64,000 nucleotides of DNA from Methanocaldococcus bathoardescens (GTDB taxonomy: Archaea > AGJL01 > Methanococci > Methanococcales > Methanocaldococcaceae): contig NZ_CP009149.1 of the NCBI RefSeq assembly GCF_000739065.1, forward strand, positions 496,001-560,000, in the 5' to 3' direction. Positions 1-64,000 of the stretch are shown here, piece after piece (position 1 is the stretch's first letter; each line of letters opens with the position of its first letter). Below the pieces are notes generated by a model. It saw only the letters and a program-made list of their open reading frames with translations, was not told the origin of the DNA and ran no database searches. Made by a program: the position numbers and the translations under genes.

Positions 1-612
1 TGTGAATCCAATAATCTTATCAGAGACGTTTAAAGCGGTAGCTATCTTTTTTGCTCCATCTACAAAAAGCTCTGCCCCAACCAAAACTCCAACTAAACCA
101 ATTATTAATAAAACTAAGGAAAATACCATTGAAGGGTTATTTTTATTGTTATTTTCATTTATTTCCTCAATATTTCCATTCTTTACAGTCCATCTTAAAT
201 AGATAGCAAATAAAATTAATAAGATAACTCCATCAATCCATGAAAATCCATCAATTCCTATAACTGCAGTGAATATCACAAACAAGAGATAGACAAATAT
301 ATTCTTTCTCAAATTTTTATCAACTATTATTGGACTTATAATTGCACTAACTCCAAGAACTAAACCAATATTGCAAATACATGAACCAATTGCATTTCCT
401 ATAGATATTCCTGGAGCATGCATATAAGAAGCATAGGCTGATGTTAATATCTCTGGCAAGGATGTCCCAATAGCCATAACCGTAGCTCCAATGACAAAAT
501 TTGATACATTGAAGTGCCTTGCTATCCTTTCACTCCCTAAGACAAACCAATCACTTCCATAATACAGCAAAATAAGCCCCAATAGAAAATAACCAATCCC
601 CAAAATTAGCAT
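1..612 (-). CDS. Na+/Ca2+ exchanger (NCX/CaCA family), C-terminus beyond window
   Basis: Membrane antiporter that exchanges Na+ for Ca2+. About 204 N-terminal residues are present; the gene runs off the window edge, so the second alpha repeat is mostly missing. The first alpha repeat is clear: GTSLPE near residue 50 with Glu54, followed by GNAIGSCICNIG, both known ion-binding segments of this family. The sequence is almost the same as M. jannaschii NCX_Mj as I remember it. Two ATG codons are adjacent; the second (612) keeps Glu54 at position 54, so I chose it. Several hydrophobic helices are visible. Function is near certain. Confidence 0.93.
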   Translation of the reverse strand, partial: MLILGIGYFLLGLILLYYGSDWFVLGSERIARHFNVSNFVIGATVMAIGTSLPEILTSAYASYMHAPGISIGNAIGSCICNIGLVLGVSAIISPIIVDKNLRKNIFVYLLFVIFTAVIGIDGFSWIDGVILLILFAIYLRWTVKNGNIEEINENNNKNNPSMVFSLVLLIIGLVGVLVGAELFVDGAKKIATALNVSDKIIGFT

Positions 613-685
613 CATATCTACCCAATATTCTTTGAAAATTATAAATGGTCATTGGGGAAATTATAAATCTCTCCATTCTTAAATT

Positions 686-1204
686 TTACTTTCTTTCATT
701 GACAATCCTAAAAATGTCATAGATGTTGTTTATTTCCCAATCCCTTAAAACGCTTGGAAAAAGAGCCGGATATTTAATCTCTTTTAAGGGCATTAAAAAT
801 ATTCTTTCTGGATTATCTGCTGTGCCTCCAAGTCCCATGGCAATATATACTGGTATATTTTCATTGGATTCAATATCTTTGTATCTTTGGAATTGTTCCT
901 TATCTTTAGCCCAATGGAATTTCTCTTGATATAATTTGCTTCTATACTTACATTCAACATAAAAAATCTTACCAGTTTTTTTATCTTTTAAAAGAAAATC
1001 AGGCTTTAATGATTTTTTGACGTATCTTTTAGAATTTGTTTCAAAATTATGAGTCATATCTAAAAGTTCAAAATATTTTTCAGGAAATAAATTATTCAAA
1101 ACAAAACTCTCAAATTCTTCTCCCTTTTGATGTGCTAACCATTTCCTGTATTCATCTTCAGGAAGCGTTAATTTTTTAATAAACTTCTTAATTATACTTA
1201 CCAT
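686..1204 (-). CDS. PD-(D/E)XK nuclease-fold-like hypothetical protein
   Basis: Not recognised as a named family. Its 172 residues look like a restriction-endonuclease fold: an early acidic helix (GEEFESFV), then PDFLL followed about 13 residues later by FYVECKYRS, which matches the PD-(D/E)XK pattern with catalytic Asp, Glu and Lys. The rest is charged with no membrane segment. The ATG at 1204 follows a GGGGGGAG ribosome site. It stands alone between the exchanger and the U32 gene, with no methyltransferase beside it. It may be a nuclease or an inactive fold relative; the active-site reading is inference. Confidence 0.6.
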   Translation of the reverse strand: MVSIIKKFIKKLTLPEDEYRKWLAHQKGEEFESFVLNNLFPEKYFELLDMTHNFETNSKRYVKKSLKPDFLLKDKKTGKIFYVECKYRSKLYQEKFHWAKDKEQFQRYKDIESNENIPVYIAMGLGGTADNPERIFLMPLKEIKYPALFPSVLRDWEINNIYDIFRIVNERK

Positions 1205-1267
1205 GCCCAAACTCCCCCCACATTATTTTAATTGATACCTATAACTATAATAATATTTATAGCTTTT

Positions 1268-2482
1268 TTATTCTGTTTCTTTCAACAAATAAACTTTATC
1301 CCCTTCTCTAACCAAATGATTCAACTTAACTCCAACTCTCTCTCCTTTTTTGGCAATCTCAACATCTTTATGGTTTATCTGCATTGATTTAACAATCTCT
1401 TCAACACATCCGGTAGTTTTTCCAATTATTAGTATTGTGTCTCCAATTTTTAAATCTCCCCATAACTCAATCTCAGCCACATTAACCTTTTTGTAAAAAT
1501 TAACAACTCTCCCAATTTCAACCTTTCTATACTTTGATGCATTCCCCTCAATCTCATATTGGAAGTCATGATTTTTATTGATATCTCTAAAGTAAAATCC
1601 AGTATCATAATCTCTATTATAGACTTTTTGAAGCTCTTTTTTGAAATATGGAAGTTTATCATAATAAGTTCCATCTAAGACACTATCTATTGCCTCTCTA
1701 TAAACCTTTGTTGTTCTCATAACATAATCAGCATTCTTTGCCCTACCCTCTATTTTAAATGAATCAAAAACATCCATCAATTCTGGGATATGCTCAATCA
1801 TACATAAATCTTTTGGTGACAGTAGATATTTTCCTTCGCAAACCACTTCATAAGTTCCATCATGATGCTCATTAATCAACTTCCACTTCCTTCTACATGG
1901 TTGTAGGCAGTCCCCACAGTTTGCATGTCTTCCAAAGAGATATGAGCTTAAAAAACACCTTCCACTTATAGCCACACACAAAGCACCATGAACAAAGCCC
2001 TCTAACTCTAAATTAACTCCATCTTTTTTTAAATTCTCTCTAATCTCTCTTATTTGATTTAAAGTTAATTCTCTTGATAGTATAACCCTTTTAGCAAACT
2101 TTGAATAGAACTTAGCTGTTAAGGAGTTTGTTATGTTGCATTGGACGCTTGCATGAACTCTCAATCCCAACTCATTAGCCAACTGCATAGTCCCTAAGTC
2201 GCTAACTATTACAGCATCAACCTCAGCAGAATTTGCAAAGTCCAAAATTTCCTTAACTTTCTTTAAATCATTCTCATAAACAACTGTATTTGTGCAGAGA
2301 TAGACCTTTTTGTTGTTGTCGTGAGCGTATTTAATTCCTTCTATTAATTCTTCCCTTGTAAAGTTTTTTGCATTTGCCCTCATGTTTAGTTCTTTTAATC
2401 CACAATAAACAGCATCTGCTCCATAATCAATAGCAGTTTTTAAACATGTTAAATCATTAGCTGGTGATAGCAATTCTACCAT
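1268..2482 (-). CDS. Peptidase U32 family protein
   Basis: About 404 residues. N-terminal TIM-barrel-like start (ELLSPANDLTCLKTAIDYGA) and the U32 signature region around EGFVHGALCVAISGRCFLSS, followed by a cysteine cluster (HANCGDCLQPCRRKW). Bacterial relatives are collagenase-like proteases or act in RNA hydroxylation (TrhP/RlhA) and ubiquinone synthesis, so the annotated peptidase activity is doubtful for this archaeal member. The cysteines could hold an iron-sulfur cluster as in other U32 proteins. GTGAT upstream serves as ribosome site for the ATG at 2482; the in-frame GTG and ATG further up are probably part of that site. Confidence 0.85.
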   Translation of the reverse strand: MVELLSPANDLTCLKTAIDYGADAVYCGLKELNMRANAKNFTREELIEGIKYAHDNNKKVYLCTNTVVYENDLKKVKEILDFANSAEVDAVIVSDLGTMQLANELGLRVHASVQCNITNSLTAKFYSKFAKRVILSRELTLNQIREIRENLKKDGVNLELEGFVHGALCVAISGRCFLSSYLFGRHANCGDCLQPCRRKWKLINEHHDGTYEVVCEGKYLLSPKDLCMIEHIPELMDVFDSFKIEGRAKNADYVMRTTKVYREAIDSVLDGTYYDKLPYFKKELQKVYNRDYDTGFYFRDINKNHDFQYEIEGNASKYRKVEIGRVVNFYKKVNVAEIELWGDLKIGDTILIIGKTTGCVEEIVKSMQINHKDVEIAKKGERVGVKLNHLVREGDKVYLLKETE

Positions 2483-2584
2483 AAGCATCACTTAAAAATT
2501 TTATAAATTCATTTAAATTTTAAATTATATTTAGAGGTATCAAAATAGCAATTGATAATATATTATTTCATAATATAAAAAATG

Positions 2585-3340
2585 TTATCCTATTGGAACA
2601 ACTATAGGAATCCCTCTAACATTTTCAACATAAACATCAACTCCATAAACTTCCTTAATATTCTCTGGATTTATAACTTCTTTCCCTCCTTCAGCAAAAA
2701 TCACTCCATTTTTTAGCATTATAAACTTATCAGAGTATCTTAAAGCTAAATTTAAATCATGCATAACTACAATTGAAGCAATATTTTGGGATTTTGATAT
2801 ATCTCTAATAATTCTCATAACCTCCAACTGATTTTTTAAATCCAAATTATTTGTTGGCTCATCTAACAACAAAATTTGTGGCTCCTGAACTAAAGCTCTT
2901 GCTATTATCACTTTCTGCAACTCTCCACCACTCAACTCATTTGTGTATCTTAAAGCATAATCTTCTAAGTTTAAAAGCTTTAAAACTTTGTGGGTTATTT
3001 CTATATCCCTATTAGTTACTTCCCATTTTATGTGTGGTTTCCTCCCTAATAAAACAGCATCAAATACAGTCATATAGTTTCCTTCAGCTCTCTGCGGAAC
3101 ATAACCTACCTTTTTTGCCAATTCATATCCATCCAATTTATTTATATCAAAATTATCAATTAATATTGTTCCTCTTTTTGGCTTTAAAATTTTATTTATG
3201 CATTTTAAGAGTGTTGATTTTCCAGCCCCATTAACCCCAAGAATGGAAACAACTTCTCCCCTCTTAACCTCAAATTTTATATTATTTAATATTTTCCTAC
3301 TTTTGTATGCAAATTCAACTCCATCAACAGATAGAATCAT
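2585..3340 (-). CDS. ABC transporter ATP-binding protein (FecE/BtuD type)
   Basis: ATPase of a metal or metal-chelate importer. In order: Walker [10 protein letters not shown] (about residues 36-44), Q-loop VPQRAEG, signature LSGGELQK, Walker [13 protein letters not shown], and switch His in VMHDLNLA. The 251-residue length is normal. GGTGATTT precedes the ATG. It lies 16 bases downstream of the permease gene on the same strand, with the binding protein further upstream, so the three form one importer. Substrate (iron siderophore, cobamide, nickel or other chelate) cannot be read from this subunit. Confidence 0.92.
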
Positions 3341-3356
3341 TAAATCACCATATTTT

Positions 3357-4403
3357 TTATTTCTTATACATCTTCAATAGCAAATAGAGAAACATTGGTG
3401 CTCCTAAAAATGAAGTTAATATCCCAACTGGCAAGACAATTGGAGCAATTATTGTCCTTGCAAATGTATCTGCTATTAATAGCAGAACAGCCCCAAATAA
3501 TGCAGATATTGGAATTAAAAACCTATAATCTCCACCAATACAAATTCTAACTATATGTGGGCAGATTAAACCTACAAATCCAATTATTCCCAAAAATGCA
3601 ACATCTACAGCTGTTAAAAGTGAAGCTATAAGCATTCCAATTAATCGTGTTTTCTCTGTATCAACACCTAATGATTTGGCAGTTTCTTCTCCAGCTTCTA
3701 AGGCGTTGTAATCCCATCTCTTATAAATGAAATATAATAAAGAAGGAATCATAATCCCTGCCATGATATAAATCTCTTCCCATAGAGGTCTGCCTAAATC
3801 ACCAAAAGTCCAATAAACCATTGCTGCTAACTGCAAATCATCTGCAAAGTATTGTATAAGCATAGTTCCAGCTGTAAATAATGAGCTCATTGCCACACCA
3901 GCTAAAATTATAGCCTCTGGTGTTAAACCCCTTAACTTTGCAAGGAATAAAATTACAACAACTCCAATTAAAGCTCCTAAGAATGCAAAAACTGTTATCA
4001 TGTATGGGTTGTTTATAAATATCCTACCGCTACTTTCAGCTCCTCCTAATCCGAATAAAATTATGGAAAGAGATGCACCAAACATTGCTCCATGAGAAAT
4101 TCCCATTGTAAATGGACTTGCTAATGGATTTCTTAAAATGCATTGCATAACTGCCCCAGCAACAGCCAAAGACATCCCTGCAATTATTGCAGCAAATATT
4201 CTCGGTAATCTAATGTTCCAAACAACCAAATCTATACTGCTATTTTCATAACCCATCAAAGCATTTACAACCTGATTAACAGTTAATTTATAATCCCCTA
4301 CACATAAAGCATAAATTGAGCTTAAAAATAGAACTATAAACAGTATAATTCCAAAAGTTATCTTCTTTTTTGTATATCGCTTATACTTCTGAGGAATGTC
4401 CAT
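3357..4403 (-). CDS. FecCD/BtuC-type ABC importer permease
   Basis: 348-residue polytopic membrane protein of the FecCD family. Visible family marks: an N-terminal helix, the segment [35 protein letters not shown], and the C-terminal [11 protein letters not shown]. About ten hydrophobic helices, as expected. It would dimerise and pair with the ATPase encoded just downstream. The binding-protein gene lies 391 bases upstream, a gap that holds a mobile inverted-repeat element, so transcription from the binding-protein promoter must cross that element. Confidence 0.92.
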
Positions 4404-4492
4404 AGTACCCCATCTTTAAATTTTTATAACAAATTTCTGTATACCACAGATAATCTTAAAAAATATCCAGATTTTTAATTAAAGGAAAAATA

Positions 4493-4723
4493 TAGTTTTT
4501 TGCAAAACTTATAAAGTTAAAAAGGCATATTTGAAGCTCTTCAAGAGCTTCGTTATGTTCCTTATTCATTCCAAGATATTTTAACAACCATAGGGCTTCG
4601 CCCTATTGGTATACACAGTAATTTTTTGATGAAACCGAAGCGTTAGCTTCGGGCAATGAAAACCGTTAGGTTTTCATATAACTTTTTCTAAAAGTTTCTT
4701 TCAAGATATTTTGCAAAAAACTA
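4493..4723. mobile_element. MITE-like inverted-repeat element, type 1 (copy a)
   Basis: Non-coding 231-base element bounded by TA on both sides. Left end TAGTTTTTTGCAAAA and right end TTTTGCAAAAAACTA are inverted repeats. Between them is a string of hairpins with short loops: an AAGAGCTTC palindrome, ATAGGG-CTTCG-CCCTAT, CCGAAGC-GTTA-GCTTCGG, and GAAAACC-GTTA-GGTTTTC. It fills most of the 391-base gap between the importer's binding-protein and permease genes. Copies of the type are at 13471 and 24084. Confidence 0.85.
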
Positions 4724-4794
4724 TAAATAAAATTGTGGTTGCTTTAGTAAAAATCAATAAAAATAAAAATTTATGGTTATTAAAGTGAATATCA

Positions 4795-5922
4795 TTAACT
4801 GCTAAACTCTAATTTCTTAAATCCACCGAACTGCTTTTTCATCTCTTCATAAACTGGCTTACCAACTAAGAAAGTGTAAATCTCATCTGCCTTTTCTTCT
4901 GGATTTATATCAGCAAATCTCTCTGGATAGAGAACTTTTCCAATGTAGTATGCATCTGCTAATGCTGTTCCAATGTTTGTTGTATAGAAGTTGTATGGTA
5001 ATAAACCATAGACATTTCCATTCTTAAATGCCTTTAATGAGTTATAAAACTCTGTATTTTTGTTGTAATCTTCAATAACTAACTTTAATCCTGCTTCATC
5101 AATAAATATGTAGTCAGGATTCCATTCTATGATTTGTTCTTTATTAACAAATGCATGCCCCTCTTTATTTAACTCATCAGCAACATTCTTTGCATTAACT
5201 ACCTCAAATGGTGGATATTTGCATTGAGTGCTATCAATTCCATGCATTCCTTTAAATCCAATTCCTCCAACATAGACAGTTGGCTTTTCTTCATCTGGAA
5301 TGTCTTTTGTTCTATTTTTCAAATCATTTTCACAATCTTTTATAAATTTAATAACTTCTTCAGCTCTATCTTCTTTTCCTAAAATCTTTCCAACTATTCT
5401 TAAAGAGTTGAAGATGTCTTCATTATTAAATGTTGCCAACTTTCCATAACTTAAAACAATAACTGGAATTCCAGTTTTTTGCTGAATTTCATCTGCTTTT
5501 TCTTTAGTTACATAAGTTATGAATATTACATCTGGCTGAACTTTCAAAGTTTGCTCTAAATTAGGCCCTTTGCCTATATCTGCAGGCCCACCATTTCCAA
5601 TTACTGGAAGGTTTAAAAGCTCTGGATGTGCTATTATATAAGGCCTTCCTGTGCTTTTTTTCTTTTCAAAGCCTTCAATTCCTACAACCTTATCGGTTGC
5701 ATTTAGATAGACAATTAATCTTAAACATCCAGGGCCTGAGCAGATTATTCTATTAACTTCCTTTGGAACCTCAACTTCTCTACCAATAGCATCGACTATC
5801 TTTATCTTTCCAGTATCTTCATTAGCTAATTGAGTTTTATTCTCTACCGTATTTTCCATACATCCACAAAACCCAATGGCAACAATTAGAATTGTTAATA
5901 AACCTATTAGCTTTTTTAACAT
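4795..5922 (-). CDS. Periplasmic-type binding lipoprotein of metal/chelate ABC importer
   Basis: 375 residues. N-terminal signal with a lipobox (IGFCGC, Cys near residue 20), so it is probably lipid-anchored outside the membrane. The mature part is a class III (BtuF/FhuD/FepB) binding protein: [19 protein letters not shown], then [10 protein letters not shown] and a long helix linking two lobes. Ribosome site GGTGACA precedes the ATG. It is the first gene of the importer with the permease and ATPase. Iron is the usual annotation; the location next to mrt and a CooC-like gene makes nickel or a chelate possible, but the sequence does not decide this. Confidence 0.9.
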
Positions 5923-6056
5923 ATTGTCACCATTTTAGGTTATATGATATGAACATAAAATTTTTAATATCAAATATATATATTTCGGTAATTTATCAAA
6001 AATAATCTTAAAAATATAGCAATATTCATAAAAATGATGTAAAAAAATAGAAAAAG

Positions 6057-6800
6057 TTATTTAGTTAAAAATTCCACAACTTCTTTAATTTCAGGTATTT
6101 CAGCTTTTAATTCTTCTCCTTTTAATCCATATTTCATAATTTCTTTATTATTTGGAATAACTGCAATAACTTTATCCTTATTAATATTTTCAAGGACTAA
6201 ATCTTTTGTTTCATCATCTACCTTATTGACTATGAAATAAACTTTCTTACCCAATTTCTCTCCAATCTCTTCAATCTTTTGAGATAATCTTATAGATTCA
6301 TAAGTTGGGTCTATTATTGCTATGATAACATCACACCCTCCCTCAACTCCTCTACCAAAATGCTCTATTCCAGCTTCAGTATCAACAATAACAACCTCTT
6401 TATCTTTCAACTTTAAACTCTTTAAAAATTCTCTAAGCAAGACTCCCATTGGACATGCACAACCTTCTCCAAAATCGTGGATTTTTCCAATTGCCAAAAG
6501 CTTTATATTATCTTTCTCTACCAGATAATCCTTTGGAAGAGATTCAATTGATAACTCCTCAAATAGCTTAACATTTTCTTTAGGTTGTGATTTTAATTTT
6601 TTCATGAATTCTTTTCTTCCACCAAGATACTCTATAAAGTCCTTTGGCATATCCATGCCTAACAACTTATGCAAACTTAAATTTGACTCATCCCCGTCAA
6701 TAACTAAAACTCTATAACCATTTTTAGCAAATTCCTTAGCCATTAATGTTGTTATTGAGCTTTTTCCACAACCTCCCTTTCCACAGATAGAAATTTTCAT
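6057..6800 (-). CDS. CooC-like MinD/ParA-family ATPase (possible nickel-insertion protein)
   Basis: 247 residues. Deviant Walker A GKGGCGKSS at residues 7-15, second-lysine type of the MinD/NifH class, switch motifs VIDGDESN and VDTEAGIEHFGRG. A CAC motif (Cys114 and Cys116 in GEGCACPMG) matches the CxC of CooC, which binds metal at the dimer interface and loads nickel into CO dehydrogenase. GGGAGGAGT precedes the ATG. It is downstream of mrtBGA on the same strand with a 262-base gap, and upstream of the importer. No CO dehydrogenase gene is in the window, so its client is unknown; a role for mrt is inference only. Confidence 0.82.
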   Translation of the reverse strand: MKISICGKGGCGKSSITTLMAKEFAKNGYRVLVIDGDESNLSLHKLLGMDMPKDFIEYLGGRKEFMKKLKSQPKENVKLFEELSIESLPKDYLVEKDNIKLLAIGKIHDFGEGCACPMGVLLREFLKSLKLKDKEVVIVDTEAGIEHFGRGVEGGCDVIIAIIDPTYESIRLSQKIEEIGEKLGKKVYFIVNKVDDETKDLVLENINKDKVIAVIPNNKEIMKYGLKGEELKAEIPEIKEVVEFLTK

Positions 6801-6892
6801 ACTCCTCCCTCAAAAATTTTATTTTGACAAACAAAAAATATTATTCTTTTCCATATAAATCTTTCTCCAAATAAAAAAATGTAAAAATGCAT

Positions 6893-6965
6893 ATTTTGTT
6901 GTTCCATAAAACTCCGTCTGGTAGAACTTATCTCCTTTGGCATCTAAATTCCTAATCCAATACTA
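6893..6965. repeat. Decayed inverted-repeat element remnant
   Basis: In the gap between mrtA and the CooC-like gene. Contains TAGAACTTA, as in the end of the element at 11048, and CCTTTGGCATCTAA, shared with the middle of the element at 31459. No intact opposite end is visible. Otherwise the 262-base gap holds only A+T-rich sequence with T runs after mrtA on the minus strand. Confidence 0.4.
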
Positions 6966-7062
6966 TATTTCCTTTAATTAAACTAAAAACTTAAAAAATC
7001 AAATATAAAGCTCAAAAAAATAAAATTAAATAAAATTTAAAGCAAAAATTAAAAATAATGGA

Positions 7063-8721
7063 TTATGCCGCAGGGATGATTAAATCTCTTTCTCCAGCTG
7101 GCTCAAACTCTCTTAAAGCACCTTTTGCTATACACTTTCTTGGCCACTTGAAGTCGAATATTAAGTTGTCATCTGCAAACGCTACTTTAATTATTGGGTT
7201 TAGACAGAACGCATCCCCCCTTGCCGCATGAGGAGCTTGAGCAATTCCTGCATACTCTGGCTGATGCCCGACGTTCATTGCATAGTTTGGATAGTTAGGT
7301 CCTCTACATTCATGTAACAGACCTTCATCACTTCTAATTGATAATGAGTTTGCTGCCCCACACTGGTCTTGCAAGTCATAACCATAGAATCCTAATCTGC
7401 TGTGATACTCTTTATGCATAATTTGGCTTAGATACCATCCGTTAATTCCAGCGTTTGAGTTTCCTGTTGCAAACGCTACTGAACATCCAGCTGCAGCTGC
7501 TGTAACCCCTGCTCTTTGAGAACCACCAAAGTGGTCTTCTAATAAAGCTGGGTATTCATCATACTGCTCTAAACCGTATAAAGTTACTTCTGTTGCTATA
7601 TCTTTAACAACATCCATACTTGGCTTAACTCCACATAAACCATACTTTTTCTCAACATAATCCAATCCATAGTAGATGAAATCATCTAAAATATCATCTG
7701 TATATGTTGCTGATGCATACTGTGTAAATCCTACTCCTCCAGACATGTAACTTCCTAACCAAACTTGGTCGTAGAATGTTGCTGCTGCACCAATAACCTC
7801 TAATGTTACTTGAGCTGGGTCATCACTAACCCTTGATGTTTGTACTATATCTGCAAATATTCCAAATGGCACTCCTCCTGGCTCATTAGGCCCTCTTGCT
7901 CTTCTTGCTGGCAATATTGTTCCCATTTGGATAACGTCAGCGTGCTTTGCAGCGTAAGAGAAATCAGCAATTGCCGCTTCTCCAGCACATAATTTGTAGG
8001 CAGTAATGAAACTCATTCCTATTTGCATTGCACTCCATCTTGCAACTGTCCCTCCATCACAACATCTAACAACTATTGTAGGAACTCTACTTACTTGATA
8101 AGTTCTATTTCCAATGTATCTCTTTAACATCTCTGCCTGTTCTTCAGGGAATTCTTTATTTATGTCAATTAAAAACCTTTTATCAATCTCATCTGCTAAT
8201 TCATCATTTCCTGTAAATATCTTAGCATAACAGTCCCAAACTAAACCAGGATGAACCTCAACCATGTGCTCTTGGACAACAGCCCCTCCTGGTAAAGCGT
8301 GGTTGATTGTCTCCATGTATTCGTTAATTGTTTCTGGTGTAACCTCTACCCCTAACCTTTTCTCTAATACAGCGTGAGCTGTATCCATCCCTACAATAAC
8401 TGTTCTTTTAATATCATCAACTAATTGCTGTATTGCTGCGTTGTTGCAGAAGTGTAAGTCATCCCCTTCAACAAAAGCATCAGTTCCTGATATTTTATAG
8501 GTCATCAACTTTCTTTGCCCTAAAGGAACTCCAATATCTGGGTTGTAGAATGGAATTCCTCCTCTCTTCTCAATTAATTTTTGAGCAAATTCAACAAACT
8601 CTCTCTTTCTTGCTGATTGTCTCCATCCTCCAAATATATAAAATTTGGTGTATTTCTCTTTTGGGTCTTCTTCAAACTTTTCTTTTAATGCTTTTAGGAA
8701 GAGTTTTTTCTCAACGTCCAT
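7063..8721 (-). CDS. mrtA: Methyl-coenzyme M reductase II, alpha subunit
   Basis: Catalytic subunit of the nickel F430 enzyme that releases methane from methyl-CoM and CoB. 552 residues, standard length. Residues known to be modified or catalytic in family members are present: Gln150 (F430 axial ligand), His260 (N-methyl-His), Arg274 (methyl-Arg), Gln402 (methyl-Gln), Gly447 in FYGYD (thioglycine), Asp452 and Cys454 (didehydro-Asp, methyl-Cys), and Tyr335 in GGVGFTQYA. The ATG overlaps the mrtG stop (TAATG), so the two are translationally coupled. Last gene of mrtBGA; T-rich sequence follows on the minus strand. Isoenzyme II assignment rests on the operon having no mcrC or mcrD. Confidence 0.97.
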
Positions 8722-9521
8722 TATTCTTCACCTAATCTCTTTTTCAAATCTTTTTTAAATACTTCTAAACCAAATCCTCCTTTTGTTCTTGCCTCATGGA
8801 TTATTTGAACAACCTCTAAAGCTTCTTTATCCTCTCTCATTCCAATGTTGTCTTTTCTGTAAATTGTTGTTATTTTTGCCAAGTAATCTTGTGGTAACGG
8901 CTCTCCAACATCTACTGGTTCATCTAAAGGTCTTCCAACTTGGTCTTTAACATACAAAACATGTCCTGTCTTTTCATCATAGATGTATCTCTGCAAACCG
9001 TCAAACATCAAGCCGTTTTCATCCAATCTTAATGAGTGCCCGTGAACTGTAGCCCCTCTTATTCCACAAGTTGCTGGGTCAAAGAATTCTGTATCAATTA
9101 AGAAATTCTTAGAGATTTTTTCTAAGTCGAGCTCTCTCATCTCAATAACTTGTCTTCCTGATAATGTTCCAGTATCAATCCCTCTAAATCTCCACATGTA
9201 TGTTCTTGCTCTGTCATAAGGTTGAGCTGGGGCATTATACATAGAATCAGCAAACTGGATGTATCTAACTCTAACTCCCTCCTTAGCTCCTTGAATTGGT
9301 TCAACAATCTCTTTAATAACATCCTCTTCAAAGTCCATTTCTTCCAATGGTGGATGAACTGTCTTATAACTCTCTCCAGGGTTTCTATGTCCTAATATCT
9401 TAACTATCCCATCGTCTGGAATATCTCTCAATTTCTTTAACTCAACATCAGGATTCATGTGCTTTCTTCTATTTTCAGCAATTATTGTATTTCCAGGATA
9501 AAATTGTGGTTTGTATGCCAT
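8721..9521 (-). CDS. mrtG: Methyl-coenzyme M reductase II, gamma subunit
   Basis: 266-residue gamma subunit of the alpha2-beta2-gamma2 reductase. Family marks: N-terminal [20 protein letters not shown], then [20 protein letters not shown], and [20 protein letters not shown], all typical of McrG/MrtG. GGTGATTGG precedes the ATG. It lies 11 bases after mrtB and overlaps mrtA. No mrtD lies between beta and gamma, unlike the mrtBDGA order of Methanobacteriales. Confidence 0.97.
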
Positions 9522-9532
9522 CCAATCACCAT

Positions 9533-10879
9533 TTAGATAACTTTTTCTTTTTCTTTTATCTCTACAGCCCCTTCAGCAACATATTTTAATGGCTCTCTTA
9601 AGTGGTCAATAGCACTATAAACAGTTCCTACTAATGCTGAAGTTCTCTCAACTGAGAACATTTGAGTTCCAGCATCTAAGCACATTGCAGCTGCAGCACA
9701 TGGGATAGCAAATCCTTTTGAGTGTCTTGTAACAACGTGGTTTCCGTGGAATGTTCCAGGCCCTCCTCCTCCGTAGATTGAATGGCTAAAGAATGAGAAA
9801 CCAACTGCTGTCCCCTCTGCTCTACCAAAATCAACGCTTGGCAAACCAGTTTCGTATTCTAAGATATCGTTGTAGTAAAGGACAGTTGAAGCAACACCTT
9901 GAGCTGCTCTTGCAGCCCCAACGTTAACAATAACCGCAGCAACTAAACCTGATGCTGCATAGGCATTCCATAAAGCCCAATCTACTGGCTCATAAACTGT
10001 GTATCCAGAAGGCATTGTTTTTAAAGGTCTTATAACTCCATCTTCTAAAGCTCTCTCAACGACTGAAGCTACCACAGTTCCAACTGTTCCGTCCTTTCCA
10101 TTCTGTTTTACAAGCTCAAATGTTAAATTGTTAGCATTTAATCCCTGGAACGCTAAACCTAACAAGTGTAATCTCTCAAAAGCTCCTAATGCATCTCCTG
10201 TCTCAAACATTGCCGTCTGCTCCAATATTGACGCCAAAGCAACAGCATTTAATGTCTTTTTCCTTGTAACTGCTACAATGTGGTTTGCCATAATATTTCT
10301 CAACCCATAACCAAGCCCTTCTAATAAAACTGGCGGCCCCAATAATGTAGCAATATTTGCCCCATGGAAATCAACTGTTTGTGGATATCTTCCCATAACT
10401 GCTGTTTTAACAACTGGAGCATCGAACATATCAACTTCAAAAGTATCAACAATTGCCTGAACAGTTGCCCCTCCTCCAATTAATGCTGAAACTGTATAGT
10501 CAGCAGCTACTCTCAATCTCTTTGATGGCAATTGTAAGAGTATCTGCTTACCTCCGTTGATTAACTTAACAACTGTATCATCATCTTCATCAATTTGAAC
10601 CATTCTTTTTATCTTTTCAGCAATAATTTCAGCGTTTTCTACAATTGGTAAATCCAATTCTCTTCCTGGACAGAAACAGGCCTTTCCTCCAACGGCTCCT
10701 GTTCTTAAAGCATTCTCTATTCCTGCTAAGTTTATCGCAACACTCCTCTTAATGTCATTAACTATCTTCTCAATTGTTGGGTTTTTTAACGGGCTTATCG
10801 CTTCTAATGGGATATTTTCCTCTAACAACTTCCCTCTCTCGTCATATAAATCTATCCTATCTTCATAATGTAGCATTAT
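9533..10879 (-). CDS. mrtB: Methyl-coenzyme M reductase II, beta subunit
   Basis: 448-residue beta subunit, first gene of the operon. Recognisable segments: [20 protein letters not shown] at the start, [20 protein letters not shown], and the C-terminal [20 protein letters not shown] that contacts coenzyme B and F430. GGTG lies five bases before the ATG at 10879; in-frame TTG two codons up overlaps the ribosome site and is less likely. Promoter evidence is given separately. Expression of mrt in related methanogens responds to growth state and hydrogen supply; no regulator site was identified with confidence here. Confidence 0.97.
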
Positions 10880-10937
10880 CAACACCAGCCATTTTTGTTA
10901 ATATTATACTACGACTACAAAAAATAATAGTAATAGG

Positions 10938-10957
10938 TATATAAAATTTTCTATTTT
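10938..10957 (-). promoter_or_regulatory. Proximal TATA/BRE promoter candidate for mrtBGA
   Basis: Reading on the minus strand, AGAAAATTTTATATACC forms an A-rich BRE plus TATA box about 60 bases before the mrtB start, with the expected start of transcription 25 bases further down and a leader of about 35 bases. A second, more upstream promoter-like site at 11186 could add a long leader. Confidence 0.55.
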
Positions 10958-11015
10958 TTCCTAAAAATTACTAAAAAATATAAGAATAATAATATTAAAA
11001 TAAAAAAATAAATTC

Positions 11016-11170
11016 TGAATCCTCACAGAGGTGAGCCCAATATGCAATAGAACTTACGCAATTTTTGAATCCATAAAGGAAATTTGATGCCTTTAGGCAT
11101 CATTAATACAATAAAGTATAGACCTCTGCGTAAGTTCTATTGTGGGAGTGATTCCTATGGCATACGTGAT
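11016..11170 (-). ncRNA. Candidate structured RNA or mrt leader, interrupted by an inverted-repeat element
   Basis: Outside the inserted element (11048-11139) this stretch is unusually G+C-rich and can fold as a three-way junction: GAATC (11017-11021) pairs with GATTC (11150-11154), CTCAC with GTGAG (11022-11035), and CCCAATA with TATTGTGGG across the insertion. On the minus strand a BRE/TATA-like site lies about 20 bases upstream and a T-rich tract (TTTATTTTTTTATTTT) follows directly. It could be a free small RNA or an attenuator-like leader of mrtBGA. I match it to no known family. The rest of the 474-base gap is A+T-rich. Confidence 0.45.
11048..11139. mobile_element. MITE-like inverted-repeat element, type 3
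   Basis: TA-flanked element of 92 bases with ends TAGAACTTACGCA and TGCGTAAGTTCTA. A central hairpin GATGCC-TTTA-GGCATC is shared with the type 2 element at 31459. It sits in the loop of a hairpin of the candidate structured RNA, and removing it with one TA restores that hairpin. Confidence 0.85.
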
Positions 11171-11185
11171 ATGACAAAATTCATC

Positions 11186-11202
11186 ATATATAATATTTTC
11201 GG
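11186..11202 (-). promoter_or_regulatory. BRE/TATA promoter candidate for the structured RNA
   Basis: On the minus strand, CCGAAAATATTATATAT resembles a strong archaeal BRE plus TATA box. Transcription would start near 11163, just before the paired region described at 11016. It is upstream of the nearer mrt promoter, so it may drive a separate RNA or a second, longer mrt transcript. Confidence 0.5.
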
Positions 11203-11353
11203 TTTAGTTTTTAATATAAAGTTTTATCTTAAATTAAAATATTCATAAAAACAATATTTAAATATATTTTAATTCTTAATTTTTAATAGTAATATTTTTA
11301 TACCAAACACCTATTAATACTATTCTGCAAATAAGTATTACAAAAGTGATACT

Positions 11354-11734
11354 ATGGAACGGATTTCACTAACCATTGAGAAAAAACTGCTAAAGGACGT
11401 TGATGAAATTATAGATAAAGAAAAAATATCCCGTTCAGAATTCATAAGGAGGGCTTTAGAGTATTATGTAAAAAAATATGACTGGCTTAGTAGAATTGAA
11501 TCAAAAATTGGCGAAATAACAGTTATCTACAACTCAAAGGCTGTTGAAGATATTATTGAATTGGAAAGCCAATATAGAGATATTGTGATAATATCTCTCG
11601 AAATTCCGTTTGAAGGAAAAATCATTAGAAAGATTGCAATTAAAGGGCAGAGGGATAGAATAATTGAATTAGCAAATAAATTAAAAGGTATTAGTAATGT
11701 TGAACTTGCCCAACTAACTACAATTAGCATTTAG
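11354..11734 (+). CDS. NikR-like ribbon-helix-helix regulator lacking metal ligands
   Basis: 126 residues with the NikR layout: an N-terminal ribbon-helix-helix DNA-binding region (RISLTIEKKLLKDVDEII, then SRSEFIRRALEYYVKK) and a C-terminal ACT-like domain (about residues 55-126). NikR binds nickel through three His and one Cys in the C-terminal domain; this protein contains no His and no Cys at all, so it cannot bind nickel that way. It stands divergent from mrtBGA and nine bases upstream of the MoxR gene, so it may regulate either. AGTGATAC precedes the ATG. Effector unknown. Confidence 0.85.
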   Translation: MERISLTIEKKLLKDVDEIIDKEKISRSEFIRRALEYYVKKYDWLSRIESKIGEITVIYNSKAVEDIIELESQYRDIVIISLEIPFEGKIIRKIAIKGQRDRIIELANKLKGISNVELAQLTTISI

Positions 11735-11743
11735 AGTGAAATC

Positions 11744-12874
11744 ATGCATAAACTCGAGAAAATAAAACAAGAGCTAAATTCTTACTTCTTAGAAAGAAGG
11801 GAAGAAATAGATATTGCATTAACCTCAATCTTAGCTAATGAACATACTGTATTCTTAGGAAATCCAGGAGTTGCGAAATCACAATTAATTAGGGCTATTG
11901 CCTCACATATAAACGCTAATTACTTTGAAAAACTTATAACAAGATTTACAACAGAGGATGAATTATTCGGCCCTTTGAGTATTAAAGAGTTGAAAGATAA
12001 TGATAGGTTTGTTAGGAAAACTTCTGGTTATTTGCCTACAGCTGAAATTGCCTTCTTAGATGAAGTTTTTAAGGCTAATAGCTCTATATTAAACGCTTTG
12101 CTTTCGATAATCAATGAAAGAATTTATCATAATGGGGATAGGATAGAGAAAGCTCCATTAATTAGTTTGTTCGGAGCTTCAAATGAACTGCCTGAAGAAA
12201 ATGAGTTATTAGCTTTCTATGATAGGTTTTTGTTTAGGAAAGTTGTTAATGGGATAAAGAGCTGTGAGAATTTAGTAAAGCTCATTAAATTGGATGAAGA
12301 GTATAAGCCAAAAACAATAATAACTATAAAAGAACTTAGAAAGATGCAAGAAAAAGCTAATAAAGTTGATATAGAAAATATTATTGGGTATTTAGTTGAT
12401 ATAAAGAAGAAGTTGTCTCAAAATCATATCTATATTTCAGATAGAAGATTTAAAAAATCAGTTAAAGCGATTAAGTGTTTTGCCTATCTAAATGGTAGGA
12501 AAGAAGCAGAAATTGAAGATTTAGAGATATTAAGGCATATATTTTGGGATGATGTGGATGATATATTGGTCGTTTCAAAGGTTGTCTTTGATATAACTAA
12601 TAAATATGCTGAACAGGTTTTAGATAAGGTAGAAATCATTAAAAATCTCAAAAATGAGCTTAAATATATAGACATTAAAAAAATTAGTGAATGTAAAAAA
12701 GATTACAACAAATTAATTGAAATTCTTTGTAAAATGGCATATATAAGATTAGAATTGAAAAAAATAAGAAATGAAGCACTAATAAACAAAAGAAAAACTG
12801 ATTTTATTGATGAAGTCATTAAAGAGACGGATGACTTCAACACCTATATTGAAGGGATTTTAAATGAATTCTGA
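11744..12874 (+). CDS. MoxR/RavA-family AAA+ ATPase
   Basis: 376-residue AAA+ ATPase of the MoxR group, which remodel or help mature protein complexes together with VWA-domain partners. Walker A GNPGVAKSQ at residues 39-47, Walker B IAFLDEVFKAN near residue 105, sensor 1 FGASNELP, and a RavA-like C-terminal helical part. The gene follows the NikR-like regulator by nine bases and overlaps the next gene by 11 bases. The VWA protein at 14002 is its likely partner. No client protein is identified; its location beside mrt suggests a metalloenzyme but does not prove it. Confidence 0.88.
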   Translation: MHKLEKIKQELNSYFLERREEIDIALTSILANEHTVFLGNPGVAKSQLIRAIASHINANYFEKLITRFTTEDELFGPLSIKELKDNDRFVRKTSGYLPTAEIAFLDEVFKANSSILNALLSIINERIYHNGDRIEKAPLISLFGASNELPEENELLAFYDRFLFRKVVNGIKSCENLVKLIKLDEEYKPKTIITIKELRKMQEKANKVDIENIIGYLVDIKKKLSQNHIYISDRRFKKSVKAIKCFAYLNGRKEAEIEDLEILRHIFWDDVDDILVVSKVVFDITNKYAEQVLDKVEIIKNLKNELKYIDIKKISECKKDYNKLIEILCKMAYIRLELKKIRNEALINKRKTDFIDEVIKETDDFNTYIEGILNEF

Positions 12875-13493
12875 AGAGTATAAAAAGAAATTAAAACTAA
12901 ACTATGGAAATAGAGAGAAATTAAAAGTTTTGAAGGAATTGTATAAAATGGAAGTTGATGAATTGGTTAAATTAAATATATTAGATGATGTTTTTGAGTT
13001 ATTAACATCAACAAAGGAAAGAGGATTTGAAGATATAATCTCAACTCAATACACTTCTGATTCAAAAAATAGAGCTATTATACACTACTGTATAAAAATT
13101 ATAGAAAAGGTTGGTATTAAATATCCAAATTTGGTCTATACCTATATACCTTACTTAATAAAGCTCTTAGACAGTGAGTTTGAGTGCATTAGATTTGCAA
13201 GTGCTGAAGCTTTGGCAAACATCCCTTCAAAACTAACAATCTATGCATATCCAAAACTTATAAAGAAATTAGACAATAAAGTTTATGCTAAAGTATTGGT
13301 TAAGTTAATAATGAAATCAGACAACAAAGAGGCAATTTTATTAAAGCTTTTTGAGAATTTTAATGAATATTCCCTTTATATAATAAAAGAGCTTTATAAA
13401 TATGACAAAGAGTTAATTTATGAATTTATCCCACTAATTTTAAGGGACTTTGGAAATAAAGGCTTAATTATAGTTTTTTGCAAAACTTATTAA
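12864..13493 (+). CDS. HEAT-like repeat protein, 3' end inside an inverted-repeat element
   Basis: 209 residues, rich in helices with repeated units such as YTYIPYLIKLLDSEFECIRF and SAEALANIPSKL, typical of HEAT-like solenoids. It overlaps the MoxR gene by 11 bases and probably works with it. The last seven or so residues (IVFCKTY) are encoded by the left end of the element at 13471, so the natural C-terminus has been replaced or cut off. The solenoid stops abruptly; truncation is likely. No family name can be given. Confidence 0.72.
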   Translation: MNSEEYKKKLKLNYGNREKLKVLKELYKMEVDELVKLNILDDVFELLTSTKERGFEDIISTQYTSDSKNRAIIHYCIKIIEKVGIKYPNLVYTYIPYLIKLLDSEFECIRFASAEALANIPSKLTIYAYPKLIKKLDNKVYAKVLVKLIMKSDNKEAILLKLFENFNEYSLYIIKELYKYDKELIYEFIPLILRDFGNKGLIIVFCKTY

Positions 13494-13579
13494 AATTAAG
13501 AAAGGAAAATTTGAACGCCTTTCTTTAGGAAGGCGTTCATAAATACCTTATGTATTCCAAAATGTTTTGCAAAAAACTA
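13471..13579. mobile_element. MITE-like inverted-repeat element, type 1 (copy b)
   Basis: 109-base TA-flanked copy with ends TAGTTTTTTGCAAAA and TTTTGCAAAAAACTA and one central hairpin, GAACGCCTT with AAGGCGTTC. It lies at the meeting point of two convergent genes and supplies the end of both: codons and stop for the plus-strand gene, and the TAG stop (13577-13579) for the minus-strand gene. Confidence 0.85.
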
Positions 13580-13921
13580 TTGTGATGCAAGAGATACAGG
13601 CTGATTAACAAAAACATTCTCTTCAATTCTAAATTGTTGAGTATAGCCAACTAATTTAGGGATAGATTTCATTAAATTTTCTACTATACTTATAGATATA
13701 AATTCTGGGATGATGTCATAGTCATTCTCAGTATTTATCTCCCCCTCAATGTATGCTTCAAAAGAAAACTCACCATAGGCTTTAATATTACATACAAAGC
13801 TGAATTTCTTTGCGTCCATTTTTTTATACTCAATGTTCCAGTCAACATTTAGCTCTACAGTTCTATTCTTAGGGATTTTTGTAGGGGGTTTTATAGAAAT
13901 ACTTAAAAGATTCACTTCCAT
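13577..13921 (-). CDS. Hypothetical protein, weakly SecB-like beta-rich pattern
   Basis: 114 residues. Alternating hydrophobic strands in the first two thirds (VELNVDWNIEYKKMD, FSFVCNIKAYGEFSFEAYIE) and then a helix and a FVNQP segment, an order that weakly recalls the SecB chaperone fold. I do not claim homology. A strong ribosome site (GGTGAGATT) precedes the ATG, so it is a real gene. Its TAG stop is formed by the element at 13471, so the C-terminus may be shortened. It is divergent from the VWA gene and shares a short promoter region with TATA-like sequence in both directions. Confidence 0.6.
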   Translation of the reverse strand: MEVNLLSISIKPPTKIPKNRTVELNVDWNIEYKKMDAKKFSFVCNIKAYGEFSFEAYIEGEINTENDYDIIPEFISISIVENLMKSIPKLVGYTQQFRIEENVFVNQPVSLASQ

Positions 13922-14001
13922 AATCTCACCGTGTAATACTTTTATATAAAATAGTATATATATTTTATGATTTATTTTAAGTTTAGTATTATGGTGGGAA
14001 A

Positions 14002-15150
14002 ATGATTAGATATGATAAGTATGATAAGATGGTTTGGGAGAGATGTAAAGATAAAATTACCTTTCATTTAAGTGAAAAAGAGACGGAGATAATATTTTAT
14101 TTATTCTTTAAGTATGAAGTTGAAATTTTGGAAGAAAACGATTTAATTAAAAAAATTGTAAGAGATAGAAGATTCAAGAATATAAAATCAATAACTACAT
14201 TGGATGAAAACTATTCTTTAATTGCCACTGAATTTTTTTGTGAGAAATTTAAAGAGTTTAAGGAAAAAAGTAAAGAAGAGGATATAAGTGAGCTGTTAGA
14301 TGAGCTTGAAAGTTATATGGAAAATATAACATCATCTTTCAGCTCTTTTGGTTCTGGTGAAGGATATAAAAGCCATACTGACCCAAAGAAAAAATTGGAA
14401 TTAACTGAAAAGTTATTAAAAAACAATAAACTCAAAGAATTTATAAAAATATTAGGAAAATTTAAAAGAATGGCTATAAAAAAATATAAAACAAAAATTA
14501 AGCACTTTTCAGGAGAGAAGTATTCAATAAACTTTGGAAATAATTTAATAAATCTGCTTCCTTCAGAGTATAAAAACTTTGCTGAAGAAACACTTTTTAT
14601 TGATTTGCTAAGGAGGTATAATGAAAATAAACTTTTAAATTATAAAATATTAGAAAATAATGAAAATTGCGGGGACTTTGTTGTTTGTTTGGACTTAAGT
14701 GGTTCTATGAGAGGAAACAAGGAGATTTGGGCAAAAGCAATTGCTCTCTGCTTAATGGATATATCTTTAAAAAGAAATAAAAGATATATTGCAATTTTGT
14801 TTGATGATGGTGTTAGAGACATAAAAATTTATGAAAAAAAGGTATCTTTTGATGAAATTTTAGATTTTGCCTCTGTATTTTATGGAGGAGGGACAAATTT
14901 TGAAAAACCGTTGAGAGAGGCGTTAAAATTTAATGGAGACATTGTTTTTATTACAGATGGAGAGTGTGAAATATCTTTGGAGTTTTTAGAGAAGATTAGA
15001 GAGGAGAAACAGAAGAGAAGAATAAAGATTTATTCCATATGCATAAATACAAAACCAACAGTTAGCTTAAAACAGATATCTGACAATGCTATAACAATCT
15101 ATGAATTAACATCTAAGACAGCTGAAAAGGTTTTTGACATATTAATTTAA
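14002..15150 (+). CDS. VWA-domain protein, likely MoxR partner (ViaA/CoxE-like)
   Basis: 382 residues. The N-terminal half is helical and charged. The C-terminal third is a von Willebrand A domain with a MIDAS site: DLSGS at residues 231-235, a Thr in GGGTNFE, and VFITDGE. In other organisms VWA proteins of this layout act with MoxR/RavA ATPases in metal insertion or complex assembly. Ribosome site GGTGGGAAA precedes the ATG. It overlaps the convergent HAD gene by four bases. The minus-strand gene at 13577 and an element separate it from the MoxR gene, so it has its own promoter. Confidence 0.85.
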   Translation: MIRYDKYDKMVWERCKDKITFHLSEKETEIIFYLFFKYEVEILEENDLIKKIVRDRRFKNIKSITTLDENYSLIATEFFCEKFKEFKEKSKEEDISELLDELESYMENITSSFSSFGSGEGYKSHTDPKKKLELTEKLLKNNKLKEFIKILGKFKRMAIKKYKTKIKHFSGEKYSINFGNNLINLLPSEYKNFAEETLFIDLLRRYNENKLLNYKILENNENCGDFVVCLDLSGSMRGNKEIWAKAIALCLMDISLKRNKRYIAILFDDGVRDIKIYEKKVSFDEILDFASVFYGGGTNFEKPLREALKFNGDIVFITDGECEISLEFLEKIREEKQKRRIKIYSICINTKPTVSLKQISDNAITIYELTSKTAEKVFDILI

Positions 15151-15596
15151 TCTCTAATTGTCGCTCTTAGCCGATTATCTTTTAATATCAAGTCGAGAGC
15201 ATCATTTATATCTTTAACAACAATATCTGAGCTTAATATTGTTTTGCTCCAAGCTCCCTCATCTCCAATAACGCAAATTCCCAAATCAGCATTTTTTAAT
15301 AATAATTCATCATTGTTTCCATTACCTATGGCAATAATTTTTTTATCAGGATTTTCTTTTTTTAAGTCCTCTAAAATTTTTAGTTTAGCTATTTTTTCAC
15401 TACCATATTTTTCTCTATCTACTTTTATGCCCTTGACGTTTAAATCTTTTGCTATCTCATTTAAAGTTCCAAAAGTATCTGCCGACAAAATATATATTTC
15501 AGCTTTTTCTTTTAAAATAGATAATCTTTCTTTAACCCCTTCTTTTATCTTTCCATCAGTGGCTATTGTCCCATTTAAATCTAAAAGAATAATCAT
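15147..15596 (-). CDS. HAD-superfamily protein, soluble P-type-ATPase-like
   Basis: 149 residues from the ATG at 15596, preceded by GGTTGAT. HAD motif I is DLNGT at residues 6-10 (nucleophile Asp6), motif II Ser in ILSAD, a conserved Lys near residue 90-100, and motif III GNGNNDELLL. There is no large cap domain, which fits the family annotated as soluble P-type ATPases. Phosphatase substrate unknown. It is convergent with the VWA gene. Confidence 0.85.
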   Translation of the reverse strand: MIILLDLNGTIATDGKIKEGVKERLSILKEKAEIYILSADTFGTLNEIAKDLNVKGIKVDREKYGSEKIAKLKILEDLKKENPDKKIIAIGNGNNDELLLKNADLGICVIGDEGAWSKTILSSDIVVKDINDALDLILKDNRLRATIRD

Positions 15597-15697
15597 ACGT
15601 ATCAACCAAAAAATTTTTTTATTTTTCTAAGATTTTAAAAAAAGATGTATAAAAAATTAGCTAATAAAATATCTAATAGCCAAAATCCTTTTAGTTT

Positions 15698-16585
15698 TTA
15701 ATCCCTTGTTATCATAGTTCCAATACCTTCCTCTGTAAATATTTCCAACAATAAAGCATGAGGTATTTTTCCATTAATTATATGAACACTTTTAACTCCA
15801 TGTTTTAGAGCATATAAAGCACTCTCTGCCTTTGGAATCATTCCTCCTTTTATCCTCCCATCTTCTATCATTTCTTTTAGTTCTGAGGCAGTTAATTTCC
15901 TATGCAAAGTTTCTGGATTATTTATATCATCCATTATTCCATCGACATCGGTTATTAAAATAAGCTTTTCCGCTTTCAAAGCTCCAGCTATGTCTCCAGC
16001 AACCGTATCAGCATTTAAGTTATATGCCTCCCCTTTTTCATCCAAACCAATTGGTGATATGACTGGAATATAGCCGTTGTTTATCAGAATTTCTAAAAGT
16101 TCAGTATTAACCTCTACTGTTTCTCCAACTCTACCCAAATCTACAGCTATCTCTTCCCCTTTCTCATTTTTAATGTATTTTATTTTTTTCTTTGCAATTA
16201 TAATCCTTCCAGATTTTCCTGATAACCCAACTGCCTTTCCACCAAATTTTGATAGTTTTGAAACAATATCCCCATTAATTTTTCCAGCTAAGACCATTTC
16301 AACAATATCTAAAGTTTCTTCATCAGTAACTCTTAAACCATGAACAAATTCTGGCTTTTTACCCATCTTTTCCATAGCTTTGTTAATTTCAGGCCCTCCA
16401 CCATGAACAACAACTGGATGTATTCCAACATACTTCAGCAAAACAACATCTTGGGCAGTCCAATTCTTTGCCTTTTCATCAATCATCGCATGGCCACCAT
16501 ACTTTATAACAAAAGTCTTTCCATAGAATTTCTGTATGAATGGTAGAGCTTCCATTAAAATCTCTGCTTTTTCTATCATATCCAT
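15698..16585 (-). CDS. argB: Acetylglutamate kinase
   Basis: Phosphorylates N-acetyl-glutamate, second step of arginine synthesis. 295 residues of the amino acid kinase fold: FVIKYGGHAM near the start, VVHGGGPEIN, NADTVAGDIAGAL, LITDVDGIMDD and GGMIPKAESALYALKHGV. Two nearby ATG codons are possible starts (16585 and 16579). The 267-base region upstream holds the type 4 element at 16625, which lies about 40 bases before the start and may move or replace the promoter. Confidence 0.95.
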   Translation of the reverse strand: MDMIEKAEILMEALPFIQKFYGKTFVIKYGGHAMIDEKAKNWTAQDVVLLKYVGIHPVVVHGGGPEINKAMEKMGKKPEFVHGLRVTDEETLDIVEMVLAGKINGDIVSKLSKFGGKAVGLSGKSGRIIIAKKKIKYIKNEKGEEIAVDLGRVGETVEVNTELLEILINNGYIPVISPIGLDEKGEAYNLNADTVAGDIAGALKAEKLILITDVDGIMDDINNPETLHRKLTASELKEMIEDGRIKGGMIPKAESALYALKHGVKSVHIINGKIPHALLLEIFTEEGIGTMITRD

Positions 16586-16624
16586 CCCTATAATTTTTTA
16601 AGTTTAAAGTGAATAAAAGTGCTA

Positions 16625-16728
16625 TAGTCAATCTTCGAATATGAAACATCCACTAAAGGAATAAATATAAAGCCTCAAAGAGGCTTTATAACTACCTTAT
16701 TCATCATCAAACATTTGAAGATTGACTA
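16625..16728. mobile_element. MITE-like inverted-repeat element, type 4 (copy a)
   Basis: 104-base TA-flanked element with ends TAGTCAATCTTC and GAAGATTGACTA, and a central perfect 10-bp stem ATAAAGCCTC / GAGGCTTTAT. It lies between the argB start and the divergent DUF555 gene. Second copy at 61695. Confidence 0.85.
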
Positions 16729-16852
16729 TTTAAAACTTATCAAACAATAACTTTAAATAATAGTAAATCTGTAAGTAAGATAATTAATAGAGAGTTAAGA
16801 GTTTAAATAAATTTTTAAATAAAATGAGATTTTTGGTGGTTGGTGAGAGAAG

Positions 16853-17200
16853 ATGCCGAATTATCATGTGACTTTACAAGCTGCATATGTTGTGAGAAAC
16901 GTAGATGATGTAGAAGACGCTATAAGCGTCACCATATCTCAAATAGGGAAAATGTTGAATAAAGAAGGATTAAACTATGTGGATATAGATATTGGATTAA
17001 CCATCTGTCCAAAATGTGGAGAGTTGGTAGATTGTGTATTAGTTGTAGCAAGAACAGCTTTAGTTGGTGTTTTGTTATCTATGAAAGTCTTTAATGCTGA
17101 AAGTCCAGAGCATGCTATAAGAATAGCTAAAGCAACAATTGGAAAAGTTTTAAAAAATATTCCATTAGAACCTGTTGATGTTGTAGAGTTGGAAAAATAA
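16853..17200 (+). CDS. DUF555 / UPF0212 family protein
   Basis: 115 residues, a small conserved protein of methanogens and relatives with unknown function. [11 protein letters not shown] cluster near residue 52 may bind zinc. The start follows GGTGAGAGAAG. Hydrophobic strands and helices alternate and there is no membrane segment. It is divergent from argB and stands alone. Confidence 0.85.
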
Positions 17201-17241
17201 AAATAAAAAAAGATTAATAAAATTCTTCTATAATTTATCAT

Positions 17242-17544
17242 TTATCCTTTTTTAAATCCTAATCCAAATCCTACAAGGAATGAGGTTCCAAAGGATATTG
17301 AATGTGCAAGTCCAATAATCTTATCCCCAAAAACCAATATTGAGTTTTCAAGATTTCCAAGCAATGCTGAAAATGCCTCTTTATTAATACTTATAACACC
17401 TATTTTAGCTAAGTAAAGTAAGCTTAATATATAAATCCCTATTAAAAATGCTACTACCTTTATAGCCTTTTTTGCAGCCCATCCAACTACAAATCCAATA
17501 ACAAATCCACTACCTATATCTGGAAAAAATTGAGTAATATCCAT
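17242..17544 (-). CDS. FUN14-family small membrane protein
   Basis: 100 residues with three hydrophobic segments. The opening, [20 protein letters not shown], and the Gly-rich C-terminal helix ending FGLGFKKG match the FUN14 family found in archaea. Function in archaea is unknown; the eukaryotic relatives are mitochondrial outer-membrane proteins. Ribosome site AAGGTGATT precedes the ATG. It is convergent with the DUF555 gene and divergent from the PAPS-reductase-fold gene. Confidence 0.75.
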
Positions 17545-17627
17545 AAATAATCACCTTACTAATTGCATTAATTAAAAATTTCTTTAGCTTATAATATATA
17601 AAAAAGTTTCTTCTAAGAGTGATGTCT

Positions 17628-19052
17628 ATGAAAACATACATTGGGAAGATTCATTTAAAATGGTGTAAAAACTGCAACATTCCATTATTAGGAAGAGTTT
17701 GTGAAGTTTGCGGTTCAAAAGCAGAGGAAGTAGAATTAACTCCCCCCGGAGACCCAAGATTAGGATTTCAGTATGATATTGACTTTATAAATAAAATTAT
17801 AGAAGAAGAATTTGGAGCTAAAAATGTGTTAAATGGAAAAATTATTTTACTAAATAAACTTCCGGGTAATGAGGAAGCTTACGAAGTTATAGTCGATGGA
17901 GAAGTTAAATACCTAATTTACTTTGATGAAAATAAGGAAAGATGGAAAATTAAGTTAAAATTAAATGGAGCAAGGGATTTGATAGAAAAAGGGGCTTATA
18001 AAAAAATAATTAAAATAAAAAATGATGTTGTAGAAGTTTTGAAAAATAGAAAGGGTTCTGTTTTAAGACCTGGGATAGTTGAATTTACAGATGATATTGA
18101 AGAAAGAGATGATGTAATAATAGTTGATGAAAATAATAGAGTTGTAGGTGTAGGATTAGCAACTGTTTCATCTGAAGAAATAAAAAACATGGAAAAAGGT
18201 AGAGTTGTTAAGGTTAGATTTTTTATTAAAGATGATGAAGAAAATTATGAAATTAGAAAGGTTTATGATAGCTTAGAGGAAGCATTTGATTTAATGGTTA
18301 AAGCTAATAAAGGAGTTATAGATGCATTTGAAAGAAATGCCCTTGGATTTATAAAAAACACTTATGAAAGAATAAAAAAGCCCGTTATGGTAGCATTTTC
18401 TGGAGGGAAAGATAGTTTAACCACCTTAATTTTAACATTAAAAGCTTTAGGAAAAGATATTGATGTTATATTTATTGATACCGGCTTAGAATTTGAGGAA
18501 ACGTTAAAAAACGTTGAAGATGTTGAAAAGCATTACGGCATTAAAATAATTAAATTAAAAGGGGAAAATTTCTGGAAAAAAGTTAAAGAATATGGCATTC
18601 CAGCAAGAGATTATAGATGGTGCTCTGAGATTTGTAAATTAGAGCCATTAAAGAGATTTATTGAAGAGAATTATGAAGATGATGTCTTGGCATTTGTTGG
18701 GGTTAGAAAATATGAAAGTTTCAATAGAGCTACTAAAAAAAGAGTTCATAGAAACACATACATTAAAAAACAAATAAATGCTCTTCCAATATTCCATTGG
18801 AGTACTTTACATGTTTGGATATATTTATTGAGAGAAAAAGCACCTTACAACAAATTGTATGAGAAAGGTTTTGACAGAATTGGCTGTTTCATGTGTCCAG
18901 CAATGGAAATGGGAGAAATGGATAAAATAAAGAGGGAGTTCCCAGAGTTATGGGAAAAATGGGAGAGGGTTTTGAGAGAATATGCTGAGAAACATAACTT
19001 GGGAGAGGAATGGATAAAGAAGGGATTGTGGAGATGGAGACATAAACTTTAA
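17628..19052 (+). CDS. PAPS reductase-fold protein with zinc ribbon and PUA-like region
   Basis: 474 residues. Order: zinc ribbon (Cys13, Cys16, Cys25, Cys28), a middle part whose segment KKIIKIKNDVVEVLKNRKGS followed by VVGVGLA resembles a PUA domain, then a PP-loop domain with SGGKDS at residues 258-263, WCSEICKLEPL, and a Cys pair in GCFMCPAMEMG near residue 420. AGTGAT upstream favours the ATG at 17628. Annotated relatives are called PAPS reductases, but the PUA-like part suggests RNA as substrate, for example tRNA thiolation. That is inference. It stands alone. Confidence 0.8.
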   Translation: MKTYIGKIHLKWCKNCNIPLLGRVCEVCGSKAEEVELTPPGDPRLGFQYDIDFINKIIEEEFGAKNVLNGKIILLNKLPGNEEAYEVIVDGEVKYLIYFDENKERWKIKLKLNGARDLIEKGAYKKIIKIKNDVVEVLKNRKGSVLRPGIVEFTDDIEERDDVIIVDENNRVVGVGLATVSSEEIKNMEKGRVVKVRFFIKDDEENYEIRKVYDSLEEAFDLMVKANKGVIDAFERNALGFIKNTYERIKKPVMVAFSGGKDSLTTLILTLKALGKDIDVIFIDTGLEFEETLKNVEDVEKHYGIKIIKLKGENFWKKVKEYGIPARDYRWCSEICKLEPLKRFIEENYEDDVLAFVGVRKYESFNRATKKRVHRNTYIKKQINALPIFHWSTLHVWIYLLREKAPYNKLYEKGFDRIGCFMCPAMEMGEMDKIKREFPELWEKWERVLREYAEKHNLGEEWIKKGLWRWRHKL

Positions 19053-19059
19053 ATATCCT

Positions 19060-19106
19060 TCCCTCTATATAGGGAAATAATTATAAAATCTTTCCCTACA
19101 AAGAGT
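19060..19106 (+). promoter_or_regulatory. Promoter, first copy of a duplicated segment
   Basis: AGGGAAATAATTATAAAAT (19071-19089) is a BRE/TATA sequence about 25 bases before the ATPase start. The same 19 bases recur exactly at 20487-20505, with further similarity on both sides (CCTACAAAGA), upstream of the next gene. Confidence 0.7.
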
Positions 19107-19112
19107 GAAAGC

Positions 19113-20381
19113 ATGGATGAAAGGGAAATAATTAAAGCAATCATTAAGGAGTATCAACAAAAAGAGATGCATTTAATTCCAAGAGATGTAAAGTTACCAA
19201 AAACTAATAAAGCATTAGTTATTATAGGAATTAGAAGGTCTGGAAAAACATCTTTACTTTTTGATGTGTTTAAAAAAACAAATAATGATATATTTTTCCC
19301 ATTGGATGATGATAGGGTCTTTCCGCCAACAATAAAGACACTTCAAGAGATTGTAAAAGTTGGTAAGGAAATTTATCCCAATAAAAGAATAACATTCTTT
19401 TTTGATGAAATACAGGAGGTTGAAAACTGGGAGGTTGTTATAAAGAGATTGACTGAAAGAGAAGGGCATAAGGTTTATTTAACTGGTTCATCCTCTAAGT
19501 TGTTATCAAAGGAGATTGCTACACAGTTAAGAGGTAGATGTTTGAGTGTAGAGCTATTTCCATTATCATTTAAAGAGTATCTAAGATTTAAAGGATTTGA
19601 GTTTGATGATATTTTAACTGAGCAAGATAAAGCTTTAATTTTAAGATATTTGGATGATTATCTAACTTATGGTGGATTTCCAGAGGTTGTTATGGAGGAA
19701 GAGAATAGGGAAGAAATTTTGAGGGAATATTTAAGAACAATCATATTTAGAGATGTTGTTGAAAGATATGGCATAAAAAATATCCAAATTTTAAAGCTAT
19801 TTGTTAAATTTTTGATAAATGCTCATACTAAAAAAATCTCTATAAACAAGTTGGTTAATTACTTTAAATCAATGGGGATAAAAGTTAGCAAAAACACTTT
19901 ATATGAGTATTTAAGCTATCTAAATGATTGTTACTTTATCTTTCCACTAAAAAAATTCTCATATAGCTTAAGGGAAATAAGTCAGAGCATGTCAAAGATT
20001 TATGTTATCGATAATGGATTTATTAGGATTTTCGATATAAAGCATTCAGCTGATAAAGGGAAGTATTTAGAAAATGCTGTTTTTGTTGAGTTGAGGAGGA
20101 GGGGCTTTATTGAGAACGAAAACCTATTTTATTATGAAGATAGTGACGGAGAGGTCGATTTTTTAATTAAAGAGAATGAAGAGATAAAATGCCTAATAAA
20201 TGTTTGCTATGACTTAAACTTTGATAATTATGATAGAGAGGTTAAAAAATTTGTTAAAATTGGGAAAAAGCTAAAATGCAGTAATTTAATGCTAATAACT
20301 TTTGATTGTGAGGATATTATTGAAGAGAATGGTTTTAAAATTAAGGTAATTCCATTCTGGAAATGGAGTTTATTTAAATAG
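19113..20381 (+). CDS. Archaeal AAA ATPase with DUF4143-type C-terminus
   Basis: 422 residues, of the ATPase family that is expanded in Methanocaldococcus. Walker A GIRRSGKTSLLF near residue 40, Walker B FFFDEIQEVENW, arginine-rich TGSSSKLLSKEIATQLRGR, a winged-helix-like middle, and a C-terminal part with SDGEVDFLIKEN that recalls a PD-(D/E)XK nuclease, although the usual Lys position reads CLINVC. Function unknown. The TAG stop is made by the first bases of the element at 20379. The gene is flanked by two copies of the same promoter segment. Confidence 0.85.
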   Translation: MDEREIIKAIIKEYQQKEMHLIPRDVKLPKTNKALVIIGIRRSGKTSLLFDVFKKTNNDIFFPLDDDRVFPPTIKTLQEIVKVGKEIYPNKRITFFFDEIQEVENWEVVIKRLTEREGHKVYLTGSSSKLLSKEIATQLRGRCLSVELFPLSFKEYLRFKGFEFDDILTEQDKALILRYLDDYLTYGGFPEVVMEEENREEILREYLRTIIFRDVVERYGIKNIQILKLFVKFLINAHTKKISINKLVNYFKSMGIKVSKNTLYEYLSYLNDCYFIFPLKKFSYSLREISQSMSKIYVIDNGFIRIFDIKHSADKGKYLENAVFVELRRRGFIENENLFYYEDSDGEVDFLIKENEEIKCLINVCYDLNFDNYDREVKKFVKIGKKLKCSNLMLITFDCEDIIEENGFKIKVIPFWKWSLFK

Positions 20382-20469
20382 GACTTTTGCAGGAATAAAA
20401 TTTTTATTGAATGGAAATGCTTAAAGGCATCCAAATTCCTTATTAGATATATAAACTGCGAAAGTCCTA
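20379..20469. mobile_element. MITE-like inverted-repeat element, type 2 (copy a)
   Basis: 91-base TA-flanked element with ends TAGGACTTTTGCAG and CTGCGAAAGTCCTA. Its first three bases (TA plus G) form the stop codon of the ATPase gene. The interior begins GGAATAAAATTTTTA, identical to copy b at 31459. Confidence 0.85.
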
Positions 20470-20474
20470 TATCT

Positions 20475-20521
20475 TTCCTTATAGAGAGGGAAATAATTAT
20501 AAAATGTTTACCTACAAAGAA
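20475..20521 (+). promoter_or_regulatory. Promoter, second copy of a duplicated segment
   Basis: Repeats AGGGAAATAATTATAAAAT (20487-20505) and the flanking CCTACAAAGA of the segment at 19060. It serves the gene at 20541. Confidence 0.7.
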
Positions 20522-20540
20522 GGAAACTTTAAGGGAGAGT

Positions 20541-21632
20541 ATGAAAATTGGTGTCGTCATCCATGGGCCTGAAATTGTAGATAGCGGCTATGCATTAAAA
20601 ATTATTAATTTATTGAAGAAGTTTGGAAAAGTTAAGGCTAAATTAGGAGGAACTATGGGAAGAGTAGCTGTTATAGACAACAACTTACAAGATATTATAG
20701 ATATATCCGAAAAATTGATGCCATCTCAATCATTAAAAAAATTGGCAGATAATGATATCCTAATTTTAATGAACTATGGAAAATCAAAGATTACTGGACA
20801 TACGTTTGGAAAAATTGTCGTTGAGAGGGCTAACTTAAATAAACCAATAATTCAAATTGAAAGGCCTGGAGAAGAAGATGGAACAATTATTATTTGGAAT
20901 GATGACGGCTCAAAAATTGTTAAAGATGTAACTAACTATCTATCAAAAGAATTAAATTTAAAGATTGAGAGATGTATAAGTAATGGCTTAGAGGTTTGGG
21001 AAGAAAATGGAAGAGTTTTTAGAAAGGTTCATGGTGTTGATGTTGGTGAAGCAATATTAGTGAATGGTATTGTTGTTGGAAAAGCTAAAAGTAAAGAAGT
21101 TATTTTAGTTGCTGAGAATGGGGAGATAGTTGATATTATTGGAGGGGAGTTAAAAGAAGGAGGAGTTGAAAAATTAAAAAATATTGATTTAAAAAAAGCT
21201 GTAATAAAAACTGGGATTTTAAGGAGGCATCCAACAAATCCAAAAATCAAAAATAAAGAAGTTGATAAAGGTTACGTATTAATTGTTAATCATGCTGGGG
21301 AAGATGTTATAGAGATGATAAAAGATAGAGAGATTTTGGCAGTAATAACAATTGGAGACGATACTACAACAATATGCGGAGATATTTTAGCAAGATTTGG
21401 AATAAAAATTTTGGGTATTACAGATGGAGACAAGGACGATATATTAAAAAATCCAATTATATTAAAAGGTTCTGTAATATTTTTAATAAAAAATATGAGA
21501 GATGATGATGCTGGAGAAATCTTAAAGAAAAATCTAAATCTTAACAAAAAATATAGCTATCAAGAGCTTTTAGATGAAGTTAAGAAAATATTTAATGATA
21601 ACAATATTTATTATGAAGAATTTGTTTATTAA
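20541..21632 (+). CDS. DUF2117 family protein
   Basis: 363 residues, a conserved methanogen protein that I place in DUF2117. It opens with a Rossmann-like pattern (KIGVVIHGPEIVDSGYALKI) and has GGTMGRVAVID, HGVDVGEA, a segment RRHPTNPKIKNKE, and a second nucleotide-fold-like part (ILAVITIGDDTTTICGDILA, LGITDGDKDDI). No membrane segment. GGGAGAGT precedes the ATG. Function unknown; the fold suggests nucleotide or cofactor binding. Confidence 0.75.
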   Translation: MKIGVVIHGPEIVDSGYALKIINLLKKFGKVKAKLGGTMGRVAVIDNNLQDIIDISEKLMPSQSLKKLADNDILILMNYGKSKITGHTFGKIVVERANLNKPIIQIERPGEEDGTIIIWNDDGSKIVKDVTNYLSKELNLKIERCISNGLEVWEENGRVFRKVHGVDVGEAILVNGIVVGKAKSKEVILVAENGEIVDIIGGELKEGGVEKLKNIDLKKAVIKTGILRRHPTNPKIKNKEVDKGYVLIVNHAGEDVIEMIKDREILAVITIGDDTTTICGDILARFGIKILGITDGDKDDILKNPIILKGSVIFLIKNMRDDDAGEILKKNLNLNKKYSYQELLDEVKKIFNDNNIYYEEFVY

Positions 21633-21638
21633 TTTAAT

Positions 21639-22202
21639 TTAGCCAATAATTCCAGAAGTTTTTAGTGAGATTATAAGATTCACAACAGTTAATGCGATTG
21701 TTATATAGAGTAGAGTCTTAGTGGAATTTAATGAATTAATTATTGCTTCTTGAGTTTTTGATAATGATTTAACGCTATTGCTTAAATTTTCAATCTTTTT
21801 ACTATGATTTCTTATAGTATCTTCCATGATACTATGTCTATTATTCATTTTAAGTGAAGATTCTTCTAAAGAATGTTTTATATCCCTCATTTCATTTTTA
21901 ACAGTTATTATTGCATTGTATGTGTTTTCAAAAGATTCTCTCATACTTTCTGCAAAATCCAAATATTCTTTCAATTTCTTTTCTAATTCATCTAATTCTG
22001 AGATAGATACATTGATTTTTTCATTTGTTATCTTTAATCCGTAGTGTATCTCAGCAATATAGTTGTTAATCTCAGAAATTAGATTATTAAGTTTTGTTAT
22101 AATTTCATCTAATATAATTTCAGTTTTTAAAACACTTGAAGAGCTTTTATCAAGTTCTTCTATTAGTTTATTTATCCAATCTGTCTGTTTATCGTTTTTC
22201 AT
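21639..22202 (-). CDS. Coiled-coil protein with C-terminal membrane anchor
   Basis: 187 residues from the ATG after GGGTGATTGAA. A long coiled coil (about residues 10-155) with heptads such as [18 protein letters not shown], then one hydrophobic segment ([17 protein letters not shown]) and a short tail. This is the architecture of a tail-anchored cytoplasmic coiled coil; methyl-accepting or partition-like roles are possible but there is no family match. Convergent with the DUF2117 gene. Confidence 0.7.
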
Positions 22203-22356
22203 TTCAATCACCCAAAAATGACCAAACAAAACCCCACACCACTAAATTTTAAGATAACAATAAATATTAATAATAATTTATAACTATAACATAATAAATT
22301 AATATAAATTAATTAAACGCTAACTTATTTAAAGTTTATTAAAATTTCCATCAAAA

Positions 22357-22983
22357 TCATAACTCTTCACTAATTTTTGAAATAGGAATAACTCCCTCTC
22401 TAATTGGTATTATTTTATCATCCTCTATTTTAATAATTGTAGAAGGTTTTGAATATTTGCATTTGCCTATATCAATAACATAATCTATTTTTTTTAACAC
22501 TTCCTCATCTATCTCATCTACAGCAGTAGGGCTTTCTTTTCCGGAGATATTTGCTGAAGTGGTTGTTAAAGGAACTATAGATAGCTCTCTAATAACAGGC
22601 TCATCTGGTATTCTTATGCCAATATAATCTTTAGCTACAATATCTGGAATTAATGGTTTTTTCTTTAAAATTATCGTTAAAGGACCTGGAAGAAATTTAT
22701 CAATAATTTTTTTAGCTAAATCATTCACATAGGCATATTTTTCAATCTCTTTCTTATCTTTAACACATATTGATAAAGGCTTATTGAAATCTCTCTTTTT
22801 TATTTGATAAACTTTTTTTACAGCTTTTTCATCTAAGGCGTTTGCTGAAATACCATACAATGTATCAGTCCCACAGATAATGATTTTTCCATTTAGCAAC
22901 TCTTCCTTTAAAAAATTTAATATTTCTGTTCTTTCTTTTTCATCAAGTTCATATATTTTTATTATTTTATTTTTTAGCTCCAT
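22357..22983 (-). CDS. Threonylcarbamoyl-AMP synthase (TsaC/Sua5/YrdC family)
   Basis: Makes threonylcarbamoyl-AMP for the t6A37 modification of ANN-decoding tRNAs. 208 residues, YrdC domain only: GKIIICGTDTLYGISANAL, KVYQIKKRDFNKPLSI, FLPGPLTIILKKK and TTTSANISGKESPT are the family core. The Sua5 C-terminal extension is absent. The ATG at 22983 follows GGGAGAAC. The ferredoxin gene ends 10 bases upstream on the same strand. Confidence 0.93.
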   Translation of the reverse strand: MELKNKIIKIYELDEKERTEILNFLKEELLNGKIIICGTDTLYGISANALDEKAVKKVYQIKKRDFNKPLSICVKDKKEIEKYAYVNDLAKKIIDKFLPGPLTIILKKKPLIPDIVAKDYIGIRIPDEPVIRELSIVPLTTTSANISGKESPTAVDEIDEEVLKKIDYVIDIGKCKYSKPSTIIKIEDDKIIPIREGVIPISKISEEL

Positions 22984-22993
22984 AGTTCTCCCT

Positions 22994-23254
22994 TTAATCA
23001 TTATAAAGTATTATAGCACCATATCTACAAGCCTTTACACAATCCCCACACTTTGTGCAATTCTTTTCGTTTTTAACAACAATTCTGCTATTTTCAATGT
23101 CAAAAACATTATTCTTACATGCTCTATAACATGACAAACAGTTTTTGCATTTGTTGTAATCAATCTCAATTATTTTATCTAATTTCTTTCTAATATCTTT
23201 TTTAGTATCTTTTTTGCTATTTCCTTTAAATATGCTTAAAATTTTGGATAGCAT
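22994..23254 (-). CDS. Ferredoxin-like protein with two 4Fe-4S motifs
   Basis: 86 residues. About 30 basic residues at the N-terminus (KGNSKKDTKKDIRKK) precede two cluster motifs: CKNCLSCYRACKN and CTKCGDCVKACRY, giving the CxxCxxCxxxC pattern twice. Small soluble electron carrier. GGTGAGATAA precedes the ATG. The partner is unknown. Confidence 0.9.
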   Translation of the reverse strand: MLSKILSIFKGNSKKDTKKDIRKKLDKIIEIDYNKCKNCLSCYRACKNNVFDIENSRIVVKNEKNCTKCGDCVKACRYGAIILYND

Positions 23255-23285
23255 TTTATCTCACCAAAATATATAATTAAAGATA

Positions 23286-24044
23286 TTATCCGATAACAGC
23301 ATGTTTTAAAGCATCTTTACAAATACATTTTCTCTCTCCAAAATCGTAATTTATGAACTCTTCAACAACCTTTAAAATTTTATCCTCCATCTCTTTTATT
23401 GCTTCTAAAACTTCATCAACGGTTAAAATATTTTTTGATATTCCACATGCATAGTTTGTTATATTGCATAGAGATACATAGCACATTTCCAATTCTCTCG
23501 CTAAAACAACTTCAGGATAACCTGTCATACCAACAACATCTCCCCAGTTTTTATATATTTCAATCTCTTTCTTTGTTTCAAATCTCGGTCCTTCAGTGCA
23601 GACATAAACTCCTTCTCCATAAGAGAAGTTATTTTTATCTAATATAGATTTTAAGACATTTCTCAAATCTGGACAATATGGCTCTGTCATGTCAATATGA
23701 ACAACCTTTCCCTCATCGTAAAAAGTTTCCTCTCTCTTTTTTGTAAATTCAATAAAATCATTTGGAATGAAAAACATTCCAGGCTTTAAGTTTTCTTTTA
23801 ATGAACCAACTGAATTTATAGCTAATATTCTCTCAACACCTAATTTTTTTAAAGCATAGATATTGGCTCTATAATTTATTTTATGTGGTGGGATATTATG
23901 CTTTACTCCATGCCTAAATAACAAAACTACTTCATTTTCTTTATCAATCATAACCTTAGCTTTTCCATATTTTGTATCAATAACTTCCTCTTTATCTCCT
24001 TTTAATATTCCCGCAATCCCTGTTCCTCCTATTATACCAATCAC
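23286..24044 (-). CDS. S-methyl-5'-thioinosine (MTA/MTI) phosphorylase
   Basis: Purine nucleoside phosphorylase of the MTAP family. 252 residues; GTG start with GGTGATAAT. Motifs: IGIIGGTGIAG, LFRHGVKHNIPPHKINYRAN, YVCTEGPRFETKKEI and VGMTGYPEVVLARE. The last has Gly-Tyr where human MTAP has Thr; the M. jannaschii homologue is, as I recall, specific for methylthioinosine and acts after deamination of methylthioadenosine. A type 1 element lies 40 bases upstream of the start, in the promoter region. Confidence 0.9.
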   Translation of the reverse strand: MIGIIGGTGIAGILKGDKEEVIDTKYGKAKVMIDKENEVVLLFRHGVKHNIPPHKINYRANIYALKKLGVERILAINSVGSLKENLKPGMFFIPNDFIEFTKKREETFYDEGKVVHIDMTEPYCPDLRNVLKSILDKNNFSYGEGVYVCTEGPRFETKKEIEIYKNWGDVVGMTGYPEVVLARELEMCYVSLCNITNYACGISKNILTVDEVLEAIKEMEDKILKVVEEFINYDFGERKCICKDALKHAVIG

Positions 24045-24083
24045 ATTATCACCAAGATATAGGATGTTAAAAATAACAAACTA

Positions 24084-24273
24084 TAGTTTTTTGCAAAACT
24101 TATTAAAATTAAAAAGGCATATTTGAAGCTTTTCATGTATGAAGAGCTTCATACCTTCCTCACTAATTCCAAGATATTTTAACAACCATAGGGCTTCGCC
24201 CTATTGGTATACCCAGTAATTTTTTGATGAAACTTTTTCTAAAAGTTTCTTTCAAGACATTTTGCAAAAAACT
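24084..24273. mobile_element. MITE-like inverted-repeat element, type 1 (copy c)
   Basis: 190-base TA-flanked copy with the same ends as 4493. It shares the ATAGGG-CTTCG-CCCTAT hairpin and surrounding sequence with copy a, but lacks the two GTTA-loop hairpins found there, and its first hairpin differs. Fills most of the 347-base gap between the MTIP phosphorylase and glnK genes; the rest is A+T-rich with T runs. Confidence 0.85.
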
Positions 24274-24391
24274 ATAAAATAAGTTCATTAAATAGCTTAA
24301 AATAATTTTCTATTCTAAAAATCTACAAAAAATTTTTATTAAAAACTTTAAAAAAGGCATTTTTAAATGAAATTAATTTATTGAAATTAAT

Positions 24392-24787
<396 letters not shown>

Positions 24788-24813
24788 CTAATTATTTTTA
24801 TTTTTATCTAAAA

Positions 24814-24907
24814 GGAAGTAAGAAACCTTATTCCTTAGTAAATTATATATTTCACCATTTCTATTAGAGGAATTAGGAAGATGGGTAGTAGGCAAGATAA
24901 TTCCTAC
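24814..24907. promoter_or_regulatory. glnK-amt divergent control region
   Basis: TATA-like AAATTATATATTT (about 24839-24852) serves amt. Downstream, GTAGG-N10-CCTAC (24888-24907) is an inverted repeat near the expected transcription start, and GGAA/TTCC half-sites lie at 24814-24817 and 24831-24834. They resemble NrpR half-sites, but the spacing (13) is not the canonical 6. Candidate nitrogen operator; unproven. Confidence 0.4.
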
Positions 24908-24927
24908 AAAATTTGTGAGGTGGAATA

Positions 24928-26079
24928 ATGGAAGGTGTTGATGTATTCTTCTTCTTATGGGCTGCATCGTTAATATTTTTCATGAAGGCAGGGTTCATTG
25001 CGTTAGAGATTGGACAGTTTAGAGCTAAAAACGTTGCATATCATTGTGTTTTGAAATTGTTGGATTTGGCTGCAGTGTTTATTGGTTATTTGTTTATTGG
25101 TTATGGAATTGCTTATGGTTTAGAAAATATAATGCCTTTAATAACAGGAACTTTTGATGCTGATTTAGGAGCATGGTTTATGAAGATGGTTATGTTTGCT
25201 GCTGCTGCTGTAACAATTATAACTGGTGGTGTTGCTGAGAGAATAAAAATCCTTCCTTACTTTATAGGGGCTTTAATTGTTGGAGGTATTTTGTATCCAA
25301 TTGTTGAACACTTGGTTTGGGGCGGAGGTTTTGCAAACTTAGGAATAAACTTCCACGACTATGCAGGAAGTGGTGCTGTCCATTTATTTGGAGGATTGGT
25401 AGGTTTAATGGCAGCTTATGTTTTAGGTCCAAGAATTGATAAATATGTTAATGGAAAACCACAGGCAATTCCAGGACATAACATTCCAATAGCTGTTTTA
25501 GGGGCATTTATTTTAGCATTTGGATGGTATGGATTCAACATTGGTAGTGCCGCAAGTATAGCAAACGGTGTTGAGTTAGCAAGTGTAGCTTTAGCAACAA
25601 CAATGGCTTTAGCTGGAGGTATTATAGGAGGGTCTTTAAGCTCAAGAAACGACCCTCTCTACACAGCTAACGGTATGTGTGCTGGTTTAGTAGCTGTTTG
25701 TAGTGGAGTTGATTTATTCACACCAATTGGGGCATTTATAGTTGGTTTGTTGGCTGGAATTCAGCAACCATTCACATATAAGTTTATTGAAGAGAAGTTA
25801 AAGATTGACGATGTTTGTGCTATAGGTCCAGTCCATGCTATGAGTGGTTTAATTGGTGTTATATGTGCTGGAATTCCATTCTTATTGAAAAATGGGGCTG
25901 AAGTTTCATTTATTGGACAGGTAATTGGAGCTATTGTTATAGCATTAGTTGCAATTGTCGGAGGGTTAATTATTTATAAGGGATTAGATTTAACAATTGG
26001 TCTAAGAGTCAGCAAAGAAGAAGAAAAAATTGGTTTAGACACTGCAATATTGCAAACAACTGCATATTCAGAAGAATAA
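24928..26079 (+). CDS. amt: Ammonium transporter
   Basis: 383 residues, eleven predicted membrane helices. Conduction-pathway motifs: the twin-His segments HDYAGSGAVHLFGG (first His region) and GPVHAMSGLIGVI (second), plus FGWYGFNIGSA and an N-terminal FFLWAASLIFFMKAGFIALE. AGGTGGAATA precedes the ATG. Control by GlnK, encoded divergently, is expected. Confidence 0.95.
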   Translation: MEGVDVFFFLWAASLIFFMKAGFIALEIGQFRAKNVAYHCVLKLLDLAAVFIGYLFIGYGIAYGLENIMPLITGTFDADLGAWFMKMVMFAAAAVTIITGGVAERIKILPYFIGALIVGGILYPIVEHLVWGGGFANLGINFHDYAGSGAVHLFGGLVGLMAAYVLGPRIDKYVNGKPQAIPGHNIPIAVLGAFILAFGWYGFNIGSAASIANGVELASVALATTMALAGGIIGGSLSSRNDPLYTANGMCAGLVAVCSGVDLFTPIGAFIVGLLAGIQQPFTYKFIEEKLKIDDVCAIGPVHAMSGLIGVICAGIPFLLKNGAEVSFIGQVIGAIVIALVAIVGGLIIYKGLDLTIGLRVSKEEEKIGLDTAILQTTAYSEE

Positions 26080-26156
26080 ATTCTTAAAATTCTTATTATT
26101 TCTTATTATTTTATCCATTCTGATATTAATTTTTTTAATTGCTAACCGATTTCCTT

Positions 26157-26176
26157 CGATAAAATATTTATATGAT
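26157..26176 (+). promoter_or_regulatory. BRE/TATA promoter of the Na+/H+ antiporter gene
   Basis: CGATAAAATATTTATATGA about 70 bases before the start is a typical A-rich BRE followed by a TATA box. Confidence 0.55.
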
Positions 26177-26241
26177 TTTTAGATTTTAGATATTCAGCCA
26201 AAATAACAATTTAAATAATAATACTTTATATTTGTGAGAAC

Positions 26242-27531
26242 ATGGAGCTTATGATAGCTATTGGTTATCTTGGGTTAGCTTTAGTCCTTGGTTCTTTAGT
26301 AGCAAAAATTGCAGAAAAGTTAAAAATTCCAGATATACCGTTATTATTGTTGTTGGGTTTAATTGTAGGTCCTTTTTTACAAATAATACCATCAGAATCA
26401 GCTATGAAAATTTTTGAATATGCGGGGCCTATAGGGTTGATATTTATTTTATTAGGTGGAGCATTTACGATGAGAATTTCATTACTTAGAAGAGTTATAA
26501 AGACAGTTATAAGATTGGATACAATAACGTTTTTAGTTGCATTATTTGTTTCGGGGCTTATTTTTAATATGGTTTTAAACCTCCCTTATACCTCTCCTGT
26601 TGGATATTTATTTGGAGCTATAACATCTGCAACAGACCCAGCAACATTAATTCCAGTATTTTCGAGGGTTAGAACAAATCCTGAAGTTGCTATAACGTTA
26701 GAGGCAGAGAGTATTTTCAACGACCCATTGGGTATTGTATCCACAAGTGTTGTTTTAGGATTAATTGGTTTATCATCCTCAACAAATCCAGCGATTGATT
26801 TAGTTGTGCTTGCTGGAGGAGCTATTTTTATTGGAATATTATTAGCTAAGATATATGAAAAAATAGTTATACATTGTGAGTTTCATGAGTATGTTGCCCC
26901 ATTAGTTATTGGAGGGGCAATGCTTATTTTATACGTTGGAGATGACTTACTGCCAAGTATTTTTGGCTATGGATTTAGTGGATACATGGCTATTGCTATA
27001 ATGGCTTTATGTTTGGGAGATGCACTATTTAAAATGGCTGAAAAACATGAGGATTATGAGTATGTTGTTAGATTCTGTGATGATTTATCTTTATTAGCAA
27101 GAATATTCATCTTCGTGTTTTTAGGAGCATGTATAAAGTTGAGTATGTTGGAGAGTTATTTCATTCCGGGCTTGTTGGTAGCTCTCGGCTCTATATTCTT
27201 AGCAAGACCTCTCGGTGTTTTTATTGGGTTAGCTGGTTCAAAACATTCATTTAAAGAAAAATTATATTTTGCTTTAGAAGGGCCAAGAGGGGTTGTTCCA
27301 GCTGCTTTAGCTGTTACTGTTGGTATAGAGATTTTAAAGAATGCTGATAAGATTCCATCATCAATAACAAAGTATATCTCACCAACAGACATTGCAGGAA
27401 CAATAATTATTGGAACATTTATGACTATATTGTTGAGTGTTATCTTAGAAGCTTCATGGGCGAGGGTTTTAGCATTAAAATTGTTAGGAGAGTATAAACC
27501 AAAATACAAAGAGGAGATACATCATCATTAA
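26242..27531 (+). CDS. Na+/H+ antiporter, CPA1 (NhaP) family
   Basis: 429 residues with about 13 membrane helices. Ion-site motifs: TSATDPATLIP (helix 5 Asp) and AESIFNDPLGIV (helix 6 Asp), plus the conserved GPRGVVPAALA near the C-terminus. Nearly identical to MjNhaP1 as I recall it, the structurally studied electroneutral antiporter that keeps cytoplasmic pH and sodium in balance. Ends with a basic and His-rich tail. GTGAGAAC precedes the ATG. Confidence 0.95.
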   Translation: MELMIAIGYLGLALVLGSLVAKIAEKLKIPDIPLLLLLGLIVGPFLQIIPSESAMKIFEYAGPIGLIFILLGGAFTMRISLLRRVIKTVIRLDTITFLVALFVSGLIFNMVLNLPYTSPVGYLFGAITSATDPATLIPVFSRVRTNPEVAITLEAESIFNDPLGIVSTSVVLGLIGLSSSTNPAIDLVVLAGGAIFIGILLAKIYEKIVIHCEFHEYVAPLVIGGAMLILYVGDDLLPSIFGYGFSGYMAIAIMALCLGDALFKMAEKHEDYEYVVRFCDDLSLLARIFIFVFLGACIKLSMLESYFIPGLLVALGSIFLARPLGVFIGLAGSKHSFKEKLYFALEGPRGVVPAALAVTVGIEILKNADKIPSSITKYISPTDIAGTIIIGTFMTILLSVILEASWARVLALKLLGEYKPKYKEEIHHH

Positions 27532-27563
27532 TTAAAATTTAATTATTTTTGTTGGTGAAATTA

Positions 27564-27962
27564 ATGATTATTGAAGGTAAAGTAGTTTCTGGACTTGGAG
27601 AGGGAGGATATTTCTTATCTCTTCCACCTTACAAAGAGGCATTTAAAAATATTCTTGGCTTTGAACCTTATGAAGGGACGTTAAATCTAAAGCTAAATAA
27701 AGAATTTAATATAAATAAATTTAAATATATTGAAACAGAGGATTTTGAATTTGAAGGTAAAAAATTCTTTGGAGTTAAGATTTTACCAATAAAGATATTA
27801 ATAAATAATAAAGAAATAAATGGGGCAGTAGTTGTGCCGAAAAAAACATATCATAGTAGTGACATTATAGAGATAATTGCTCCAATAAAACTTAGGGAGC
27901 GGTTCAATTTAAAAGATGGAGATGTCATAAAAATACTAATTAAGGGAGATAAAGATGAATAA
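27564..27962 (+). CDS. ribK: CTP-dependent riboflavin kinase
   Basis: Archaeal riboflavin kinase that uses CTP to make FMN. 132 residues from the ATG at 27564. Motifs: [30 protein letters not shown] and [19 protein letters not shown], a cradle-loop barrel fold. GGTGA lies five bases before this ATG; annotated relatives are often started at the GTG within that site (27555), which I think is the ribosome site itself. Overlaps ribB by eight bases, so the two flavin genes are coupled. Confidence 0.93.
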
Positions 27963-28638
27963 TGTAGAAAAAGCTATAGAAGCATTAAAAAGGGGAGAAA
28001 TTATCTTAGTTTATGACTCAGATGATAGAGAAGGAGAGACCGATATGGTTGTTGCTTCTCAATTTATAACACCAGAGCACATAAGAAGAATGAGAAAGGA
28101 TGCTGGAGGGCTAATTTGTACAGCTTTACATCCAGACATTTGTAATAAATTGGGTATTCCATTTATGGTTGATATATTAGAATTTGCATCTCAAAAATTT
28201 AAAGTTCTGAAAGAGCTTTACCCAAATGACATTCCTTACGATGAAAAATCATCATTTTCAATTACAATAAACCATAGAAAGACATTTACAGGAATTACTG
28301 ATAAAGATAGGGCATTTACAATAAAAAAATTAGCTGAATTAGTTAAAGAAGAGAGATTTAATGATTTTGGAAAGGAATTTAGAAGTCCAGGGCATGTAAC
28401 TTTATTAAGAGCTACTGAAGGGCTGGTTAAAAATAGACAAGGGCACACTGAAATGACTGTAGCTTTAGCAGAGATTGCTAATTTAGTGCCTATTACAACA
28501 ATATGTGAAATGATGGGTGATAATGGGGAGGCGATGAGCAAAAATGAAACAAGAAAATATGCTGAGAAGCATAACTTAGTTTATCTAAGTGGAGAGGAGA
28601 TAATTAATTACTACTTAGAAAAATATCTAAAAGAATAA
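27955..28638 (+). CDS. ribB: 3,4-dihydroxy-2-butanone 4-phosphate synthase
   Basis: Converts ribulose 5-phosphate to the four-carbon unit of riboflavin. 227 residues; motifs [17 protein letters not shown] (metal and substrate acids), [19 protein letters not shown], and [20 protein letters not shown], followed by [13 protein letters not shown]. Starts inside the end of ribK. No GTP cyclohydrolase II domain, as usual in archaea. Confidence 0.95.
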
Positions 28639-28718
28639 AAATTCTGGAGAACCAATTATTTTATTTTTTCTTAATTTTTGATTTTTTGTGATTTTTAACA
28701 TTTTTAATGGGAGATATA

Positions 28719-29564
28719 ATGGACAGGCATGTAATGGAAGCTTTGGGAAAGGCAAAGGTTATTATTGAAAATGGAAAAATAGTTGAAGTTACAGAACCAA
28801 AAATAAAATACTGCCCACTGTTTGCTAAACATAGAGGAATAAAGGAAATAACAAAAGAAAGTATAAAAGAAAATATAGAATTTAGAATAAAAGATTTTGG
28901 ATTATTCACAAAAAATAGGATTGTTGAAGAAGATAAATTTATAGTTCCTTTTGGAGCCTCCGAAATTTTAATGAGTGCATTAAAAAGAAAAGTTGTAGAT
29001 GTTGCTGTTATTGTATCTGACTGTGCTGGGACTGTTATAACTGCAAATCCAAATTTAGTTCAGGGACTTTGTGGAAGAATTTCTGGGATTGTAGAAACTT
29101 CTCCAATCCTGGAAGTTATAGAAAAGATTGAAAAAGCTGGAGGTATTGTTTTAAATAAAAAAACTGCTGAAATTAATCAATTTGAAGGTGTTAAAAAAGC
29201 TATTGAGTTAGGTTATAAAAGAATAGCTGTAACTTTAACAAACTTAGAAGATGCAAAGAAATGCAAATCATTAGAAAATGATGAAATAAAAATATTAACT
29301 TTTGGCGTTCATTTAACTGAAATTGAGGAGAGTAAAGAAATAGCCAAATATTTTGATTTAGTAACTGCCTGTGCATCAAAGGTTTTAAGAGAAAAATTGA
29401 AAGGTAAAATAAAAGCACAAATTGGAAAAACTATCCCAATATTTGCTCTATCTGACTTTGGAAAAGAGATTTTATTAGAAAGAGCTAAAGATTTAGATAA
29501 CATATTAATAACTATTGAAGATTTGCCAGCATTAAGTGATAATCAGCCAAAGCCTCTGATTTAA
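28719..29564 (+). CDS. Methanogenesis marker protein 8 (DUF2099)
   Basis: 281 residues, of the methanogen-specific marker 8 family with unknown biochemical role. Visible: KYCPLFAKHRGIKEIT near the start, PFGASEILMSAL, VSDCAGTVITANPNLVQGLC with conserved Cys, and the C-terminal PALSDNQPKPLI. GGGAGAT favours the ATG at 28719 over one four codons upstream. Possibly linked to MCR assembly or modification, as several marker proteins are; that is inference from phylogenetic pattern. Confidence 0.82.
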   Translation: MDRHVMEALGKAKVIIENGKIVEVTEPKIKYCPLFAKHRGIKEITKESIKENIEFRIKDFGLFTKNRIVEEDKFIVPFGASEILMSALKRKVVDVAVIVSDCAGTVITANPNLVQGLCGRISGIVETSPILEVIEKIEKAGGIVLNKKTAEINQFEGVKKAIELGYKRIAVTLTNLEDAKKCKSLENDEIKILTFGVHLTEIEESKEIAKYFDLVTACASKVLREKLKGKIKAQIGKTIPIFALSDFGKEILLERAKDLDNILITIEDLPALSDNQPKPLI

Positions 29565-29623
29565 ATAATTTCAAACTTTTAGATTTCTATACGGGTTATT
29601 TACTTCCACTTCGCTATTTTCTT

Positions 29624-30715
29624 CTAATTTTGAGTATTATTTACCTCTAATGTTATATTTAATGTATTATTTAATATGGATTCATTTACCAATGAGTTAT
29701 TAATTGTAGCTTCAACTTCCTGTTTTTCTTCACTTTCATATTCAGATTCGCTTTCTTTATACTTGTGTCCATATTCATACTTGTATTCGTATTCATATTT
29801 ACTTCCATTTTCGTATTCATACTCTACTTCGGTTTCATTCTTTATTTCCTCTTCATCTCCTTCATCTTTCTTCTTGTTCTTTACTTTCACTTCTAATTTT
29901 AATTTTTCGTCCTTACCTTTTACATGTAATTTAAGTTTTATTTTTACCATTTCTTTGTTTTCAATCTTTAACATTAACTTATATGCATCATCATAATCTT
30001 TCTCTTTAAGCATTTCCTCAAGGTCTTCTAACTCATCTTCCAAATCTTCAGTATCTACACCTTGCTTTTTCAAGACTTTGATTTTTGCTTTTAATTGTTT
30101 TATTTTATTTTCCAAAACCTTTTCTAATGCATGTTCAGGGACTACATTTACTTTTACTTTAACTCCATGCTTTTCTAATTTCTTTGCAATGCCTGTTAAA
30201 TTCACTGCTGGACTCTCAACAACTTCAACCTCTTCAGGTTCCAATTCATCCACATTAACTGTTAAGTTTACCCCATTTGTCAATATAACTATGGTATCTT
30301 CACTAATGTTGACTAAAACTCCAGAATTTCCATGAACAACAACTACTTTTTTCTTTTCTTTTAACTTTTCTTTGAATTTTTCTATAACTTCTTTGTTTGT
30401 CTCATATCTGTCCTTACCTGCAACTCTTTCAACTTCAATACCAAGATTTTCTAACTTTTCAACGTATTCTTCAGGAACGGCTACAGGCCCTCCAATAATT
30501 ATAACTTGCTTTGGGTTTAATTTCAATATCTCATCAACTACACTCTCGTTGTAAATCCCCCAAGGTGTTACAACAACTTTTGTATCGTTAAATAATGAAG
30601 CAATGTTCATTGCACTTAAGTAATCTGCCTGGTTGTCACTTACCAATATAACATTTGTTGCAGATACTGCAGGGACCAATAAGGCGAGTAATAATAAAAG
30701 CAGTTTTTTCACCAT
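29624..30715 (-). CDS. Secreted protein with cell-wall-binding (CWB2-like) domain and acidic Tyr/Glu tail
   Basis: 363 residues. A signal peptide (KKLLLLLLALLVPAVSA), then a CWB2-like repeat: VIIIGGPVAVPEEYVEKL followed by VERVAGKDRYETN. The middle is a charged coiled coil (about 195-245). The C-terminal part is low complexity: KVKNKKKDEGDEEE, then runs of EYEYE/KYEYEY type and Asn-rich sequence with many N-x-S/T sites. No second membrane anchor. Likely an exported surface-layer-associated protein. GGTGA lies five bases before the chosen ATG; another ATG lies two codons up. Confidence 0.75.
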   Translation of the reverse strand: MVKKLLLLLLALLVPAVSATNVILVSDNQADYLSAMNIASLFNDTKVVVTPWGIYNESVVDEILKLNPKQVIIIGGPVAVPEEYVEKLENLGIEVERVAGKDRYETNKEVIEKFKEKLKEKKKVVVVHGNSGVLVNISEDTIVILTNGVNLTVNVDELEPEEVEVVESPAVNLTGIAKKLEKHGVKVKVNVVPEHALEKVLENKIKQLKAKIKVLKKQGVDTEDLEDELEDLEEMLKEKDYDDAYKLMLKIENKEMVKIKLKLHVKGKDEKLKLEVKVKNKKKDEGDEEEIKNETEVEYEYENGSKYEYEYKYEYGHKYKESESEYESEEKQEVEATINNSLVNESILNNTLNITLEVNNTQN

Positions 30716-30884
30716 TTTCATCACCAATAAAGTATTTTTAAATTTTTATATTTTAAAATGCATTATTTTAACCATTTTTACAATTAGAATTATGTTATCA
30801 TGGTTAAAATAGATTATTCTCTGTCATAAGTTTCGTACTAAAAAACAAAAATCCAAATATAAAAATAGATAAAAGACAAAACAA

Positions 30885-31340
30885 TTATTTATCTTCAATC
30901 AACTCAATTACAGCTTTTTTTAATGATTTTCCATTTGGACAGTTTATTTTTTCATTTAGAATCTGTTTTATTTTGTATTTTTCTCCTTCTTTTATCCCAT
31001 CAGGATTGCAAAAGTTATAATACTCACAATCAAAATTCTCACAAGCTATTGGTTCGTGATTTAAAACAACCCCTTCAAGTGCTTTTTTTGACTCAATCAT
31101 AATTGTTAAATCAGCTAACACTACCTCAACTACCTTAACTCCTCCCTCATGAACCATACAAGGATGGTTTGCTGACCTAACTGAAATTATTTTATATTTC
31201 CTCCCAGCTTCCAAATTTCCATGGCATAATCTTTTAAACTTACAATTTTTACACTCTTCAATCTCGCCTAAATAGATAAATTCTCCTCCCGTCTTTGCTA
31301 ATTTGCTACCAATTAAGGTTATTTTGCTCTCTTTGCTCAT
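30885..31340 (-). CDS. UPF0179 family cysteine-rich protein
   Basis: 151 residues, UPF0179, common in methanogens and halophiles. Cysteines in [38 protein letters not shown] and a final NCPNGK could bind zinc or iron-sulfur. Function unknown. GGGATAATC precedes the ATG. The gene stands alone behind the type 2 element at 31459. Confidence 0.8.
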
Positions 31341-31458
31341 GATTATCCCAAATCATAATTATAATATAAAATATAACAAAACTTTAATATCAAGTCCTAA
31401 AATAAATGTGTTTCTATAGTTAATCATCAAAAATTTATTATAAATAAAGAATGTTTAA

Positions 31459-31549
31459 TAGGACTTTCGCAGGAATAAAATTTTTAAAGGAAAGTTGATG
31501 CCTTTGGCATCTAAGTTCCAAAGAGTATATATAAACTGCGAAAGTCCTA
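31459..31549. mobile_element. MITE-like inverted-repeat element, type 2 (copy b)
   Basis: 91 bases, TA-flanked, ends TAGGACTTTCGCAG and CTGCGAAAGTCCTA, central hairpin GATGCC-TTT-GGCATC. Lies between the ABC-class ATPase gene and UPF0179. The rest of this 255-base gap is A+T-rich with no gene. Confidence 0.85.
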
Positions 31550-31595
31550 TTTAAAAACCCTTAAAGGGGCTTTTATATGTTCAATATAAATATAG

Positions 31596-32948
31596 TTAAT
31601 TTGATGATTGACCATATTTTCCAAAGAATTTAGATGCTAACTCTAAATAATACCTTCCAAGCTCTTCCCTAAAATAATTTAAATCAAGATATTTGGCTTT
31701 ATGGTCTTCTAAGTAAATAGCTCTATCTCCTAAAGCAGTTAATAAATCCAACGAACTTGTTACTATAATAAAAGAGCTATCTCCAAGTTTTTCCCTATTT
31801 TCCATGATTATTTCAGATAATGACTTAACACCTTCAAACCACTTACTTAAAACACCACTAACCAACAAATTTACAGCCGAGTTGTCTTCATCTATCAAAA
31901 TAAGCTTAGTTTTATTTTTTATAGACCTCTGTATTTGGTAAGCCATATACATTGAACCAGAAGCAGTTCCATAAACAGCTTTTGGACTTCCTTTAATTCC
32001 TGAAGGTAGCTTTTGGAAAAATAGACTTATATCTTGCCCACTCATCTCCATACTCCCTGTTGATGCTTTGGATAAGCTTTTAGTAGTTATAATAAACTCT
32101 CTCCCATCTCCAATTAGGTGGTCGTCTCTTCCACTATCTATTGCCTGTAGAAGGGTTGTTTTCCCCTGAGCATTTCTTCCAGTGATTATAAATATCTCTC
32201 CCTTCTTTATTCCCAATCCTTTAACTTTCTTACCATATTTAAGCTCTATCTCTATTGGTTCAAGTTCTTCTGGACATTCAAATGGAATATTTACCTCTTT
32301 AGGTCCTGCTATTCTATAATGTCTCCTAACATCAGTATATTTTCTTGCTGGCTTTGAATCATTAGATATAAAGCAAACTAAACCAAGTTCATCCAATTTG
32401 TCCCTAAGATATTTTTGATTTATTATATTTTTAGCTTCATCAATTAATAAATCAATTGAAATGTTTTTAATAAATTTATCTAAGTCATTGCAAAGCTCAT
32501 TGATTTGTTTAACAATCTCTTTAGCGTCTTTTTCTTTAAAAATCATCCTAAGTATTAAATATATCTTATCTCCTTCAATGTAGTTGTATTTGTCAGCTCT
32601 CCACAAATCATACCCTAAATTTAAATCACAATTCACTACAGTTAAGGGTTCATATAAAGCTTTATAGATTCTACCAAAATATCCAGCTAATTGTAAGAAT
32701 CTCTTTTTCTTAATTATTTCCTGCTTTATTTCTTCAATAACTCTTTGTGTAGCCCCCTCTATTCCCTCTCTATATTCAGAAAGTTTTAAAAAATTTTTAT
32801 TTTCAAAAACAAATGGAAGAACTACCTTTATATTACCGTCTGGCTGTTTTACAGCATAATATAATCTATTTTTGTTACTTTTGGTTAAAAGAGATGTATT
32901 TAGAAATTCATTCCCTTTTAAATTGTTTATAATCTCATCTACAAACAT
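31596..32948 (-). CDS. Predicted ATPase of the ABC class (PF09818-like)
   Basis: 450 residues. The P-loop is GRNAQGKTTLLQAI (about residue 233), a signature-like STGSMEMSGQDISLFF, Walker B LILIDEDNSAVNLLVS, and an N-terminal domain typical of this stand-alone ABC ATPase family. No membrane segments and no permease gene nearby. Eukaryotic relatives act in RNA handling, so an RNA role is possible. AAGGGGTC precedes the ATG; a box C/D RNA is encoded immediately upstream in the same direction. Confidence 0.82.
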   Translation of the reverse strand: MFVDEIINNLKGNEFLNTSLLTKSNKNRLYYAVKQPDGNIKVVLPFVFENKNFLKLSEYREGIEGATQRVIEEIKQEIIKKKRFLQLAGYFGRIYKALYEPLTVVNCDLNLGYDLWRADKYNYIEGDKIYLILRMIFKEKDAKEIVKQINELCNDLDKFIKNISIDLLIDEAKNIINQKYLRDKLDELGLVCFISNDSKPARKYTDVRRHYRIAGPKEVNIPFECPEELEPIEIELKYGKKVKGLGIKKGEIFIITGRNAQGKTTLLQAIDSGRDDHLIGDGREFIITTKSLSKASTGSMEMSGQDISLFFQKLPSGIKGSPKAVYGTASGSMYMAYQIQRSIKNKTKLILIDEDNSAVNLLVSGVLSKWFEGVKSLSEIIMENREKLGDSSFIIVTSSLDLLTALGDRAIYLEDHKAKYLDLNYFREELGRYYLELASKFFGKYGQSSN

Positions 32949-32971
32949 AATGACCCCTTAAATAATAAATA

Positions 32972-33042
32972 GTGCCTCTCAGACAGTGCCGATATCTTCA
33001 TCCCAAAAAGGTCGGTGGGGGTAACTTTCATCATTGAGGCAT
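32972..33042 (-). ncRNA. Box C/D sRNA (2'-O-methylation guide)
   Basis: In the 100-base gap between two minus-strand genes. On the minus strand: stem GCCTC (33040-33036), box C ATGATGA (33034-33028), internal D'-like CCGA and C'-like GGATGAAGA, box D CTGA (32982-32979), stem GAGGC (32978-32974). All parts are in the right order and spacing for an archaeal C/D guide, and the region is G+C-rich compared with its surroundings. The guide before D is TATCGGCACTGT; the one before D' includes AAGTTACCCCCAC, whose complement resembles the conserved GTAACT region of 23S rRNA domain IV. Targets unproven. Confidence 0.75.
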
Positions 33043-33048
33043 TATGAA

Positions 33049-33927
33049 TTATCCAAACAACTCATTAATATTTTTTCCTTGTTTAATATCTTTTCTGTAT
33101 GCTTCTAATAACAGATTCTTTTCTCCTAAAAACTCAGCAACTGTTTTAAAATCAACGTTTATTTTTTCCCTAAACTTTTTATCTCTTAATAAGTGATGGT
33201 CAATTATAAGCTCAGCCCCTGTATTTTCAACTATGCATTTTAAATTTTCGTTAGTTTTTTCTAAGTTTTTCTTTCCGTATCTGTGCATTAAATATGTTGG
33301 TGGCCCTCCTATAAGTATTAGGTTAGGTTTTTCTTTAATTATATACTCTCTAATATCATCAAACAATATTCCTTGAGTGTCAGAAGTGTGCATAAACTTA
33401 AAATTGCCTTCTTTAACTGTTGTTATTAAAACATATCCTAACTTATCATCTCTCCCGTGTGGGAATGGTGGGGAAAATTTTATTTCTGTCTTTCCAAATT
33501 TAAAGGTTTTGTTGTCAGCAAATTCTATCTTTTTTGCAATATCTTTAGCATTTTCTAAGAATTTTTTTGCTCTATCCATTTGGCTTTTATTTATAAATTC
33601 AGTAGGATGCTTTATTAACAAAATCTTATCTTTATATAGTTCTTTAGCATAATCCTTTGACTCCAAGTATATGTCATCAAAAAATGGTGTATAATGGTCG
33701 TAATGGTAGTGAGAAATTGTTATAATGTCACATTTTTTTGCATAGTCATTAATTTTATTTCGCATTTCTTTCAATTTCTCAAATTCTACATCATTTGGTT
33801 TTAAACCATATCTATCTGGTGCTAAAGCAACTCCAGGGTCTATTAAAATCCCCACATCCTTTGTTTTAACATAAGTTGCCAAAGACCTAACTCCTAAGCT
33901 TTCAGAAGCTAAAGGAATAATCTCCAT
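33049..33927 (-). CDS. UPF0282 metallo-beta-lactamase-fold protein
   Basis: 292 residues, UPF0282, a metallo-beta-lactamase-like hydrolase. The metal-binding motif is ISHYHYDHYTPF near residue 75, with further ligands in PFPHGRDDKLG, MHTSDTQG and IIDHHLLRDK. Substrate unknown. GGTGAGACT precedes the ATG. Downstream on the same strand come the C/D RNA and the ABC-class ATPase; upstream is polC. Confidence 0.87.
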   Translation of the reverse strand: MEIIPLASESLGVRSLATYVKTKDVGILIDPGVALAPDRYGLKPNDVEFEKLKEMRNKINDYAKKCDIITISHYHYDHYTPFFDDIYLESKDYAKELYKDKILLIKHPTEFINKSQMDRAKKFLENAKDIAKKIEFADNKTFKFGKTEIKFSPPFPHGRDDKLGYVLITTVKEGNFKFMHTSDTQGILFDDIREYIIKEKPNLILIGGPPTYLMHRYGKKNLEKTNENLKCIVENTGAELIIDHHLLRDKKFREKINVDFKTVAEFLGEKNLLLEAYRKDIKQGKNINELFG

Positions 33928-33963
33928 AGTCTCACCAACATGAAAAAATAATAAAGTAAATTT

Positions 33964-36900
33964 TTAAGCCCTCATCTTAAAGAAATCGCTTAATTTAACT
34001 TGCTTACTTTTGTCATTCTCAAATATTGAATTTATTCCCTCCCTAATAATTTTTAATCTTTGTTTTATATAATTATTTACATTGTATTCTTCAGCCATTT
34101 TCTCTGCAACATCCATATATTTCTCAACTGCTCCTTTTGAGACAGTTAATATTAAGTTAGAGCCACATTTTGGACATTTTCCTCTCAATGGAATTCTTCT
34201 ATATTTAGCTCCACACTTACATCTCACAGCCTGTCTTGAGAAAGCTCTTAAATTTCCAATCAAATCAGGGATAAAGTGAGATTGTATCACTTTTTCAGCA
34301 ACATCTCTCTCGTCTGTAGCTCTAATCTTTTTAGCTACTGAAAGTTGGGAAGTAGTTTTTTCTAACATTGAGCCTAAGGTTTTGTAAGCACAAATTTTCG
34401 GCCCTAAATCAATTCTTGAAGTTTCGTGTGTATAGCCAATCCCCTCATATTGCTCTGGCTTTCCTAATCTATCTTCAACAGTCTCCATAAACTCCTTAAC
34501 TTCTTTTGGTGAAGGCATTTCAAGGGTTTTTTCATAAAATTCTAAAGGATAGCTCCACATTGTATCCATGTTATGAACTTCCCCATCAACTTCCTTTGGG
34601 TCTAAGATTGTTGTTAATACCAGTGGTGCATCCATCTGTCCTCCTCTTTTATCTGGCAGGAATTTTTTAGAGAAGTTCAAAAACGCGTCTAATAGCAAAA
34701 AGAAAGAATCTTCGTCGCCGTCACAGTTTCTTCTCTTTGCAGCGTGGAAATAAGGGTGAGCATATCCAACATTCGCTTTTGTGTATCCAATAATTCTTCC
34801 AACCATTCCTGCTGATGTGTGAGGTGCCATACCAATAACTAAATGCCCAATTAAATCCTCTTTTTTCTTTACATTGTAAAATCTCTCCATATTATAAAAT
34901 TTCTCCAATAAATCATCTATAAAGTTTGCTACCTTGACAAAATACTCTGCACAACTTTCTGGAATAATTACATCTTGTGGCTTTAGCTCAACAACTTGCT
35001 CTCCATCAACCAATTCATTGCCATAAATATCTTTGTCATAGCCAAGTTCTCTCAATTTTTCAACAGTAACGTTTATTTCATTTGGTTTAAAGTGAGTTAC
35101 TGGCACATCTGTACAATCAAATCTTGTAGTTCCATCTTTAAAGACATAAACCTCATTCATCGCCCTCAATATAGCTTTTTCTAATGGCTCAACAATTTTC
35201 TGCTTTGAAGTCATCCCTTTAATACACTTTACATCTCCTGGCTTATTTATTCCCAATCTCTTTAAAGCAGCATACCAATAATCTTTTAATGGGGCTTTAA
35301 TTTTTCCAAAGGTATCTAATTCTACCTTAGTTCCACAGAATGGACAGACTCTATATAAAGAGATTTTTCCACAATTTGGACATCTTGTGTAAGAAACATC
35401 AATATCATCCGTGTTATTCTCTTCAACTGCCTTGTTTATCAATCTAACTTGCCCTCCAGCATTACCTATTGGGAACAGCCCATTAACTGGGGGCTTCATT
35501 TTTCTTGGTGCTGCCTTCTCTGGCCTTCCCATCCTTGCTCCAACATAGACATAGGTGTTTCTTCTAACTTCAAAAGGTGATAATAAGTTTATGAGATGCA
35601 TGCTATTTTTGGCTGTTTTTAGAATTTCATCTATATTTTCAACTAAATCTTTTTTATTTTCAACATCAAAGCCCAATGAGTAGAGTAAAGGATAATATTC
35701 TTTAATTATAACCTTTTTATTTCTAACTAAATGACAGCAACCAATTAATTCTAAAATTCTTTTTGCTTTTTTGTCATCTTCTGTCTCTAAATCAACAATC
35801 CAAACCTTTTTCTCTTCAAAATTATCTTCTTTTCCTTTTAACAGCCAATTTCTTAATAAGATTATATCTTCCTTGCTAACATCGTGCCAATGGTATGTAA
35901 ATCTTGGATGCAATGGAGTTTTTGTTTTTAAAGCAAATTTAACAGCTTCTTCAGGCTTTGGATTTTTTATGAACTCTTTATCGTACTCTATATTATTAGC
36001 TATCAATAGCTTCTCATACCACTCTTCACACCAACAGCTTGGCAATAAAGGATGATTATTCTCTAAGAAATCCCCATAATTAACTAAAACATCTCCTAAG
36101 AATAAAATTTCCTCAACTCTATCTCTAACCTCTATAGCTTTCTCTATTGTATCAACTCTAATAACATCTCCATTTTTTAGCTTGACAATTGGTGGTTCAA
36201 TACTATCAACTGGCACAACGCAAGTAGCTTTTCCCGGCCTCTCAGTTTTTAGCTGAGTTCCAACAGCCATGAATTCATCTACCAAATACATTAAAGCAGG
36301 GTGAAATCCTTGAGTAGCAAAGCCAGTGTTTCTACTTCTTCCATATCTCAACCTAAATCCTCCAACCTTTGATGGATGGGCAAATACTGGTCTTCCAGCA
36401 ATAACTTCACTTATAAACTTTTTATTTGCCTCTATCTTAACATCTCTCCAGTATCCACTTATCTCTTCTTCCTCTTCTTCTATTTCTTCTTCATCTACTT
36501 TTTCCTCCTTTTCTTCTTCTTTTTCTTCTTTTTTACTCATTAAATCCTTAAGCCAATCCCATCCTTCTATTCCTAATTTATCAACATGTCTCAATATTTT
36601 AGGAGCTTTTAGCAAGACCCCCTCAACCAAAACTAATAATGCCCCTCCCCTTAGTTGGTTTGTCTCTACCCTCGGCAAATCCCTATGCCCAGAAACTTCT
36701 ACATCATCAGTAGCCTCTCCAGTAATCTCTATAGGGATATTTCTTATAGCTGTTCTAATCTCATCAGCTGTTGGGTTGTATTGGAAGCTCCCAACTTCTG
36801 ATTGGTATAGCTCAACCTCCTCAACATATCTTTCAATCTCATCCTCTGTTGGTTTATATCTATCTAACCCCATTGCCTTTCTAACAAAATCTCCAACTAA

Positions 36901-37377
36901 TACAGATAAAGCTTGAGCAGTCCCTCCAGCACTTCTTATAGGCCCTGCATAATAGATAGCTAAATATTCAGTTCCATCTGGGTTTTTCTTTATTTTAACA
37001 TCTGCAATTCCCTCTAATGGTGCAGCAACAATCCCTTCAGTTAATACAGCCAATGCAGTTCTAACTGCTTGCTCAGCTTTCTTTTCCTTATCAAAGTTTC
37101 CAAATTTTCCTTCTACAATTTCTTTAGCTATTTCCAACGCAGCTGGCTCTTTACCTAACTCTTTAACCAATTCTCTAATTCTCTCAGCCACGCCTTTCGG
37201 CCCAACTAATCCCTCAACCCTATCAGCCATATCAGCAGCTAAAGGAATTTCAACTTCATCAACTGGGTCAAATCCTTTTTTTCTACACTCTTCAGCTATT
37301 TTGTAAATTTTTTTAACTTCACTAACAATGTTTTCAAAATATTTTTTCATGTTTTCAGAGCATGCAACATGAACCAT
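33964..37377 (-). CDS. polC: DNA polymerase D (PolII) large subunit DP2
   Basis: Catalytic subunit of the euryarchaeal replicative polymerase PolD. 1137 residues from the ATG at 37377, giving the start [13 protein letters not shown]. Key parts: [20 protein letters not shown], zinc cluster [17 protein letters not shown], the active-site region [19 protein letters not shown] with its catalytic Asp residues, and a C-terminal zinc ribbon [20 protein letters not shown]. The NCDGDED site, where many relatives carry an intein, is uninterrupted here. A charged Glu/Lys-rich linker lies near residue 290. No DP1 gene is in the window. Confidence 0.97.
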
Positions 37378-37603
37378 AACAATCACGTAGTTAAATATTT
37401 TTGAAATTTGATAATTTTCTTTCACTTATTTTATTCTCAACTAAGTATAAGATATTTACCATTTATAAATTAAATTCAAATATTTGCAACTAATAGAAAT
37501 TATCTAAAAATTTAAAGGAATAAACATAAAAGAGAAACCACATAAAATAAAATAGATAACATTAACACATATTATGGGCACTAAATATTTTTGGGGGATT
37601 GTA

Positions 37604-37969
37604 ATGTTAACTGGTTTAGTTGTGGCTTTATCTTTCGTAATATATTTAATAATCATACCGTGGATTGTTGGCTGGGCTATACTAAATAAACAGTATGGTA
37701 AAGAAATTGATTTTATAAGTTCCTATTATTTTTTAGACAAAAATTTAACAAAATCTGAAAAAATAAAAATAGAAGTCATTAGAGCTATTTTAACTGTTCC
37801 AATATTTCTTATTTATCTTAAACTATCAAAGATAGATGCTTTATTAGGATTTTATGAGTTAATATTTGGAGTGATAATAATAGGAACGATTAATTTTGTC
37901 CTACTAAGACATTACTTAAAAAATAAAGAAATTCATATAATTCCTATCATTGAAAAAAGCAAAAATTGA
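37604..37969 (+). CDS. Small membrane protein, unknown
   Basis: 121 residues with four hydrophobic segments, such as LTGLVVALSFVIYLIIIPWI and ILTVPIFLIYLKL. No family recognised. GGGGGATT five bases before the ATG at 37604 supports this start; a further ATG lies 10 codons up. It ends inside the ribosome-site region of the phosphorylase gene, so the two are probably co-transcribed. Confidence 0.65.
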   Translation: MLTGLVVALSFVIYLIIIPWIVGWAILNKQYGKEIDFISSYYFLDKNLTKSEKIKIEVIRAILTVPIFLIYLKLSKIDALLGFYELIFGVIIIGTINFVLLRHYLKNKEIHIIPIIEKSKN

Positions 37970-37977
37970 GGGAAACT

Positions 37978-39537
37978 ATGAAACCAACTGCTTATTTCTG
38001 TATGGAATTTGCAATCCATCAACCTTTAAAAACCTATGCTGGAGGGTTAGGATTTTTAGCCAGCTCACATTTTAGGGCTGCTAAAAGATTGAATCAACCT
38101 CTTGTGGGGGTTTCAATATTATGGAGTTATGGATATTACGACCAATTGAGAGATAGAGAAGGGAAAATGAAAGTTGAATATATAAGAAAATACTATGATT
38201 TTTTGGAAGATATTAATTTAAAAGTCCCAGTTACAATAAATAACAACACTGTATGGGTTAAAGCTTATAAATTAGAAGAAAATGTTTTTGGAACATGCCC
38301 TATTTATTTTCTAACAACAGATATTCCAGAAAATGATGATTTCTCAAGAACTATAACTCATAAATTGTATGATGCCAACAACATACTTCATATAGCTCAA
38401 CAGATTGTTTTGGGTATTGGAGGATATAAGGTTATAAAAGAATGTGAAAACGTAAAGCTTTTCCACATGAATGAGCCTCATCCTTTACCTTTAGTCTTTA
38501 AGATGATAGAAGAGTATGGACTTGAATATACAAGAGAACATGCTGTTTTCACTACTCACACACCTTTACCAGAAGGAAATGAAACCCAAGACATAAATTT
38601 ATTAAAATCCATGGGGTTCTTTGGAAATGTTGATGTAAAATTAGCTGAAAGATTGGGAGGAAATCCATTTAACTACACAGTTTGTGCCTTAAGAACTTGT
38701 AAGAGAGCCAATGCTGTCTCTAAAAAGCATAAAGAAGTCTGCGATAGAATGTGGAGTTGGGTTAAAGATAGATGTGAAATAATAGCTATAACAAATGCTC
38801 AAGATAGATACTATTGGCAAGACCCTGTTATTAGAGAGGCCGCAAAAAAATATGACATAGATATGTTGAGAGAGAGAAAAATGGAATTAAAAGAAATTTT
38901 GTTTGAGGAGGTTGCTGACCAAACTGGTAAATTGTTTAAGAAAGATAGATTAACTGTTGTTTGGGCAAGGAGATTCACAGCTTATAAAAGACCACATATA
39001 TTGCTTCATGATGAGATGAGATTACTCGAGTTATTAAAAAAGAAAAAAATACAGGTTATTTGGGCTGGAAAACCACATCCTAATGACCACAACATGATAG
39101 CAACATTCAATTGGATTGTATCAAAAACAAGGGATATGAAAGGAGCTACTATACTAACAGGTTATGAATTAAAGCTGAGTAAGATGTTAAAGCAGGGTTC
39201 AGATATATGGCTTAACACACCAAAACTAAATCATGAAGCTTCTGGAACATCTGGAATGACAGCATCTATGAATGCCTCTATTCACATGAGCACCTTAGAT
39301 GGATGGCATGTAGAATGGGCTAAGATGTATCCAGACGATAGCTTTACAATTGGTGATGGAGTTAGAGATGATGATGCCTATGTGGCTAACTGCATTTACA
39401 ATTTATTAGAAGAGGTTGCTGATATGTATGATACTGAAAGATGGTGGATGAAAGCTTGTAACTGCGTTAATCATATTGTCGAATATTTTGATGCTGAGAG
39501 AATGGCTAAAGAGTATGCTGAGAAACTCTATAAATAA
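37978..39537 (+). CDS. Alpha-glucan phosphorylase-like (GT35) protein lacking the PLP lysine
   Basis: 519 residues, short phosphorylase form: YFCMEFAIHQPLKTYAGGLG at the start, HMNEPHPLP, HTPLPEGNE, VWARRFTAYKRP and the closing EASGTSGMTASMNASIHM. In phosphorylases the last motif reads SGTSxMK, with Lys forming the Schiff base to pyridoxal phosphate; here that position is Thr. The DNA (GGAATGACAGCA) is unambiguous. Either the protein is not a phosphorylase, or it uses another residue. GAGGGAAACT precedes the ATG. Annotated as glycogen phosphorylase in relatives. Confidence 0.8.
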   Translation: MKPTAYFCMEFAIHQPLKTYAGGLGFLASSHFRAAKRLNQPLVGVSILWSYGYYDQLRDREGKMKVEYIRKYYDFLEDINLKVPVTINNNTVWVKAYKLEENVFGTCPIYFLTTDIPENDDFSRTITHKLYDANNILHIAQQIVLGIGGYKVIKECENVKLFHMNEPHPLPLVFKMIEEYGLEYTREHAVFTTHTPLPEGNETQDINLLKSMGFFGNVDVKLAERLGGNPFNYTVCALRTCKRANAVSKKHKEVCDRMWSWVKDRCEIIAITNAQDRYYWQDPVIREAAKKYDIDMLRERKMELKEILFEEVADQTGKLFKKDRLTVVWARRFTAYKRPHILLHDEMRLLELLKKKKIQVIWAGKPHPNDHNMIATFNWIVSKTRDMKGATILTGYELKLSKMLKQGSDIWLNTPKLNHEASGTSGMTASMNASIHMSTLDGWHVEWAKMYPDDSFTIGDGVRDDDAYVANCIYNLLEEVADMYDTERWWMKACNCVNHIVEYFDAERMAKEYAEKLYK

Positions 39538-39552
39538 AATTTTGGTGATTTA

Positions 39553-40242
39553 ATGATAATTTCCCACATCTCTTTAAGTGATAAAATAACTCTCCTAACT
39601 TATGGATGTAATTTTAAATGTAAATACTGCTTTTTCAAACCCTTATCTTGTAAAAAATATTCAGTAGATGAGATTTTAAATAAAATTTTAGAAGTTAATG
39701 AGAGTTATAGATTGAATAAAATTTTAATTGCTGGTGGTGAGCCAACATTACAAAAAGATTTACCTGAACTAACAAAACTATTAAAAGATGAAGGTTTTTA
39801 TCTTATGCTTTCTACAAATGGATATTATTTGAAAGATATGCTTGATAAACTTGAAGTTGATGAAATACATATTGATGTGAAGGCTTATGATGAAAATAAA
39901 CATATATATTTAACTTCCTGCTCTAACAAAAAAGTTTTAGATTGTATAAGTTATATAGGCAAAAATAAAGATGAGTTTAATTTTAAAGTTGAAATAGATA
40001 CAGTTTTAATTCCAAATATTGTTGATTTAGATGAAATTGAAAAAATAGCTAAGTTTTTAAGTAATTGGGATTTGCCTTATAGAATTACAGGATATGTAAA
40101 ATATAACAACAATTTAAATGCAGAAAAACCAAATGAAGCTAAAATATTAAAAGCAAAAGAAATTGCTTTAAAATATCTTTCCAATGTATCTTGCTCCTTA
40201 GATTTTAGGAGGCATAAAAAATCCAAAAAGATTATTATTTAA
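39553..40242 (+). CDS. Radical SAM protein
   Basis: 229 residues. The cluster motif is YGCNFKCKYCFF (Cys, three residues, Cys, two residues, Cys) about residue 20, then the GGE motif in IAGGEPTLQKDL, and a partial TIM barrel. It resembles activating enzymes of pyruvate formate-lyase type or anaerobic ribonucleotide reductase, but the client cannot be told. GGTGATTT precedes the ATG, 15 bases after the phosphorylase-like gene, so the two may be one operon. Confidence 0.87.
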   Translation: MIISHISLSDKITLLTYGCNFKCKYCFFKPLSCKKYSVDEILNKILEVNESYRLNKILIAGGEPTLQKDLPELTKLLKDEGFYLMLSTNGYYLKDMLDKLEVDEIHIDVKAYDENKHIYLTSCSNKKVLDCISYIGKNKDEFNFKVEIDTVLIPNIVDLDEIEKIAKFLSNWDLPYRITGYVKYNNNLNAEKPNEAKILKAKEIALKYLSNVSCSLDFRRHKKSKKIII

Positions 40243-40275
40243 TTATTTTTAATTTAATGTTAGTTCAGTTTATAA

Positions 40276-41703
40276 CTACTTCTCATCTTCTTTTATACCA
40301 ATAACTTCTAATATCTTAGCCCTAATTGCCTCTTCAACCAATTTCCTCAAAGCTTCTTTATCAGACACTGCTTTAAATATTCCTAAAGGAATTTTAGCAG
40401 CTGCAGCTGTTTGATGTCCTCCTCCACCAAATGCCTTATTTAATATCTCTCCAAGATTTAACCTTAAATCTTTAGTTCTTGCAGATATGTGAATTTCATC
40501 TCCAACAATTCCAAAGACGAATGTTGTAGAAATTCCTTCCATCTTTAATAAGAAATCAGCTGCTTTTGGTAGAGCATCTCTGTTGCTTATTTCACCAACA
40601 TAAGCTAAAGCTATATTTCCTTTAACAACTCTTCTATTCATTATTGCTCTTGCTAAAACTTCCATTACTTCAGTGGAAATTTCTGGATTCTCTATCATAT
40701 TTAAGAGAGTAGCATCTATATAGCCTTGAAGATAGGCAGCTGCTTCAAAATCTAATTTTGATGTTTCTCTTTTAAAGTAATCAGTATCTGATTGTATTCC
40801 ATAGAATAAAGCTGTTGCTAAGTTCCTTGACGGCTCTATTTCCAATTCCATAAGATATTGTGTTAAAATAGAAGCAGTAGCCCCAACCTCTGGTCTAATA
40901 TCCATATATTCAGCAGTTAAATCAGCATTATTGTGATGGTCTATAATTATATCAATGTTTGGAGGCTCTACTGGTAGTTGTTTTAATGTAGATGTATCTA
41001 CAACTGCAATAACACAATAGTCATTTATATCTATATCATTGATATTTAGAAGATTTACCCCCAATAAATTAACCATTGCTTTATTTTCATCATAGCCAAT
41101 ACTTCCTCCATAAGCAATGTCTGCATCAACACCCCATTTTTCAGCAATTGTTTTTAAAGCCATTGCACTTGCTATTGCATCAGGGTCTGGATTTACATGT
41201 GTTAATATTAGAAGAGGTGCTTTTTTCTCATCTTCAGTTTTTTCTAACCTTATGCATTTTTTCTTACCTTCTATTAATACAGATTTTAGCTGCATTAATT
41301 TTCTTTTTAATTTTGCATCTTCAACTTCCTTTGCAATATCCTTAGCTCCACTCTCTAAGATATTTATGATTTTATCTATATTTAACCCCATATAAAGCTC
41401 TGGATATCTTGGAATAGCCCTTGCAATTTTGTATGAGTTGGGGCTTAACTCACAAACTTTTTCAGCTATCCTTCTATTAACCTCTGGCTCGTTTGTTAAT
41501 ATTAATACAATATCCGCTTTATCAATTTCAGCTTTTTTTAATACTTCATCTTCAGTAGCATCACCAACAATCACTTTTACGCCTTCTTTTACCAAATCAT
41601 CAGCATCATCAATGTCTTTATCAATAATTGTTATAGGTTCTTTATTTTTAATAAAATTCACAACTTTTCTACCAAAAGAACCAAAACCTATTACGGTTAT
41701 CAT
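40276..41703 (-). CDS. RCK (TrkA-N) and DHH/DHHA1 fusion protein
   Basis: 475 residues. N-terminal RCK/TrkA-N domain (MITVIGFGSFGRKVVNFI; residues 1-110), then a DHH phosphoesterase: THVNPDPDAIASAMAL, VVDTSTLKQ, IIDHHNNAD, and a DHHA1 C-terminus GGGGHQTAAAAKIPLG. Members of this fold cleave short nucleotides, pAp or c-di-AMP; the RCK part would sense a nucleotide such as NAD(H) or c-di-AMP. Control of potassium or osmotic balance is an inference. GTGAT favours the ATG at 41703. Confidence 0.87.
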   Translation of the reverse strand: MITVIGFGSFGRKVVNFIKNKEPITIIDKDIDDADDLVKEGVKVIVGDATEDEVLKKAEIDKADIVLILTNEPEVNRRIAEKVCELSPNSYKIARAIPRYPELYMGLNIDKIINILESGAKDIAKEVEDAKLKRKLMQLKSVLIEGKKKCIRLEKTEDEKKAPLLILTHVNPDPDAIASAMALKTIAEKWGVDADIAYGGSIGYDENKAMVNLLGVNLLNINDIDINDYCVIAVVDTSTLKQLPVEPPNIDIIIDHHNNADLTAEYMDIRPEVGATASILTQYLMELEIEPSRNLATALFYGIQSDTDYFKRETSKLDFEAAAYLQGYIDATLLNMIENPEISTEVMEVLARAIMNRRVVKGNIALAYVGEISNRDALPKAADFLLKMEGISTTFVFGIVGDEIHISARTKDLRLNLGEILNKAFGGGGHQTAAAAKIPLGIFKAVSDKEALRKLVEEAIRAKILEVIGIKEDEK

Positions 41704-41848
41704 AGTCATCACGTAAAATATTTTGTTGTTTTAGTAAAACTAATCATTTAGTAAACTAATAATACTACAGTCCATTTTTAATTATCATACATAACATAAG
41801 CATATCTCCTATTACTTATCTAAGATGGTATATAAACCTTGCCTAAAA

Positions 41849-42565
41849 TTATTTTAAAAACTCTATCTCTATTTTGTCCTTTAAATAGTTTATTAATCTC
41901 TCAGCATATTTTAACTTTTTAATCTTTATTTCATCTCCTACAGCTATATCACTTTTTATATTAGGTCTTGAATATTTAGTTATATAAATTCCAAAATCCA
42001 TTCCTCCCAATATTAGCTTCTTAGCTTTGAAATAATAAGCTAAAAAACAGCATCTATCCCCATCTGTAAATCCACCAAAATTAATTACATTTTTTAAATT
42101 TAACTCTCTATAATTTGGTATTTGACAGCTTCCAATGATATTTTTTAGTTTTGGAACATACTCTTTAATTCTTTCAATATTATCTCCATGTGCATGAACT
42201 ACAATTATAGAGCCATTTTTATTACATTCAATTAGTGCTTCTAAATCTCCATCCAAATCTGAAACTATAATATCTGGAATTATGCCCTCTTCTAAAAATG
42301 CCTTACACGCTCCATCAGCCACTATTACAGGAAAATCTTTTCTTAATTCCTTCATAATTTTAATATGTTTTTTTATTGACGGTCCTGCACCAAAGATAAA
42401 AACTTCTCTACCTTCAATAATATCTTTAAGTTTATCAATAGGTATTGTATTAGCTTTCTCTAAAATATCATTTAAAATAACTGCACTTTCAACATCTTTA
42501 CTTTTATCAAATCCAAAATCGTCCATAATTTCATTGTAAAATATCTCCCACTCTCTCATGTCCAT
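41849..42565 (-). CDS. mptE: 6-hydroxymethyl-7,8-dihydropterin pyrophosphokinase (DUF115)
   Basis: Archaeal non-homologous counterpart of FolK, in methanopterin synthesis. 238 residues: VFIFGAGPSIKKHIKIM, VADGACKAFLEEGIIPDIIV, SDLDGD with metal-binding acids, VVHAHGDNIERIKEYVP and FGGFTDGDRCCFLA. Matches the M. jannaschii enzyme from memory. The start is uncertain between two ATGs two codons apart (42565 and 42559), both behind GTGAT. Divergent from mch, an enzyme that uses the finished cofactor. Confidence 0.9.
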   Translation of the reverse strand: MDMREWEIFYNEIMDDFGFDKSKDVESAVILNDILEKANTIPIDKLKDIIEGREVFIFGAGPSIKKHIKIMKELRKDFPVIVADGACKAFLEEGIIPDIIVSDLDGDLEALIECNKNGSIIVVHAHGDNIERIKEYVPKLKNIIGSCQIPNYRELNLKNVINFGGFTDGDRCCFLAYYFKAKKLILGGMDFGIYITKYSRPNIKSDIAVGDEIKIKKLKYAERLINYLKDKIEIEFLK

Positions 42566-42702
42566 ATTATCACATTTAGTTATTTGGTTACTATACTTAA
42601 ACAAATTCAAATCATAAACTATAAAAACGATATAACTACAACTTATATAGGATATAGCCACAAAAAAGCTATATAAAGCTATATGTTTTGTTTGGTGATA
42701 AG

Positions 42703-43674
42703 ATGTTGAGTGTAAACAAAAAAGCTTTAGAGATTGTAAATAAAATGATAGAGAACAAAGAAGAGTTAAATATTGACGTTATAAAATTAGAAAATGGAGC
42801 TACTGTTTTAGATTGTGGGGTTAATGTTCCTGGAAGCTGGGAAGCTGGGAAGTTATATACAAAAGTTTGTTTGGGAGGTTTAGCTCACGTTGGCATCTCC
42901 TTATCACCATGTGAATGTACTGGAATAAACCTTCCTTTTGTTAAAGTAAAAACATCACATCCAGCAATAGCTACATTAGGTGCTCAGAAAGCAGGTTGGG
43001 CAGTAAAAGTTGGAAAATACTTTGCTATGGGTTCAGGACCTGCAAGAGCTTTAGCTAAAAAACCAAAGAAAACTTATGAAGAAATTGGATACGAAGATGA
43101 TGCTGATGTTGCTGTTTTATGTTTAGAGGCATCAAAATTGCCAAATGAAGAAGTTGCTGATTATGTTGCTAAAGAATGTGGTGTTGAGCCAGAAAACGTT
43201 TATTTATTAGTTGCTCCAACAGCATCATTAGTTGGTTCAATTCAGATTAGTGGTAGAGTTGTTGAGAATGGAACATACAAAATGTTAGAAGTTTTAGAGT
43301 TTGATGTTACAAAGGTTAAATATGCAGCAGGTTTAGCTCCAATTGCTCCAATAATTGGTGATGATTTCGCTATGATGGGAGCTACAAACGATATGGTCTT
43401 GTATGGGGGAATAACATTCTACTACATTAAGAGCGATGAAAATGATGACATTGAAGGATTATGTAAAGCTCTTCCTTCATGCACCTCAAAAGACTATGGA
43501 AAGCCATTCATGGAAGTTTTCAAAGCAGCTGACTATGACTTCTACAAAATTGACAAAGGAATGTTTGCTCCAGCAGTTGTTGTAATTAATGATATGACAA
43601 ACGGTAAAGTTTATAGAGCTGGAAAAATTAACGCAGAAGTCCTTAAAAAATCATTAGGATGGACTGAGTTGTAA
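42703..43674 (+). CDS. mch: Methenyl-tetrahydromethanopterin cyclohydrolase
   Basis: Third step of CO2 reduction to methane: interconverts N5-formyl- and methenyl-H4MPT. 323 residues, as in relatives. Segments [52 protein letters not shown] and [16 protein letters not shown] are typical of Mch. GGTGAT lies before the ATG at 42703. Divergent from mptE. Confidence 0.97.
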
Positions 43675-43697
43675 ATTTGCTTAAATATTCGTTTTTA

Positions 43698-44483
43698 TTA
43701 TTCTTTAAGCTTTAAAATCTCAACTATATTTTTAAATCCTTCTTCTTCACTAACTACTCTTCCTCTAACTTCTCTCAAAATCCTTTGAATTGTAAATTTA
43801 TATCCTCTATTGTGTTTATGATAAATTTTTAATAATGGACAGCCATAAGATGCTTTAATTTCAATACCATTATTTTTTAATATCTCTCTTTCTTCATCTT
43901 TTGTTAAAGCAAAAAAAGATGGCAAATTAAACCTGAAAATTTCATTATCTTTATATAAAGCTAAATATCCAGAAGCTAATAAATCACCAAATATAACAAA
44001 TTCAGCATTAATTTTTTTAGCATAATCTATAACGGCATTTTCAACAATTTTATGGCATCTACCACAAGGATGATATCTTCCTTCAACTACTTTCTCATAA
44101 ACTTCCTTTAAATCAATATCTATAAACTCTAAATCTATGCCAATCTTCTTAGCTATGTTTTTGGCATTTTCTCTCATCTCATCTGTCATGATATATTCTG
44201 AATAGCAAGAAACTGCCTTCACATTAAAAATTTGCTTTGCTATTATTGTAGATGTTGAGCTATCAACTCCACCACTAAACGCAACAACTGCACTTGGTTT
44301 TTTATCAATAGAAACCTTATAAAACTCTTTATCTCCATTCAATCTCCTTATAATCATGTGTTTTAAAGCTTCTTTAAGCTCTATATCAATATCTAATCTT
44401 TCTAAAATTTCCAATGAATTTTTTAACCTCAATTCTTTAAGTTTCTGATTCACTTTCTCCTCTATAATCTTTTCAAACTCCAT
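43698..44483 (-). CDS. PP-loop ATP-utilising protein
   Basis: 261 residues from the ATG at 44483, preceded by GGGGGTT. The PP-loop is [14 protein letters not shown] about residue 70, then a Cys-rich [27 protein letters not shown] and a basic C-terminus. It belongs to the ATP pyrophosphatases (GuaA/TtuA/NAD synthetase group); sulfur transfer to tRNA is a possible role, but the usual full set of Cys pairs is not seen. Its start overlaps the end of trmY by 11 bases. Confidence 0.8.
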
Positions 44484-45090
44484 ATAACCCCCTTTTATCC
44501 AACACATTATGAATTATAGTTATGCAGTGATTTGCATGCAACTCTAATGGTGATAGGGATATTTTTTTAGCTCCAATTTCTTCCAAAAATTTCTCATCCT
44601 CTTCTCCAATCCCTATGTGGTCTCCAAGTATAAAGACAGGATTTTCTATATCAACATTCTCAACATCTTTACCATCTTTGTGTAAATAATAAATATTCTT
44701 CCCTTCATTCAACTTCTCCAAAATTAAATCTCTAAATCCTAACCTCTTTACATAAATTCCTGGTGTTGATTGATTCCAGCTCTTTCTTTCTTCTTCATAA
44801 AGTTCTTCAAATTTTTTAAGAGCTTTTTTTATAAATATGGCTATATTTCTCTCATCTGGTGAAACTTTTCTTAACTCGCTACCAACAAATTTTATACAAA
44901 CTGGTGGATTTGGTTGCCCATACAATACAGCATAAAAAATCACATCTCTTCTTATATCATGAGATAAAAAGAAAGCATCGCTAACACATCTGCAAAGTAA
45001 ATCCAACCTTCCACAACTTCCTGGCAAATCTTTTAAATTTATATCTGATGAAGTTATTGTTTTATTTGCTTTAAATATAAACTCCCTCAT
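44473..45090 (-). CDS. trmY: tRNA (pseudouridine54-N1)-methyltransferase
   Basis: 205-residue SPOUT methyltransferase (DUF358) that makes N1-methyl-pseudouridine at position 54 of t[57 protein letters not shown] and [13 protein letters not shown] are the family marks. GGAGGGATGTT precedes the ATG at 45090. In-frame codons further upstream come from the hairpin repeat in the leader. Overlaps the PP-loop gene. Confidence 0.93.
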
Positions 45091-45100
45091 AACATCCCTC

Positions 45101-45203
45101 CGAAACTTTAAGAAAGTTGAATGAAAATCAGAGATTTTCATAGCCCAAAGCTAACGCTTCGGTTTCATCAAAGCTAACACCTCCTCGCTTACGCTCAGAG
45201 GTG
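45101..45203. repeat. Hairpin repeat fragment related to type 1 elements
   Basis: On the minus strand this leader of trmY contains GATGAAACCGAAGCGTTAGC and a GAAAATC-TCT-GATTTTC hairpin, then ACTTTCTTAAAGTTTC. The same order and largely the same bases occur inside the type 1 element at 4628-4705. No terminal repeats are present. An extra hairpin, CACCTC with GAGGTG (45178-45203), follows. Confidence 0.65.
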
Positions 45204-45220
45204 AAAATTAAAAAATTCTC

Positions 45221-46066
45221 TCATAGCATTCCCCTTTTTAACCTCTCAGGAACTGGATTTCTTGGTATATTGTGGTAGAGTTCTAAAGCAATATCTACAA
45301 TATTTACACATCTATCTCCAAATCTCTCAATGTCCTTTAAAAACATACCAAATTGAACATAGAAGTTTAAATCCCCTCTTTTGTTTTCTAAAACTTTATT
45401 CAGCAATAACTCAAGATTTTTATGTAACTGCTCTTCAAGTTCATGAATTTTTGTTTCTTTTCTTTTGCTCTTAACAACATCTATGGCTTCAGTTAGCATC
45501 TCTTTAAGGATATTAAAGATTTCTCCAACTTCATTCTCAATATCTTCATCCAATTTAAGCCCATGAACTACCTCTTCAGCAATGTTTGCTATATAATCTC
45601 CCAATCTTTCAAGATTTGAAGCAATTGTGGCGAAAGCGTTTGCATAAGCTCCGGGTAGATATTTTAGAGCGTTCATTCCTAAGAGCATCCTAATTTCTTC
45701 TTCCATTTTATTTAATGCATAATCTTTAATGATTATATCTTCAGCTAATTTTTTATCGTGATTTTTTAAAGCAGTATAAACTAAATCTAAGTTATTTAAA
45801 AGTGTTTTTTCCATTTTTTCTAAGGTTGTTTTTATTTCTTTCATTAGGATGTATTCATCAAATTCTAAATTTATTTTATGCAATTTACTCATATCAACTA
45901 CATAAGGGTGTTTAACTATTTTTTCATCTATTAATGGCTTTAAAAGCTTAGCAACATATCTTCTACTTATTCCAAGTTTTTCAGCTATTTCATCCTGTGT
46001 TTCTGGCTCTTCTTCAATAATAACTCTTATTATCCCAGCTAAAGTAGCTTCTTTACCTCTCAACAT
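45221..46066 (-). CDS. PhoU-like regulator with N-terminal winged helix
   Basis: 281 residues from the ATG at 46066, which has GGGATATC before it; an ATG six codons further up lacks a ribosome site. N-terminal helix-turn-helix (TQDEIAEKLGISRRYVAKLL, about residues 24-50), then two three-helix PhoU-type bundles with metal-binding E/DxxxD motifs (NLERLGDYIANIAEEV and DIERFGDRCVNIVDIAL). Probably a phosphate or ion-transport regulator that acts at DNA. No pst genes are next to it. Confidence 0.85.
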   Translation of the reverse strand: MLRGKEATLAGIIRVIIEEEPETQDEIAEKLGISRRYVAKLLKPLIDEKIVKHPYVVDMSKLHKINLEFDEYILMKEIKTTLEKMEKTLLNNLDLVYTALKNHDKKLAEDIIIKDYALNKMEEEIRMLLGMNALKYLPGAYANAFATIASNLERLGDYIANIAEEVVHGLKLDEDIENEVGEIFNILKEMLTEAIDVVKSKRKETKIHELEEQLHKNLELLLNKVLENKRGDLNFYVQFGMFLKDIERFGDRCVNIVDIALELYHNIPRNPVPERLKRGML

Positions 46067-46198
46067 GATATCCCGTAAATTCATATTTTATGTAATTAAT
46101 TACCTAACTTTCTATAAATAGTTTTTTAAAAACCATAATTAAAAATAATTAAAAATACATCTTAATGTCAAATATTTCTATTTCAAAGTAAAAAATTT

Positions 46199-47524
46199 TT
46201 ATTCACCAAAATTAACCATAGATGAAGCAAAGTAAGGATTGGCTACTGCATGATTATGCAAATAACCAGCCAAAACCTTCCCATTAAAAATTCCATCTAA
46301 GTTATTAACAATTCCTCTCCCCCTTTCTATTTTATAAGCAAATCTCTCTTCTTTTATATTGACAAGCTTTGAATAATGAAACTCATGCCCCTTAAATTTC
46401 AATCCCTTCCTTCCAATTAAGCAATCCTCTAAAAATTCAGCTTTAACATAGCTAAGCCCTTGAACATTTTTAGTCATAACTGCTGAGCAATTTAGCAAGC
46501 CAACCATTGGCACATTATCAATTGATTTTGTTAAATACATCAAACCCCCACATTCTCCATAAATGTAGCCGTCAAATTCCCTAATACTTTCAATCATTTC
46601 TTTATTCTTGCTTAATTTTTCTTTAAAGAGTTCCGGATAACCCCCTCCAATATATAAGATATCTGCATCTGGAACTTCACTATCTTTTAATGGGCTAAAA
46701 AATTCTATTTTACCTTTATTTTCTTCTAAAGCATCAAAGTTATCCCAATAGTAAAAATTAAATACTTCATCATAAGCAACAGCTATTTTTTTGTAATTTT
46801 CATTAACTTCCCATAAAAAGACATTATCAATTTCTTCAAAATCCTCATCAGCTATTTCCACAATCTTATCCAAATCTAAATATTTTTCAACTAATTCTCC
46901 CCACAATTCTACTTTATTCTCTATCTCCTCTAAATTTTCTGGTGTTGGAACTAAGCCAAGATGCCTCCCTTCAACTTTAAAATCTTCATTCCTTGGGATG
47001 AAACCAATAATCTCAACATCTGGAAGATAATAACTCATTGCCTCCTTTAGCTTTTTTATATGCTTCTCACTTCTAACAAAATTGAAAATAACTCCTCTAA
47101 TTTTAACATTATCAAAACTCATAAAGCCTTTTATTATTGCTATGGCACTTCTTGTTAAACTCTTTGCATTTACAAGTAAGATTATTGGAGCATCTAATGC
47201 CTTGGCAACACTTGCTGTACTGCCAATATCATCTATTGCAGATATTCCCTCATAAAGCCCCCTAACTCCCTCAATAATACTTATATCCTTATCTTTTGAA
47301 TGTTTTTGAAAAAGATATTTTATTTGCTCTTTATTCATAAAAAAAGAATCTAAATTCCTTGATTTATTTCCAGTGGCTATTGTGTGATAGGTTGGGTCTA
47401 TGTAGTCAGGCCCAACTTTATAGCCTTGGACGTTATATTTTTTTGATAACGCCTTCATAATTCCAGTAGAGATAACTGTCTTTCCAACTTCACTTGATGT
47501 TCCAGCAATTACAACCCTCCTCAT
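46199..47524 (-). CDS. cfbB: Ni-sirohydrochlorin a,c-diamide synthase (CbiA-like)
   Basis: Amidates two side chains of Ni-sirohydrochlorin on the route to F430. 441 residues, CbiA/CobB type: [20 protein letters not shown] (P-loop), [20 protein letters not shown], then a glutamine amidotransferase domain with [12 protein letters not shown] (catalytic Cys near residue 325) and [12 protein letters not shown]. CfbB and cobyrinate synthase are not separable by motifs alone; a methanogen with cfbD near by supports CfbB. GGAGATAGCT precedes the ATG. Confidence 0.88.
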
Positions 47525-47645
47525 AGCTATCTCCTACTTTTTATGTCTAAAATAATCTTTATTCATAAATATGATATGATGTTAAAAAAGGTTTATACGT
47601 TGTGAATTATATAACATTTACCATATACTTATCTAAGTGATATTG

Positions 47646-50274
47646 ATGACTGGTTTATCAAATCTTGAAGTAGAGGAAAGAATAAAAAAATATGGATACA
47701 ATGAACTTAAAGAAAAGAAAAAAGTTACGTGGGTTAAAATTTTATTGAGACAGTTTTCCAATATTTTAGTTTGGATTCTCTTTGCAGCATCCATTATATC
47801 ATTTTTTATTGGAGAGATTTTAAATTTTTGGGTTATCATTTTTCTTTTATTTTTTATTATATTTTTAGGATTTATTCAGGAGTATAAAGCAGAAAGTGCG
47901 ATGGAATCGTTGAAAAAAATTGTCCAACCAACAACAAGAGTTATAAGAGATGGGAAGGTAAGAAAAATTCCAAGTAGAGAAGTGGTTCCAGGAGATTTAC
48001 TAATTTTGGAAATGGGAGATAAAATCCCTGCAGATGCAGAGGTTATTGAAGCAATTAATTTAAAAGTTGATGAATCAATTCTAACTGGAGAAAGTAAAGC
48101 AATAGAGAAGAAGAAAGGAGATTTAATTTTTGCAGGAACACAGATAGTTCATGGAAAGTGTAAAGCTATAGTAGTGGCAACAGGTATGAATACAAAATTG
48201 GGAAAGATAGCAAGAATGATTCAAGATATAGAAGAAAAAACACCACTACAAGAAAAAATAACAAAGTTAGGAAAGATTTTAGCATTAATAGCCTTAATTG
48301 CTTGTGCGATTATATTCATTTTTGGAGTTGTTAAAGGAATTCCAGTAGTTGAGATTTTAGTAGTTGCTTTAGCGTTGGCAGTTGCTGCTGTTCCTGAAGG
48401 ATTGCCATTAGCTTTAACTTTAACTTTATCTATTGGCATGCACCGCATGGCAAAGCAAAATGCTATAATAAGAAAATTACTTGCAGTTGAGACCCTTGGC
48501 TCAGTAACAGTAATCTGCGCGGACAAAACTGGCACAATAACAAAAAATGAGATGACAGTTGAGAAGATTTTTGTTGATGACAAGATTTTCGATGTAACTG
48601 GAGTTGGTTATGAGCCAAAAGGGAAATTTCTTTATAATGGGGAGGAAGTTGATATTAATAAAGAGGAAAATTTAATTTTGTTGTTAAAAGCGGTTGCTTT
48701 ATGTAATAATTCTGTTCTTGAAGAAAAGGAGGGAAAGTGGGGGATTATTGGAGACCCAACAGAAGGGGCATTAATTGTTGTAGCAACAAAGGCAAATTTA
48801 TGGAAGGAAGATTTGGAAAAAGAATATCCAAGAGTAGGGGAGGTTATCTTTACCTCTGAAAGGAAGATGATGACAACCATACATAAAAAAGATGGGAAAC
48901 TTTTAATTTTCTCAAAAGGGGCTCCAGAGGTTATTTTAAAAAAATGCAAATTCATAAAGAAAAAAGATAGAATAGAGGAAATTAATGAGGATGAAAAAGC
49001 AAAGATATTGAAAATAAATAAAGATTTTGCAAGCTCTGCATTTCGTGTTCTTGGTGTTGCATATAAAGAAGCATCTAAAATAACTCCAAAGAATATTGAA
49101 GAAAATTTAGTTTTTTTAGGCTTAATTGCTATGATAGACCCGCCAAGGGAGGGTGTAAAAAGAAGCAATAGAAGCATGTAAGAGGGGAAAGATAAGGGTT
49201 ATTATGGTTACTGGAGATAACGAAGAGACGGCAAAAGCAATAGCAAAGAAAATTGGACTATTTGAAGAGAATAAAAAAACAATAAATAATAAAAAACTTA
49301 AAAAATTTTTAGAAAAAGGTGTTATGACTGGAAGTGAATTAGATAGGCTAAGTGATGAGGAATTAAAGAGTATTGTTGAAGATATTATTGTCTATGCAAG
49401 AGTAGTTCCAGAGCAAAAGTTGAGAATTGTCAATGCATTAAAGAAGAAGGGGCATATAGTGGCAATGACGGGAGATGGTGTCAATGATGCCCCCGCATTA
49501 AAGAATGCGGATATTGGTATAGCAATGGGCATTAAAGGAACTGATGTGGCGAGAGAAGCAAGCGACATGATTTTGCAAGATGATAACTTTGCTACAATAG
49601 TTGAAGCAATTAAAAATGGTAGGGCAATATATGAAAATATTGAAAAATTCACTTGCTATCTTATCTCAAGGAACTTCACAGAGGTAATCCTTATAGGATT
49701 AGGCATAATTTTGTTAGGATTTGAATTTTTGCCATTATTACCATTACAAATTTTGTTCATAAATATGTTTGATGAGGAAATGCCTGCAATAGCATTAGGT
49801 TTAGACCCTGCAGGAGAAGATATTATGAACAAACCACCAAGAGAAGTGGGGAAGGGAATATTAACAAGGAGAAATTCCATTTTAGTTTTTAGTTTGGCAT
49901 TATTCATGGCAACAGTAGCTTTTTTAATATTTATTATATCTAATCCAACAATTAGCATAGAAAAATCAAGGACAATGGTTTTTGTAACTATAGTGGGCAT
50001 GGTGATATTTAATACCTTCAACTTCAGGTCTTTAGAGGAATCCATATTCAAAATCGGTATTTTTGAAAATAAATTGCTAATATTATCATCTATAATTATT
50101 GCTTTAACAACATTATGTGTTATATATATTCCATTTCTACAAGAGGTTTTTGAATTTGCTCCTTTAAATTTAAAAGAATGGATTATTTGTTTAGTGGGAG
50201 CATTTTCAACATCTATCTTTATGGAAATAATAAAATTATTCATGAAAAAGAAGGTTAAATTATCTCCCCATTAA
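47646..50274 (+). pseudogene. P-type cation (Ca2+-like) ATPase, frameshifted
   Basis: A P2-type ATPase in two frames. The first frame ends at 49181, right after AMIDPPREGV; the second resumes with KEAIEACKRGKIRVIMVTGD, the standard next segment. Reading the A5 run at 49158-49164 as four A restores one 875-residue frame. Intact features: actuator TGES in DESILTGESKAI, PEGLPLALTL in helix 4, phosphorylation site DKTGT, KGAPE, TGDGVNDAPALK and a helix 5-6 region typical of calcium pumps. It is a real frameshift, a sequencing error, or a programmed slip. GTGAT precedes the ATG at 47646. Confidence 0.85.
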
Positions 50275-51894
50275 TGCCATCTTAGCCAATAAAGCACTCA
50301 ACTGAATTCGTTCGTTAGCTCCCTCAACTATTCTAAAGTCAGTTTCACCAATAGCATCTGCCAACTCAACTTTTTTCCTCTCATCAATATCTAAGCTATT
50401 TATTTCCCTAAACATCTGGTTTAATATATCCTCCCCACTCATTCCCCACTCAACCATAAGCTTATACAATAAATCCCTTGCCTCTATAAACTTTCCATCT
50501 AAAGCCAATTCCATCATCTTCTTAACTTCTTCTGGTCTTGCTCTTGAAGAAACTTTATAAACAATTTCATCATCTATAACATTACTTAAAGCTGCTGCTG
50601 TCTGCAAAACATTTATTGCCTTTCTCATATCTCCTTCAGAGACATAAATTATAGCCTCTAAACCACTTTCAGTTAAATTTAATCCCTCTTTCTCAGCAAT
50701 CTCTTTTAATTTTTTGGCAATATCTTCTTTCTTTAATGGTGAAAACCTAAATACTGCACATCTTGATTGAATTGGAGGGATAATTTTGCTTGGATAATTA
50801 CAACTTAAAATAAATCTACAAACATCTGAATATTTCTCCATTGTTCTTCTTAAAGCATTTTGTGCATCTGCAGTTAATGCATCACTCTCGTCTAAAAATA
50901 TAATTTTAAACGGCACGTCTCCAATTGGCTTAGTTCTTGCAAAATCTTTTACTTTTGTCCTAATAACGTCTATCCCTCTTTCATCTGACGCGTTAAGCTC
51001 TAAAAAGTTGTCTCTCCAGTTTTCTCCAAATAAATCTCTTGCTAAACACAAAGCAGCGGTTGTATTATGCAATACAGTTGGTAGATTGCCACCAATGAAG
51101 TTGTGATATTTTGGAACATGCAAGTCATAAATTATAAAGTCTCCATCCAATTGTTCAATTTCAACAATTTTATCCCAATATAGCTCATTCTCATGTAAAA
51201 ATAAGATGTAAGATATTGCATCTCTTAGCTTATCATCTATGTTATGGCTAATTAATTCTAATTTATGAAGGATCTCTTTTAGAACATTCTTACTTAAATC
51301 AACATCTAAATTTAATTTTTCTGATAAGTAGTTTAGGATATTTTCATTTACAATCAATCCATTTCCTTTTAATTTTTCATCTTTAAAAATGAAACTATCT
51401 TTTTTATAAACAATATTGCATGGAACTGCTAACTTATCTCCAACCTTTAAATTTTCTGCTTTCTCCCATTTTATTTCTCCATTTTTGTTGTTTATTAATA
51501 GAGGATGATAGGTAGTTACCTTTAACTCTCTACCCATTTTAGTTTTTATTTTTATTAAGGTATTGGTTTTGTCTTTATAAACATACTGCACATCAAACTC
51601 TCTAATCTTTCCATATTCATCAATTCCTAAAACTTTTATATTATTGACTAAAGTTGCTCCAAACTTTCCATTGCTTATTTCTTCAACAACTTCTCCAATC
51701 TCTCTAATCTCTCCGTTTATAATAACCTTTGTATCTCCTGTTAAGCACTTTCCAACTCCCGGAGGCCCACTGAATAATAAATGCGGCATACTTTTCTTTT
51801 CAACGTATTTCTTTAACCTCTTTACAATTTCATCCTGCCCTACAATATCATCCAATGTTTTTGGTCTATACTTCTCTACCCATGGTTTGTCCAT
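50260..51894 (-). CDS. rfcS: Replication factor C small subunit, with one intein
   Basis: Clamp-loader subunit that loads PCNA. 544 residues encoded; 316 after splicing. N-extein to GPPGVGK (Walker A, interrupted after Lys49), C-extein begins TTAALCLARDLFG; then Walker B IIFLDESDALT, sensor 1 LSCNYPSKI and the SRC motif IQSRCAVF. GGTGGGATA precedes the ATG. It lies 38 bases after cfbD on the same strand. The M. jannaschii gene has, as I recall, three inteins; the other two sites are empty here. Confidence 0.95.
   Translation of the reverse strand: MDKPWVEKYRPKTLDDIVGQDEIVKRLKKYVEKKSMPHLLFSGPPGVGKCLTGDTKVIINGEIREIGEVVEEISNGKFGATLVNNIKVLGIDEYGKIREFDVQYVYKDKTNTLIKIKTKMGRELKVTTYHPLLINNKNGEIKWEKAENLKVGDKLAVPCNIVYKKDSFIFKDEKLKGNGLIVNENILNYLSEKLNLDVDLSKNVLKEILHKLELISHNIDDKLRDAISYILFLHENELYWDKIVEIEQLDGDFIIYDLHVPKYHNFIGGNLPTVLHNTTAALCLARDLFGENWRDNFLELNASDERGIDVIRTKVKDFARTKPIGDVPFKIIFLDESDALTADAQNALRRTMEKYSDVCRFILSCNYPSKIIPPIQSRCAVFRFSPLKKEDIAKKLKEIAEKEGLNLTESGLEAIIYVSEGDMRKAINVLQTAAALSNVIDDEIVYKVSSRARPEEVKKMMELALDGKFIEARDLLYKLMVEWGMSGEDILNQMFREINSLDIDERKKVELADAIGETDFRIVEGANERIQLSALLAKMALMGR
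51064..51747 (-). other. Mini-intein in rfcS P-loop
   Basis: 228 codons. Splicing motifs: block A CLTGDTKV (nucleophile Cys), block B TYHPLLI, block F DFIIYDLHVPKYHNF, and block G ending VLHN, followed by Thr as the +1 residue. The middle (about residues 110-190) has no LAGLIDADG motif, so no homing endonuclease is apparent. It splits the ATP-binding loop, so RFC is inactive before splicing. Confidence 0.92.
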
Positions 51895-51932
51895 TATCCC
51901 ACCAAAATTTGTTATAATTTTATCTTTCAATT

Positions 51933-52988
51933 TTATTCTAATGCATAATCCAAAATCTCACCAAATCTCGACTTAACAATATCTTTTTTCCCTAAAACCT
52001 TTGCATGGGCATCTAACTCAACAATCGCGTAATCATAAATCTCTTTTATTGGATGATAGGTTCTCGGCCCATCACTTATACTTATCTTTATTATATCTTC
52101 ATCTATTTCTTCAACTGGTAATGCGTGTGGAACTCCAGAAACAACAATAGCATCTACATCTAAATCTTTTAATATTTCAACAGCTTTCTCTCCAGTTATT
52201 GGGTATTCATCTAAACCTCCAGTGATATAATCTGCCTTAAACCTTCTTAATATATTTTTTGCATCTCTTCTAATCTTTGGCAATCCAACATCTGCTAAGT
52301 TGGCTATATTTACACAATTAAAGTGTTTATTTAAAACAATTAAAGGATGTGCAAATAAATAAGCAGTTTCTTTTTTAGCATTCAATACACATGCAATTTT
52401 TCCACCTTTTTCTTTCAAATCCTTTAAAACTTTTATAGCTTCGTTTAAATCATCATCATAGGTTGGCTTTATATATTCTTTCTTTGCCATTCCTCTTCTT
52501 TTCTCAACTTCTGTAGCTTTTTTTAATAAAAATTTCTGCCTTTCAAACTCTTCCTCATCAATTATTCCTAATTTTAAGGCAGATTCCATTGCTTTTATTG
52601 CCCCTATTGTGTTATCTCCACTACCACTATGAACTTCAACTGGAATAATTATAGCTCTCTCATCATCAACAAATTCCCACAAATCTTCACCAATAATCAT
52701 ACTTGCACATGTCCCAACAATACCAATCATTGGTTTTTCTTTCTTTAACTCATTTTTTAAATATTCAATTGCATAATCCAAAGCTTTTTTTAAATTTTCT
52801 GAAGCTCCAAAAACAATGGCGTTTTCATCTATATTGCTTGTAAATACTCTAACTCCATCCAACTCTAATAATCTTGCTGTTCTAAAGCAACAACCACTCG
52901 GTCCATGCAGAATTATGGCATCAACACCTAAATCTCTAAGCTGATACATTGCAGCGGCAATGGGAGAAGGTCTTGGATGGAATATCAT
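51933..52988 (-). CDS. cfbD: Ni-sirohydrochlorin a,c-diamide reductive cyclase, CfbD subunit
   Basis: Catalytic subunit of the nitrogenase-like complex (with CfbC) that reduces and cyclises the F430 precursor; formerly methanogenesis marker 13. 351 residues of nitrogenase-fold type: HPRPSPIAAAMYQLRDLG, HGPSGCCFRTARLL with Cys33 and Cys34, GTCASMIIGED with Cys94, VPVEVHSGSGDN, and a C-terminal IYDYAIVELDAH. GAGGTGAATC precedes the ATG. The CfbC gene is not in the window. Confidence 0.87.
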   Translation of the reverse strand: MIFHPRPSPIAAAMYQLRDLGVDAIILHGPSGCCFRTARLLELDGVRVFTSNIDENAIVFGASENLKKALDYAIEYLKNELKKEKPMIGIVGTCASMIIGEDLWEFVDDERAIIIPVEVHSGSGDNTIGAIKAMESALKLGIIDEEEFERQKFLLKKATEVEKRRGMAKKEYIKPTYDDDLNEAIKVLKDLKEKGGKIACVLNAKKETAYLFAHPLIVLNKHFNCVNIANLADVGLPKIRRDAKNILRRFKADYITGGLDEYPITGEKAVEILKDLDVDAIVVSGVPHALPVEEIDEDIIKISISDGPRTYHPIKEIYDYAIVELDAHAKVLGKKDIVKSRFGEILDYALE

Positions 52989-53286
52989 AGATTCACCTCA
53001 ATTGATTAATTTATTAATATCCACTAAATAACTCAAACCATACAATATTTATTTTATTGCTTAATTTATCATTTTTGTATCAAACACTATCTTATGATAC
53101 ATCTTATTGCAATTTATTACAATTGACATTTAAATATCAACTATAGCTTTATTTTATTAATTTTATTAGCATAATTCGAATACTTTTAACTATTCTCAGC
53201 CATTTAAACCACCAAAACAGAAACTTTAAATACTTTGGGCTTATTAAAAGTTATTAAACTACTACTTTCCAAAAAAGGTGAATCAA
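52989..53286. other. Intergenic stretch upstream of tnpB
   Basis: 298 bases without a gene, A+T-rich with no terminal repeats I can identify. It contains the tnpB promoter (AAACTTTAAATACT near 53222-53235) and probably the left end of the IS, which I could not delimit. Confidence 0.5.
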
Positions 53287-54768
53287 ATGAAGGTAATTGG
53301 CAGAATCTACATCTATGACAATCGATTAAAAAACATAGCACCCTTCACAATCCAATTAGCACACTTCCGAAATATGCTAATAATCCTAATCCTCAAGTTA
53401 AAAGAACATTTAAGTTATTATCCAACTAATGAAGCGTTATTGTACTCTCTATTAGCTGATAGATTAAATAAAAGAACGTTAAATAATTTAGAAAAACTAC
53501 AAAAACTTAACGAAATCTCAAACATAATAAAATCCGATAATTTTTTATCCAAATTATTAAACAGCATGAAAAAGTTAAAAAAGGAACTAAATAACAATTA
53601 TGCCATACAATCGATTATAAGACAAGTTTGTAGGGATTTTAAGGCATATAGAAAAGCTTATGAAGAATATTTAGCAAACTCAAACAAATTCAGTGGAAAA
53701 CCGAAACCACCAAAAGCTAAAAAGCTAAAAAATATCGATAAATTCACTGTAGAGCTAAATAAAATGAGTTTTAAGATAAATAATAAAATCTTACATGTTA
53801 AACTGCATAAAAATAAACAAATTCGAATAAAACTGCCAGAATTTATAAAAGAGCCAAGCAGTGTTCGAATTACTTATTATTTGGGCTTTGCTTATGTGGA
53901 TATTGTTTATGATAAGCACATTGAAGAGTTGAAACCGTTAGGAAAGTATAAGGCTGGAATCGATTTAGGGGTAGAGAACTTCGCCACTGTTGTATCTACA
54001 AACGATAACGTTCCATCAATCGTTGTGAAATCCTCTTATCTTAAATCGTTCAACCAATGGTGGAACAAACTATCTGCCAAGCTCAGAAGCCAAATCGATA
54101 CTATTAAAAACCTACTAAAAGAAAATCCAGATGATAAGAATATATTATTGGAATTGAAGATTTTGACTAAGAGGATTAAAAAACTGCATCTGCATCGGAA
54201 GAAGTGGATGGAGAATATAGTTCACCAAGTATCTAAAGCTATATCAGTATTTTTACATCAAACTGAACACGATAAGGTTTTTATCGGTAGGAATATTTTA
54301 GAGGCTAAGAATGGTAGTAATTTAAGTAAAAGAGTCAATCAAAACTTTGTTCAAATACCGTTTAGGTTGTTTATCGATAAGTTGGCTTATAAGCTTAAAT
54401 GGCTTGGAATTAAATTGGTAGAAGTGGATGAGAGTTATACTTCTAAGGCTTCTTGTATTTCGGATGATATTATCGAAATTCAAAGGAGGGTTGGGAATAA
54501 TGAGAAAGTCTCTATGTCGGGAGACAGAATATGTAGAGGTTTATATTTTGATAAAATCGTTAATTTGATATTCCACGCCGATGTTAATGGTGCTTTTAAC
54601 ATTCTAAAAGTCGGTTTAAAGAAGAAAAGGCTATTTAAGAAAGTCGATAAAATAGTTAAGGTTAAGCTCTGCAGACCTAAAGCTGTAAGATTATTCGAAT
54701 TCTGTAGGGCTGTGTTAGGCAACCTCTGCCCCCCAAATTGGGCGGTAGAGGTTGGTCTATCCCGTTAA
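53287..54768 (+). mobile_element. tnpB: TnpB (IS200/IS605 OrfB), RNA-guided nuclease, no TnpA
   Basis: 493 residues. RuvC-I Asp226 in GIDLGVENFA and RuvC-III Asp432 in HADVNGAFNIL are present. At the RuvC-II position the motif is VFIGRN with no Glu; a Glu382 in DESYTSKAS is placed where TnpB variants with rearranged sites carry the replacement acid. The zinc-finger cysteines are few. GGTGA precedes the ATG at 53287. No tnpA nearby, so it is a solo tnpB, of the IS1341 style. The 3' end runs into structured sequence that is probably the omega RNA. Confidence 0.9.
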
Positions 54769-54812
54769 GGGAGCGGGTGCTGATGAAAGACCTATTCAGG
54801 CTATGTCAGATG
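54721..54812 (+). ncRNA. Candidate omega RNA (TnpB guide RNA scaffold)
   Basis: At the end of tnpB. Two G+C-rich hairpins follow one another: AACCTCT with AGAGGTT (54721-54753) and GGTCT with AGACC (54754-54792), the latter holding CCCG/CGGG inside. TnpB omega RNAs overlap the gene end and finish with a guide from the flanking DNA; if the element ends near 54792, the guide begins TATTCAGGCTATGTCA. Confidence 0.55.
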
Positions 54813-54847
54813 TAATCGTTTGAAACATTTGACATAGCCTGAATAGG
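54791..54847. repeat. 18-bp perfect inverted repeat after tnpB
   Basis: CCTATTCAGGCTATGTCA (54791-54808) and its exact complement (54830-54847) flank a 21-base loop. The left arm coincides with the expected guide region of the TnpB RNA. Confidence 0.85.
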
Positions 54848-54900
54848 TTTTGAGGACCTGTTTTAAGATTGATTATAAAATAAATTTGGTGAGAGATAAA

Positions 54901-55425
54901 ATGAGCAAAAAAATCATTGGGTTGTTGGATGGGGATAGAGTTATAGTTTTTGATAAAAATGGGATATCTAAATTATCAGCAAGGCATTATGGGAACGTTG
55001 AAGGAAATTTTCTATCATTATCTTTGGTTGAAGCTCTCTATTTAATAAATTTAGGATGGTTAGCTGTTAAAGATAAAAATGAAAAAATGCTGAGCTTTGA
55101 AGAGTTATATGAATATGCAAAAAATATTGAAGAAAGATTATGCTTAAAATATTTAGTCTATAAAGATTTAAGAACGAGAGGTTACATAGTAAAAACCGGC
55201 CTAAAATATGGAGCTGATTTTAGGCTTTATGAGAGAGGAGCAAATATAGATAAAGAACACTCTGTTTATTTGGTTAAGGTATTTACCGAAGATAGCTCTT
55301 TTCTATTAAGTGAGCTAACAGGATTTGTTAGAGTGGCTCATTCAGTTAGAAAAAAATTACTCATAGCAATAGTTGATGCAGATGGAGATATTGTCTATTA
55401 TAACATGGCTTATGTAAAACCATAA
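54901..55425 (+). CDS. endA: tRNA-intron splicing endonuclease
   Basis: Cuts bulge-helix-bulge introns from tRNA. 174 residues, homotetramer type. The catalytic triad appears as Tyr in [14 protein letters not shown], His in [12 protein letters not shown] and Lys in [28 protein letters not shown] precedes the ATG at 54901; in-frame codons before it belong to intergenic sequence. Head of a plus-strand run with comC 23 bases on. Confidence 0.95.
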
Positions 55426-55448
55426 ATTAAAAATTTTGGGGGGATATA

Positions 55449-56483
55449 ATGATTTTAAAGCCAGAAAATGAAAGAAAGCTGATAATTGATGTTTTAAAGA
55501 AATTTGGTGTTCCAGAAGAAGATGCTAAAATAACTGCTGAAGTTTTTGTTGATGCTGATTTGAAAGGCTTCACTTCCCATGGAATTGGGAGGTTTCCACA
55601 ATATATAACTGCTCTAAAGTTGGGACATATAAATCCAAAGCCAAATATAAAAATAGTTAAAGAAAGCCCTGCTACTGCAGTTGTAGATGGAGATTTGGGT
55701 TTAGGTCAAGTTGTTGGAAAAAAAGCTATGGAATTAGCTATAGAAAAAGCAAAAAATGTTGGAGTTGGAGTTGTTGCTACAAAAAACGCTAATCACTTTG
55801 GTATCGCTGGCTATTATTCAGAGTTGGCTATGAATCAAGATATGATTGGAATAACAATAACAAATACAGAGCCAGCCATGGCACCTTTTGGTGGTAAAGA
55901 GAAAATTTTAGGGACAAACCCAATAGCTATTGCCTTTAAAGGGAATAAGTATAAATTTTCCTTAGATATGGCTACTGCATCAATAGCGAGAGGAAAGATT
56001 TTAGAAGCTTTGAGGAAGGGAATTAAACTTCCAGAGGGTTGTGCAGTAGATAAGGATGGAAAACCAACAACAGACCCTGCTAAAGCATTGGAAGGATGTA
56101 TATTACCATTTGGAGGGCCTAAAGGGTATGGTTTAGCATTAGCTATTGAAATGTTATCAGCCATTGGTGGAGCTGAAGTAGGAACTAAAGTTAGAGGAAC
56201 TGCCAATCCAAAAGAAAGATGCACTAAAGGAGATTTATTTGTAGCTATAAATCCAGAATTTTTTATGGGTAGAGAGGAGTTTAAGAAGAAAGTCGATGAG
56301 TTGTTAGAAGAGATTAAGACATCAGAACCTGCAGAAGGTTTTGAGATATTAATCCCTGGGGAAATAGAGGAGAGAAATAAAATGAAAAGAAAGGATGGAT
56401 TCGAAATTGATGAAAACTTATACAATCAACTAAAAGAAATTTGTAATGAATTAGGATTAAATATTGAAGATTATGTAGAGTAA
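55449..56483 (+). CDS. comC: L-sulfolactate dehydrogenase
   Basis: Oxidises sulfolactate to sulfopyruvate in coenzyme M synthesis. 344 residues of the L-2-hydroxyacid dehydrogenase family 2 (malate/ureidoglycolate type): DLKGFTSHGIGRFPQYI, ATKNANHFGIAGYY, GTNPIAIAFK and GCILPFGGPKGYGLALAIE. GGGGGGATAT precedes the ATG. The residue that separates sulfolactate from malate enzymes was not checked; genus context supports comC. Acts before F430-dependent reduction of methyl-CoM. Confidence 0.92.
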   Translation: MILKPENERKLIIDVLKKFGVPEEDAKITAEVFVDADLKGFTSHGIGRFPQYITALKLGHINPKPNIKIVKESPATAVVDGDLGLGQVVGKKAMELAIEKAKNVGVGVVATKNANHFGIAGYYSELAMNQDMIGITITNTEPAMAPFGGKEKILGTNPIAIAFKGNKYKFSLDMATASIARGKILEALRKGIKLPEGCAVDKDGKPTTDPAKALEGCILPFGGPKGYGLALAIEMLSAIGGAEVGTKVRGTANPKERCTKGDLFVAINPEFFMGREEFKKKVDELLEEIKTSEPAEGFEILIPGEIEERNKMKRKDGFEIDENLYNQLKEICNELGLNIEDYVE

Positions 56484-56499
56484 AATATACGGTGAAATA

Positions 56500-56964
56500 A
56501 TGTTAATAAAAGATATTATGAAAAAACCCATTGTAGTTTATGAAGATAATGATTTAATCGATGTAATAAAATTATTTAGGAGAAATAAGATAAGTGGGGC
56601 ACCTGTATTAAATAAAAATGGAAAATTAGTTGGTATAATCTCAGAGAGTGACATAGTGAAAACCATTGTTACACATAATGAAGATTTAAATCTCATTTTG
56701 CCATCACCATTAGATTTGATTGAATTGCCTTTAAGAACAGCTTTAAAGATAGAAGAATTTATGGAAGATTTAGAAAATGCATTAAAAACAAAGGTTAGAG
56801 ATGTAATGACAAGAAAAGTTATTGTTGCTAAGCCAGATATGACAATTAACGATGCGGCAAAGCTGATGGTTGAAAATAACATTAAAAGATTGCCAGTAGT
56901 TGATGATGAAGGAAATTTAATTGGTATTATTACAAGAGGGGATTTAATAGAAGCATTAATTTAA
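56500..56964 (+). CDS. Two-CBS-domain protein
   Basis: 154 residues, a pair of CBS domains only: IMKKPIVVYEDNDLIDVI with GAPVLNKNGKLVGIISESDI, and VMTRKVIVAKPDMTINDA with RLPVVDDEGNLIGIITRGDL. The pair forms an adenosyl-ligand site, sensing AMP, ATP or S-adenosylmethionine; some archaeal homologues bind SAM or methylthioadenosine. GGTGAAATA precedes the ATG. Follows comC by 16 bases, so possibly an operon. Confidence 0.9.
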   Translation: MLIKDIMKKPIVVYEDNDLIDVIKLFRRNKISGAPVLNKNGKLVGIISESDIVKTIVTHNEDLNLILPSPLDLIELPLRTALKIEEFMEDLENALKTKVRDVMTRKVIVAKPDMTINDAAKLMVENNIKRLPVVDDEGNLIGIITRGDLIEALI

Positions 56965-57070
56965 GCTTAGTTTAATCTTCAAACTTTTTATTTTTTTGTT
57001 GTAAATATTTAATTTATAGAACATTATGATTATTTGTTATTATCTTTAAAACCTTAATAATGGTGGGATG

Positions 57071-58057
57071 TTGATAATTCAAACACCATCAAGAATTCAC
57101 ATGGGGCTTATAGATTTAAATGGTTCTATTGGGAGAGTAGATGGAGGTATTGGTTTAGCTTTAGAAGAACCAAATATAAAAATTGAAGGAAAAGAAAGTG
57201 ATGAAATAAACATTGAGTTTGATAAAAAATTGATTGAAAAATTTGGGGAGGATTATATAGAATCTATTAGAGATAGAGTGTATAACACTGCTATCAAAGT
57301 TTTAGAGGTTGTTAATGGAGAGGGAGTTGATTTAAAAATCCTATCACTATTTCCAGCCCATTCCGGTCTTGGTAGTGGAACACAGCTATCTTTGGCAGTA
57401 GGTAAATTAATATCTACAATATACAATAAAGAAATGAACGGATATGAGATAGCCAAAATTACTGGAAGGGGAGGGACTTCAGGAATAGGTATTGGAGCTT
57501 TTGAGTATGGAGGATTTTTAATTGATGGAGGACACAGCTTTGGTAAAGGTAAAGATAAAGAGGATTTTAGACCTTCATCTGCTTCAAAAGGAGTTAAGCC
57601 AGCACCAATAATATTTAGACATGATTTTGATTGGGAAACTATCTTAATTATCCCAAAAGGAGAACACGTCTATGGAAAAAAAGAGGTCGATATATTTAAA
57701 AAATACTGCCCAGTTCCTTTAAATGAAGTTGAGAAAATCTGCCACTTGGTTTTAATGAAGATGATGCCAGCAGTTGTTGAAAAAAATTTAGATGATTTTG
57801 GAGAAGTTGTTAATAAACTTCAATACTTAGGCTTTAAAAAAGTTGAGCTCTCTTTACAATCAGATATTGTTAAAGATTTAATTAATGAATTGCATAAAGA
57901 TGTTTATGCAGGACTTTCAAGCTTTGGCCCAACAATCTATGCCTTTGGAGACAAAAAATTAATTGTTGAAAAAGCTAATGAAGTTTTTGATAGGCATGGG
58001 ATTTATGGGGATATAATTATAACTAAAGCAAATAATGTTGGGCATAGAATTTGGTGA
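57071..58057 (+). CDS. Beta-ribofuranosylaminobenzene 5'-phosphate synthase
   Basis: First committed step of methanopterin synthesis, joining 4-hydroxybenzoate/p-aminobenzoate-type ring to PRPP with CO2 loss. 328 residues of the GHMP kinase fold: TPSRIHMGLIDLNGSIGRVD, LFPAHSGLGSGTQLSLAVGK, GRGGTSGIGIGAFEYGGFLI. The ribosome site GGTGGG lies too close to the ATG at 57068 and fits the TTG at 57071; TTG would give the same N-terminus as the M. jannaschii protein. The 106 bases before it are A+T-rich. Confidence 0.92.
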   Translation: MIIQTPSRIHMGLIDLNGSIGRVDGGIGLALEEPNIKIEGKESDEINIEFDKKLIEKFGEDYIESIRDRVYNTAIKVLEVVNGEGVDLKILSLFPAHSGLGSGTQLSLAVGKLISTIYNKEMNGYEIAKITGRGGTSGIGIGAFEYGGFLIDGGHSFGKGKDKEDFRPSSASKGVKPAPIIFRHDFDWETILIIPKGEHVYGKKEVDIFKKYCPVPLNEVEKICHLVLMKMMPAVVEKNLDDFGEVVNKLQYLGFKKVELSLQSDIVKDLINELHKDVYAGLSSFGPTIYAFGDKKLIVEKANEVFDRHGIYGDIIITKANNVGHRIW

Positions 58058-58063
58058 GCAATT

Positions 58064-59793
58064 ATGGAACTATTTAAAAAATTTTTGAATAAGCTAATAT
58101 CTAATGGAAATTCTGCTTATAATTGGATTGTAGAAGCAGAAAAATATTTAGATGAAGAAAACTATGAAAAAGCTGTGGAATGTTATTTAAAAGCTTTAAA
58201 AACAAATAATGCAAGGGCTATAGATTGGGCTAATCTTTCCTATGCTTATTATCATTTAGAAGATTATGAAAAAGCTCTTGAAGCTATAGATAGGGCATTA
58301 TCACTATCTTCTGAAAATCCAGAATTTTTGTATTTGAGGGGCTCTATACTCTACAAACTTAAAAATTTTGATGAAGCATATAAATGCTTTATTAAAGCAT
58401 CAAAGAAAATTAAGAAGAGTGATTTGTATGAAATATTAGGAGAGCTTTCATTAAAATACAAAAAGTATAAAGAAGCTTTAGATTACTATTTAAAAGCATA
58501 CAGATTAAATGAAAATAATACTAAAGCGTTGTTTATGGCTGGAAAGCTCTATTTACTATTTGGTGACTTATATAATGCCTACGAATCATTTAAAAAAGTT
58601 TTAGAGAAAGAACCAAACCATGAATGTAAAAAGATTGTTGAATGCATAGATAAAATTTTTGAAATTATAAATAAAAATATTTATGAGGATGTAAGTGCTG
58701 GAATTAGATTATTAGAGAGAAGAGATTATATAAACGCTCTAAAATTTTTTAACAAAGTTATCTCAGTTGATGACACTAATGATTTCGCCTATTATTACAA
58801 AAGCGTAATAGCAGAGATATTTGAAGAGTATCAAAAAGCTCTTGAATGTATATAAATAAAGCAATGTCAATATTAGATAGAAGCATATACTATGCTAAGA
58901 AGGGAGATATTTTAAGCAAAATTGGTGATTCAGAAGCTGTAGTGATGTATAACAAATCTATAGAGTTAAATCCAAATCCTTATGCTCATTTTGGTTTGGC
59001 AATATTTTACTACAAAAATGGAAACTTTGAAGAAGCTTCTAATTTTTTTGATAGAGTATTAGAAATGTATATAAGCGATTTTCCAAGGAATGATGTAGAT
59101 ATTTTTACAGTATATTCTTTAATTGGAAAGGCAGAAACTACTGGAATTTTAAAATATTATGAGGGGGCATTATCTTATATAAACAATTTATTGGATAGAG
59201 ACTCAGAAAATAGCGAATGGTGGAAAATTAGGGGCTATATATATTATAAATTAAAAAATTACAAAGAAGCTCATGAAAACTTTATAAATGCTTTAAGGTT
59301 GGATTCAAATGATATTAATGTAATAAAATCTTTAATAGTTGTCTATGAAAAATCAGGTAAATTTGATGAAGCTCTTTCAATGGCTATGAAGTTAAAAAAA
59401 TTACTGCATAACAATGAAGCAGAGGAAATATTTAAAAAATTAATGAATAGGGAGCCAACAAACTTAGAAATTCCTTCCCCATTGCTAAGTGTTCCAGTAA
59501 TGTATTATAAACCAAACCATATTCAATATTATCTTGCTAATCTATACAGATATATAAATATAAACCCAATAGGGGCTTTTATACACATCTCTTTCATTGA
59601 AGGTTCAAACATAATTACAGAGATTGACGATGAAGAAAAATCAAAAACAGCTACTAAACTTATTAAGGAATTGAAGGAAAAACTACCTATTGAAATGTAT
59701 AAGTATTGTGAATCCCCAAACAATTATAAACCAAGCGAGGAAATTATAGAAATATGCAAAAGAGAACTTGGAAAATTTGGATGTGTCTTATAA
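58064..59793 (+). pseudogene. TPR repeat protein, split by a TA dinucleotide frameshift
   Basis: TPR units run through the whole stretch in two frames. The first frame (58064-58855) ends KALECI and stop; the second continues at INKAMSILDRSIYYAKKGD. At the junction TGTATATAAATAAAGCA removal of one TA gives CINKAMS and one 575-residue protein. TPR repeats (such as DYEKALEAIDRALSLSSENP, NYKEAHENFINALRLDSNDI) imply protein binding; partner unknown. The last 90 residues are not TPR. GGTGAGCAATT precedes the start. Real mutation, slippage or sequencing error cannot be told apart here. Confidence 0.8.
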
Positions 59794-59815
59794 TAGAATT
59801 TATAAGGAGATGTCT

Positions 59816-61318
59816 ATGAAAGTGATTGGAAAAACAACCACTTCAAACTTTACCTTTGAATCTTTAGAGAAGGTAAGGTTTGGGGAATATGTTATTGCAA
59901 AAAATACTGATGATGAGGATGTTTTGGCAATTGTAAAAAATGTTGTTGCTGAAAATGAAAAGTTTATTTGTGAAGCAAAAGTTATAGGCGTTTTAAATAA
60001 TAATAAAATATCTGTAAATAGAAGTCCAATTAAACCTAATGGAGAGGTTAAATTTTGTGATGATGGGATTCTAAATAATATTTTCTATGTTAAAAATGGA
60101 TTAAATATTGGACATTTATTAACAAGGAAAAACGTTAGAGTTTATTTAGATACAAATAAACTTATCTCAAGACATTTTGCTGTTTTATCTATTACTGGGG
60201 GAGGTAAATCAAACACTGTTGCTGTATTATGTAGAGAATTAGGGAAAAAGAATGCAAGTTTAATTATCTTAGACCCTCATGGGGAATACTCTACTTTATA
60301 TCATGAAGATTTAGAGGGAAAGGTTAAAGTAATCCATCCCACAGTAAATCCTTCAATATTATCACCAGAAGAACTTTCTGATTTGATTGGATTAGAAAAA
60401 GATGATTTTGATAAAAGAGTTTATCTCGAATATGCCTATTACACAATAAAAAAGGAATTTCCAAATATTGGTGGAATGGAGTTTATTGAAAAGTTAGAAA
60501 ATTTATTGTATGAATGGAGTAAATCAGCAGAAGTTGGATGGGAAATTAAATACTACAACCCTCTAAAAAGAAAATATGACAGAAGAAAAGCTGGAGAGAA
60601 AGATTTTATTGCTATTATTTCTTTATATGATATTATTGGAAAATTTATGATAGATTTTGCATTGCATATTGGAGATAAAGATATGATTGAAGAGTTTGAA
60701 ATTGGAAAAATAAATGTTGTTAATTTGAGTGGATTAGAGGTTCATCAAATGATAACACTCGTAAGCTTTATAGCAAAACACATTCTATCAAAGAGAGTAT
60801 TATATTTAAAATCATTAAAGGATATTAATAGCCCGAATGAGAGAATAAAAACCACAGCCCTATCTAATTTAAAAACTATTGAAGAACACTATAAAATTGT
60901 TATTAAACCACTATTGCTTATAGTGGAAGAAGCCCACATATTCATCCCAATAAATGAGCAAACCTCAGCAAGTTTGTGGTTAGGAAAGATAGCAAGAGAG
61001 GGAAGAAAATTTGGTGTTGGCTTAGGTTTAGTATCTCAAAGGCCTAAGCAATTACATCCAGATGTTTTATCTCAAACAAACACTAAGATAATTTTAAGAA
61101 TAGTCGAACCAGAAGACCAAAAATATATTCAGAGAGCTTCAGAAGAGTTAGGGGAAGATTTAGCAAAAGACTTAGCTTCTTTAGGTATTGGAGAGGCAAT
61201 TATAGTAGGAACTGCAATATCTCTTCCATCAATAGTTAAAATTGATAAATTTGATGGAATATATGGTGGAAAAGATATAAATATAGTTGGAGAATGGATG
61301 GGCTTAGATGATTGGTGA
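59816..61318 (+). CDS. herA: HerA-family DNA translocase/helicase
   Basis: 500-residue hexameric ATPase used with NurA in DNA end resection. N-terminal HAS barrel ([14 protein letters not shown], residues 1-100), Walker [15 protein letters not shown] near residue 125, [12 protein letters not shown], Walker [13 protein letters not shown], arginine-finger-like [21 protein letters not shown] lies before the ATG at 59816. No nurA or Mre11-Rad50 gene is next to it, so it could be a stand-alone HerA-like protein. The next gene overlaps its stop region. Confidence 0.88.
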
Positions 61319-61323
61319 TTTTA

Positions 61324-61713
61324 ATGAACGTGGATGAGATAATTAAAAAATTAAACTTAAAATTTAGAAATATAGAAGGAGAGAGGTTGATTTTAGCAAT
61401 AACTTGTGATGAAAATAAGAACGTATTGATGACCGCATTTATGAATGAAGAGGCATTAAAAGAGACATTAAAAACAGGGTATATGCATTATTATTCAACA
61501 AGTAGGAAAAAATTATGGAAAAAAGGAGAGGAGAGTGGAAATGTCCAAAAATTAAAAAGATTTTATAGAGATTGTGATGGAGATGCTTTATTATTTATAG
61601 TTGAACAGAAAGGAGTTGCATGTCATGAGGGTTATTATTCCTGCTTCCATTATAAAATAGAGGATGGAGAACTAAAAATAACTGAAGAATACTATAGTCA
61701 ATCTTCAAAATAA
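61324..61713 (+). CDS. hisI: Phosphoribosyl-AMP cyclohydrolase
   Basis: Third step of histidine synthesis. 129 residues, stand-alone domain: [51 protein letters not shown] and [11 protein letters not shown] with the zinc Cys. The final residues (SQSSK) and stop codon come from the element at 61695. The enzyme core ends well before that, so activity should be kept. Ribosome site GGTGATT overlaps the herA stop. Confidence 0.93.
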
Positions 61714-61795
61714 ATAGTTCTCTAAGGGACTGATATAAAACCCCGTATGGGTTTTATAAGTTCCTTTTAACTAATAAATATTTGAAGATTGACTA
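61695..61795. mobile_element. MITE-like inverted-repeat element, type 4 (copy b)
   Basis: 101-base TA-flanked element with ends TAGTCAATCTTCAAA and TTTGAAGATTGACTA. The central stem is ATAAAACCC / GGGTTTTAT, different in sequence from copy a but again perfectly paired. It supplies the 3' end of hisI and lies 26 bases before the cofH start. Confidence 0.85.
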
Positions 61796-61821
61796 TACAA
61801 AAACAAATAAAACGTGAAATC

Positions 61822-62901
61822 ATGGATTTAGAAAAATTTAAAGAAAAAGAAATCTCAAAAAAAGAAGCATTAGAGTTATTTGAAGATAACGAAAATATAT
61901 TTGAGCTGTTTAAATTTGCAGATTCTTTGAGAAAAGAGGAAGTCGGAGATGTAGTTACCTATGTGGTAAATAGAAATATAAACTTCACAAACATTTGCAT
62001 TGGAAACTGCAGATTTTGTGCTTTCAGGGCTAATGAAAATGACAAACATGCTTATTTTTTAGATATAGATGAAATTGCTAAAAGGGCTGTGGAGGCAAAA
62101 AAATTTGGTTGCACTGAGGTTTGTATTCAAGGGGGATTGCATCCAAAGATAGACACTTATTATCAGGCAGAGATTTTAAAGGCTGTTCATAAAGCAACAA
62201 AACCTTATGGTGACATACATATACACGCATTTTCACCAATGGAAGTTTATTTTGGAGCTGAAAATGCAGGTTTAACTATTAAAGAGGCATTAAAAATATT
62301 AAAAGAAAATGGACTGAATTCAATGCCAGGAACTGCGGCAGAGATTTTAGATGATGAAATTAGAGCTGAGTTATGTCCAAATAAAATAAAAACAAGAGAA
62401 TGGATTAATATAATTAAAGAAGCTCATAAATTAGGAATTCCTACAACCGCTACTATGATGTATGGGCATATTGAAGAATATAAACATTGGGTTAATCATC
62501 TTTTTATAATTAAAGAGATTCAGGAAGAGACAAATGGCTTTACTGAATTTGTTCCTCTCTCGTTTATGCATAGATTTGCTCCAATTTATAAAGAAAGAAG
62601 AGCTAAGGCTGGAGCTACGGGAATTGAAGATTTAAAGGTGTATGCGGTTAGCAGGATAATATTTAAAGGATTGATAAAAAATATCCAGGCTTCATGGGTT
62701 AAATTGGGAAAAAAGATGGTTCAAGTTGCTTTAAGATGTGGAGCTAATGATGTTGGGGGAACTTTGATAGAAGAGAATATATCAAGAAGTGCAGGAGCTG
62801 AGCATGGGGTTTATATGAGTGTTGAGGAAATTAGGGATATGATTAAAAGAGTTGGGTTAATTCCTAAGGAGAGAACTACTTTATATAAAATTTTAGATTA
62901 A
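61822..62901 (+). CDS. cofH: 5-amino-6-(D-ribitylamino)uracil--L-tyrosine 4-hydroxyphenyl transferase
   Basis: Radical SAM half of F0 synthase, making the precursor of coenzyme F420 with CofG. 359 residues from the ATG after CGTGAAATC; upstream in-frame codons lie in the element. Cluster motif CIGNCRFCAF, then EVCIQGGLHPKID, HIHAFSPMEVYFGAE, SMPGTAAEILDDEIR, and C-terminal RCGANDVGGTLIEENISR. CofH and CofG are similar; the long length and the C-terminal motifs indicate CofH. The cofG gene is not in the window. Confidence 0.93.
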   Translation: MDLEKFKEKEISKKEALELFEDNENIFELFKFADSLRKEEVGDVVTYVVNRNINFTNICIGNCRFCAFRANENDKHAYFLDIDEIAKRAVEAKKFGCTEVCIQGGLHPKIDTYYQAEILKAVHKATKPYGDIHIHAFSPMEVYFGAENAGLTIKEALKILKENGLNSMPGTAAEILDDEIRAELCPNKIKTREWINIIKEAHKLGIPTTATMMYGHIEEYKHWVNHLFIIKEIQEETNGFTEFVPLSFMHRFAPIYKERRAKAGATGIEDLKVYAVSRIIFKGLIKNIQASWVKLGKKMVQVALRCGANDVGGTLIEENISRSAGAEHGVYMSVEEIRDMIKRVGLIPKERTTLYKILD

Positions 62902-62948
62902 ATGGGGTAAAAATTTCTCATTCTATAAAAATATCTTAAAAGAGTGGA

Positions 62949-63149
62949 TTGTGGTTGGATAAAGAAATAGAGCTTCAACTGTTATTGGCAGAGGAGAGTT
63001 TAGAAAAAGCAAAAATTTTATTTGAAAGAGAGTATTATATTGGAGCTGTATCAAGGGCTTATATAGTTCTGCTTTTGAAATTAACAAAGAAAAAGCTGAC
63101 TGTCATAATATATGCTGAAGAATTCCTATATAGTGTTAAAGAATCATAA
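62949..63149 (+). pseudogene. HEPN-domain (UPF0332-like) remnant
   Basis: 66 residues from TTG with no clear ribosome site. ELQLLLAEESLEKAKILFER and YYIGAVSRAYI are the opening helices of a HEPN domain (UPF0332 type); the sequence then loses the family pattern after SRAYI (expected Tyr-Tyr-Ala-style helix) and ends early. A one-base change in the TATAT run would restore a second Tyr, but the next frame also stops soon. Read as a decayed antitoxin/toxin-type gene. No nucleotidyltransferase (MNT) partner is seen beside it. Confidence 0.5.
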
Positions 63150-63172
63150 AAACTCTAAAATGAGGGAAATTA

Positions 63173-64000
63173 ATGGATATTGTTGATTATTTAAGAGATG
63201 CAATAGATTACACAAAGTCAGACATTAAAAATTTTGTAATTGGATGGATTTTATTGTCATTGACGTGGTTTCTTATATCTATAGCTAAATATACAGCAAG
63301 TTGGGAAGTGTATTTAATTTTGATGATAATTTTCTTAATTCAGTGTGGGTATTACATAAAAATCATGAAAGAGACACTTAATGGAAGCAATAAATTACCA
63401 GATTGGAACAATTGTCCTAAATTATTAATAGATGGATTGCTTTATGACATTGGAGCATTAATGCTGCTATTTATAAGCTTAATCCCAGCGTTTGTTGGGG
63501 TTGTGTTATATATTGCTGGACTTCACTTTTTAGTTAAAACATTCTCATCAATTTTTGAGATTATTATGGATATTGGAGTATGGATTGCTATCTTAGGATT
63601 TATATTTGGATGCTTAGTATTTTTAATATATCTTCCAATATCCACAGCTAATTTTGCAAATAAAGGATTTTTTGGATTCTTTGAGTTCAAAAACCTATTT
63701 AAAATGATGAACCTCAAATATATAGTTTTGGCTATTGTTGTTTATGTTTTGACGTCTTTAGTTTATTTTATTGTCTATTTAATCATAGTTTTTGGTATTA
63801 TGATTGCTTTATATCTAATATATGGAAGTTTTGAGATGGTTTATATTAAAATAGGGGTTGAGAAGGATTATCTTCTAATTGGACTAATTGCTTTCATTAG
63901 TTCTGTAATATTTGGAGTTTCTACACTAATTCTGTATATTTTATATCACAGAATCTTTGCAAACTATTATAAAAATACTATAGGGAAGGTGAGAGTTTGG
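63173..64000 (+). CDS. DUF4013 family polytopic membrane protein, C-terminus beyond window
   Basis: 276 codons are visible and the frame is open to the window edge. Start ATG after GAGGGAAATTA. N-terminal VDYLRDAIDYTKSDIKNFVI, then about six hydrophobic helices, and the family's N-KLPDWNN...LLIDGL pattern near residue 80, by which I place it in DUF4013. Function unknown; integral membrane protein. Confidence 0.8.
   Translation, partial: MDIVDYLRDAIDYTKSDIKNFVIGWILLSLTWFLISIAKYTASWEVYLILMIIFLIQCGYYIKIMKETLNGSNKLPDWNNCPKLLIDGLLYDIGALMLLFISLIPAFVGVVLYIAGLHFLVKTFSSIFEIIMDIGVWIAILGFIFGCLVFLIYLPISTANFANKGFFGFFEFKNLFKMMNLKYIVLAIVVYVLTSLVYFIVYLIIVFGIMIALYLIYGSFEMVYIKIGVEKDYLLIGLIAFISSVIFGVSTLILYILYHRIFANYYKNTIGKVRVW

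Follow-up and report, generated by a model that had tools for sequence, protein, structure and literature searches.

Trans-encoded bacterial sRNAs that block ribosome-binding sites, MicA for example, pair through short imperfect seeds, usually with Hfq. The closest known case to the locus described here is sRNA162 of Methanosarcina mazei, which hides an internal ribosome-binding site of a polycistronic mRNA while the mRNA level stays unchanged (PMC3510493). The two MCR isoenzymes of Methanothermobacter are used in turn, MCR II being favoured under early or gas-rich conditions and MCR I under late or gas-limited ones (PMC3087415, PMC9081873). In chemostats of M. jannaschii, the mRNAs of MCR I and MCR II remained unchanged with H2 (PMC6495749), so that no switch was seen at the mRNA level under those conditions, a result that would fit translational control and would fit equally well the lack of any switch there. 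Our literature search found no paper tying an sRNA to mcr or mrt in Methanocaldococcus. As a review reports, Klein 2002 and Schattner 2002 predicted sRNAs of M. jannaschii from base composition (PMC3432209). Schattner's list has 18 unassigned candidates, and the locus described here could be one of them.

The window, that is, the whole stretch of DNA that was analysed (64,000 nucleotides, G000:C1:496001-560000), belongs to a genome of 1,607,556 bases that we take to be Methanocaldococcus bathoardescens. By profile matches, the mrtBGA operon on its minus strand (7063-10885) encodes MCR isoenzyme II, and the feature under study is placed between this operon and a divergent nikR-like gene that starts at 11354. 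The features on the mrt side are:

7063-8721, minus strand: mrtA, MCR II alpha subunit (TIGR03256)
8721-9521, minus strand: mrtG, MCR II gamma subunit (TIGR03259)
9533-10885, minus strand: mrtB, MCR II beta subunit, with its ATG likely at 10876 (TIGR03257)
10938-10956, minus strand: separate mrtB promoter (BRE/TATA), conserved in the alignment and resembling the promoter of the predicted sRNA

The nikR-like gene (11354-11734, plus strand), divergent from the predicted sRNA, encodes a short NikR-like regulator whose best match, PRK01002, lies under the curated cut-off; such a regulator could tie nickel supply to the choice of MCR isoenzyme.

We consider it likely that the locus is the gene of a trans-acting antisense sRNA, located beside the MCR II genes, that would block translation of MCR I. 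This reading draws on complementarity, uniqueness in the genome, conservation, covariation, a promoter, a T-tract and the late insertion of a MITE, all of them read from the DNA. The corresponding features are:

11000-11166, minus strand: predicted antisense sRNA gene, ends approximate, defined by a conserved promoter, two antisense modules and a T-tract
11187-11201, minus strand: BRE/TATA of the predicted sRNA, CGAAAATATTATATA, invariant and at fixed spacing
11141-11162, minus strand: module 1, antisense to the mcrB Shine-Dalgarno sequence and start codon (target G000:C1:1059294-1059313, minus strand)
11045-11142, no strand assigned: MITE-like element with 16-bp perfect terminal inverted repeats (11045-11060 and 11127-11142)
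11020-11038, minus strand: module 2, antisense to the mcrA translation start region over 19 exact nucleotides (target core G000:C1:1055912-1055929, minus strand)
10985-11014, minus strand: T-rich tract, probable terminator of the sRNA, from the sequence

On both sides of the element, the sequence is complementary to the ribosome-binding site/start codon region of an mRNA whose gene lies elsewhere. Searches of the genome itself and of its relatives matched window positions 11141-11162 to the start of mcrB and positions 10997-11041 to the junction between mcrG and mcrA in the MCR I operon. That operon, mcrBDCGA, lies ~550 kb from the predicted sRNA gene, with mcrB as its first gene and mcrA as its last. 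Because the plus strand carries mcr sense sequence at both flanks, a minus-strand RNA would be antisense to both starts; the first-pass annotation, which had recognised the flanks as G+C-rich in an A+T-rich gap, as they indeed are, missed that each is an exact antisense copy of an mcr translation start region. Module 1 matches mcrB over 20 exact nucleotides, or 22 bp when a G-U pair is counted. When up to three mismatches were allowed across the whole genome, TGTGGGAGTGATTCCTATGG occurred at two sites only, the locus (507141-507160) and the mcrB start (1059294-1059313, minus strand), and CCTCACAGAGGTGAGCCC likewise at the locus (507021-507038) and the mcrA start (1055912-1055929, minus strand), with zero matches for the reversed-pattern controls of both cores.

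Pairing energies pointed the same way. Over a set of 66 start regions from the window, the mean for the anti-mcrB module was -11.8 kcal/mol (sd 3.8) versus -41.3 for its own target, and for the anti-mcrA module it was -11.6 kcal/mol (sd 3.1) versus -47.6. The mrtB and mrtA start regions paired with the modules at background level (-8.9 to -10.7 kcal/mol), and at 80 °C the two intermolecular duplexes still had energies of -16 to -19 kcal/mol. The starts of mcrG and mrtG gave intermediate values with module 1 (11150-11165, minus strand), about -22 to -26 kcal/mol in Methanocaldococcus, because ATGGCATAC recurs there, and they are a possible weaker third target of this module. Given the exact complementarity to the ribosome-binding sites of mcrB and mcrA, the predicted sRNA probably switches MCR I off.

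The putative gene has its own promoter and terminator, as sequence signals. Read along the minus strand, in the direction of mrtB, the order is BRE/TATA, anti-mcrB segment, MITE, anti-mcrA segment, T-rich tract and then mrtBGA, which would give an RNA of ~165 nt with the element and ~70 nt without it. The minus-strand BRE/TATA and T-rich tract had already been proposed in the first-pass annotation, and the alignment upheld them, with TATTATATATGATGAATTTT unchanged across five Methanocaldococcus species and TTATATA beginning exactly 33 nt ahead of CCATAGGA in all five. From the TATA spacing, transcription likely starts a few bases ahead of the anti-mcrB module, at about 11163-11166. T-tracts serve as archaeal terminators, and each of the seven genomes with an anti-mcrA module has a T-rich tract after it. 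Work on T-tract termination in archaea is listed among the references of PMC10450193.

These signals bear on two other readings of the same DNA. The sense sequence of both mcr starts stands on the plus strand and a nikR-like gene lies downstream on it, so one could picture a plus-strand decoy, perhaps within the nikR-like leader, whose mcr-like ribosome-binding sites soak up a repressor or another RNA; the conserved BRE/TATA, however, is directed along the minus strand at fixed spacing, and conservation is poor where a promoter on the plus strand would be expected, which makes a decoy highly improbable. The antisense stretch might instead belong to the mrtB mRNA as its 5' leader, through read-through of the T-tract; the mrt messenger itself would then act in trans to repress mcr, or the mcr mRNA would hold it back. 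It shares strand and direction with mrtB and lies directly upstream of it, but the T-rich tract and a second conserved BRE/TATA separate the two, and we regard a leader of this kind as unlikely. The earlier proposal of an attenuator-like leader for the F430 enzyme operon did not hold either, given that the conserved pairing is in trans with mcrB and mcrA and that mrtB has its own promoter past the T-tract. Between the mrtB and predicted sRNA BRE/TATA elements (10938-10956 versus 11187-11205), identity is 84% over 19 nt (repeat D1); this likeness hints that the predicted sRNA may be co-regulated with mrtB.

Conservation was followed in 32 Methanococcales genomes of at least 85% completeness, with a few more in one search. 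Nine have mrtB: G000; G001, presumably strain FS406-22; G008 (1,664,970 bases), which we take to be M. jannaschii; G012, presumably M. vulcanius; G006, presumably M. fervens, where the gene is broken; G024, which we take to be Methanotorris igneus; and G016, G030 and G028. The G006 gene (G006:C1:394569-395900, L073) is interrupted by stops and frameshifts, and beside it the anti-mcrB module is damaged while the anti-mcrA module is intact. In the two Methanotorris loci (L083 in G024 and L084 in G016), an extra G-rich 5' segment lies ~45 nt ahead of CCATAGGA; that of G024 is able to form a hairpin (GGCTTTACACAAAGCC).

All nine mrt-bearing genomes, several of which are closely related, have an anti-mcrB module ahead of mrtB, behind the same type of promoter. 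The module is exact over 20-24 nt in five, carries one deletion in G012 and both a mismatch and a deletion in G006, and is reduced to a 13-14-nt core in G030 and G028. The anti-mcrA module is present in seven of the nine; in G030 and G028 it was looked for and only matches of chance length appeared. A second perfect copy of GGAGTGRTTCCTATGG exists in mrt-bearing genomes only, and those mrt-less genomes that have this sequence carry it once, at mcrB, besides a one-mismatch match in G023. Conservation of the mcrB start itself was rejected as evidence for the sRNA, since mrt-less Methanococcus-like genomes have the same sequence. Outside the order, G041 (Methanobacteriaceae), the sole one of four two-operon genomes whose starts were parsed correctly, showed no anti-mcrB match upstream of mrtB, the longest being 9 nt.

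Pairing between modules and targets is conserved by compensatory change, according to a pair table aligned by hand and a cross-pairing table. Two-sided changes occur at four positions: sRNA and target change together at mcrB positions 4 (G/A) and 11 (A/G) between Methanocaldococcus and Methanotorris, and at mcrA positions 5 (A/G) and 16 (C/T) in G012. The mcrA footprint also differs between the genera, lying directly upstream of the start in Methanocaldococcus (CCTCACAGAGGTGAGCCC) and reaching from the Shine-Dalgarno sequence to codon 4 in Methanotorris (GGTGAGCCTATGGAAGCAG, with two G-U pairs in G016). In cross-pairing, the modules as a rule favoured targets of their own genus, the anti-mcrB module of G024 scoring -46.3 with Methanotorris versus -34.6 with most Methanocaldococcus, and their pairing with several species that lack mrt was poor (-5 to -17 for G011, G002 and G003). 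As a separate observation, the mcrG-mcrA gap measures ~80-120 nt in mrt-bearing Methanocaldococcus versus ~15-30 nt in these three mrt-less genomes.

The same comparisons speak to the idea that the locus is a fossil, in which short inverted copies of two mcr starts merely persist or are kept similar by gene conversion. In closely related species the sequence shows very high identity to mcr, and the G006 copy has decayed next to a broken mrtB, as a fossil would allow. Copies of two non-adjacent starts nevertheless stand in the same orientation behind an invariant promoter, were retained across two families, and show the compensatory changes at four positions; moreover, a footprint that shifts between genera and is still complementary is not how a simple shared fossil would behave. 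We therefore judge a fossil very unlikely. Returning to the antisense sRNA, we favour, with somewhat less assurance than its assignment at this locus, the wider view that a dedicated antisense RNA switches MCR isoenzymes in hyperthermophilic methanogens by closing the mcrB and mcrA starts with perfect duplexes of ~20 bp, and that this arrangement predates the split of Methanocaldococcaceae and Methanococcaceae.

The inverted-repeat element between the modules, also noticed in the first-pass annotation, has repeats slightly longer than first drawn. It is short and non-coding, has terminal inverted repeats and several genomic copies, and an empty site exists in a relative, as expected of a MITE. 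Only G000, G001 and G008 have the element at this site; it is missing at the same place in G012, G024 and G016, and in G006 the flanks are directly joined. The element is a late insertion. Once it is removed, the plus strand reads CCAATATGTGGGAGTGATTCCTATGG, which is mcrB leader sequence, so the insertion probably cut an older and longer anti-mcrB pairing. The family to which it belongs measures ~95-100 bp, with ends like AATAG(A/G)ACTT(A/T)CGCAG and a central GATGCC..GGCATC palindrome; copies in G000 lie at window positions 11045-11142 and 31457-31551 and at G000:C1:11195-11293, 1241366-1241423 and 1471789-1471883, and further copies occur in G008.

It had also been proposed that the flanks fold on each other through GAATC/GATTC, CTCAC/GTGAG and CCC/GGG into a three-way junction that forms only when the element is removed. 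The letters can pair as described, and the junction folds at 37 °C with the element as well as without it, contrary to the stated dependence on removal. The stems, however, are not conserved. Across five species, none of their pairs shows a two-sided change; helix 1 is disturbed in G001, G008, G012 and G006, the CCC/GGG helix (helix 2) is lost in G012, the CTCAC/GTGAG helix (helix 3) is broken there at one pair, and the named stems are absent in Methanotorris. The base change that breaks the CTCAC/GTGAG hairpin in G012 keeps the mcrA pairing, and this stem is a copy of the mcrA leader hairpin. At 80 °C, the RNA without the element folds with only 0 to -0.6 kcal/mol, which is practically no stability, and the element hairpin is the main structure remaining in the full RNA. 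The three-way junction was thus rejected by pair counting and by folding at 80 °C, and a self-structured RNA or mrt attenuator with no trans target is barely credible. What stands of the earlier proposal is a predicted minus-strand small RNA, interrupted by an inverted-repeat element, with conserved promoter and T-tract. Its statement that the locus matches no known class also agrees with our Rfam search of this region of the window and nine related loci, in which nothing reached the gathering threshold.

In the mechanism that we propose, the sRNA would be transcribed from the minus strand (about 11166-11000), directly upstream of mrtBGA and presumably together with mrt. Its 5' part would pair with the ribosome-binding site and start codon of mcrB, and its 3' part with the ribosome-binding region of mcrA, which would keep ribosomes off the first and last cistrons of the mcrBDCGA messenger. 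Translation would be repressed with or without decay of the mRNA. MCR I synthesis would be lowered and mrtB and mrtA spared, helping the cells to run on MCR II. If this holds, the methane-forming enzyme is under an RNA switch. A linked antisense RNA of this kind would be a direct and testable switch, and it would join the very small number of archaeal sRNAs whose target is defined. RNA regulation at 80-85 °C would then work through long perfect duplexes rather than short seeds, and the MITE between the pairing modules would be a natural test of how such an RNA tolerates insertion.

The predicted system shares features with several described ones. Like other archaeal MITEs, the element is short and non-coding, ends in inverted repeats and has several copies in the genome, but here it happens to fall inside an sRNA gene, between two pairing modules. 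Methanothermobacter likewise keeps two MCR isoenzymes for different conditions, whereas control there is described as transcriptional. The predicted RNA resembles MicA-type sRNAs in covering a Shine-Dalgarno sequence and start codon and differs from them in pairing over a long, perfect stretch, which would be suited to 80-85 °C. Like sRNA162, it would be an archaeal sRNA that has two pairing domains, masks a ribosome-binding site in a polycistronic mRNA and has a link to metabolic switching in a methanogen. We claim no relation in sequence: sRNA162 acts on one target as a cis-antisense RNA, and its pairing with the other is weak (PMC3510493), whereas the RNA predicted here would place two near-perfect modules of 19-22 bp on the first and last cistrons of a single distant operon, from a gene that adjoins the operon of the paralogous isoenzyme.
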